Assembly (NCBI GenBank): GCA_026983795.1
Contig: JALSTI010000235.1
Coordinates: 1 to 39,339, forward strand
Reading direction: 5' to 3'
DNA: 39,339 nucleotides
Source: Melioribacteraceae bacterium
GTDB lineage: Bacteria; Bacteroidota; Ignavibacteria; Ignavibacteriales; Melioribacteraceae
The position numbers and the translations under genes are program-made. The notes below the pieces were generated by a model. The model saw only the letters and a list, made by a program, of their open reading frames with translations. It did no database searches and was not told where the DNA came from. Shown piece after piece: positions 1 to 39,339 of this stretch (positions are counted from its first letter, which is position 1; each line of letters starts with the position of its first letter).

Positions 1-1
1 A

Positions 2-241
2 ATTAATTTGGCTGCTACGGTTGCTGAATACGGTAATCCTAATTCTATTACGGATGTTGGTGTGGGAGCACAAATGGCGTACTCGGGAGTGCTTGGCGGC
101 ATTTATAATGTATTGATCAATTTGAAAGATATCGAGGACGAAAAATTCCGCAGTGATATGCGAAATAAATGCAAGGAATTGAAAGAATCGGCTAAAAAAA
201 ATCTTGACGAAGTGCTGAGTTTTATAGAATCAAAATTATAG
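2..241 (+). CDS. Formiminotetrahydrofolate cyclodeaminase (FTCD_C family), C-terminal fragment
   Basis: The 5' part of the gene lies outside the window; the reading frame is open from the first bases. The roughly 79 visible residues carry the C-terminal signature of the cyclodeaminase family: GNPNSITDVGVGAQMA, then a helix ending in NVLINLKDI and a charged tail. The family closes 5-formimino-tetrahydrofolate to 5,10-methenyl-tetrahydrofolate with release of ammonia, the last folate step of histidine degradation. Imidazolonepropionase (hutI) lies about 2 kb away on the other strand, which supports this role. I cannot tell whether it is a stand-alone enzyme (FchA-like) or the end of a bifunctional FTCD protein. 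It converges on the minus-strand operon with only 19 bases between stop codons. Confidence 0.82.
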   Translation: MNLAATVAEYGNPNSITDVGVGAQMAYSGVLGGIYNVLINLKDIEDEKFRSDMRNKCKELKESAKKNLDEVLSFIESKL

Positions 242-260
242 TTAGTAGAATTTTAATTTA

Positions 261-1502
261 TCAGTTATATAAATAATATTTTTTCGATATCTCTTTGAAT
301 TTTTTTACGCCCTTATTTAATAACGGTATTATATCGCTGTAATTCCAATTTACTGATAAAACTTTTCTTATTTTATCCGTTCCCATTGCTTTGTCCATCA
401 TCGACAAGTTATTTTTACTTGCAAGCTTAAAAAGATCATATTGCGGTTGTAATTTATGCAGTTCAGCGGCAATTCTAAATTGAAGAGAAATTAATTCGAC
501 TTTGGAATAATCCGTTATATGTATTTGAACACCTCTCATAAGTTTGCCTTTACCTGTTGCATAATAAGGAACATAATAAATCCTTCTGAATTTCACACCC
601 GTTAAATTTAAATCGTTTAAATCTTTTGATAAATTTACCGCATTTATCCATTCGTTTGCAAACGTTTTGAAAGGAAGTGTATAGCCGACTCCAATGGAAA
701 CCGCATTTCTCAACTCTCCTATTATTCCGGTCATTGCATAATAAAATGCCGTTTGCCAAGTAGGAATATGCGGAGAAGGGGGCACCCAAATTAAACCGGT
801 ATCGCCGAAAATCATTTCCCGTTTCCAACCTTCCATTGGTACAACTTTAAGTTTGCATTTTTCACCGTTATGTAACAGTTCTTCGTTGTTTAGTAATCGT
901 GCCAGTTCGCCGCAAGTTAAACCGTAGATATACGGAATGTTAAACCGGCTTATAAACGATACGAAATTACTATCGACTAAATTTCCTTCTACGATGTTAC
1001 CTCCTAAAGGATTCGGACGGTCGAGAACGACAAATTCTATGTTATTCTCTGCGGCTGCTTCCATTGCCAAACCCATTGTGCTTATAAAAGTATAGGAACG
1101 CGAGCCGATATCTTGAATGTCATAAACAAGTACGTCAATATTTTGCAGCATCCTTTTTGTGGGTTTTCTGTTTTTTCCGTATAACGAGTAAACCGGTAGT
1201 CCTGTTAATGTATCGATATAATTTTTTATCTTGGTTCCGCCTTCAAAATTACCCCGGACGCCGTGTTCGGGACCAAATAAAGCAATAAGGTTTACGTTCT
1301 TATATAAAATGTCTATCGTTGATTTCAATTTACTGTCAACACCGGTGGGATTGGTAATTAATCCCACTTTTTTACCTTTAAGAATATCAAAATTTTCCGC
1401 TTGTAATACTTCTATCCCTAATTTTATTTTAGGTTTTAATTGTGCTTGTAGCAATAGGGAAGTGATAAAAAAGGCAATTGTAATTGCAAATATTTTTTTC
1501 AT
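261..1502 (-). CDS. namZ: Secreted DUF1343 / NamZ-type exo-beta-N-acetylmuramidase
   Basis: The protein has about 413 residues and starts with a clear signal peptide (MKKIFAITIAFF, hydrophobic core, cleavage likely after LLLQAQ). The body matches DUF1343: GIEVL near the mature N terminus, KKVGLITNPTG, LFGPEHG, SLYGKNRKPT, VLVYDIQDIGSRSYT, VLDRPNPLGG, and WVPPSPHIPT. DUF1343 enzymes studied so far (NamZ, GH171) remove terminal N-acetylmuramic acid from peptidoglycan fragments. I chose the internal ATG at 1502, not the longer frame reaching 1550. That ATG overlaps the upstream stop as ATGA, and the signal peptide begins exactly there. It is the last gene of a minus-strand operon with hutI. Its link to histidine degradation is unclear. 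Activity is inferred from the family only. Confidence 0.85.
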   Translation of the reverse strand: MKKIFAITIAFFITSLLLQAQLKPKIKLGIEVLQAENFDILKGKKVGLITNPTGVDSKLKSTIDILYKNVNLIALFGPEHGVRGNFEGGTKIKNYIDTLTGLPVYSLYGKNRKPTKRMLQNIDVLVYDIQDIGSRSYTFISTMGLAMEAAAENNIEFVVLDRPNPLGGNIVEGNLVDSNFVSFISRFNIPYIYGLTCGELARLLNNEELLHNGEKCKLKVVPMEGWKREMIFGDTGLIWVPPSPHIPTWQTAFYYAMTGIIGELRNAVSIGVGYTLPFKTFANEWINAVNLSKDLNDLNLTGVKFRRIYYVPYYATGKGKLMRGVQIHITDYSKVELISLQFRIAAELHKLQPQYDLFKLASKNNLSMMDKAMGTDKIRKVLSVNWNYSDIIPLLNKGVKKFKEISKKYYLYN

Positions 1503-2110
1503 ACAACTTTGTGTTTTATTGTGGAAGTTAAATAATCTGAACTTTTGCATATATCGGAATAAAGCATATCGGCTCTTGTTTTTACTCTTTCCCGGGTATT
1601 TTTATCCAAATATTTTAAATAAATGGTAAGATTAAAAAAACCGATTTCCGAAAGCGATTTTAATAATATGGAAGAAGTTAAAAGCTCGGTTAAGTTACTG
1701 GTTTTTACAAAATCTTTTACTGAGTTTATCAAAGCAAGAACTTCATTGCTGTATTTCAAAAGATCGATATATAATTCGGCAATTTCAGTGTTTAAAAAAT
1801 CTATTTTTTCTTTGGATGTTGAACCGGATTCTTTATTCTTCCCGGTCTCCATTTTGAGATTTTTATAGTGCTCATTAAAAACCGGGGTTAGTTTTTGAAA
1901 TGAGGTTTTAAATTGCTCTAATTGTGGTTTAATTCTGTTAATAACTTTCACTTTTTCGGAATAAGAACCGCCTTCGTCTGCTAAAAAACAAACCATTTCG
2001 CCCAGACTGGCTGAAACGGCGCCTAACAAAGTAGCAATATTGAACGAATGACCTACAACTATACCGTCGGAAATATCGTCAAGAAAATCCTCTAATGTTC
2101 TGTTAAACAT
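1499..2110 (-). CDS. Degenerate cyclodeaminase-like protein (FTCD_C fold)
   Basis: This 203-residue protein follows the cyclodeaminase pattern along its length. It begins TLEDFLDDISDG, then GAVSASLGEMVCFLA, matching the family's N-terminal helices, and has TPVFNEHYK where the family has a DED-AF segment. Its C-terminal part (NLTELLTSSILLKSLSEIGF, then NLTIYLKYL) aligns by eye with the ITDVGVGAQMA...NVLINLKDI region of the intact copy at the window start. The glycine-rich folate loop expected near residue 17 (PGGGS in the family) reads VVGHSFN, and the DVG motif is lost. Catalysis is therefore doubtful. It lies 40 bases after hutI and overlaps namZ by 4 bases, so it is transcribed with both. 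A structural or regulatory paralogue is possible. The fold assignment is by eye. Confidence 0.65.
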   Translation of the reverse strand: MFNRTLEDFLDDISDGIVVGHSFNIATLLGAVSASLGEMVCFLADEGGSYSEKVKVINRIKPQLEQFKTSFQKLTPVFNEHYKNLKMETGKNKESGSTSKEKIDFLNTEIAELYIDLLKYSNEVLALINSVKDFVKTSNLTELLTSSILLKSLSEIGFFNLTIYLKYLDKNTRERVKTRADMLYSDICKSSDYLTSTIKHKVV

Positions 2111-2150
2111 GATTAAATCCCAAACTTAAATAGTATCCTGTTTATATTTT

Positions 2151-3413
2151 CTAATCGAATTTTCGGTTTGCGTTATTTTGAAAAATTACTTTACCGTTTT
2201 TAATGGTTATTGAATTTAGGTTCTTGCCTACGTTATATACAATATCAGAGTATTCAGTAGTATCAAAAATTGAAAAATCCGCTTTTTTACCAATCTCCAA
2301 ACTTCCTACGGATTTTTGCATATTTAAGGCATTAGCCGCATTGAGCGTAACTGCAGTAATAGTTTCTTCAATAGTCATATTCATTTTTATTGCGGCAAGA
2401 CTCATAATTAAATTTAAATTTGAAATATAGGAAGAACCCGGGTTAAAGTCGGTTGCAAGCGCAACAATTGCGTTATTATCTAATAACTTACGCGCCGGGG
2501 CATAAGAGTAATTTAAAAAGAAAGAAACACCCGGTAAAAGAACGCAAACAGTGTCGCTTTTTGCCAAATCCAAAATTTTATTATCCGGTAAAACTTCCAA
2601 ATGGTCAACACTCAAAGCATTATTCTTTAATGCAATGTCGATTCCGCCAATGCTGTTAAACTGATCTGTATGAAGTCGTAATTTCAGTCCGTTCTTTTTA
2701 GCGTTTTCAAATATTCGGTTTACTTCGCCGGCGCTGAATGCAGTAGATTCGCAAAAAGCATCGCAAAATTCAGCTAAATTATTTTTCGCGATATAAGGAA
2801 TTAATTCGTCGTTTATGATTTTCAAATATTTGCTATGATCGTTTTTATATTCCGGGGGAAAAGTATGAGCTCCTAAAAAGGTTGCTTTTATATCGATAGG
2901 ATAAATTTTGTTTAATTCCGATATTACTTGAAGTAATTTAATTTCGTCGTAGTAACTTAAACCGTAACCGCTTTTAATTTCTAATGTTGTTATACCTTGT
3001 GATATAAAATAATCGATACGCGGTTTAATTACTCTGATTAAATCATCAAAAGTTGCCTTTCTAACGGCTTCCACAGTTGAATTTATACCTCCGCCGGACT
3101 CGGCAATTTCTTCGTAAGATTTGCCTTGTAATCTTAATCTGAATTCTTCTGCCCTTGAGCCCGTAAATGCCGTATGTGTATGGCATTCTACTAAGCCGGG
3201 TAATACCACTTTATCTTTAACGTTAATTATATTATCAAATTTATATTTTTCGATCTTATCGTTTGCAATAAAATCTACAATTAGATCATTTTCTATTATA
3301 ATCGAATGCCCGGTTAGTACATCCAAGTTATTTGCTTTATGCCCGCGTTTAACGTTGGCGCCGTTTGAGTTAACGGTTACAATTTGAGCAGGATTGGCAA
3401 TTAATTGTTGCAT
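2151..3413 (-). CDS. hutI: Imidazolonepropionase
   Basis: The 420-residue protein has the full HutI signature of the amidohydrolase superfamily. It has the metal-site motif ECHTHTAF, followed by GSRAEEFRLRLQGKSYEEIA and a GGGI loop. Then come TLEIKSGYGL, FLGAHTFPPEY with its metal-binding histidine, LRLHTDQFN, SVDHLEVL, and ALATDFNPGS with the catalytic aspartate. HutI hydrolyses 4-imidazolone-5-propanoate to N-formimino-L-glutamate in the cytoplasm, the third step of histidine degradation. Its length matches the family. It heads a minus-strand operon with the cyclodeaminase-like gene and namZ, and a plus-strand cyclodeaminase gene is nearby. hutH and hutU are not in this window. The ATG at 3413 begins directly before the expected N-terminal strand. 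The upstream gap holds a perfect inverted repeat that could be its operator. Confidence 0.95.
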   Translation of the reverse strand: MQQLIANPAQIVTVNSNGANVKRGHKANNLDVLTGHSIIIENDLIVDFIANDKIEKYKFDNIINVKDKVVLPGLVECHTHTAFTGSRAEEFRLRLQGKSYEEIAESGGGINSTVEAVRKATFDDLIRVIKPRIDYFISQGITTLEIKSGYGLSYYDEIKLLQVISELNKIYPIDIKATFLGAHTFPPEYKNDHSKYLKIINDELIPYIAKNNLAEFCDAFCESTAFSAGEVNRIFENAKKNGLKLRLHTDQFNSIGGIDIALKNNALSVDHLEVLPDNKILDLAKSDTVCVLLPGVSFFLNYSYAPARKLLDNNAIVALATDFNPGSSYISNLNLIMSLAAIKMNMTIEETITAVTLNAANALNMQKSVGSLEIGKKADFSIFDTTEYSDIVYNVGKNLNSITIKNGKVIFQNNANRKFD

Positions 3414-3465
3414 TAAATAACCTTGAATTTTTTCATAATAAAATTAGATAAAAAACAAGTAATAT

Positions 3466-3482
3466 GTTTAGGGCGCCTAAAC
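3466..3482. promoter_or_regulatory. Perfect 7-bp inverted repeat (candidate operator)
   Basis: The sequence GTTTAGG-GCG-CCTAAAC has two perfect seven-base arms around a three-base centre. It lies in the gap between the divergent genes hutI and glgA, 53 bases upstream of the hutI start. The GC-rich core stands out in a very AT-rich gap. It could be a repressor site for the hut operon, or a short hairpin. No regulator gene is visible nearby, so function is inference. Confidence 0.45.
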
Positions 3483-3514
3483 TAAACCGTTTTAATTGTT
3501 CCATAATAAAAATT

Positions 3515-3546
3515 TTTGTTAAAGTTTAAGCATTTTTGTAAATTTG
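3515..3546 (+). promoter_or_regulatory. Predicted promoter of glgA
   Basis: TTTG at 3515-3518 is followed after 20 bases by TAAATTTG at 3539-3546. This is an exact match to the Bacteroidetes primary-sigma consensus (TTTG, about 20 bases, TAnnTTTG). The same bases also read as a sigma70-like pair: TTGTTA at 3516, a 17-base spacer, then TAAATT at 3539. Transcription would start about 25 bases before the glgA ATG, giving a short leader. Confidence 0.6.
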
Positions 3547-3575
3547 CAACTTAAAAAAACAAAAAATAGGCAATC

Positions 3576-5069
3576 ATGGCTGCTCCAAGAAAACTTAAAA
3601 TATTATTTGTTACTTCGGAAGTTATTCCATTCGTTAAAACAGGCGGTTTAGCCGATGTTTCATCCGCTTTAACACAAAAGTTGCAAGAACTGGGTCATCA
3701 TGTTAGAATTTTAATGCCGAAATACGGTGCGATTGACGAAAGAAGATTTAAAATTCATGAGGTGGTTAGACTAAAAGACTTATCCACAAAAGTTGGAAAA
3801 AATGAAGTTATTTTTTCCATCCGGTCTTCGTTTCTTGTAGGCGCAAAGGAAAGAGTACAGTTGTATTTATTAGACAATAAGCATTATTTTGGCGTTCGTC
3901 GCAGTTTATATTCCGATCCGATTACAGGTAAAGAATTTCCGGATAATGACGAGAGATTTATTTTACTGGCAAAATCCGTATTCGAGTTAATTAAAAAATT
4001 AGGTTGGATTCCCGATATAATTCACTGCAACGATTGGCAGGGAGGTTTGATTCCCGCTTATCTGAAAACTATTTATAAAGACGATCCGATGTTTCAGAAT
4101 ATTAAATGTGTTTTTACTATTCACAATTTATCATACAGAGGCGAATTCCCCAAATCTTCCTTTGTTAAAACGGAACTGCCGGTTGAGTTTAATTCTCCAA
4201 AAGGCATTTTATTGGGGAATAAAATCAGTTTCTTAAGAAGCGGATTAACTTTTGCCGATGCAATTACAACCGTAAGCGAGACGTATGCAAAAGAGATCAG
4301 TACGATGAAAGAATATGGAAACGGAATGTTGGATGTACTTAAAAAAAGAAAGAAAGATTTGTACGGTATAATTAACGGTATCGATATAAAATTGTGGAAT
4401 CCGGAAGTAGATAAACAAATTCCCAAAAAATATTCCGTAAAAAATATAAGCGACAAGAAAATTAATAAACAAGCCTTAGCCGAAAAATTCGGTTTGGAAT
4501 ATAAAGAAGACGTTCCGGTAATTGGAATGATATCACGGTTATACGATAGCAAAGGTCTCGATTTGATTCAAAAAGCTTTTAAGGATTTAATGAAACTCGA
4601 TGCTTATTTTATTCTGCTAGGTACCGGCGACAGAAAATATCATAAATTTTTTGAAACCGCTTTAATGAAATATCCTACGAAATTTTCTTGCTATCTCGGT
4701 TTCGACGACGGTTTGGCGCATTTAATTGAAGCCGGAAGCGATATGCTGTTAATGCCTTCCAAGTTTGAACCTTGCGGACTTAATCAAATGTATAGCTTGG
4801 TATATGGAACCGTTCCTATTGTGCGCGAGACCGGAGGTTTGGCCGATACTGTTGTTAAATTTAATGAAAAAGACGGTACCGGAAACGGGTTCTCTTTTAA
4901 AAAGTATAACGAAGCTTCTTTAATTAAGGAAATATCCAGAGCTATAAAAGTATATAAGAACGATAAAAAAGCTTGGCTTAAGTTGATGAAAACCGGAATG
5001 AAATCTAATTTTAATTGGCTATCTTCTGCTAAGAAATATATTGAAATTTATAAAAAAATAATTGGTTAG
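3576..5069 (+). CDS. glgA: Glycogen synthase (ADP-glucose type, GT5)
   Basis: The 497-residue protein is the usual length for bacterial GlgA. The N-terminal Rossmann domain holds FVTSEVIPFVKTGGLADVSS, with the sugar-nucleotide-binding KTGGL at residues 21-25. Then come HCNDWQGGLIP, FTIHNLSYRG and GIINGIDIKLWNP. The C-terminal domain has VIGMISRLYDSKGLDL and the KFEPCGLNQMYSLVYG motif with RETGGLADTV, which contains the catalytic and ADP-binding residues. It transfers glucose from ADP-glucose to a growing alpha-1,4-glucan in the cytoplasm. No other glycogen gene is in the window. It is the first gene after a predicted promoter and is followed at 5 bases by a HAD phosphatase gene. Confidence 0.95.
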   Translation: MAAPRKLKILFVTSEVIPFVKTGGLADVSSALTQKLQELGHHVRILMPKYGAIDERRFKIHEVVRLKDLSTKVGKNEVIFSIRSSFLVGAKERVQLYLLDNKHYFGVRRSLYSDPITGKEFPDNDERFILLAKSVFELIKKLGWIPDIIHCNDWQGGLIPAYLKTIYKDDPMFQNIKCVFTIHNLSYRGEFPKSSFVKTELPVEFNSPKGILLGNKISFLRSGLTFADAITTVSETYAKEISTMKEYGNGMLDVLKKRKKDLYGIINGIDIKLWNPEVDKQIPKKYSVKNISDKKINKQALAEKFGLEYKEDVPVIGMISRLYDSKGLDLIQKAFKDLMKLDAYFILLGTGDRKYHKFFETALMKYPTKFSCYLGFDDGLAHLIEAGSDMLLMPSKFEPCGLNQMYSLVYGTVPIVRETGGLADTVVKFNEKDGTGNGFSFKKYNEASLIKEISRAIKVYKNDKKAWLKLMKTGMKSNFNWLSSAKKYIEIYKKIIG

Positions 5070-5074
5070 GTTAG

Positions 5075-5656
5075 TTGGGTAATTGTAAGGCTGTTTTTCT
5101 TGATAGGGATGGTACAATTAATTTTGATCCGGGCTATTTGGGCGATCCGAATAAGGTTAGGTTATTGCCCGGCGTTGATACGGGAATTAAATTTTTACGT
5201 AATGATTTAAATTTTAAGATTATAGTTGTCTCAAATCAATCGGGAATTACAAGAGGTCTAATTTCCGAAGCCGATGTTAAATCGGTTAATTCCAGAATTA
5301 ATGAATTATTAGCCGAAAAAAATACTCGTATTGATGCATTTTATTTTTGCCCTTATCATCCCGAGTTCGATCCGCCGGAAAAAGTAAAGTGCAGAAAACC
5401 CTCGCCGGAAATGATTTTTACTGCTGCTGAAGATTTTGAAATCGATTTAACTCAATCTTACTTGGTCGGAGATGCATTAAGCGATATTGAGGCGGGAAAT
5501 AAAGCAGGTGTTAAAACTATTCTTCTAAATAACGAAAGAAAATACGATAAAATAAATATATTGCATCTCGGTAAAAAAACTCCCAATTTTGTAGCCACTA
5601 ATTTTTCGGATGCATGTACATTTATTAAAAACGACTTGTTAGGAAATATAAATTGA
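5075..5656 (+). CDS. HAD phosphatase, GmhB / histidinol-phosphatase-like
   Basis: This 193-residue HAD (HAD-IIIA) protein begins FLDRDGTIN, with the nucleophile and acid aspartates. It continues with VVSNQSGITRG, CRKPSPEM and the metal-site motif LVGDALSDIEAG. The order and length match D-glycero-D-manno-heptose-1,7-bisphosphate 7-phosphatase (GmhB) and the phosphatase part of HisB. The zinc loop reads CPYHPEFDPPEKVKCRKP. It keeps the first Cys, the His and the last Cys, but the usual C-x-C near the end is K-C with a Val before it, so one of four zinc ligands appears to be missing. The start is a TTG 5 bases after glgA; no closer ATG exists. The downstream start overlaps its stop as TTGA. Substrate not determined. 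Confidence 0.8.
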   Translation: MGNCKAVFLDRDGTINFDPGYLGDPNKVRLLPGVDTGIKFLRNDLNFKIIVVSNQSGITRGLISEADVKSVNSRINELLAEKNTRIDAFYFCPYHPEFDPPEKVKCRKPSPEMIFTAAEDFEIDLTQSYLVGDALSDIEAGNKAGVKTILLNNERKYDKINILHLGKKTPNFVATNFSDACTFIKNDLLGNIN

Positions 5657-6855
5657 AAATAAAAATTATTTTAAGCTTTTTTATTGTTTTAGGTTTGACT
5701 TTCGGATTATTAACGGGGTGTAATGACGAGCCGACTTCCTTGGGTTCTAATTTACTTAAAGACTCCGATTTAATTAACCTCAGGGTTATTGACAGCGATA
5801 CCACTTCCGGTTTCGTACAAAAATATTCTACCTTTAGAGATTCTATTTTAACAGGTTCTTCCACAAGAATTTTGTTGGGCAAAATCGGTAATCTCGAGTC
5901 AAAAGTATTAATTAAATTTTTCATTCCGGTGCTCGATTCGATTGCCACCGCAGTTAAAAATAACGAAGTGAACGTTGTTGATAGTTGGATTGAACTAACG
6001 CCGAATTATTCAATCGGCGATACCTCGGTTCCTTTAAGGTTTACGGCACACGTAATAAATTCCAAATGGAGTTCTAACAAATTTAACTCCGATAGCTTGG
6101 CTGATTTGGATTATGATCAAACCGATGTTACTAACGGGTTTTACGATACCGATTCTACAATTAGTTTTCATATTAGTACAACCGTGGCAATGGATTGGTT
6201 AAAAAGAAGAGTTGATTCAAACCTTAACGATGACAACGGACTCCTTTTAATTCCAACATCCGATAATATAGTTTTAGGTTTCCAGGCAATTACACAATTT
6301 CCACAATCTGTATATCCTACTCTAAAAATTGTAGTAGAAAAAGTAGGTTCATTCACCGATACTTTAAGCGCAACACCTACACGTGATATTCATATTGTAT
6401 CGGGTGAAACTCCGGTAAATACAGGTCAATCAATTATACTTGAAGACGGAATTGCAAACCGTGCCAAAGTGTGGATAGATTTTTCTTCAATTCCAAAATT
6501 TAGTATTATAAATAAAGCAACATTAACATTTAAAATTGATAAAGATAATTCGTTGGAAGGCTCCGTTAAAAGCGATACTTTAAATTTATTTTTTTATAAC
6601 GATTCGGCTTCAAATAAAATTGCTCCTACCAATGAAATTGGCAAAGTTAATTTAATAAGGAATAATACAGACGGAACATACTCGGGCGATATATCCGGAT
6701 TTGTTCAGCGCTGGGTTGACGGAAGAAAAAACCAAGGATTCAGATTGAATTTATCGGACGAAAACAGGGCGCTTTCCAAAGTTGCACTTTTCGATAACCG
6801 CGCACCCAAAGAAAAACAACCCCATCTTTTAATTTATATTACTGAGAGGAATTAA
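5653..6855 (+). CDS. Putative outer-envelope lipoprotein with two DNRLRE-like beta domains
   Basis: The 400-residue protein starts at a TTG that overlaps the preceding stop (TTGA). It has a lipoprotein signal peptide (MKIKIILSFFIVLGLTFGLL) ending in the lipobox LTGC. The mature region, CNDEPTSLGSNLL, is typical of Bacteroidetes surface lipoproteins. Two halves each look like DNRLRE-type beta-sandwich units. The first runs from about residue 60 to a conserved DWLKR segment, then GLLLIP and PTLKIVVE. The second begins near residue 255 and ends GFVQRWVDGRKNQGFRL, FDNRAP and PHLLIYITE. A resemblance of the N terminus to DUF4270 lipoproteins was considered. It sits directly before an outer-membrane barrel gene, so a surface or barrel-associated role is likely. 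Function unknown. Confidence 0.65.
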   Translation: MKIKIILSFFIVLGLTFGLLTGCNDEPTSLGSNLLKDSDLINLRVIDSDTTSGFVQKYSTFRDSILTGSSTRILLGKIGNLESKVLIKFFIPVLDSIATAVKNNEVNVVDSWIELTPNYSIGDTSVPLRFTAHVINSKWSSNKFNSDSLADLDYDQTDVTNGFYDTDSTISFHISTTVAMDWLKRRVDSNLNDDNGLLLIPTSDNIVLGFQAITQFPQSVYPTLKIVVEKVGSFTDTLSATPTRDIHIVSGETPVNTGQSIILEDGIANRAKVWIDFSSIPKFSIINKATLTFKIDKDNSLEGSVKSDTLNLFFYNDSASNKIAPTNEIGKVNLIRNNTDGTYSGDISGFVQRWVDGRKNQGFRLNLSDENRALSKVALFDNRAPKEKQPHLLIYITERN

Positions 6856-6859
6856 ACTT

Positions 6860-8110
6860 TTGAATAAAAAAAATCTAAATATTTGGTTTTGGTTGTTTTT
6901 ATTTCAAACCGTTAGTTTTGCATCCGGAGGCTCGCTCTATACGCGCTATGGCGTTGGCGATGTATTTCATTATTTTACCGCTAGAAATATGAGTCTTGGA
7001 GGCGGCGGATACTCATTGTTGGCAACTCCGGATAATTTTAGTCCTATCAACCCGGCTAGTTGGTCTTCAATTAAATTTACACAATTTAATATCGGAATAA
7101 TATACGACGGAATGAAACTATCTAATAATACTGAAAATGTTTTTTATTCCACCACTAAATTCAGCGGTTTTAATTTGGGATTTCCGTTGGACAAAGATTT
7201 GGGATTATCTATGGTTATGGGTTTAATGCCTGTTTCTAATGTTGAATATGAAGTGGATAATGTTTTGGCAAATCAAATTGTGGGCTCTCCCAAATTTTCT
7301 TATGTAGGCGACGGAAGTATTAATAAAGTATACCTGGGATTTTCATATAAATTACCATACGATTTTAGAATAGGCGGAACTTTTGAGTATTACACGGGAG
7401 ATATTACATATTCTTCTACTATGACTTTTGATAATACTTCCACATTTTCAAACGCTACTTTTAAAAAAGAATTAAGTTACCGCGGGATTGGCTCGACCGT
7501 TGGATTAATTTCAGGAGATATTTCGAAACTGTTTGACAATTCGATAATTTCAAATTGGAGGTTAGGACTAACTTTTGTAATTTCCCCGAATTTAAATACC
7601 GATTCAACAGAAACTTCAATTACTAAAATTGGCTCAAACACAACTCAATCCGCTTTGGTTTCCACAAATTTGCCTGTAAAAATAGGAATAGGAACCAGTT
7701 TTATTTTGAATAAGAATTACTTAATTTTAGTAGATTATATTTTTCAACCATGGTCGAAGTTTACTTTTAACAATGTTGCAGACAATAACTTACGGAATTT
7801 AACAAGATTTAGTCTCGGATTTGAATATAAAAATTCCGGGGCAAGCAGAACCGGCTTTTGGGAACAGATTAAATTTCGTGGTGGTTTAAGCTATGAACAG
7901 ACTCAATACCGGATTTTGGGAGAAGATATAAACGAATACGGGATTTACGGCGGCTTCTCAATACCAATAGGACCTTTAAGCAATTTGGATGTAGGCATTT
8001 CCTACGGTGTAAGAGGCACAAAAAATTTGAATTTGATACAAGAAAATTTTATTAAGACCAGCGTTTCTATAAGTTTCGGAGAGCTCTGGTTTATTAGACG
8101 AGAACGATAA
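6860..8110 (+). CDS. Outer-membrane beta-barrel protein, function unknown
   Basis: The 416-residue protein has an N-terminal signal peptide (hydrophobic stretch NIWFWLFLFQTVSFA) followed by SLYTRYGVGD, an N-terminal motif I associate with Bacteroidetes outer-membrane barrels. Alternating aromatic and glycine-rich strands follow (GFNLGFPLD, SYKLPYDFRIGGTFEYYTG, KIGIGTSF, RFSLGFEYKN, KFRGGLSYEQTQY, GIYGGFSIPIG, LDVGISYGVRG). It ends in a strand running into FGELWFIRRER. The end of the barrel and the lack of enzymatic motifs suggest a porin or transport barrel related in style to OmpP1/FadL or PorV-type proteins. The start is a TTG 4 bases after the lipoprotein gene, so the two are surely co-transcribed and may form a pair at the outer membrane. 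Confidence 0.65.
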   Translation: MNKKNLNIWFWLFLFQTVSFASGGSLYTRYGVGDVFHYFTARNMSLGGGGYSLLATPDNFSPINPASWSSIKFTQFNIGIIYDGMKLSNNTENVFYSTTKFSGFNLGFPLDKDLGLSMVMGLMPVSNVEYEVDNVLANQIVGSPKFSYVGDGSINKVYLGFSYKLPYDFRIGGTFEYYTGDITYSSTMTFDNTSTFSNATFKKELSYRGIGSTVGLISGDISKLFDNSIISNWRLGLTFVISPNLNTDSTETSITKIGSNTTQSALVSTNLPVKIGIGTSFILNKNYLILVDYIFQPWSKFTFNNVADNNLRNLTRFSLGFEYKNSGASRTGFWEQIKFRGGLSYEQTQYRILGEDINEYGIYGGFSIPIGPLSNLDVGISYGVRGTKNLNLIQENFIKTSVSISFGELWFIRRER

Positions 8111-8120
8111 TCTAAACAAT

Positions 8121-8127
8121 AAAGGAG
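8121..8127 (+). promoter_or_regulatory. Ribosome binding site deciding a TTG start
   Basis: AAAGGAG lies eight bases before the TTG at 8136. It is one of the few strong Shine-Dalgarno matches in the window and supports the TTG as the true start of the TPR gene. Confidence 0.7.
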
Positions 8128-8135
8128 TTATAAAA

Positions 8136-9422
8136 TTGAAAATTCTAAAATATTCATTTGCATTATTTTTATTCTCATTTTCAATACTTCTGGCTAAAAA
8201 TAACGAAAACTTAAACGTTATTACTAATGCAGAAAGCGACAGTCTTAATCTTATGGCGGAAGCGAGTCTTTTTTTCGAAGCATATAAAAATAAGCAATTT
8301 GATGATTGGACGATTGAAAAAGGATTTAATATGTTGAATGCCAAACCCGATGCCTTTGCCAAGTATCATCCTTATAGAAAACTTGACAAAGTAATTTGGG
8401 CTGTTCACGATGACAGCACAACTTCGGAAGCGGAAAAAGCAAAACTGGCCGATACGGTTCTTTATTTATATAAAAAAGCCGTTAAATACGATTCGAGTTT
8501 TGCGGGTAATTACTACGTAAGGGAAGGTTATGTTTGGGAAGTTTGGAAAAATAATGTCGATTCTGCAATTGCATACTATGAAAAAGGTTTAAACTCGGGA
8601 CAAAATATAATTGCAAAATCTTATTATATGGATAGATTGGGAGAACTTTACGCTAAAAATGCAACCGACGAAAACGGATACAAATTAAAAGCGCTCGATA
8701 TTTATTCCGCTTTATCGGATGAAGAACCCGATAATCCTTTATGGCCTCAAAAAATGGCAAGTTTGGCCGAGGATGAAAATCAGTTGATGGATATTTTGCA
8801 TAAATCTTGGCAAATGGATAAAGAAAATTCCGAAAGAGCATGGAAATACGCATCCACTTGCATAAGATTTCACGAATATGAAAAAGCTATAGAACCCTTG
8901 GAATTTTTAACCAAAAAACAACCGGATGTTATTAATTATTGGCGGGAATTAGCAAGAGCTTATGAAAAAACGGATAAATATGATAAAGCTATTTCGGCAT
9001 ACAAAAAGTTAATTGCTTTGCAACCCGATAACAGGGATAATTATGTTAATATTGCTCTTATTTATAAAAAACTCGATCAACTTTCCGTTGCGCGCTCGTA
9101 TTTGCATAAAGCGTTAAAAGTTAGTCCAAATTGGGATTATCCGGTTTATATTGAAGGTACGCTTTACGAACAAGCGGCTCGCGAATGCGGTTTCGATTTC
9201 GAAGATAAAGTGGTTTATCAATTAGCCGTTAACACTTACAGAAGAGCTAAAAACCTTGGCGGAGAATATGCATCTGTGGCGGCTGAGAGAATTGACGCTT
9301 TAAAAAATTCCGTTCCTACAAAAGAAGATTATTTTTTCCGTCATTACAAAAACGGAGATGAAATTAAAATTGCAGGTAAATGTTACGGCTGGATTAATAA
9401 AAGTATAAAAGTACATTTTTAA
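8136..9422 (+). CDS. Secreted TPR protein
   Basis: The 428-residue protein begins with a signal peptide ([20 protein letters not shown]) and is otherwise helical. At least three or four tetratricopeptide repeats are visible. The clearest are [20 protein letters not shown] with [11 protein letters not shown], followed by [20 protein letters not shown] with [11 protein letters not shown]. Earlier degenerate units include [14 protein letters not shown] and [18 protein letters not shown]. The tail ([20 protein letters not shown], then WINK) is not TPR and looks conserved in related periplasmic TPR proteins of this group. TPR units mediate protein contacts, so an envelope scaffold role is likely. 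The start is a TTG with a good Shine-Dalgarno site. It follows the barrel gene by 25 bases. Specific partners are unknown. Confidence 0.75.
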
Positions 9423-9447
9423 ATATTTTAAGTTAAGAGGCTTTATT

Positions 9448-10746
9448 ATGTTGGAATACCTGAAAAACGATCCTGAAATATTTGACGTAGTAAACAAAGA
9501 AATTTCGAGACAAGCCGATTATTTGGAATTAATTGCCTCTGAAAATTTTGTAAGCTTAGCTGTTTTACAGGCTGCAGGTTCCGTTCTGACAAATAAGTAT
9601 GCAGAAGGTTATCCGGGAAAAAGATATTACGGCGGTTGCGAATATGTTGATATGGCAGAAAATATTGCGCGCGACAGATTGAAAAAAATATTTAATGCGG
9701 AATATGTTAACGTTCAACCTCACAGCGGCTCTCAAGCAAATATGGCGGTTTATATGGCGCTCTTGCAGCCGGGTGATACTTTTCTGGGATTGAGTCTGGA
9801 TCATGGCGGTCACTTAACTCACGGTTCGTTTGTTAATTTTTCGGGTAAAATTTATAAAGCCGTCGGGTATAAACTTAACCAGGAAACGAAAACACTGGAT
9901 TATAACCTTATTGAAGATTTAGCAAAAAAAGAAAAACCTAAACTAATAGTTACGGGTGCCAGCGCTTATTCAAGAGATTGGGATTATCAAAAATTTAGAG
10001 AAATAGCTGATAAAGTAGGCGCTTTGCTTATGTGCGATATGGCTCATCCTGCCGGATTAATTGCAAAAGGATTATTAAACGATCCTTTGCCGTATTGCGA
10101 TGTTGTTACTTCTACAACGCATAAAACTTTACGGGGACCTAGAGGTGGGGTAATTTTAGTCGGAAAGGACAAAGAAAATCCTTTGGGCATTAAAACTCCA
10201 AAGGGAGATAGAACAAAACTAATGTCGGAAGTTTTTGACAGCTTGGTTATGCCTGGAATTCAAGGCGGACCTTTAATGCATATTATTATGGCTAAAGCTG
10301 TAGCTTTTGGAGAAGTATTACAAGATTCATTTACCGAATATGCTAAACAGGTTATGCGAAATGCAAAAAAACTTGCGGAAAGTTTAGCCGGGTTAGGTTA
10401 TGATATTGTATCGGGCGGAACCGATAATCACCTTATGTTGGTTGACCTTACAAATAAAAACTTGAGCGGAAAGAAAGCTGAAAAAGCTTTGGAAAAAGCC
10501 GGCATTACAGTTAATAAAAATATGATACCTTTTGATACCAAAAGTCCGTTTATTACAAGCGGAATTAGAATTGGTACGCCTGCCGCAACAACGCGGGGTA
10601 TGAAAGAAGCGGAAATGGTGCAAATTGCAGAGTTGATTGACAAGGTTATAAAAAATTATGAAGATGAAAATGTGTTAAGTTCGGTTAAGAATGAAGTAAA
10701 AGAGTTATGCGCTTCGTTCCCGCTTTACAGTGAATTAAGAAACTGA
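9448..10746 (+). CDS. glyA: Serine hydroxymethyltransferase
   Basis: The 432-residue protein has all the hallmarks of bacterial SHMT. It has [19 protein letters not shown] near the N terminus, then [41 protein letters not shown], and the pyridoxal phosphate lysine motif [14 protein letters not shown] at about residue 226. [22 protein letters not shown] and [15 protein letters not shown] follow. It interconverts serine plus tetrahydrofolate with glycine plus 5,10-methylene-tetrahydrofolate in the cytoplasm and is the main source of one-carbon units. The ATG at 9448 is preceded by AAGAGG at seven bases. It is probably in the same transcript as the TPR gene before it and tatC after it (10 bases). 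Confidence 0.98.
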
Positions 10747-10756
10747 TAATTTATCG

Positions 10757-11509
10757 GTGAGCGCAGAAACAAAAAAATTAGGTGAATCTTCCCAAGCAGA
10801 AGCTGAAATGTCTTTCCTCGAACATCTTGAGGAACTGCGCTGGCGAATAATTTATAGTTTACTTGGAATTGTAATCGGTACCATAATCAGTTGGATATTT
10901 ATTGATTTTTTAGTTGAAGATATTTTGCTTAAACCTGCTGCCGACGCTCACATTACGCTTCAAAATTTACGGCCTTTCGGTCAATTATTCCTTTTTCTGC
11001 AAGTTGCTATTATTTCCGGGTTCGTGTTAAGTATTCCCAACGTATTTTACCAAACATGGAAATTTATTGCTCCCGCATTAAAAAGCAACGAAAAAAAGTA
11101 TGTGGGATTTATAGTGTCGTTTTCTACTGTCTGTTTTATAACCGGAATTGTTTTTGCATATTTTGTAATGTTACCCATGACGTTAAAATTTGCGGTACAA
11201 TTCGGCACTCAAAAAATTGAAAATAATTTTGCTATATCGGAATATTTTTCAATTATTATGAGCGTTATGCTTGCATCCGGTTTGGTGTTTGAATTGCCGA
11301 TGCTCTCTTTCGCTCTTTCAAAGTTAGGAATATTAAAACCTTCTTTTATGAAAAAATATAGAAGACATGCAATTGTTATTATCATGTTTGCCGCTGCAAT
11401 ATTAACTCCGGGTACCGATCCTGTTGCCCAAATATTACTGGCTATTCCATTGGTTTTATTATATGAAATAAGTATATTCGTTTCAAAATTATCGCAGAAG
11501 AAAAATTGA
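10757..11509 (+). CDS. tatC: Sec-independent (Tat) protein translocase subunit TatC
   Basis: The 250-residue protein has the TatC signature MSFLEHLEELRWRI at the start of the first transmembrane helix and about six hydrophobic helices. Conserved positions include FLFLQVAIISGFVLSIP with YQTWKFIAPAL, the FAYFVMLPMTLKFAV loop, SGLVFELPML, and ILTPGTDPVAQ. TatC binds twin-arginine signal peptides and forms the membrane core of the translocase for folded proteins. No tatA or tatB is in the window. It is of interest here because ActB, 2.3 kb downstream, carries an SRRKF twin-arginine motif. The start is a GTG. The stop overlaps the start of the prenyl synthase gene (TTGA), indicating translational coupling. 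Confidence 0.95.
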   Translation: MSAETKKLGESSQAEAEMSFLEHLEELRWRIIYSLLGIVIGTIISWIFIDFLVEDILLKPAADAHITLQNLRPFGQLFLFLQVAIISGFVLSIPNVFYQTWKFIAPALKSNEKKYVGFIVSFSTVCFITGIVFAYFVMLPMTLKFAVQFGTQKIENNFAISEYFSIIMSVMLASGLVFELPMLSFALSKLGILKPSFMKKYRRHAIVIIMFAAAILTPGTDPVAQILLAIPLVLLYEISIFVSKLSQKKN

Positions 11510-12486
11510 GTAAAATAAAATTATCCGAAATAAGCAGACCTATTAAAGTTGAATTGGAAAAATTCAATGGCCTTTTCAAAGATTCAATGAAGTCTAAAGT
11601 AGGACTTTTAGACTTAGTTGCAAAATACATTTTAAGGCAAAAAGGTAAAAAAATAAGACCGTTATTGGTACTTCTTTCAAGTAAAGTGGCGGGGGGAGTA
11701 ACCGAAAGAAGTTACCGCGGAGCTATTTTAGTGGAATTGTTGCATACGGCAACATTAGTCCATGACGATGTAGTTGATTCTGCGGAGAAAAGAAGGGGAT
11801 TGCCTTCCATTAATGCTATTTGGAAAAATAAAGTGGCTGTTCTTATGGGAGATTATTTGCTTTCCCGCGGGTTATTAATAGCAGTCGAAAATAATGACTT
11901 TGATTTTTTGAAAACAATTACCGAAACGGTTAAAAGAATGTCGGAAGGTGAATTATTACAGATAAGCAAAACAAAGAAATTAGACATTGACGAAGAAACC
12001 TACTTTAAAATAATTTCCGACAAAACCGCTTCTTTATTATCAACATGCTGCGAAATTGGCGCACTAAGTACAACAAAAGATCAAGATGAAATTCTTGCCA
12101 TGAGAGAATTCGGAGAGAATTTAGGGATGGCTTTTCAAATAAGAGATGACATACTCGATTATGTAGGCTCTTCTAAATTAATCGGAAAACCTTTGGGCGG
12201 CGATATTAAAGAGAAAAAAATTACACTTCCCTTAATTTATTCCCTTCAAAAAGCCGATAAATCCAAAGCAAATAAAATTATTTCCATAATTAAAAACGGC
12301 AAGAGTAAAGGCAATATAAACGAGGTTATTCAGTTTGTTAAAGATAGCGGCGGAATTAATTACGCTTATTCCATTGCCCAAAATTATTCAAAAAGAGCAA
12401 AGGAAAATCTAAAAATGTTTCCGGATAATGAAAGTAAACTTGCATTGCAAGCGCTGGTGGATTTTGTTATTGAAAGAATAAACTAA
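11506..12486 (+). CDS. Trans-polyprenyl diphosphate synthase (quinone side chain)
   Basis: The 326-residue protein is a class I isoprenyl synthase. It has KKIRPLLVLL, the first aspartate-rich motif HDDVVDSAEKRRGLPSIN from about residue 85, MGDYLLSRG, KTASLLSTCCEIGAL, and the second motif QIRDDILDYVG near 211, then KPLGGDIKEKKITLPLIY. It condenses isopentenyl diphosphate units onto an allylic primer. Its size and motif spacing match octaprenyl/heptaprenyl synthases for quinone tails more than undecaprenyl synthases, which belong to a different family. A menaquinone tail would serve the quinol-oxidising complex encoded just downstream. Chain length cannot be read safely from sequence. The start is a TTG overlapping the tatC stop. 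Confidence 0.88.
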   Translation: MSKIKLSEISRPIKVELEKFNGLFKDSMKSKVGLLDLVAKYILRQKGKKIRPLLVLLSSKVAGGVTERSYRGAILVELLHTATLVHDDVVDSAEKRRGLPSINAIWKNKVAVLMGDYLLSRGLLIAVENNDFDFLKTITETVKRMSEGELLQISKTKKLDIDEETYFKIISDKTASLLSTCCEIGALSTTKDQDEILAMREFGENLGMAFQIRDDILDYVGSSKLIGKPLGGDIKEKKITLPLIYSLQKADKSKANKIISIIKNGKSKGNINEVIQFVKDSGGINYAYSIAQNYSKRAKENLKMFPDNESKLALQALVDFVIERIN

Positions 12487-12529
12487 AACTTGTGATTTTT
12501 AGTTCGATCATTAAAATAAAAGACAAGAA

Positions 12530-12871
12530 GTGTTATTTCAATCCTTCGGTATTAAAATTAAGAACCTGCTCAAAACCAAAGTTTCGGTTTTCACCGTTAA
12601 ACGAAAAGCGGCTGGAAAAGATTCCCTTATAAAAGAAGGCTTGATAAAATATTATTACAAAAACAAAAAATTAAAGGCTGAGTGCAATTATAAAAACGGA
12701 GTTTTAAATGGAATATCAATCCATTATTATAACACGGGAATTATTAAAGCTAAAGAAAATTATAAAAATGGGAAATTACACGGTTTGTGTAAATATTATT
12801 CGGAAGACGGGACTTTAAGGGAAGAAAAACAGTATAAAGACGGTTTTTTAGTTTCAACCCAAGAAATTTAA
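12530..12871 (+). CDS. Small MORN-2 / YwqK-like repeat protein
   Basis: The 113-residue protein has at least two clear MORN-variant repeats with the pattern YKNGxLxGxxxxYYxxGxxxxxxxY: YKNGVLNGISIHYYNTG and YKNGKLHGLCKYYSEDG, followed by a partial unit QYKDGFL. An earlier degenerate unit is GLIKYYYKNKKLKAECN. There is no signal peptide; the N terminus is basic. YwqK-like proteins have been annotated as antitoxins by association, but no toxin gene is visible beside it. The start is a GTG 43 bases after the prenyl synthase gene. It ends the run before the 201-base leader of the respiratory island. Function unknown. Confidence 0.68.
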   Translation: MLFQSFGIKIKNLLKTKVSVFTVKRKAAGKDSLIKEGLIKYYYKNKKLKAECNYKNGVLNGISIHYYNTGIIKAKENYKNGKLHGLCKYYSEDGTLREEKQYKDGFLVSTQEI

Positions 12872-12914
12872 ATTGATAAAAAGGAAAATTATTATTTTTT
12901 CATAAATTTAGCTT

Positions 12915-12972
12915 GATATTTGGTAAATATTTTGTAATTTTTCGTTGTTAGAATAAAATAAAACCAAATATC
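12915..12972 (+). promoter_or_regulatory. Large imperfect hairpin upstream of actA
   Basis: A perfect ten-base inverted repeat (GATATTTGGT at 12915-12924, ACCAAATATC at 12963-12972) encloses a second six-base pair of arms (TATTTT at 12928, AAAATA at 12955). Together they could form one long RNA or DNA stem with a small internal bulge and a 21-base loop. It lies in the 201-base gap before actA. It may be a cis-regulatory element or a factor-independent 3' structure of the upstream gene. No T-tract follows, which argues against a classic terminator. Confidence 0.45.
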
Positions 12973-12991
12973 CTATTTACCTATAGATTAT

Positions 12992-13018
12992 AGCGAAATT
13001 CTTTGTTATCTTTTCGCT
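12992..13018 (+). promoter_or_regulatory. Second inverted repeat in the actA leader
   Basis: AGCGAAA at 12992-12998 and TTTCGCT at 13012-13018 form a perfect seven-base inverted repeat with a 13-base spacer. The right arm ends 54 bases before the actA ATG. It could be an operator or a leader hairpin. I found no strong promoter consensus in the gap to anchor it. Confidence 0.4.
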
Positions 13019-13072
13019 GAAAATAATTTTTAATTATTGAATTGATAAGGAATATAAGGCAGTTAAGATTTA

Positions 13073-13642
13073 ATGAAAAAAACCTTACTTGATTATACTC
13101 TAAAAGTTCGCCTACCCATAACTTTATTTGTCGTTGCACTAGCTTTCGTTGTTACGTTTTATGCTTCACGTGCCGAAAGGGACGGCGTGGGTTATAGTCC
13201 GGATCAACCGATTAACTTTTCTCATAAGCTCCATGCGGGAGAAATGAATATCGATTGCCAGTATTGCCATACGGGTGTTACAAAAGGGCGCCATGCTTTG
13301 GTACCTTCTACAAATATTTGTATGAATTGCCATACCGTTGCCAGAAAAGACAGACCCGAAATTATTAAACTGCGTGATTATTATAAAGATAATAAACCTA
13401 TACCATGGAAACGGGTTCATAAAGTACCGGAATATGCTTACTTTAATCATAGTGTTCACGTAAATTATGGAATTAAATGCGAAAGTTGCCACGGCGACGT
13501 TAGGAGCATGGAAAAAATTGAACAGGTAAAAGACTTTAATATGACCGGTTGCTTAAATTGCCATCGTCACCCCGAAGAACAAATATCTTATATCAAAAAT
13601 GTGAAAAAAGGTCCGGAAAATTGTTGGACTTGTCACAGATAA
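13073..13642 (+). CDS. actA: Alternative Complex III subunit A, pentahaem cytochrome c
   Basis: The 189-residue protein has one N-terminal transmembrane anchor (about residues 13-31) and exactly five CxxCH haem sites, at about 62, 83, 136, 160 and 184. Histidines suited to sixth-ligand roles precede them (FSHKLHAG at 50-55, FNHSVHVN at 125-131). This is the ActA architecture known from Rhodothermus-type Alternative Complex III. The subunit relays electrons from the iron-sulfur protein ActB to the terminal monohaem domain in the periplasm. The following genes (actB, actC, actDE, actF) confirm the complex. It is the first gene of the respiratory island and has a structured 201-base upstream region. 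Confidence 0.93.
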   Translation: MKKTLLDYTLKVRLPITLFVVALAFVVTFYASRAERDGVGYSPDQPINFSHKLHAGEMNIDCQYCHTGVTKGRHALVPSTNICMNCHTVARKDRPEIIKLRDYYKDNKPIPWKRVHKVPEYAYFNHSVHVNYGIKCESCHGDVRSMEKIEQVKDFNMTGCLNCHRHPEEQISYIKNVKKGPENCWTCHR

Positions 13643-13666
13643 ATTAATTAAATAAAAAGTATAAAA

Positions 13667-13825
13667 ATGTTAGATCGAAAGAAATTTTTTACGCTAATTG
13701 GGAAAAGCGCATTATTTATCGGATTATTAAAAATGCTGCCCGTTAAATTTTTTAGTAATATTTCTAAAAAATCAAATCCCGTAAAAATTAAAATTCATCC
13801 TTCAGCAATAAAAAGAAAGAAATAA
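13667..13825 (+). CDS. Small 52-residue membrane/Tat-like protein between actA and actB
   Basis: This ORF starts at the ATG at 13667, 24 bases after actA, and its stop overlaps the actB ATG as TAATG. That spacing argues for translational coupling. The protein begins MLDRKKFFTLIGKSALFIGL, with a hydrophobic stretch through about residue 29 (LLKMLPVKFF). The tail is short and strongly basic, ending HPSAIKRKK. The DRKKFF start resembles a twin-arginine signal with KK in place of RR. It could be a small single-helix ACIII subunit or an assembly/Tat-targeting helper; small Tat-type proteins are known near molybdopterin-family enzymes such as formate dehydrogenase. I do not recognise a named family. 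Coding status rests on context, codon pattern and overlap. Confidence 0.6.
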   Translation: MLDRKKFFTLIGKSALFIGLLKMLPVKFFSNISKKSNPVKIKIHPSAIKRKK

Positions 13826-16800
13826 TGAGCGAAATAAAAAATAATAAGAAATCTTCTGATACCAAATTCTGGAAAGGGCTTAGAGATTATTATGACGATC
13901 CCGAAATTCTTAAGATTAAAGCAAATGAATTTAACGATGGCGTAACCGATAATTTCGACCCCGACGAGCTTTCCGGAATTTCGAGACGTAAATTTATTGC
14001 GCTTTTAACGGCTTCGGCAGCTTTTACCGCAACTGCATGTACCGATTACAGAGATAAAGGCGAAATCGTTCCTTATTCAAAAAGGCCGGAAGAAATTTTA
14101 CCTGGTATTGCTAATTATTATGCTTCTACATGCAAAGGGTGTGAATTAGAATGCGGAATATTAATTAAAACAAGAGAGGGAAGACCCATTAAAATTGATG
14201 GAAATCCCGAACACCCCGTTTCTAAAGGAAAAATTTGCGCCAAGGGTCAAGCTTCTATCTTAAATTTGTACGATCCCGATAGAATTTCGCATCCGTATAT
14301 TGATAATGTAAAAAGTAGTTGGAAAAAATTGGATACCGAAATTTTAGCTGAGTTAAAGAAAGCTTCGGAAAATAATAAAGAAATTGCAATAGTTTCGTAT
14401 AGAATCAATTCGCCTTCTACTTATAAAGCACTTCAACAATTTAAAAAGAAATATCCTTCTGCAAATTTTTATTTTTATGAATCATTTGGCGAGGAGACTA
14501 AGAGAAAAAGCTGGCAGTTGTGTTATGGCACCGATCAATTACCGAAAATTGATTTGGATAAAGCTAACATCGTGATATCCTTGGATAGTGACTTCTTAAG
14601 CAGGGAAGGTAATTTTATCGAAAACACCCGTCTTTATTCCACCAGAAAAGATATTATGAAAAGTCCGGACTTTAACCGCCTTTATTCAATTGAAGGAGGT
14701 TTGTCGTTAACCGGCATGAATGCAGATATCAGGTTAAGACTTAAACCCGAATTACAAGATGAATTTATCCTTTCTTTATTAAATGAATTATTGATTAAAC
14801 GAAAAGTTGCTTCCATACCTTCCGGTAACGGATTGTATTCTTTAATAAATAAGTATAATCTTGAAAACTTCACCCGGAAACAAGGCTGGGAAGAATCAAA
14901 AATTAATTCTCTGGTTTCTGATTTACTTGAAAACAAAGGGAAGTCGATAATTCTTGCCGGAAACACGCTTTCGCTTAATACGCACGTTTTAGCTAATTTA
15001 TTGAATAACGTGTTGGGAAATGAAAAACTGTATGATTATTCGTCGGCTAATGTATTGGTTACAAAAAATAACGATAAAGAAAGTTGGAAAAATTTTCTCG
15101 GAAATATGAATGACAAAAAAGTAGGAGTTGTTATTCATTTCGATTCGAATCCCGTTTATGAATTGCCTTCGGATTATAATTATGCAAACAGTTTAAAAAA
15201 TGTTGATGCGGTTATTAGTTTATCGGAACTGCCTTCGGAAACAACCGGTTTAAGCAAATATATTGTTCCTATCAATAATACTTTTGAATCTTGGGGCGAT
15301 AGCTTTACCAGATCTAACGTGTACAATCTTCAGCAGCCGGTTATTGCGCCGCTTTTTAATACAAGACAAAAAGAAGCGGTACTTCTTACTTGGACGGACG
15401 AAAAACTGAAATATTCCGAGGATTTATACCACAAATTCTTGATGCAAAGTTTTAAAGATGATATTTATACAAAACAAAATCCTTCGAGCGACTTTAAGTC
15501 TTATTGGTATTCTTCAGTCCATGATGGTTTTGTTGAGCTTCCAACCGAATCGACTTCTTATAAATTTAATATTTCGGCATTAAATAACATCAAAGTTGTT
15601 AGTAAAAAGAGCGGTATGTCTTTGCATATTCAACCGAATTACTTTGTCGGTAACAGGAAGTTTTCTAATAATGGATGGCTGCAGGAAATTCCACATCCGG
15701 TTAGTAAAGTAACTTGGGATAATTTTGCAGCGGTGTCATTTGCCACGGCAAATAAACTGGGACTTAAAAACAATGATTTGATTTCCGTTGAGGTTAACAA
15801 TACAAAAATGGATTTGCCGGTAATGGTTCAACCGGGACTTGCCGATAATCTTTTGGTAGTGGAAGCAGGATACGGAAGAGAGAACTCCGGCACCATTGAA
15901 AGCGGCGTTGGATTTAATGTGAATAAATTTTTAATTTCCGATAATTTGAATTTTAAATATATTTTTGAGAATGTAAAAGTTGATAAAACCGGTAAAACTT
16001 ACAAGCTTGTTTCCACTCAAGAGCATAATTTCTTAAATGAACCCGATTTAAGGGATTTCCATAAAATAAGAAAAATTATTTTTGAAGGAACCATTCAGGA
16101 ATATAAAAAAGACCCTAAATTCTTATTGCCCGAAGAAAAAGTTTTACACGGAATTACAAGAGAGCACGAATACAAAGGCTTGAAATGGGGAATGGCTATT
16201 GATTTGAACAAATGTACCAGCTGCGGTTATTGCGTTGCCGGTTGTAATGTTGAAAATAATATTCCCGTAGTTGGTAAAGAACAAGTGGCGGTTGGAAGGG
16301 AAATGCAATGGATGCGAATCGACAGATATTATTCAGGCTCGCCAGACGATCCTGAAGTAAGCAATCAGCCGATGCTTTGTCAGCAATGCGATAACGCTCC
16401 GTGCGAAAATGTTTGCCCGGTTAACGCTACAAACCATAGTCCCGACGGTCTAAACCAGATGGTATATAACAGATGCGTAGGGACAAGATATTGTTCGAAT
16501 AACTGCCCGTATAAAGTTAGAAGATTTAATTTCTTTAACTTCCGGGACCATTTTGCTGATGCATATTATGAAAACGATTTAACCGCTTTGGTAAATAACC
16601 CTGAAGTTACGGTAAGATCACGCGGTGTGATGGAAAAATGTACTTTTTGCATACAAAGAATTATGGAAGCAAGACAAGAAGCAATTAGTGAAGGAAGAGA
16701 ACTTAAAGGAGATGATGTAAAAACTGCGTGTCAACAAGCATGCCCTGCCGATGCAATAGTTTTTGGAGATATTAACGATCCCGAATCGGAAGTTTCCAAA

Positions 16801-16905
16801 TACAGAAATCACGATATCGGTTATTTGGTACTAAAAGAATTGTATGTTAAACCAAATGTTACTTATATGGCTAAACTTAGAAATAAAAATTCCGGGGAGG
16901 TTTAG
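13825..16905 (+). CDS. actB: Alternative Complex III subunit B, molybdopterin-family plus iron-sulfur domains
   Basis: The 1026-residue protein fuses an N-terminal molybdopterin-oxidoreductase-like domain with a C-terminal ferredoxin-like domain. ISRRKF at residues 52-57 and a hydrophobic segment ending TATAC form an internal Tat signal with a possible lipobox (Cys72). Next comes a C-x2-C-x3-C-x27-C motif starting CKGCELEC, the classical cluster site of the family. The C-terminal part, from about residue 790, has cysteine sets beginning [37 protein letters not shown] and CTFC with CQQACP, which should bind four cubane or trinuclear clusters. In known ACIII this subunit lacks molybdenum and passes electrons from quinol to ActA. 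It overlaps the small ORF upstream and actC by one base downstream. Confidence 0.94.
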
Positions 16906-18272
16906 TGACAACGATTGACTATTCTCAGGAATTACCCGTTGTTGAGGGTAGACCTACTCTTCAAGAAATTAATGAGTTAATAGCTAAACCGTTAGATACA
17001 AAACCAGATAAAAAGTATTATATCGCTTTAGCAATTACTCTTACTATGTTGTTAATTGGCGTAATTGGACTGGGACTAACTTTTTATTACGGCGTTGGAA
17101 TGTGGGGAAATAACAACCCCGTCGGTTGGGGATTTCCCATTGTTAACTTCGTATTTTGGGTCGGTATTGGTCATGCCGGAACTTTAATATCAGCCATACT
17201 TTTTCTGTTTAGACAAAAATGGCGTAATGGTATTGCCCGGTTTGCCGAAGGTATGACAATCTTTGCTGTAATGACAGCCGGACTCTTTCCTTTGATTCAT
17301 GTCGGACGACCCTGGTTGGCAGGTTATTTAATTCCTTATCCCAATCAACATTCTTTATGGGTTGACTTTAATTCGCCGCTCGTTTGGGATGTTTTTGCGG
17401 TTTCTACTTATTTTACGGTTTCTTTTATTTTTTGGTATGTTGGTTTAATACCAGATTTGGCGACATTAAGGGACAGAGCGACTTCCAAAATAAAAAAGAC
17501 AATTTATTCTATATTCAGTCTTGGGTGGAGGCATTCGAACAGGCATTGGCAGCATTATGAAATGGTTTATTTAGTATTAGCCGGCTTTGCTACTCCGTTG
17601 GTGCTTTCGGTTCATACAATTGTAAGTTTCGATTTTGCCGTTTCTATTTTGCCCGGTTGGCATTCAACAATATTTCCGCCTTATTTTGTTGCAGGAGCTG
17701 TATTTTCCGGTTTTGCAATGGTTCAAAATGTTTTAATTTTCATTAGAAAAATTTTCAATTATGAACATATCATTACTTTAGACACGCTGGAGAAGATGAA
17801 TAAAATAATTATTCTTACCGGCTCTATGGTAGGATATGCTTACGCAATGGAATTTTTTACTGCTTGGTACAGCGGTGTTCAACCGGAACAATTTACTTTT
17901 ATTAACAGAGCTTTTGGTCCGTACGCATGGGCATATTGGATAATGGTTTCTTGTAATGTATTATTCCCGCAACTATTTTGGATTAAGAAAATAAGAAGGT
18001 CAATTCCAATTATGTTCGTTATTGCGGTATTGGTAAACGTAGGTATGTGGTTCGAAAGATTTGTTATTACCGTCACTTCATTGTCGCGCGATTTCTTACC
18101 TTCAAGTTGGGCGTATTTCAAACCAACTCTGGTGGACGGAGCAATATTATTAGGTAGTTTCGGATTTTTCTTTACTTGGATTTTATTGTTTACTAAATCA
18201 TTACCCGTAGTATCTATTGCTGAAATTAAATCTGTTGTACCCGGTGCACAACCTTCGCATGAGGAACATTAA
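16905..18272 (+). CDS. actC: Alternative Complex III subunit C, NrfD-like membrane protein
   Basis: The 455-residue polytopic protein has about ten hydrophobic helices, in line with NrfD/PsrC-family ActC. It keeps the family segments [65 protein letters not shown] and [20 protein letters not shown]. In the known structures this subunit carries the quinol-binding site and a proton half-channel near the P side. The start is a GTG one base into the actB stop (TAGTG), a tight coupling. The C terminus ends SHEEH. The next gene starts one base after the stop. Confidence 0.94.
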
Positions 18273-18273
18273 G

Positions 18274-19413
18274 ATGTCGGAGAAAATTTTATATTCGTAT
18301 ACTGCTTTATTTGATACTCCTAATCAAATTATAAAAGCCGCTAAAAAAGTTAAGGAAGAAGGCTATACCAAATATGATGTAAATACTCCATATCCAATTC
18401 ACGGTATGGATGCGGCTATGGAATTAAAACCTTCTTTATTACCTTATGTGGCTTTAGTAGTCGGATTAACCGCAGCTATTAGTATGATTATTTTTCTATG
18501 GTGGCAAAACACAATAGATTATCCGTTAAATATAGGCGGAAAACCGTTTTTTGCTTTACCGGCTTATATCCCGGTTACTTTTGAGGTGACGGTATTATCC
18601 GCTTCTATTGCAACGGTTGTAGCAATGTTATTTTTTGTTTTTAAGTTTCCGAATAATGTTCATCCCTTGCACGATACGGATTATATGAAAAGGGTTTCTG
18701 TTGATAAATATGGAATTAGCATTCAAGCTGAAGATCCTTTGTTTGAAGCTGAGAAAGTTAAAAGTCTTTTTAATTCCTTGGGCGCTTCAAGCATTACCCC
18801 TATATATTATTCCGATGAATTAGTAAATTTTAAACCTAAGATTTTAGAACCCAAATTTATATCTTTTTTGATTATTTTATTTATTGTTGTATCGGGCGCA
18901 ACCTACATTACGTTAAATAAATTATTGTTTTTGCCTCCGTATAGTTGGATGATGGTTCAAGATAAAGTTATAGCGCAAAAAACTTCGGATTTTTTTGGCG
19001 GAGGTAGCGGTATGTTAACTCCTGTTAAAGGAACCGTCGCCCGAGGTTTTTTACCTTATAAATTCGATAAAAAACCTGAATTGGCCGCCAAGGAATTAGT
19101 TAATCCCTTAATGCCGGTGAAAAAAAATATAGAATTGGGCAAAACGAAATTTAATATTTATTGTAGTCCGTGCCATGGATACCATGCCGAAGGAAAGAGC
19201 AGGTTACGAGGGCAGTTCCCAATTCCCCCGAGTCTGCATTCCGATAAAGTAAGAAATTGGTCGGATGGTAGAATTTATCATGTAATAACGGAAGGACAAA
19301 ATGTAATGCCATCTTATGCGCATCAATTAAGCAGGCAAGAAAGATGGGCTATAGTTTTATATATTCGTGCGCTTCAACGGTCACTAAATGCTAAGGAGTC
19401 AGATTTACAATGA
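18274..19413 (+). CDS. actDE: ActD-ActE fusion: DUF3341 membrane domain joined to monohaem cytochrome c
   Basis: The 379-residue protein starts with a full ActD/DUF3341 domain: SYTALFDTPNQIIKAAKKVK, YDVNTPYPIHGMD, then two helices separated by a loop with GGKPFFALPAYIPVTFEVTV. Its soluble end reaches PLFEAEKVKSLFNSLGA. A third hydrophobic segment (FISFLIILFIVVSGATY) follows. A cytochrome c domain comes last, with a haem site CSPCH at about residue 297 and NVMPSYAHQL supplying a methionine ligand at about 345. The latter is ActE-like. The third helix would bring the haem domain out to the periplasm. I saw no stop or frameshift inside, so this is one gene. I used the ATG at 18274 because it lies one base after the actC stop; the longer frame would overlap actC by 56 bases. 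Confidence 0.9.
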   Translation: MSEKILYSYTALFDTPNQIIKAAKKVKEEGYTKYDVNTPYPIHGMDAAMELKPSLLPYVALVVGLTAAISMIIFLWWQNTIDYPLNIGGKPFFALPAYIPVTFEVTVLSASIATVVAMLFFVFKFPNNVHPLHDTDYMKRVSVDKYGISIQAEDPLFEAEKVKSLFNSLGASSITPIYYSDELVNFKPKILEPKFISFLIILFIVVSGATYITLNKLLFLPPYSWMMVQDKVIAQKTSDFFGGGSGMLTPVKGTVARGFLPYKFDKKPELAAKELVNPLMPVKKNIELGKTKFNIYCSPCHGYHAEGKSRLRGQFPIPPSLHSDKVRNWSDGRIYHVITEGQNVMPSYAHQLSRQERWAIVLYIRALQRSLNAKESDLQ

Positions 19414-20591
19414 GCGATGTGATAGAATATACTAAGAAAAAACTACCTGCCAATTGGAATAAGACAGGTATAGTTTTATTCGCTTTGGGACTAATATTGG
19501 TAATACTTTCGTTTATGACAGACGTCAGCCGGAGTAGTTTTAATGCGGTTGTATTCTTAACTTTCCTTACAAGTATCGGGCTTGGATCTTTATTTTGGAT
19601 TGCCACGGAATATTTAAGCGGCGCCGTTTGGTCAACTCCGTTTAGAAGAGTTGCGGAATTTCTTGCGTCGCTATTAATTATTTTACCGTTAGCCGCATTA
19701 CCGTCTTATTTTAATCTTCATGATGTGTTTCATTGGACCCATTTGGAAGTAGTAAAAGGCGACGCATATTTATCGGCTAAACAACCGTATTTAAATGTTC
19801 CTTTTTTTACGATAAGAACAATAGCCTTCTTTTTAATTTGGATTATTTTTTACTTTTATATTACCAGGAATTCGTTAAAACAAGATACTACAAAAGACCA
19901 AAACTTAACTAAAAAGAATTTAAGATGGTCGGCAATTTTTATCCCGATTTTCGCGTTAACAATTACGTTTTTTTCAATTGATTGGTTAATGAGTTTAGAG
20001 CCGCATTGGTTTTCTACAATATTCGGCGTTTACTATTTTGCCGGTACGGCGCTTGCTTCCATGGCGGCAATTACATATTTGGTTGTAAAACTTAATGAAA
20101 AAGGATATTTTGTTGAAGGTTTGGTAAGCGATCATTATTATAGTTTCGGTGCTTTGTTGTTCGGGTTCTTGAACTTTTGGGCTTACATTGCTTTCAGTCA
20201 GTTTTTATTGATATGGTATGCTAATTTACCCGAAGAGACTTTGTGGTTTCTTCAAAAATGGGAAGGTAATTGGCTATATTTCTCAATCTTATTGATTATA
20301 ATCCATTTTGTTGTACCGTATTTTGCTTTGCTTTCACAACCTGCCAAAATGGATCCCAAGCGATTGAAATTTATGTCCCTTTGGATATTGTTCGCGCATT
20401 ATTTTGACTTGTATTGGATTTCTATGCCTACCTACAGCGAATTTGCCTTTATGCCCGGATGGATAGAACTGGGTTTCATTATTTTAACTATCGGTGTTAT
20501 TATATTGGTCTTTAATTGGAAAGCTAATAAAGAAAATTTGGTGCCGATTGGCGATCCGAAATTAAAAAGAGGAATTAAATTTAGACTTTAA
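19410..20591 (+). CDS. actF: Alternative Complex III subunit F, second NrfD-like membrane protein
   Basis: The 393-residue protein is polytopic, with about ten helices, and is the paralogue of ActC expected at this position. Family features include LTSIGLGSLFWIATEYLSGA, VWSTPFRRVAEFLA, the loop HDVFHWTHLEVVKGDAYLSA, LNVPFFTIRT, SIDWLMSLEPHWFSTIFGVY, HYYSFGALLFGF, and a late FAHYFDLYWI. ActF is thought to hold a second proton path and to sit against ActC in the membrane. Its ATG overlaps the actDE stop by four bases (ATGA). It is followed after 12 bases by a separate cytochrome c gene. Confidence 0.93.
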   Translation: MSDVIEYTKKKLPANWNKTGIVLFALGLILVILSFMTDVSRSSFNAVVFLTFLTSIGLGSLFWIATEYLSGAVWSTPFRRVAEFLASLLIILPLAALPSYFNLHDVFHWTHLEVVKGDAYLSAKQPYLNVPFFTIRTIAFFLIWIIFYFYITRNSLKQDTTKDQNLTKKNLRWSAIFIPIFALTITFFSIDWLMSLEPHWFSTIFGVYYFAGTALASMAAITYLVVKLNEKGYFVEGLVSDHYYSFGALLFGFLNFWAYIAFSQFLLIWYANLPEETLWFLQKWEGNWLYFSILLIIIHFVVPYFALLSQPAKMDPKRLKFMSLWILFAHYFDLYWISMPTYSEFAFMPGWIELGFIILTIGVIILVFNWKANKENLVPIGDPKLKRGIKFRL

Positions 20592-20603
20592 CATAATTTA
20601 GCT

Positions 20604-21545
20604 ATGAATAATAAAAAAAAGATAGAAGACGAAATAAACTTTAAGAATTTATTAAAGAACCCGTTAAGACTTTACGGATGGTTTTTCTTGATAGTTTTTG
20701 TTGTAATTCTTATCGGTGGAATTTACTACGTAAAGCATTTGGATGCAATTTATCTTAATTCCACACCTACCGCAATTTTTGCTATTGATTCGGTTAAAGT
20801 GGAAGAAATACCGATGAAAAAAGGCGGAATAAAACCGGCATTAGATTTGAGTTTGGTAAAATCCCCTTTGCCGGAGATGTTAAAAAAAGGAAAGGAATTA
20901 TTTGAAACTACATGTTCCTCTTGTCATGGTAAAGAAGGAAAAGGCGATGGTCCGGCCGGCGCTGCTCTTAACCCTAAACCGCGTAATTTTCATTCGGACG
21001 AAGGCTGGGTAAACGGTAAATCCATATTGGGAATGTTTAAAACCATTTCCGAAGGAATAAAAGGAACCGGAATGAGTTCGTACGATTATATCCCGCCAAA
21101 AGACAGAATTTCTATTATTCACTATATAAGAACTTTCGGAAATTATCCCGGAATTACAGACGATGCAGTTTCTAAATTGGATGAAACTTACCATCTTTCA
21201 GCCGGAACCGTTGAACCTAACACTATTCCGCTTGAATTGGCTATAAAAGATATAATAAAGGAAAATAAACCGTTAATTGAAAAAACAAATAAGATTGCAG
21301 ACGAAATTAAAAAAAGTAGTGACAATAATGCTAAACTGTTTAAAAGTTTGACTTCGAATTTAACCAATTCCATATATGCGATTGAAGAAGGTTCTTTACT
21401 TAAAGACTTTAATGCTTTTAAAAATAAAATATTTGCCGACCCTTTAGATTTAGGATTTAACTCGGCTATCCTTAGGCTTTCTGACAAGCAGCTGAAATCT
21501 TTATTCGATTATTTGAAAAATTTAACAAGTAAAACCGTTTCGTAA
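20604..21545 (+). CDS. Membrane-anchored monohaem cytochrome c with helical C-terminal tail
   Basis: The 313-residue protein has a short basic cytoplasmic start, one transmembrane anchor at about residues 25-43 (GWFFLIVFVVILIGGIYYV), and one class I haem site CSSCH at about 104-108. GKEGKGDGPAGAALNPKPRN follows, and a methionine ligand candidate lies in GTGMSSYD. The cytochrome domain ends by about residue 180. The remaining about 130 residues are predicted helical and charged, with repeated Lys/Glu/Asp (KDIIKENKPLIEKTNKIADE and onward), unlike a normal cytochrome. Placed between ACIII and the oxidase genes, it is a candidate carrier from ActE to the CuA subunit, which has no haem domain of its own. 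It could also be a second ActE-like subunit. Confidence 0.85.
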   Translation: MNNKKKIEDEINFKNLLKNPLRLYGWFFLIVFVVILIGGIYYVKHLDAIYLNSTPTAIFAIDSVKVEEIPMKKGGIKPALDLSLVKSPLPEMLKKGKELFETTCSSCHGKEGKGDGPAGAALNPKPRNFHSDEGWVNGKSILGMFKTISEGIKGTGMSSYDYIPPKDRISIIHYIRTFGNYPGITDDAVSKLDETYHLSAGTVEPNTIPLELAIKDIIKENKPLIEKTNKIADEIKKSSDNNAKLFKSLTSNLTNSIYAIEEGSLLKDFNAFKNKIFADPLDLGFNSAILRLSDKQLKSLFDYLKNLTSKTVS

Positions 21546-21547
21546 AA

Positions 21548-22333
21548 ATGAAAAGCCAAAAGATAATTATATTAACAATAATTTCGATGCTTTTGTTTTG
21601 TACTGTGGTTTCATACGGTAACGAAAATAAAGATTCAAAAATTGAAATAGGGATCGAAGAACATCAAGGTTCGTATATTCCCATGGATGCCGTTTTTGTT
21701 ACTTCCGAGAATGATACGGTTGCTTTAAAAGATATAATAACAAAACCTTTTTTGCTTGATGTAGGTTATTATAATTGCCCCGGAATTTGCCATCCGCTGT
21801 TAAGCGAATTAACCTGGGCGGTAGACAGAATTAAAATGGAGCCCGCTAAAGATTTTCAAGTAGTGTTTTTAAGTTTCGACCCGACTGAAAATCATTTGCT
21901 CGCTAAGAAATGGAAAAAGAGTTATTTGAGCAGTATGAAAAGAAAAATGCCGGAAAATTCATGGTTTTTCTTATCCGGGGATAGTGTGAATATAAAAAAA
22001 GTAACCGATGCAATTGGATTTGAATATAAACCGGACAATAAAAATTTTATTCACGCCGGATCTGTTGAATCAATTGCAGCTGACGGAAAAATATCCCGTT
22101 ATATATACGGCTCTACGTTTAATCCGTTCGATTTACAAATGGCATTAATAGATGCCCAAAAAGATAAAGTAAGACCAACATCGGCAAAATTATTGCAGTT
22201 ATGCTTTAGTTATGATCCGGAAGGGAGACGGTACACATTAAATGTTACTAGAATAGTTGGCGTTTTAATGATGTTAGGTTTAGCCGCGTTTTTTGTATTT
22301 GTAGTTATTAAAAAAAATAAGAAAGGAGTTTAA
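21548..22333 (+). CDS. SCO1/SenC-type copper chaperone with C-terminal membrane anchor
   Basis: The 261-residue protein is a thioredoxin-fold SCO protein. It keeps the copper ligands: CPGIC (Cys77, Cys81) and a histidine in FIHAGS (about His169). It also has PFLLDVGYYN before the CxxxC and VVFLSFDP. The N terminus has a signal peptide or anchor (KIIILTIISMLLFCTVVSYG). A clear C-terminal helix (GVLMMLGLAAFFVFVVIKK) follows, so it is held in the membrane at that end. SCO proteins deliver copper to the CuA centre of subunit II, present three genes later. The start lies two bases after the cytochrome c stop; a strong AAAGGAG inside its last codons serves ctaD. Confidence 0.92.
   Translation: MKSQKIIILTIISMLLFCTVVSYGNENKDSKIEIGIEEHQGSYIPMDAVFVTSENDTVALKDIITKPFLLDVGYYNCPGICHPLLSELTWAVDRIKMEPAKDFQVVFLSFDPTENHLLAKKWKKSYLSSMKRKMPENSWFFLSGDSVNIKKVTDAIGFEYKPDNKNFIHAGSVESIAADGKISRYIYGSTFNPFDLQMALIDAQKDKVRPTSAKLLQLCFSYDPEGRRYTLNVTRIVGVLMMLGLAAFFVFVVIKKNKKGV
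22322..22328 (+). promoter_or_regulatory. Strong ribosome binding site for ctaD
   Basis: AAAGGAG ends nine bases before the ctaD ATG at 22338 and lies within the last codons of the SCO gene. A strong site here suggests high expression of the oxidase catalytic subunit. Confidence 0.65.
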
Positions 22334-22337
22334 ATAG

Positions 22338-23984
22338 ATGGCTAACGGAACCATTGCATTAGCCGAAAAAAGTTTTTATCAAGAAGGAACCACTAAAAGA
22401 AAAACCGGTTTGTTTTCGTGGATTTTCAGTACGGATCATAAAAGGATAGGAATCCTTTACTTAACGTCGGTTACATTCTTTTTTGTGTGCGGCGTTATTC
22501 TTGGCGAATTGATGAGATTGGAACTTATAGCTCCCGGTCCAACCATAGTAAATGCCGAAACTTATAATAGATTTTTTACGCTGCATGGCGTAATAATGAT
22601 ATTCTTATTTATTATTCCCGGAATTCCCGCGGTGTTCGGAAATTTTTTCCTTCCTATACAAATTGGCGCTAAAGATGTTGCATTTCCCAGATTGAATTTG
22701 TTATCTTGGTGGTTGTACGTAATTGGAGCTGTTTTTGCTTTAACTTCCCTTTATTTACCGGGCGGTCCTGCCGATACTGGTTGGACGTTTTACATCCCAT
22801 ATAGTATTAGAACGGGAACTAACGTTTCCTATACGTTAATGGCAGCATTTATACTGGGTTTTTCTTCCATTCTTACGGGACTAAATTTTATTACAACCGT
22901 TCACAGGATGAGAGCCCCGGGAATGTCATTTTTTAAAATGCCGTTAAATATTTGGGCTTTGTATGCTACCGGCTGGGTTCAGGTTGTTGCAACGCCTGTT
23001 ATTGGTATTACAATGTTGCTTATAATTATAGAAAGAACGTTTGGAGTGGGAATTTTTGATCCTGCTCTCGGCGGCGATCCGATACTCTATCAACACATGT
23101 TCTGGATTTATTCACACCCTGCAGTCTATATCATGATTTTACCTGCCATGGGCGTGGTATCTGAAATTATAGCTACTTTTTCGAGAAGAACAATATTTGG
23201 ATATAAAGCCGTTGCGTATTCTTCTCTTGCAATTGCATTCTTCGGTTATCTTGTTTGGGCGCATCATATGTTTGTTAGCGGTTTAAGCGAAACGGCGGCT
23301 ATTGTATTTTCATTTTTAACTTTCATAGTTGCAATACCGAGCGCAATAAAAGTTTTTAATTGGGTTGCTACAATGTATAAAGGTTCTATAGATCCGCGTA
23401 CCCCGTTTTTATGGGTTATGGCATTTATTTTCCTTTTTTCAATTGGAGGATTAACAGGATTGGTATTAGGATCTTTAGCCACAGACGTGCATTTACACGA
23501 TACTTATTTTGTAGTAGGTCACTTTCATTTTGTAATGTTCGGCGGTACGGGAACAATATTTTTTGCTGCACTTCATTATTGGTTCCCGAAAATGTTTGGT
23601 AAAATGTATAACGAAAAAATTGCGAAAATTGGGGTAGGTTTGTTTTTTATAGCATTTTTAACGCTTTATTTCCCGATGTTCCTTTTGGGATATAACGGAA
23701 TGCCGAGAAGATATTTTGATTATTTACCCCAATTTCATACGCTTCATTTTATCTCTACCATGGGCGCGTGGTTAATGTTTATTGCTCTTAGCATTGTGAT
23801 TGGAAATTTACTTTATGCTCTTAAAAAAGGGAAAAAAGCTCCGGCAAACCCTTGGGGTGGTGTTACTCTGGAATGGCATATCCCATCTCCGCCTCCTTTG
23901 GAAAATTTTGAAGAAATTCCAAATGTTACACACGAGCCTTACGATTTTAGTCAATTAGAAGGTATGGAGTATGGAACTGAATAA
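22338..23984 (+). CDS. ctaD: Cytochrome c oxidase subunit I (A2-type haem-copper oxidase)
   Basis: The 548-residue protein has all metal ligands of haem-copper oxidases: the low-spin haem His in FFTLHGVIM (about residue 83), [17 protein letters not shown] (CuB His and the cross-linked Tyr, about 255-270), [11 protein letters not shown] (CuB His pair, about 309), and [18 protein letters not shown] (haem ligands, about 387-400). In the helix VI motif the usual glutamate of HPEVY is alanine and the residues before it are YS. That YSHPxVY pattern defines the A2 subtype known from Rhodothermus and Thermus caa3 oxidases. It reduces oxygen to water and pumps protons. A strong AAAGGAG site precedes the ATG. 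Its stop overlaps ctaE by 14 bases. Confidence 0.97.
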
Positions 23985-24603
23985 TCCTGTATCAACAAAT
24001 AATAATCAACATGTGCATCGCGATGATGTTGGCGCCAGAATAGGAATGTGGTTGTTTCTATTCACTGAACTTTTACTTTTCGGCGGTATGTTTCTTGTCT
24101 ATGCGGTTTACAGAATGAAATATCCCGATCAATTTCATCTTTCGGCAATGGAAATGAATACAACTATTGGTACTCTTAATACCATTATACTTTTAACCAG
24201 TAGTTTAACTATGGTTTTATCAATTGCCGCCATTCAAAAGAAAAATAAATTTCTTTCCGTCGTATTTGTCTCTACCACATTAATTTTGGGATTTATGTTT
24301 TTAATTGATAAATACTTCGAATGGTCGCATGAAATTCATAATGGTAATTACCCCGGATCTGAAGTTTTATTGAATAAGAAAAACGGCGAAATTTTATTTT
24401 TTGGTTTATATTATGCAATGACGGGATTGCACGGTTTGCACGTAATAATCGGGATGATAGTTCTATCCTTTATGCTTGTGTTTTTATTAAGGGATAAAAT
24501 TACATTTGATAATTATGTTAAGTTGGAAAATGCAGGTTTATACTGGCATTTGGTCGATATAATTTGGATATTTTTATTCCCACTATTTTATTTGATTCAA
24601 TGA
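23971..24603 (+). CDS. ctaE: Cytochrome c oxidase subunit III
   Basis: The 210-residue protein has about five to six helices and the subunit III signatures [60 protein letters not shown] and a C-terminal [18 protein letters not shown]. The last two carry the HGLHV and YWHLVDIIW motifs typical of the family. Its ATG lies inside the end of ctaD (14-base overlap), so synthesis of subunits I and III is coupled. Subunit III stabilises the catalytic subunit and its oxygen and proton paths. The length is that of bacterial ctaE with a short N terminus. Confidence 0.95.
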
Positions 24604-24610
24604 GGTTATA

Positions 24611-24910
24611 ATGAGCAATTACAATAATGAAGAAAAAAAGAATCACGTTATCGATTACGGAACGTATATTTTTGTCTGGTTAGGGTTATTGGCTTTAACT
24701 TCGTTAACCGTAACGGTTGCGGGAATACATTTGGGGAATTATACTTTAATAGTTGGTTTGTTAATTGCATTAACCAAAGCTAGTTTAGTGATTGCTATCT
24801 TTATGCACATTAAAGTTGAAGACCCTATTTTTAAAGTATTTATTGGGATTGTTCTATTAACCCTTTTAGCAATATTTATTTTAACATTTATAGATTATTC
24901 TTTTAGGTGA
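24611..24910 (+). CDS. ctaF: Cytochrome c oxidase subunit IV (prokaryotic type)
   Basis: The 99-residue protein has three hydrophobic helices and the prokaryotic COX4 pattern: YIFVWLGLLALTSLTVTVAG, then LIVGLLIALTKASLVIAIFM followed by HIK, and a last helix ending ILTFIDYS. The KASLVIAIFMHIK stretch is the family signature. It is a small accessory subunit of aa3/caa3 oxidases in the membrane. It lies between subunit III (7 bases) and subunit II (12 bases), and has a GAGG site before its start. Confidence 0.93.
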   Translation: MSNYNNEEKKNHVIDYGTYIFVWLGLLALTSLTVTVAGIHLGNYTLIVGLLIALTKASLVIAIFMHIKVEDPIFKVFIGIVLLTLLAIFILTFIDYSFR

Positions 24911-24922
24911 GGTTTATAAAAG

Positions 24923-25561
24923 ATGTTATATAACGAAGTTACATCGCATGCCAATCAAGTTGATAATGTAATGATATACATTACGGTAATATCCGTGATA
25001 TTTTTGTTGGGTATTACCTTTACAATGCTTTATTTTGTTTTCAAATATAATCGTAAAAAACACAAACAAGCATCCGATATTCATGGTAATGCATTGCTTG
25101 AAATTACTTGGATTGTTATTCCGACTATTTTAGTGTTAACAATGTTTTATTTCGGGTTTATGGGTTATAAAGGAATTAAAAAAATACCGGATAATGCCTT
25201 TAAAATTACCGGTATAGCAAAAATGTGGCAATGGAATTTTGAATATCCAAACGGGAAAAAATCCGATACGCTGTATGTTCCGAGCGGTAAACCCGTAGAA
25301 ATTCAATTAAAATCCCTGGATGTAAATCATTCTCTGTATATTCCGGCTTATCGCGTTAAACAAGACGTTGTGATGGGAAAAACTAATTATATTGTGATCA
25401 ATCCCGAAAAGACAGGGTCTTATGATATAGCGTGTGCGGAATATTGCGGGCTTAACCACTCTATGATGTACACAAAATTAGTTGTAATGGATTCAACCGA
25501 TTTTAATGAGTGGTATGCCTCATTAGATACACAAAAGGAAACGGATACGGGTGAAAAATAA
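24923..25561 (+). CDS. ctaC: Cytochrome c oxidase subunit II with CuA, no fused haem domain
   Basis: The 212-residue protein has two N-terminal helices (about 15-42 and 60-82) and a cupredoxin domain with a complete CuA site: the histidine in DVNHSLYIP and the motif CAEYCGLNHSMM (two Cys, His, Met, plus the Glu between the cysteines). The aromatic patch WQWNFEYPNG for electron entry is present. It ends soon after the CuA domain. caa3 enzymes normally carry a cytochrome c domain fused here, and this one does not. The order I-III-IV-II, with subunit II last, is also unlike the common II-I-III-IV. The gene overlaps ctaB by 11 bases. Confidence 0.95.
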   Translation: MLYNEVTSHANQVDNVMIYITVISVIFLLGITFTMLYFVFKYNRKKHKQASDIHGNALLEITWIVIPTILVLTMFYFGFMGYKGIKKIPDNAFKITGIAKMWQWNFEYPNGKKSDTLYVPSGKPVEIQLKSLDVNHSLYIPAYRVKQDVVMGKTNYIVINPEKTGSYDIACAEYCGLNHSMMYTKLVVMDSTDFNEWYASLDTQKETDTGEK

Positions 25562-26435
25562 AATTACTAAATATTTTAATTTATTTGCCGAATTGGGAAA
25601 AGTAAAAATTACTTTTTTTGTTGCCATCTCTTCGTCTGTAGGTTATATTTTAGCCTCGGGCAGTTTAACATGGCACATGATATTACCGGCGTTGGGAATA
25701 TTTATACTAGCTTCCTCATCTTCGGCGCTTAATCATTTTCAAGAAAGGGACCTGGATGCTTTAATGGATAGAACGAAGAACAGACCAATTCCGTCCGGAA
25801 GGGTTTCACCCGATTCGGTATTGTTGTTTTCGTTACTTCTTTTCATAATTGGGTCCTTGGTTTTATTACTTAGCTCAAATACATTAGCCCTAAGTTTAGG
25901 ATGGTTGGCGTTTGTTTGGTATAACATTATTTATACTCCTTTGAAAAGGAAATACGCTCTTGCGGTAGTTCCGGGTTCCGTTATCGGCGCTTTGCCTCCT
26001 ATTATCGGTTGGGTTGCGGGCGGAGGTGATTTATTTAATCCCCAAATTATTGCGCTTGCATTATTTTTCTTTATTTGGCAAGTACCGCATTTTTGGCTTT
26101 TGTTACTTTTGTATGGAAAAGATTATGATAAAGCCGGATTTCCGACTTTAACAAAAATTTTTAATACAAAACAAATTGCAAGGTTAACATTTATGTGGGT
26201 CGTGGCTCTGTCTACAAGCTGTTTGTTAATTCCGTTTTTCGGCGTTTCCAAAAATATATTTACGTCGGTCGGATTAATTTTGTTGGGCATTTGGTTAGTT
26301 TTAACTACGGCTAAAATTCTTTCGGAATATGTTGAGAGAAAAAATTACAGAAATGCTTTTGTAAAAATTAATATTTACGTTTTAACAGTAGTAATTCTAC
26401 TATCATTAGATAAATTAATATTAATTCAATTTTAG
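25551..26435 (+). CDS. ctaB: Protohaem IX farnesyltransferase (haem O synthase)
   Basis: The 294-residue polytopic protein has the UbiA-family motifs of haem O synthase: NHFQERDLDALMDRTKNRPI (aspartate-rich, prenyl diphosphate/Mg site), PSGRVSP, YTPLKRKYALAVVPGSVIGA, LPPIIGWVAGGG, and WQVPHFWLLLLLYGKDYDKA. It transfers a farnesyl group from farnesyl diphosphate to haem B, giving haem O, the precursor of haem A. Haem A synthase (ctaA) is not in this window. The start is a GTG inside the end of ctaC. It is followed after about 12 bases by the eight-helix cytochrome c gene. Confidence 0.95.
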   Translation: MKNKITKYFNLFAELGKVKITFFVAISSSVGYILASGSLTWHMILPALGIFILASSSSALNHFQERDLDALMDRTKNRPIPSGRVSPDSVLLFSLLLFIIGSLVLLLSSNTLALSLGWLAFVWYNIIYTPLKRKYALAVVPGSVIGALPPIIGWVAGGGDLFNPQIIALALFFFIWQVPHFWLLLLLYGKDYDKAGFPTLTKIFNTKQIARLTFMWVVALSTSCLLIPFFGVSKNIFTSVGLILLGIWLVLTTAKILSEYVERKNYRNAFVKINIYVLTVVILLSLDKLILIQF

Positions 26436-26447
26436 GAAGAAGATTTG

Positions 26448-27815
26448 ATGGATTTTTTAGATAATATAGTTTTACCGCAATCCGCTCATCACATGGAATT
26501 GTTGAGGGGTTTATTATCAATTACCTTAATAATATTGATTCCTTATTTAAGTGTATTAACCGGCAGTTTAATATTTTCCATTCTTTATCTAAAAAAGAAA
26601 AAAACATCAAACAATAATTACAATTACCGTTTTGCCAAAGAATTAATCGATTTATCTACATTTAATAAAAGCGTTGCTTTCGGGTTCGGGGTAATCCCTT
26701 TTATAAGCGCAATTTTTGCTTATGCGCAGTTGCTCGATAAAACTTCGTCATACCTGCCGTATTATGTTTCGGTTGCATTTGTTTTCTTCTTGATTGCTTT
26801 GCTTTTTATTTATACGTATAAGTATGCTTTTCATTTAAAAGATATTTTTAATTTTGTCTCGACCGAAAAGATTCAAAGCGAAGCGGATGAATCGACAGAA
26901 GAAGAATTTGAAAAATATTCATCTGCTGCAAATAGAATTTTTAAGAAGTTTGCGGGTTGGGGTTTGTTGTTCTTATTAATTGCAGATTATAAATTAATAA
27001 GTTCAATTCAATTATCGCTCAATCCGGGTTTGTGGGAACCTAATCCCGGTTTTTGGTCGGTACTCTTTTCCATACCTGCGCTTGTTAACTTTTTCAATTT
27101 TTTAATTGTATCTTTAGCGCTTACTTCAATAATTGTTTTATATGTTTATTTCCGGCCAAATTCAATTTATAAACGTAATAATGATGAGTATCTTAGTTTT
27201 GTTAAACAATTTGCACTTAAATCGTCGTTATTATTTTCCCTTTTTGTTCCTGTTGTAATTGTTTTAAATATTTTAGTCCTTCCGACTGTTGCACTTACTA
27301 ATGCCGTCTTTTTAATATCATTAATTGCAATAATTTTGGTTTTAATAACCGGAAATTATCTTTATATAATGATGAAAGAAGGACATTTGAAATATGTGCC
27401 GGCTGCGACGTATGTCTTTATTTTAGTAATTGCGTTAATCATTTTTAAGAACGAATATGCGTTTGAATCCGCAACTAAAAAACATTTTGTAGTACTCGCT
27501 ACTAATTACGAGGAATACTCGCAAAAATTAAAAGCGGAATTAGGAGGTAAAGAGAAAACGGTAAGCGGCGAAGAAATCTACAAAACAAGATGTATGGCGT
27601 GTCACCGGTTTGAAACTAAGTTGGTTGGTCCGCCTCATTTAAAAGTTCTGCCTAAATATGAAGGTAAAGAAGATAAATTGATTAAATTTATTTTAAACCC
27701 GGTAAAAGTTGATCCCGCTTATCCTTCCATGCCTAATCAAGGATTGAAACCCAATGAAGCAAAAGCGGTTGCCGACTATATGTTAAAAGTGTATGAGGAA
27801 AAAAAGAAAAAGTAA
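26448..27815 (+). CDS. Eight-helix membrane protein with C-terminal class I cytochrome c domain
   Basis: The 455-residue protein has about eight hydrophobic helices (roughly residues 18-48, 71-97, 102-127, 169-190, 202-236, 255-280, 282-304, 312-330) and a soluble C-terminal domain. That domain has one haem site, CMACH at about 382-386, and a methionine ligand in YPSMPNQGL at about 428, followed by the AVADYML helix typical of class I cytochrome c. A charged cytoplasmic loop near 140-160 is rich in Glu. Histidines near the start (SAHHMELLRG) could be haem ligands, but I do not recognise the membrane domain as any named family. It is the last gene of the island. I chose ATG 26448 over the TTG one codon upstream; AGGA ends ten bases before it. 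A redox role with the oxidase is likely. Confidence 0.7.
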   Translation: MDFLDNIVLPQSAHHMELLRGLLSITLIILIPYLSVLTGSLIFSILYLKKKKTSNNNYNYRFAKELIDLSTFNKSVAFGFGVIPFISAIFAYAQLLDKTSSYLPYYVSVAFVFFLIALLFIYTYKYAFHLKDIFNFVSTEKIQSEADESTEEEFEKYSSAANRIFKKFAGWGLLFLLIADYKLISSIQLSLNPGLWEPNPGFWSVLFSIPALVNFFNFLIVSLALTSIIVLYVYFRPNSIYKRNNDEYLSFVKQFALKSSLLFSLFVPVVIVLNILVLPTVALTNAVFLISLIAIILVLITGNYLYIMMKEGHLKYVPAATYVFILVIALIIFKNEYAFESATKKHFVVLATNYEEYSQKLKAELGGKEKTVSGEEIYKTRCMACHRFETKLVGPPHLKVLPKYEGKEDKLIKFILNPVKVDPAYPSMPNQGLKPNEAKAVADYMLKVYEEKKKK

Positions 27816-27830
27816 TTTAATCTTTTTTCC
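27797..27830 (+). terminator. Weak AT-rich hairpin at the end of the respiratory island
   Basis: GGAAAAAAAGA (27797-27807) and TCTTTTTTCC (27821-27830) pair across a short loop with one bulged base. It starts within the last codons of the cytochrome gene and a pyrimidine-rich stretch follows. It has few GC pairs, so termination is uncertain. No other terminator-like structure was found before prmC. Confidence 0.3.
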
Positions 27831-27934
27831 TTATTCTTCACTGGCCAATTCTAAATTCTTCGCTTAAATTTTCTTCCATGAAAATTAATTGATTATTGAT
27901 TAAATTTAAATTAATCATTTATAACAATTTATGT

Positions 27935-28792
27935 ATGTTAACTGTACTCGATTCCATAAAATTATCGGAAGAATATCTTCAGAAAAAAGAAATTGAAGCG
28001 CCCAGAATTAATGCCGAACTTTTATTGGCTGATATTTTGAGTTGTAAAAGACTTGATTTGTACCTCAAATTCGATCAACCATTAAAACAGAATGAAATAC
28101 AAAAATACCGGGAATATATTTCAAGACGCGGAAAAGGTGAACCGTTACAATATATAATTGAGAAAGTTGAATTTTACGGTATGAATCTCAGAGTAAACTC
28201 TTCCGTTTTAATTCCACGACCTGAAACTGAAATTTTGGTCGAAACAATTATAGAAGAAAATAAAGATAATGCTAATTTGAATATCCTCGATATCGGATGC
28301 GGGTCCGGTAATATTTCCATAGCATTGGCTAAGAATTTAAATAATGCAAAAATTTTTGCTATTGATATTTCGGAAGAGGCGCTTCTTTTAGCCAAGGAAA
28401 ATGCAAAGGAATTGGACGTTTTGGATTTGATACAATTTTTTAGAGGCGATATTTTTCATAATAATTTGAAAGAAATAAGCAGTAATTTTGATTTAATTGT
28501 TTCTAATCCTCCTTATGTGAGTAAGCAGGATTTTAAAAATTTGCAAACGGAAATAAAAGAATACGAACCTGATATTGCCGTAACGGATTTTGCCGACGGA
28601 TTAAAATATTATAGAAAAATTTCTGAAATCGGTAGTGATTTACTTAAACATGGCGGTAAAATTTATTTCGAAATTGCAATGGGTCAAAGTGAAGATGTAA
28701 AAAATATATTGAAAAAAAATAACTTCAAAAATATTTTAAGTAAAAAAGATTATTCCGGTGTAGAAAGAATTATTTTGGGAGAAAGATTATGA
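27935..28792 (+). CDS. prmC: Peptide chain release factor glutamine methyltransferase
   Basis: The 285-residue protein has the HemK N-terminal helical domain (AEEYLQ-like helix, then APRINAELLLADIL) and a class I methyltransferase domain. That domain has LIPRPETEILVE, LDIGCGSGNISIALA for AdoMet, AIDISEEALLLAKENAK, and the catalytic VSNPPYVS (NPPY) near residue 190. PrmC methylates the glutamine of the GGQ motif in release factors RF1 and RF2. I chose the ATG at 27935 over a TTG at 27896; a full HemK N terminus starts there. It overlaps dtd by four bases (ATGA). Confidence 0.95.
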   Translation: MLTVLDSIKLSEEYLQKKEIEAPRINAELLLADILSCKRLDLYLKFDQPLKQNEIQKYREYISRRGKGEPLQYIIEKVEFYGMNLRVNSSVLIPRPETEILVETIIEENKDNANLNILDIGCGSGNISIALAKNLNNAKIFAIDISEEALLLAKENAKELDVLDLIQFFRGDIFHNNLKEISSNFDLIVSNPPYVSKQDFKNLQTEIKEYEPDIAVTDFADGLKYYRKISEIGSDLLKHGGKIYFEIAMGQSEDVKNILKKNNFKNILSKKDYSGVERIILGERL

Positions 28793-29241
28793 GAGCCTTG
28801 GTTCAACGTGTTTCCGAAGGAGGCGTTGATATAAGCGAATTTAATTACACTGCATCTATTTCCAAAGGAATGGTAATTTTACTGGGAGTAAAAGAAGGCG
28901 ATACGATTGAAGACGTGAACTTTGTAGCGGATAAATGTTCTAATTTAAGGATATTCGAGGATAAAAACGGGAAAATGAATTTGTCAGTTAAACAAATTAA
29001 CGGAGAGGTGTTGGTTATTTCCCAATTTACTTTGTATGCCGATACGAGAAAAGGGAATAGACCGAGTTTTAACCTTGCCGCTTCACCCGAATTAGCTATC
29101 GGACTGTATGAAAAATTGATTGACCGTCTTAAACAAAATTTAGGCGAAGAGAAAGTTAAGCATGGAATTTTCGGTGCGATGATGAAAGTTAAAATATTTA
29201 ACGACGGACCGGTAACAGTGTTAGTCGAATCCAAAACATGA
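28789..29241 (+). CDS. dtd: D-aminoacyl-tRNA deacylase
   Basis: The 150-residue protein is the full length of Dtd. It begins MRALVQRVSEGGVDI, and carries ISKGMVILLGVKEGD, CSNLRIFEDKNGKMNLS, VISQFTLYADTRKGNRPSF (the SQFTL motif) and NDGPVTVLVES (the GPVT motif). These two motifs form the chiral-proofreading pocket. It hydrolyses D-amino acids and glycine mischarged on tRNA in the cytoplasm. The ATG overlaps the prmC stop, so the two are coupled. Confidence 0.97.
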   Translation: MRALVQRVSEGGVDISEFNYTASISKGMVILLGVKEGDTIEDVNFVADKCSNLRIFEDKNGKMNLSVKQINGEVLVISQFTLYADTRKGNRPSFNLAASPELAIGLYEKLIDRLKQNLGEEKVKHGIFGAMMKVKIFNDGPVTVLVESKT

Positions 29242-29251
29242 AGATTGTAAA

Positions 29252-30151
29252 TTGAGCAGAGTTTTACTAATATTTTTAGACGGCGTGGGTATTGGAAAAG
29301 AGGACCCTAAATTCAATCCTTTTTTTAAGTATGAATTTAAATTATTCACAAAATATTTTTCTTCCGTGCCGAGTATAAATAACTCAACAATTAAGACCGG
29401 CGACGCTATTCTCTTTCCTACGGATGCTTGCTTGGGAATTGAAGGATTACCTCAAAGCGGTACGGGACAAACTTCCATATTTTGCGGAATTAACGCACCT
29501 AAAAAAATAGGAAAACATTTTGGACCGTATCCTTACTCTACTTTAATACCGTTTATCGAAAAGAAAAATATTTTCCAAGAATTTATCAATAAAGGTAAAA
29601 AGGTTGCTTTTGCTAATGCATATCCAAGTGTATTTTTTGAATACATTAATTCCGGTAGAAGAAGACTAAGTGTTACTTCATTAAGTTGCATTTTAAGCGG
29701 AGTTCGATTAAGAAACGAAACCGATTTACGAAAAGGGAACGCGGTAAGCGCCGAAATTGACAATAAATATTGGGTGAAAAAACTTAATTATAAAATTCCG
29801 GTAATTAAACCTCAAACTGCCGCAAAGCATTTACTGAATTTAGCTTCCAAAAATCATTTTACATTATTTGAACATTTCGTCACAGACCATTTAGGGCACG
29901 GTAGAAATAAAGGGGATTTGGAGGAGCGTTTAAGAGTACTTGACGAATTTTTGCTTTACATTTTTCGGAACAGAAAAAATAACATGCATGTATTTCTCTG
30001 TTCGGATCACGGTAATATTGAAGATCTATCCGTTAAAACCCATACATATAACAAGGCAATTACTATTGTCGCCGGGAAGAATGCCGGCGAAATTTCGAAA
30101 CGGATTAAAAATATAAGTCAAATAAAAAAAGCTATACTCGGTATTTTTTAG
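29252..30151 (+). CDS. Alkaline-phosphatase-superfamily metalloenzyme, substrate unknown
   Basis: The 299-residue protein has the metal and nucleophile pattern of the superfamily that includes cofactor-independent phosphoglycerate mutase and phosphopentomutase. It starts with FLDGVGIGKEDP, and GLPQSGTGQTSIFCG holds the nucleophile (Thr or Ser near residue 70). FVTDHLGHGRNKGD gives the second Asp and two His, FLCSDHGNIEDLS gives Asp-His, and a final THTYN His completes the set. It is shorter than iPGM (about 510) and DeoB (about 390) and has a reduced cap domain. The full metal set suggests an active hydrolase or mutase. The start is a TTG 10 bases after dtd. The stop overlaps comEC (TAGTG). 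Confidence 0.72.
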   Translation: MSRVLLIFLDGVGIGKEDPKFNPFFKYEFKLFTKYFSSVPSINNSTIKTGDAILFPTDACLGIEGLPQSGTGQTSIFCGINAPKKIGKHFGPYPYSTLIPFIEKKNIFQEFINKGKKVAFANAYPSVFFEYINSGRRRLSVTSLSCILSGVRLRNETDLRKGNAVSAEIDNKYWVKKLNYKIPVIKPQTAAKHLLNLASKNHFTLFEHFVTDHLGHGRNKGDLEERLRVLDEFLLYIFRNRKNNMHVFLCSDHGNIEDLSVKTHTYNKAITIVAGKNAGEISKRIKNISQIKKAILGIF

Positions 30152-32508
30152 TGAAAAAATATCCGTTCATCTCGGTTATAATATTTTTTATTACCGGAAT
30201 TATTCTTGGTAAGTTTATACCTTCTTTATTTATTTTATTCATTGCTGCTCTTTCCTTAATTATATTTTTTATCCTCCTAAAAATAATTGTTCGCTCCTTA
30301 CCTACGAATATTATTAAAAACTTAATAATTTTAACTTTATCTTTATTGTCAGGCGTAATAGTATTAAAAACTCAAGGTGTTTCTGCCGTTAATTACCCGT
30401 TTAAAAATTCGTCAATTAAAGATGTAATTTTATTCGGCTCAATAAGCGATTTTCAATTAATGAGTAAAGGCACTTTGAGTGGAATAGTTGATGCAGATTC
30501 TATAATGATTAAAAACAGAATTGAAAAACTTAAAGCTAAAATATTGGTTAAAATCACCGACGAAAATCCGAAAAGAGTGGAGTATTTGTATCAAAAGATA
30601 AAAATAGGAAATCAAATTAAATGCAAAGGGTTTCTTTATGCACCGCCCGGCATTAAAAATCCGGGAGATTTCGACTACAAAAAATATCTGTATGAAAAAG
30701 GGATAACTGCAATAGTAAGCGTAAATCATTTTGAGAATTTTAGAATTACCTCTCACGATGTAGACCGTTTTGCAAATTTAATATTTAGCATAAGGAAAAT
30801 TATAGACGAACGCCTTAGAATGTTGTATGAATATAAATCTTATTCGCTTTTGAAAGGGTTACTATTAGCCGATAGAAGCGAAATGGATTACAAAGTAAAA
30901 GAAAACTTTATGAACGCGGGCGTTGTGCATGTGTTAGCAGTTTCCGGGTTGCATGTCGGTTATATAGTGTTGATATTCTTGGTGCTGTTTAACCGGTTTA
31001 ATTACATGCTTAAATATTTGTTAACAATAATAGGAATAGTGATTTTTATATTAATAACCGGAGCGCATGCACCTGTTGTTCGTGCATCAATTATGGCGAT
31101 AATTATTATATTAACCCAGCTGACAAACAGAAGTTCAAACGGATTGAATTCATTGGCAATTGCCGCTTTTTTAATTTTATTATTCGATCCTAATCAATTG
31201 TTTTCTCCTGGCTTTCAATTATCTTTTTCAGCGGTTTTATCAATTTTAATTTTCTATCCGGTTTTTAGAAATTTTCTCTACTCCCTTAATATTTCTCAAA
31301 CGTTAAATAAAATATTGCTATTCATGGCAATTTCGTTTGCTGCTCAAATCGGCACTTTACCGTTTACGCTTTATTATTTCAACAGATTATCGTTCATTGC
31401 ATTATTTGCAAACTTAATTGTAATTCCGGTAATTGGTTTTATACTTGCTTTGGGAATAATTTCTTTAGTTGTAAGCGTTGTTTGGATGTGGGGCGCTACA
31501 GTATTTTCGGCTGCAAATTATTTGTTGATTAGCCTCTTGTTCGACTTCATTAACTTTACGGGCTCATTAAAAATATCCCACGTTTTTATAAATCGCTTTT
31601 CCGTTTATGATTCAATTCTTTTTTATGTTGCATTGATTCTTTTGTTTTTAACTTGGAAGTATTTTAATCACAGATTTTCTAAATTATTGCTAATCGTTTT
31701 ACTAACGGCAAATTATTTTGTTTTTACAAAAATTAATGCTGCGGTTTTATTACCGCCAAAAATATTGAGCGTAATGCCGTTTGCTTTACGTTATGGATTT
31801 TCCACTTTTATAAAATTACCCGATGGAAAAGTTATTCTGGTTAATTCCGGTAAAGCGGATAAAAAATTTAGTCCGTCTAAAAGAATAATTGAGCCGTTTC
31901 TAAAAAGAATAAATCATAATTTAATTAATTATGCCATAGCAACTTCCGTTAATAAAAATCTTACAGGAGGCTTTAATTTTCTTTTTAACAAAAAAGCAAT
32001 TGATGTAATTTATAAACCTCCGCCGGACTCATTAAATAACGAAGATTATTTATTGGAAAACGAAATTGATCAATTTCAGGTAAATAAGAAATATTTATCG
32101 AAAGAACCTTTGAACATATCTAACTGCAGGTTTTATTATCTGAAAATTAATAAAAGATTTAAAAGTAAAAATTCAAATGTATTCTTAAAGATAGTTTACG
32201 GAAAAACGTCTTTTCTTTTTGCCGATTTATTAATACGTGTTAATTCGAAGTTCAATAATAAAATGAAGCGGTACTTAAAATCGGATGTTTTAATTGTTGA
32301 ACTTTCTAAAATATCTTTTCAAAATTTTAAAAAAATCTTGGAAATAGTAAAACCTTTGTATGTAGTTGTAAATGATAGTATTCTCCGGAACACAATAATA
32401 AAAGAATTTACAGGAAAGCTGTATAACCTAAACAACACGGGAGCGACGTTATTCCGTTCCGATGGAAATACAATTAAAAGAATTGATTGGAAGTACGAAT
32501 TTCATTGA
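30151..32508 (+). CDS. comEC: ComEC/Rec2-family DNA uptake channel with degenerate C-terminal domain
   Basis: The 785-residue protein starts with two short helices and an OB-like soluble domain (CKGFLYAPPGIKNPGDFDYK). The Competence membrane domain follows: LLKGLLLADRSEMDYKVKEN, FMNAGVVHVLAVSGLHVGYI, ITGAHAPVVRASIMAIIII, LFSPGFQLSFSAVLSILIFY, and several further helices. The family's C-terminal metallo-beta-lactamase-like domain is recognisable from about residue 545 (KLPDGKVILVNSGKAD, then IIEPFLKRI). Where the HxHxDH metal motif belongs it reads IATSVNKNLTGG. Thus the metal site appears lost. ComEC moves single-stranded DNA across the inner membrane. The start is a GTG coupled to the upstream gene. 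No other competence gene is in the window. Confidence 0.88.
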   Translation: MKKYPFISVIIFFITGIILGKFIPSLFILFIAALSLIIFFILLKIIVRSLPTNIIKNLIILTLSLLSGVIVLKTQGVSAVNYPFKNSSIKDVILFGSISDFQLMSKGTLSGIVDADSIMIKNRIEKLKAKILVKITDENPKRVEYLYQKIKIGNQIKCKGFLYAPPGIKNPGDFDYKKYLYEKGITAIVSVNHFENFRITSHDVDRFANLIFSIRKIIDERLRMLYEYKSYSLLKGLLLADRSEMDYKVKENFMNAGVVHVLAVSGLHVGYIVLIFLVLFNRFNYMLKYLLTIIGIVIFILITGAHAPVVRASIMAIIIILTQLTNRSSNGLNSLAIAAFLILLFDPNQLFSPGFQLSFSAVLSILIFYPVFRNFLYSLNISQTLNKILLFMAISFAAQIGTLPFTLYYFNRLSFIALFANLIVIPVIGFILALGIISLVVSVVWMWGATVFSAANYLLISLLFDFINFTGSLKISHVFINRFSVYDSILFYVALILLFLTWKYFNHRFSKLLLIVLLTANYFVFTKINAAVLLPPKILSVMPFALRYGFSTFIKLPDGKVILVNSGKADKKFSPSKRIIEPFLKRINHNLINYAIATSVNKNLTGGFNFLFNKKAIDVIYKPPPDSLNNEDYLLENEIDQFQVNKKYLSKEPLNISNCRFYYLKINKRFKSKNSNVFLKIVYGKTSFLFADLLIRVNSKFNNKMKRYLKSDVLIVELSKISFQNFKKILEIVKPLYVVVNDSILRNTIIKEFTGKLYNLNNTGATLFRSDGNTIKRIDWKYEFH

Positions 32509-32529
32509 TCATTTTTGTATTTTTACTTT

Positions 32530-33534
32530 ATGGTTATTACAGAAAATCAATCCTTAAAGCACACAAATACTTTTGGAATTGACATATTCGCCAAAAGATA
32601 CGTTGAAGTCCGATCTGTAGAAGAATTAAAAGAAATAATTAAAATTGCTAAGCAAGACAATTCGGAAATCCTTGTAATAGGTTCCGGCAGTAATATTTTA
32701 TTTACTAAAAATTACAACGGATTGATTGTTAAAAATGATATTCAAGGTATCGAAGTTCTTGAAGAAAAAGATAACGATGTATTTGTAAAAGCCGGCGCCG
32801 GAGTTTTGTGGGATGATTTGGTGGAATTTTGCGTCGACAATAATTATTGGGGGGTTGAAAATCTTTCCCTTATTCCCGGAACAGTCGGAGCCGCTCCTAT
32901 TCAAAATATCGGTGCTTACGGAGTAGAATTGTCGGATTCATTTTATTCGCTTAACGGAGTATTTTTGGATTCGCTAAATACTAAAACATTTTATAAAAAT
33001 GAAATTCAATTCGGTTACCGTAACAGCATTTTCAAAGGTGAGCTAAAAGGCCGTTTTATAATAACGGAAGTCATATTGAAACTCAGTAAAATTCCAAAAC
33101 CGGTTTTAACATATAGAGAGCTTAAATCCGTGGATAGTTCAGCAATTTCATTATCAGGAATTCGAAACAAAATAATAGAGATAAGAAAAAGTAAATTGCC
33201 TGATCCGGGTAAACTTGGTAATGCCGGAAGTTTTTTTAAAAATCCGGTTGTAGACGGGAAATTATTTTTACCGTTAAAAAGAAAATATAAAAGTATCGTT
33301 TATTTTGAAGTAGGTAAGAATAAATATAAAATTTCCGCCGGTTGGTTAATTGAAAATTGCGGTTATAAAGGGAAGAAAGTTGGCAATGTTGGTTGTTACG
33401 AAAAGCAAGCATTAATAATTGTTAATTACGGTAAAGCCACCGGAGATGAAGTATATAAGTTTTCAAAAAATATTCAGAAGGAAGTAAAACAAAAATTTGG
33501 CATATTATTAATACCTGAAGTTAATATCATTTAA
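32530..33534 (+). CDS. murB: UDP-N-acetylenolpyruvoylglucosamine reductase
   Basis: The 334-residue protein is a type I MurB: LKHTNTFGIDIFAKRYVEV, EILVIGSGSNILFTKNYNG, VFVKAGAGVLWDDLVEFCV, and the FAD-site motif LSLIPGTVGAAPIQNIGAYG, then FGYRNSIFKG, KLPDPGKLGNAGSFFKNPVV (the catalytic serine of the GSFFKNP motif) and SAGWLIENCGYKGKKVGNVG. It reduces the enolpyruvyl ether to the lactyl group of muramic acid, using NADPH and FAD, in peptidoglycan synthesis. I chose ATG 32530 over a TTG at 32515. It lies 21 bases after comEC. Confidence 0.96.
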   Translation: MVITENQSLKHTNTFGIDIFAKRYVEVRSVEELKEIIKIAKQDNSEILVIGSGSNILFTKNYNGLIVKNDIQGIEVLEEKDNDVFVKAGAGVLWDDLVEFCVDNNYWGVENLSLIPGTVGAAPIQNIGAYGVELSDSFYSLNGVFLDSLNTKTFYKNEIQFGYRNSIFKGELKGRFIITEVILKLSKIPKPVLTYRELKSVDSSAISLSGIRNKIIEIRKSKLPDPGKLGNAGSFFKNPVVDGKLFLPLKRKYKSIVYFEVGKNKYKISAGWLIENCGYKGKKVGNVGCYEKQALIIVNYGKATGDEVYKFSKNIQKEVKQKFGILLIPEVNII

Positions 33535-33540
33535 CAAATT

Positions 33541-33545
33541 AGGAG
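33541..33545 (+). promoter_or_regulatory. Ribosome binding site of the MFS gene
   Basis: AGGAG with a six-base spacer to the ATG at 33552. It is one of the few clear Shine-Dalgarno matches on this strand. Confidence 0.6.
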
Positions 33546-33551
33546 AAATTA

Positions 33552-35201
33552 ATGTCTGATACTAATACTCAAAATGAATCTGTAAAAACCGGTAGGAAGT
33601 TTACGGATGTTGTTAAAGATGCATTTAAAGAATTGGCTGAAACTTTTGTCGCATTTGTTAAAGCCCCCAAAGCGTTATGGGGAATAAATATACCGTATAT
33701 AATTGAAGGACTTGTATATTTCGGTATCTTAACTATTTTGGGAAAATATTCTTCCGAGAATGTTGGACTAACCGACGCGCAAGCCGGATTGGTTTATAGT
33801 TTTGTTACCGGCGGAATAACATTTGCAATGTTGTTACTCGGCGGATGGTCCGATAAATTAGGCGTCCGGGCATCCCTCGCTCTGGCTTTCATCGCAATGC
33901 TTGTTGGTAGAATTTTCGTTGCGCTGTCAGGTACCTTGGGTTTTAGTAATGGTTTATGGTCCCCAATGTTTTTTACACTTACCGGCGGGTTGTTGATAAT
34001 GGTTCTCGCTTACGGTTTGTTCCAACCTGCAGCTTATGCGGGAGTTAAACGCTATACTAACAAAAAAACAGCTGCAATGGGATATGCAGTTATTTACGGA
34101 TTTATGAATTTAGGTGCGTTCCTTTCCGGATTTATTTCCTCCACAACAAGGCATGCGTTTACTAACATTTTCCCTCCGAACGGATTAACCGCGGTTTTTT
34201 GGGTTTATGTTGTTTTAACGGCGGTTTCATTATTAATTACGTTATGGCTTATAAATAAAAAAACAGACAAAGATGCGGTTGCAAGGGTTGAAAAAGAAAA
34301 TAAAGAATTGGAAGAAAAAGGAGTTGAGATAGAAGAGGAAGATGAAACAGAAAAAGTAGTTAAACCTGATATAAAAATAAATAATACGTTTCTTATCATA
34401 TTTTCTGTTTTAGCTGTTGCGTTTTTCTTGTTGTCCGGTTTCGGAGTGAAAAACCAAATTAACAGAATATATGATTATAAATTATTTGGTTTGGATGCAC
34501 GAGTTGATGTAGCTTTTATTTTATTTGTTATTATGGTTATCCTTGCCGTAATTGATTATTTGAAAAGAAGACCTTACCATCCTTTCCGGGATAAAAGATT
34601 TACATTTTTCATATTTATTTTAGTTCCCGTGCAAACCTTATTCGCTCATAATTGGTTAACTCTTCCTTATTATTTAGACAGGGCATTTCAAGGAACTCTG
34701 GTCAGTCAATATTTTGAGGTCTTCTCGAACCTGAATCCTATTTTAATATTTATACTTACACCTTTAATTGCCGGTTTAACCGCACAAGCTAACGTTTATA
34801 AAATGATGATTTACGGAACATTTGTAATGGCAATTCCTACCTTCCTTTTAACAATAGGACCAAATGTTTATATGTTTCTGTTATATGTTTTAATGATGAC
34901 AATCGGCGAAGCTATGTGGTCGCCAAGATTTTTACAATGGATTGCCGAAATTGCACCCGAAGGTAAAGTAGGTTTGTACATGGGCGTAGGTCAGTTTCCT
35001 TGGTTTTTGGATAAAGTCTTTACGGGGTTCTATTCCGGTTGGTTTTTGGAAAAGTATTGTCCCAAAGGTGTTCCGCCATCGGAAATGCATACGGGATTTA
35101 TGTGGTTTATTTACGGATTAATTGCAATAATTACTCCAATTAGTTTGGTGCTTGCTAAAAATTGGATGTTAAAGGGATTTAAAGTAAAACATGAAGGATA
35201 G
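33552..35201 (+). CDS. Major facilitator superfamily transporter
   Basis: The 549-residue protein has about twelve helices. The N-terminal half has INIPYIIEGLVYFGILTILG, then GLTDAQAGLVYSFVTGG, LLLGGWSDKLGVRASLALAF (a variant of the MFS motif A, GGxxDKLG), and LFQPAAYAGVKRYTNKKTAAMG. A charged cytoplasmic loop of about 40 residues (Glu/Lys rich, near 230-270) splits the halves. The second half has PFRDKRFTFFIFILVP, IGEAMWSPRFLQWIAEIAPE and VGLYMGVGQFPWFLDKVFTG. The layout is close to the POT/PTR peptide transporters, but I cannot call the substrate. A good AGGAG lies six bases before the ATG. It overlaps the next gene's longest frame. Confidence 0.82.
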   Translation: MSDTNTQNESVKTGRKFTDVVKDAFKELAETFVAFVKAPKALWGINIPYIIEGLVYFGILTILGKYSSENVGLTDAQAGLVYSFVTGGITFAMLLLGGWSDKLGVRASLALAFIAMLVGRIFVALSGTLGFSNGLWSPMFFTLTGGLLIMVLAYGLFQPAAYAGVKRYTNKKTAAMGYAVIYGFMNLGAFLSGFISSTTRHAFTNIFPPNGLTAVFWVYVVLTAVSLLITLWLINKKTDKDAVARVEKENKELEEKGVEIEEEDETEKVVKPDIKINNTFLIIFSVLAVAFFLLSGFGVKNQINRIYDYKLFGLDARVDVAFILFVIMVILAVIDYLKRRPYHPFRDKRFTFFIFILVPVQTLFAHNWLTLPYYLDRAFQGTLVSQYFEVFSNLNPILIFILTPLIAGLTAQANVYKMMIYGTFVMAIPTFLLTIGPNVYMFLLYVLMMTIGEAMWSPRFLQWIAEIAPEGKVGLYMGVGQFPWFLDKVFTGFYSGWFLEKYCPKGVPPSEMHTGFMWFIYGLIAIITPISLVLAKNWMLKGFKVKHEG

Positions 35202-36543
35202 TATGAAATATAAAGCGACGCTCGCACTTTTTGCCCTATTGGTTATCTGGATTTTTCCCGTTAAAAAAGTAACCGCTCAAATTAAAGATCCCGATCCTTA
35301 CCGGTTTGCAAAAGAGATCCAATCGTTCAAATTACTTGATGAAAAGAATTGGTTCCCGAATGATGCATTACTGTTTGTTGGCAGCTCCAGCATAAGAATG
35401 TGGAAATCATATAAAGCATTTCCTAAATATAAAATAATAAACAGGGGATTCGGCGGTTCGCATATTTCCGATGTGAATTATTTTAGCAATAATTTGGTAT
35501 TAAAATATAAACCCAAAATGATTGTTTTTTATGCCGGTGATAATGATATATTTGCCGGAAAAAGTCCGGAAAGAGTATTAAACGATTATAAAAAATTTGT
35601 CTCAATCGTTTCCGACTCGCTTCCGGAAACAAAAATCATTTTTATTTCAATAAAACCCAGCTTAAACAGATGGAAATTTTGGGAAAATATGAGAAAGGCA
35701 AATAATTTAATCAAAGATTTTTGTTCAACCCTGGAGAAGCTATATTATCTTGATATTTCCAAAACATTACTAACGGATAATGGAAAACCGGAAAAAGATT
35801 TATTTAAAAAAGACGGCTTGCATTTGAATCAAAACGGTTATAATAAATGGAACAATGTGCTTTATCCGGTGATAACTTTTGATATTCTCAGGTCAATGGC
35901 TAAGTTAGACCAATTTTATATACCGGTTTTGGCTTACACTTCTACCGGTAATTACTCAAAAGCATTAACCGCTTTTAAGAGTTTGAAATCTTTCTGGGAA
36001 AAGTATAAACACAGTTATAAGAAGTACTTTTTTATAGATTCCCTTTGGAATGCCGATTTTGAAAATATGAATGAAATTTTTAAGTCGGCAGAAAAACAAT
36101 TAAAGTCCAATAACCTCAAAAAAGTTCATGAAACATTGGAACCGGTTAGAATTATTCAAATGAGATTACGTAAAAGAAATGGACTGCCATATTTTATTGA
36201 TAATTTGATAAAATTTCATGAACCGGTGGAAAAGTTAGTCCGTTCTGTAACAGAAGATAAAGGGAAAAACATTGCTGCTGAAAAATGGTTGTTTTACAAG
36301 GAATTAGCTGCAAGACTGAATAGAATTTGGAAAGATGTAAATATTGAAAAGTTAAATAATAAAATTTTTAATATGAATAAGAAAAACTTAACATTTATTA
36401 ATTCTTCCATACAAAAAGAAAAAACTAACCTTTATAAACTCAATAAAATAATCGCAAGTAGAAATAATGCGGGATTATTAAAAAGTGCAAAAGCGGTTAA
36501 AAAAGTTTTTGCTGATGTATTTAAATCCTTTGGAAAGTTTTAA
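35191..36543 (+). CDS. Secreted SGNH/GDSL-type hydrolase with long helical C-terminal domain
   Basis: The 450-residue protein has a signal peptide (YKATLALFALLVIWIFPVKK, then VTA). The SGNH blocks follow in order: ALLFVGSSSIRMWKSY (nucleophile Ser), IINRGFGGSHISDV (Gly), MIVFYAGDNDIFAG (Asn), and KDGLHLNQNGYNKWN (Asp and His), all within about residues 60-225. The family hydrolyses ester bonds of lipids, sugars or acyl groups outside the cytoplasm. The remaining about 220 residues are helical, rich in Lys/Asn/Leu, and have no known fold that I can name. Two starts are possible: ATG at 35191 (11-base overlap with the MFS gene) or ATG at 35203, one base after the MFS stop. Either gives a valid signal peptide. 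Confidence 0.82.
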   Translation: MKDSMKYKATLALFALLVIWIFPVKKVTAQIKDPDPYRFAKEIQSFKLLDEKNWFPNDALLFVGSSSIRMWKSYKAFPKYKIINRGFGGSHISDVNYFSNNLVLKYKPKMIVFYAGDNDIFAGKSPERVLNDYKKFVSIVSDSLPETKIIFISIKPSLNRWKFWENMRKANNLIKDFCSTLEKLYYLDISKTLLTDNGKPEKDLFKKDGLHLNQNGYNKWNNVLYPVITFDILRSMAKLDQFYIPVLAYTSTGNYSKALTAFKSLKSFWEKYKHSYKKYFFIDSLWNADFENMNEIFKSAEKQLKSNNLKKVHETLEPVRIIQMRLRKRNGLPYFIDNLIKFHEPVEKLVRSVTEDKGKNIAAEKWLFYKELAARLNRIWKDVNIEKLNNKIFNMNKKNLTFINSSIQKEKTNLYKLNKIIASRNNAGLLKSAKAVKKVFADVFKSFGKF

Positions 36544-36578
36544 TAAATTTTATTGTTGAATAATTGGAAGTTAGAATT

Positions 36579-37919
36579 ATGGCAAAAATAAAATATGTTA
36601 TTAAAAGAAGCGGGGCGATTGTTCCGTTCAAAAAAGAGAGAATAATGAATGCTATTTACCGGGCGGCAGTTGCCGTTGGAGGCAGGGATAAAAACAGAGC
36701 GGAATTTTTAGCCGATGAAGTTATAAAAATATTGGAATCAAAGTATAACGAAAACGACAAACCGAACATTGAAGAAATTCAGGATATTGTTGAAAAAGTA
36801 TTAATTGAAAACGGTCACGCTAAAGTTGCTAAAGAGTATATACTTTACCGCGATGAACGCAATAAAAAACGCAAAGAGGCAGCAAGGGTTGCTTCGGAAG
36901 CATCGGAGAATATTCCTTGGGCAAAAATTTGGCATGTGTTGGATTGGGCAGTTTCGCATAATCTTCATAAAGTTGAGTTATTGAACGAACGAATTAAAAA
37001 CGGTGAATTTCCGCATATTGTTCATGAATCCGAAGCCGCTTACGAAGACGATCTAAATATGGCGGCGGAAATGATTATTGATAGAATAAACAACCTTAAA
37101 ATGGTTTTCGTTAGCGGACCTTCTTCGTCGGGTAAAACTACTACTACAATAAAACTTGAACAGAGATTAAAGAAAAAAGGTTTAAGCTTTGTGCCCTTAA
37201 ATGTGGACCATTATTTCTTTGATCTTGAACTCCACCCTAAAGATGAATTCGGTGACTATGATTTTGAAACCCCTCAAGCATTAGATTTGGAATTAATTAA
37301 TCAACACTTAAAATTATTGAGTGAAGGGAAAGAAGTTAAAATTCCTTATTACGATTTTAAAGAAGGGAAGCGTTACTTAAATCAAACTCCAATGCAGCTT
37401 AAAAAAGGGGAAATTCTTTTAATCGATAGTTTGCATGGTTTGTATCCTCAATTCAGTAAAGATATTCCTGACAATTTAAAATTCAAACTGTATCTGGAAC
37501 CGCTATTGCAAATGAAGGGCGTTGACGGAAAATATATTCAATGGACGGATATTCGAATGATTAGAAGAATGTTAAGGGATTCGGTCCACCGTGCTTACAA
37601 TCCTAAGCAAACGTTGGAACATTGGCATTATGTGAGAGCAAGCGAGTTAAGAAATATAATTCCCTACAGTAATACGGCAGACTTTATAATTAACAGCGCC
37701 ATGCCTTACGAAATTGCTTTATATAAACCAAAATTATTAGATAGTTTCAAAGAATGGAAAGAAGAATATAAAGGGAACCCTTTAAGGGAAGACGCTTTTG
37801 TAAGATCGGAAAGGATATATAATATGTTAAATTCCGTTGAAGGCGTACTCGATGACTCACCGGTTCCTCAGGATTCTGTTCTAAGGGAATTTATCGGAGG
37901 CAGTATTCTAAAGTATTAA
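36579..37919 (+). CDS. ATP-cone plus uridine-kinase-like P-loop protein
   Basis: The 446-residue protein begins with an ATP-cone (VIKRSGAIVPFKKERIMNAI, then AVAVGG, then a helix ending EKVLIENGHAKVAKEYILYR), the regulatory nucleotide-binding domain found in NrdR and ribonucleotide reductases. A linker of about 70 residues follows. The second domain is uridine/phosphoribulokinase-like. It has VFVSGPSSSGKTTTTIKLEQ (Walker A near residue 177), VPLNVDHYFFD, the YDFETPQALDLELI region, KIPYYDFKEGKR, ILLIDSLHGLYP (Walker B), and RMIRRMLRDSVHRAY. It is probably a nucleoside kinase under nucleotide control. Such proteins are often mislabelled in databases. I chose ATG 36579, at the usual ATP-cone start, over a TTG at 36564. 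Substrate unknown. Confidence 0.82.
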   Translation: MAKIKYVIKRSGAIVPFKKERIMNAIYRAAVAVGGRDKNRAEFLADEVIKILESKYNENDKPNIEEIQDIVEKVLIENGHAKVAKEYILYRDERNKKRKEAARVASEASENIPWAKIWHVLDWAVSHNLHKVELLNERIKNGEFPHIVHESEAAYEDDLNMAAEMIIDRINNLKMVFVSGPSSSGKTTTTIKLEQRLKKKGLSFVPLNVDHYFFDLELHPKDEFGDYDFETPQALDLELINQHLKLLSEGKEVKIPYYDFKEGKRYLNQTPMQLKKGEILLIDSLHGLYPQFSKDIPDNLKFKLYLEPLLQMKGVDGKYIQWTDIRMIRRMLRDSVHRAYNPKQTLEHWHYVRASELRNIIPYSNTADFIINSAMPYEIALYKPKLLDSFKEWKEEYKGNPLREDAFVRSERIYNMLNSVEGVLDDSPVPQDSVLREFIGGSILKY

Positions 37920-37973
37920 TTGTTTTTATCAAGAAATCCACTCCAATTTTAATTTTAATACTATTTAAATACA

Positions 37974-38004
37974 TTGTTTGTCATTTGAGAAATTTATAAG
38001 TTTA
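37974..38004 (+). promoter_or_regulatory. Possible promoter upstream of the last gene
   Basis: TTG at 37974-37976, a 20-base spacer, then TAAGTTTA at 37997-38004. The latter differs from the Bacteroidetes TAnnTTTG by one base. The gap before it (37920-38039) is very AT-rich and holds no other feature I can identify. The assignment is weak. Confidence 0.3.
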
Positions 38005-38039
38005 ATTATATAAAATTGTAAATAAAAATCTTTCAAAAA

Positions 38040-39299
38040 ATGAATAATTATTTATATAATTTTATTCGTATTCTTATTTTTTCAATTATTCTCTTCCCTT
38101 TTAAAATTTATACACAAACAACTCAATTGGCAATAAAAAAAGATGCTCCTAAAGTTTACATAGATTGTTCCGGTTGCGACTTAAATTACCTTAAAGAGAA
38201 AATTCAATTTGTTAATTTTGTTTGGGACCGTAACGAAGCCGATGTTCACGTATTGATATCTAAAGAAAAAACCGGAAGCGGCGGTAAAATGAATACTGTT
38301 CTCTTTTTCGGGAAAAACAAATTTAACGGTGTTAACGATACTCTTAAATTTTCCGAAGAAAGTTTTAGTTCCGATGAATTAAACAGACGAAATCTTGTAC
38401 ATGTTTTAAAATTAGGACTTATCAAATACGTTTCTAAAACTCCCATTGCCGGTAAAATTAATATTACTTTTAATAATAAAAACGAAAAGAAGAAAAAAAT
38501 TACAGATGAATGGAATTTTTGGGTTTACAGTTTCAATTTGAATTCTTTCTTAAATGGACAGGAATCATCCGACTTTTTAGGACTTTGGACGTCTTTTTCT
38601 GCTAACCGGGTTGTTAAAGACCTTAAAATCAAACTCTCTTTAAGAGGAAACTACAGTGAAAGTAATTTTAAGTTTAACGATTCGGTTATTAAAAATATTA
38701 CAAGGGGTTACGGATTTTATTCCGCAATCATTCCGGCAATTGACGATCATTGGTCTTGGGGTATTTGGGTTACCGGCAGGTCTTCAACTTTTAGAAATAT
38801 TGATTTGGGTTTAAGTGTTGCGCCGGGTATAGAATATAATCTTTTTAAGTACAACGAATCGAATAATAAACAATTCAGATTCGCATACAAATTAAGCGGT
38901 AATTATAATAAATATTTGGAAGAGACTGTTTATTTCAAAACTAAAGAATATTTGTTGGAACAAAGTATTGCAGTATCGGCTATATTTATTAAACAGTGGG
39001 GAACCGTATCGGCAACATTAACCGAGCGGAACTTTATGCATAAATTTTCCATGAACTCTATTGAATTGGAAACCAGAATAAGATTGAATTTATTCAAGGG
39101 ATTTCGTTTGAGTATAACAGGTTCCTACTCAAGAATTCACAATCAAATATCATTAGCGCGTAAAAATGCTACCATTGACGAAGTCCTTCTTCAAAGAAGG
39201 GAACTGGAAACTCAATATGAATATTTCGGTTCGGTCGGAATATCCTTTAGTTTCGGCTCGATTTATAATAATATTGTAAATCCCAGGTTCGGAACTTAA
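38040..39299 (+). CDS. Outer-membrane protein with conserved N-terminal Cys-x2-Cys module
   Basis: The 419-residue protein has a signal peptide (FIRILIFSIILFPFKIYT, cleavage near TQ). The N-terminal domain reads VYIDCSGCDLNYLKEKIQFV, then VWDRNEADVHVLISKEKTGS, GGKMNTVLFFGKNKFNG and a helix ending LKLGLIKYVSKTP. I recall similar uncharacterised proteins in this and nearby phyla. From about residue 160 the sequence turns to beta strands (WNFWVYSFNLNSFLNG, LKIKLSLRGNYSE, GYGFYSAIIPAI, HWSWGIWVTGRSS, FRFAYKLSGNYN, and a final GSVGISFSFGSIYNN), in keeping with a barrel. The role is unknown. The final 40 bases of the window after this gene hold no feature. Confidence 0.6.
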   Translation: MNNYLYNFIRILIFSIILFPFKIYTQTTQLAIKKDAPKVYIDCSGCDLNYLKEKIQFVNFVWDRNEADVHVLISKEKTGSGGKMNTVLFFGKNKFNGVNDTLKFSEESFSSDELNRRNLVHVLKLGLIKYVSKTPIAGKINITFNNKNEKKKKITDEWNFWVYSFNLNSFLNGQESSDFLGLWTSFSANRVVKDLKIKLSLRGNYSESNFKFNDSVIKNITRGYGFYSAIIPAIDDHWSWGIWVTGRSSTFRNIDLGLSVAPGIEYNLFKYNESNNKQFRFAYKLSGNYNKYLEETVYFKTKEYLLEQSIAVSAIFIKQWGTVSATLTERNFMHKFSMNSIELETRIRLNLFKGFRLSITGSYSRIHNQISLARKNATIDEVLLQRRELETQYEYFGSVGISFSFGSIYNNIVNPRFGT

Positions 39300-39339
39300 T
39301 GTTATTACTCAATTACAACAGCGGTTACGCTTGCCGATA

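Follow-up and report, generated by a model that had tools for sequence, protein, structure and literature searches.

A cytochrome c on a probably haem-less, putatively bd-like membrane anchor, encoded with ACIII and a haem-copper oxidase in Ignavibacteria

The last gene of an operon for ACIII and a haem-copper oxidase encodes a membrane protein that ends in a cytochrome c. We refer to this gene, the ORF at 26448-27815, as gene X, and to the whole 39,339-nt stretch of DNA analysed (JALSTI010000235.1) as the window. We regard it as moderately probable that X is a tethered cytochrome c feeding CuA, mounted on an ACIII-linked and probably haem-less bd-like anchor. The ORF starts with ATG and runs without an internal stop; a TTG three bases 5', at 26445, is a possible alternative start, and the relatives begin at ATG. 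Hydropathy analysis gave seven runs over threshold, and eight helices are predicted because one of these runs (residues 254-311, 58 residues) suffices for two. Loop charges place both the N-terminus and the C-terminal domain outside. The Pfam family Cytochrom_C matches residues 373-447 (E 9e-8), and 71 of 74 distinct aligned X sequences have both the CMACH site and Met428, the whole domain being gone from the other 3. The family alignment has 75 rows, with the window in twice, and its 60% coverage filter removed the X of loci L058, L069 and L077; the domain is also absent from the X of L190. These features, together with matches to the X protein in 53 of the 58 relatives searched, bear out the sequence-only reading of a real eight-helix protein ending in a His/Met class I cytochrome c. 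AlphaFold models of the whole protein and of the membrane domain, from two sequences each, had pLDDT values of 47 and 45, and a promoter/terminator scan stayed at chance level.

X is the 13th gene of a same-strand series, actA-actB-actC-actDE-actF-cytc-SCO-cox1-cox3-cox4-cox2-ctaB-X, in which the gaps are at most 12 bp from actB onward (182 bp between actA and actB). It begins 12 bp after ctaB and ends 80 bp before prmC. The COX2 of the window shows the CuA motif CAEYCGLNHSMM and is free of CxxCH, confirming that X closes an ACIII-oxidase operon in which the CuA subunit lacks a haem domain. In X itself, a CuA domain was not found, and only cytochrome c families matched by Pfam. Neither CydB nor a second CydA-like subunit was recognised among the operon genes, in a Pfam scan that excluded actA to actDE. 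The features are listed in Table 1.

Table 1 Positions of the operon genes and of the features of gene X within the window
Feature	Position	Strand	Basis
actA, five CxxCH in 189 aa	13073..13642	+	act name by resemblance to the published M. roseus cluster
actB	13825..16905	+	act name by resemblance to the M. roseus cluster
actC	16905..18272	+	act name by resemblance to the M. roseus cluster
actDE fusion, one CxxCH	18274..19413	+	act name by resemblance to the M. roseus cluster
actF	19410..20591	+	act name by resemblance to the M. roseus cluster
Monohaem cytochrome c, one CxxCH	20604..21545	+	Pfam
SCO1/SenC	21548..22333	+	Pfam
cox1, A-type haem-copper oxidase	22338..23984	+	Pfam, NCBIfam
cox3	23971..24603	+	Pfam
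cox4	24611..24910	+	Pfam, NCBIfam
cox2, CuA motif, without cytochrome c domain	24923..25561	+	Pfam
ctaB, haem O synthase	25551..26435	+	Pfam, NCBIfam
Gene X, 455-aa membrane protein with C-terminal cytochrome c	26448..27815	+	M. roseus MROS_0033 orthologue by gene order
Eight-helix membrane domain of X, residues 1-345, putative divergent CydA-superfamily scaffold	26448..27482	+	profile comparison, hydropathy
His15, His in 55/74, not an invariant ligand	26490..26492	+	alignment
Leu30, aligned with the b595-type His of X-like and partner	26535..26537	+	alignment
Class I cytochrome c domain, about residues 366-455	27543..27812	+	Pfam, profile searches
CMACH haem attachment site, residues 382-386, His386 axial ligand	27591..27605	+	sequence, alignment
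Met428, distal axial ligand, in MPNQGL	27729..27731	+	alignment

X occurs widely across the class to which the window belongs, and most of the loci examined have it following cox2 or ctaB. An 18-member X alignment matched 150 of 245 genomes of the class, and 23 of these, with a best E weaker than 1e-12, were removed by hand to leave 127 X genomes. Co-occurrence with the ACIII genes, by which the sequence-only reading was to be judged, was found: ActC (E 1e-60) is present in 120 of the 127 (Fisher p 1.6e-6, uncorrected for kinship), and gene order is conserved, the fetched X loci mostly reading actA to ctaB and then X, or cox2-X-ctaB. For the idea of an electron entry module or a new subunit of the ACIII-oxidase assembly, the support that this provides is comparative, not physical. 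The cox1 gene (E 1e-20) is present in 122 of the 127 and absent from G016, G020, G045, G083 and G235. Among 395 genomes of the phylum, G315 was the only out-of-class genome with a membrane-domain match among the matches listed, and G062, within the class, carries a second, short copy of X.

X and a COX2-borne cytochrome c are mostly complementary in occurrence. Among loci of X genomes, 8 of 54 have a COX2 with a CxxCH of its own, as against 16 of 20 hand-picked X-less loci of the window's class (p 3e-7, uncorrected). The 54 comprise 50 fetched X loci with a COX2 judged complete, the window, and L063, L126 and L127, where X is elsewhere in the genome; the count leaves out L070 (cut) and L192, whose COX2 also has no CxxCH. 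The other four X-less loci (L186-L189) have a separate one-CxxCH ORF upstream of cox1, beside cox2, the place of cox2 being inferred in L187 and L188, and eight loci have a cytochrome c on both COX2 and X. Subunit II of caa3 oxidases resembles X in having a dedicated cytochrome c that delivers to CuA, but most X genomes examined put that cytochrome c on a separate eight-helix protein. In the ACIII-oxidase supercomplex of F. johnsoniae, it is ActA that bears an additional cytochrome c domain, which apparently stands in for the one on subunit IIc (PMC5928083); the ActA of the window has its five CxxCH in 189 aa.

The membrane domain is, on well supported but indirect grounds, a distant member of the CydA (bd-like) superfamily, linked to it through two further families. 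One, X-like, includes the distant X copies of G315 and G062, and the other, the partner, is a membrane protein with a C-terminal cytochrome c that adjoins them. Searches with the X membrane domain gave nothing convincing, whether as a single protein (Pfam, NCBIfam, PDB), as an 18-row alignment (Pfam, PDB) or as a consensus (Pfam, NCBIfam), and the membrane parts of the distant copies and the partner had no Pfam match of weight. A search for the partner gave matches in 14 of 296 genomes. The profile comparison used 12 X-like and 12 partner sequences (L168 and L169 left out), 75 rows for X (window twice) and 32 for CydA, the cytochrome c domains having been trimmed from all sets but CydA. In hhalign, X matched X-like with a probability of 99.2-99.5 (E 7e-20 to 2e-22) and the partner with 95.5-97.0, while X-like matched the partner with 96.5-96.9. 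The partner in turn matched CydA with a probability of 97.7 (E 2e-12, 312 columns), and X-like matched CydA with 78.2. The link is indirect because the direct comparison of X with CydA was insignificant (3.5), so that it runs through two families of 12 rows each. Control comparisons reached at most 2.3 for seven families, 0.9 for cytochrome b and CcoNO, 1.1 for reversed profiles and 1.2 for column shuffles (30 for each of four comparisons). Against PDB, the partner profile (11 rows) found the bd subunit I 5doq (E 6.6e-11) with further bd structures below it, and 5doq also headed the 8 matches of a profile built from 11 X-like rows and 6 of X (E 0.017). The earlier statement that the membrane domain matches no nameable family thus stands for Pfam and NCBIfam models and falls for the superfamily, since the profile chain leads to CydA. 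As other relatives of the domain, NrfD (ActC/ActF), COX1, COX3, cytochrome b and CtaB were ruled out by their hhalign scores, and an origin from haem A synthase (CtaA) was provisionally set aside.

The two halves of the X membrane domain align with each other (residues 27-131 with about 215-315; probability 88, E 3e-6). In this internal repeat, P84 pairs with P268, and Y306 pairs with Y122, two residues from Y124. Conservation among the 74 sequences is high at P84 (72), P268 (71), Y124 (69) and Y306 (68). The outside N-terminus predicted for X agrees with that of CydA, which we also take to be outside. In L159-L163, X-like, a Rieske-type gene, a cytochrome-b-type gene and the partner form one series (Rieske and cytochrome b named by eye), which in L166 and L167 comes after cox3-cox4-cox2-ctaB. 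The partner in the X-like/partner series of L158 is an 896-aa ORF with eight CxxCH.

In G007 (L038), G020 (L042), G045 (L037) and G028 (L190), X stops short of the cytochrome c domain. The gene after it starts no more than about 130 bp further on, with no cytochrome c in between, and in all four ACIII is present and cox1 and cox2 are missing from the locus. By comparison, the domain is missing from none of the 50 intact X genes of cox2 loci (p 2e-4, uncorrected; L077, whose X is cut by the contig end, is left out of the 50). Parsimony on the membrane-domain tree, whose supports near the leaves range from 0.38 to 0.99, gives three losses of the cytochrome c and six losses of cox1/cox2 from the locus; among the counts and tests presented here, only this one allows for kinship. 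Oxidase loss does not force loss of the domain, since 4 of the 8 X loci without cox1 and cox2 retain it (G002, G016, G029 and G235). Two of these may be draft errors: in G002 the start of SCO runs into the end of cox1 (by eye), and the G235 locus is on a short, 8132-base contig, where X goes out of frame towards its end. At L021 8880-9030 (Bacterium BMS3Abin04), the start of SCO seems joined to the end of cox1, by either a natural deletion or an assembly join. G029, with cox1/cox2 gone and the cytochrome c kept, is sister to G020 and G028, with both gone (support 0.97), as if in this clade the oxidase had been lost first and the cytochrome c later.

Where searched, the genomes with X loci devoid of cox1 and cox2 carry another oxidase gene: cbb3 ccoN scored over the cut-off in 7 of the 7 searched (of eight), as the sole match of a ccoN model that elsewhere mostly also detects A-type cox1. 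In G045, X is followed by a copper-ATPase-like gene and then ccoNO (by eye and from a weak cox1 match). Divergent COX3-like and COX4-like genes remain beside ACIII and X at L032 4461-5377, L037 4944-5862, L190 11678-12572 and L193 7831-8691; at L042 4644-5252 a COX3-like gene alone was detected beside ACIII and X, and L038 has neither. Because the anchor persists after oxidase and cytochrome c have gone, it seems to serve a further purpose linked to ACIII.

In M. roseus, the cluster Mros0045-0033 ends in Mros0033, which was published as a soluble class I c551/c552 (PMC3534657). Reliable identification of MROS_0033 in this organism was restricted to cells grown aerobically, as was that of CoxI, CoxII, ActC and ActDE (PMC5492636). 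We take genome G011, of the window's family, to be M. roseus because it has the identical 13-gene order and, elsewhere, the Nrf-Nos series of the M. roseus paper. Its X (446 aa, 41% identity, one CxxCH) is predicted not to be soluble, since it has the membrane domain. X resembles the class I c551/c552 proteins in its C-terminal 80 to 90 residues and differs from them in about 345 more residues and eight helices. These data bear on the view that X is only a membrane-anchored diffusible cytochrome c shuttle, merely held to the membrane by its helices. We consider this unlikely, although the cytochrome c has an ordinary class I fold and the M. roseus protein was presented in print as a soluble carrier between ACIII and haem-copper oxidases: one helix would be enough for an anchor, whereas X has eight with four residues conserved in 68-72 of 74 sequences, the membrane domain persists in the four loci without the cytochrome, and X is not soluble by sequence.

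As a CydA relative beside ACIII genes, X invites comparison with the bd-like OR-N proteins, families reportedly defined by Murali et al. in 2021. Nearly all ACIII-bearing Nitrospirales have a bd-like CydAA' OR-N5 directly downstream, read as an oxygen reductase (PMC12342949), and in N. moscoviensis genes for complex III are located close to bd-like ones (PMC6606698). A bd-like protein whose role is unclear is described from Nitrospina (PMC3578206), and in Manganitrophaceae bd-like proteins occur together with components of complex III or ACIII-like ones (PMC9040806). The Nitrospirales OR-N/CydAA' proteins are, like X, CydA relatives encoded beside ACIII or complex III genes (PMC12342949, PMC6606698); compared with their published descriptions, X differs in having no b595-type His, in ending in a cytochrome c and in following a haem-copper oxidase. 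A description of the Ignavibacteria X as bd-like was not found in the literature, where most subscription papers lay outside the search.

The anchor of X is likely haem-less, as judged from its residues. The haem b595 ligand of CydA, which we take to be His19 in E. coli, aligns with His in 9 of 11 partner rows and 11 of 11 X-like rows. The same column in X holds Phe in 48, Leu in 22, Val in 3 and Tyr in 1, and His in 0 of the 74 sequences. The membrane domain of X contains no invariant His column at all, and the other haem ligands of CydA seem lost when the alignment is read by eye. Cytochrome bd is further characterised by its haem b558 ligands, the GRQPW motif and the Q-loop of CydA; by hydropathy and loop charge, a long periplasmic loop like the Q-loop is absent from X. 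The suggestion of the sequence-only reading that two adjacent histidines could bind a further haem is not supported, H14 being His in 13 and H15 in 55 of the 74 sequences, and its suggestion of a quinol-linked partner gained no positive support. An active bd-like unit, with a membrane domain that binds quinol or haem b and reduces either the attached cytochrome c or oxygen, would suit the CydA ancestry via bd-like families, the b595-position His of the partner and X-like rows, and the oxygen reductase reading of the bd-like CydA proteins beside ACIII in Nitrospirales (PMC12342949). The loss of that His throughout X, the lack of any invariant His in its membrane domain and the missing Q-loop-like segment make such a unit very doubtful.

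Some X copies lie away from ACIII, in G048, G170, G090 and the second copy of G035. In G048, X ends a nos operon, after cytochrome c, NosZ, NosL, NosD, NosF and NosY (by eye; NosZ confirmed by TIGR04246), and the ACIII-oxidase operon has no X. X neighbours nar and molybdenum-cofactor genes in G170 and G090, where no copy follows ctaB, and the second X of G035 (L041 9341-13507) is near NrfA-, NrfH- and NapH-like and Rrf2-type genes (all names by eye). In G090, a nucleotidyltransferase-like ORF and a second small ORF lie between actDE and actF (L127 8127-8866, by eye). The relocated copies fall inside the operon family in the tree, indicating that copies of X left the operon for a nos operon and for nar islands. 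NosZ is a CuA enzyme, and 11 of 20 cytochrome-only matches among the relatives lie at most 1 kb from NosZ. G020 and G028 have NosZ over the cut-off yet an X without cytochrome c, so NosZ there does not need the X cytochrome c; NosZ over the cut-off was not found in the window's genome. That X is an oxidase assembly or copper/haem delivery factor, with the cytochrome c as a redox helper, is hardly probable, for although X adjoins ctaB downstream of SCO, it is retained in loci without cox1, cox2, SCO and ctaB (G007, G016, G020, G028, G029 and G045) and has been relocated beside nos and nar genes.

In the reading that we favour, a tethered cytochrome c on a bd-like anchor, a CydA-superfamily protein that has probably lost its own haems would sit beside ACIII. 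Its periplasmic His/Met cytochrome c would accept electrons from the ACIII cytochromes (ActA, ActDE or the cytochrome encoded at 20604) and pass them to the CuA of COX2, doing the work of the cytochrome c fused to caa3 subunit II or of the extra domain of F. johnsoniae ActA. We infer the absence of every haem from the anchor, the physical association, the donors, the acceptor and the direction of electron flow. The two further monohaem cytochromes of the operon could reduce CuA instead of X.

More tentatively, and with clearly less confidence, we suggest that X is a permanent extra subunit of ACIII in the Ignavibacteria line (a placement based on G011), in which a de-haemed bd core serves as a docking scaffold and the cytochrome c is mounted for CuA acceptors and lost when a cbb3 oxidase, which has cytochromes of its own, takes over as acceptor. 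The tie between loss of the cytochrome c and loss of the oxidase makes the idea testable by a single domain deletion. If true, X would correct the annotation of a protein found in the M. roseus proteome, and it might be a candidate donor of N2O reductase in at least one genome (G048). It would also represent the reuse of an oxidase core protein as a scaffold, and would provide a third site for the same wire in ACIII-oxidase assemblies, after subunit II and ActA.
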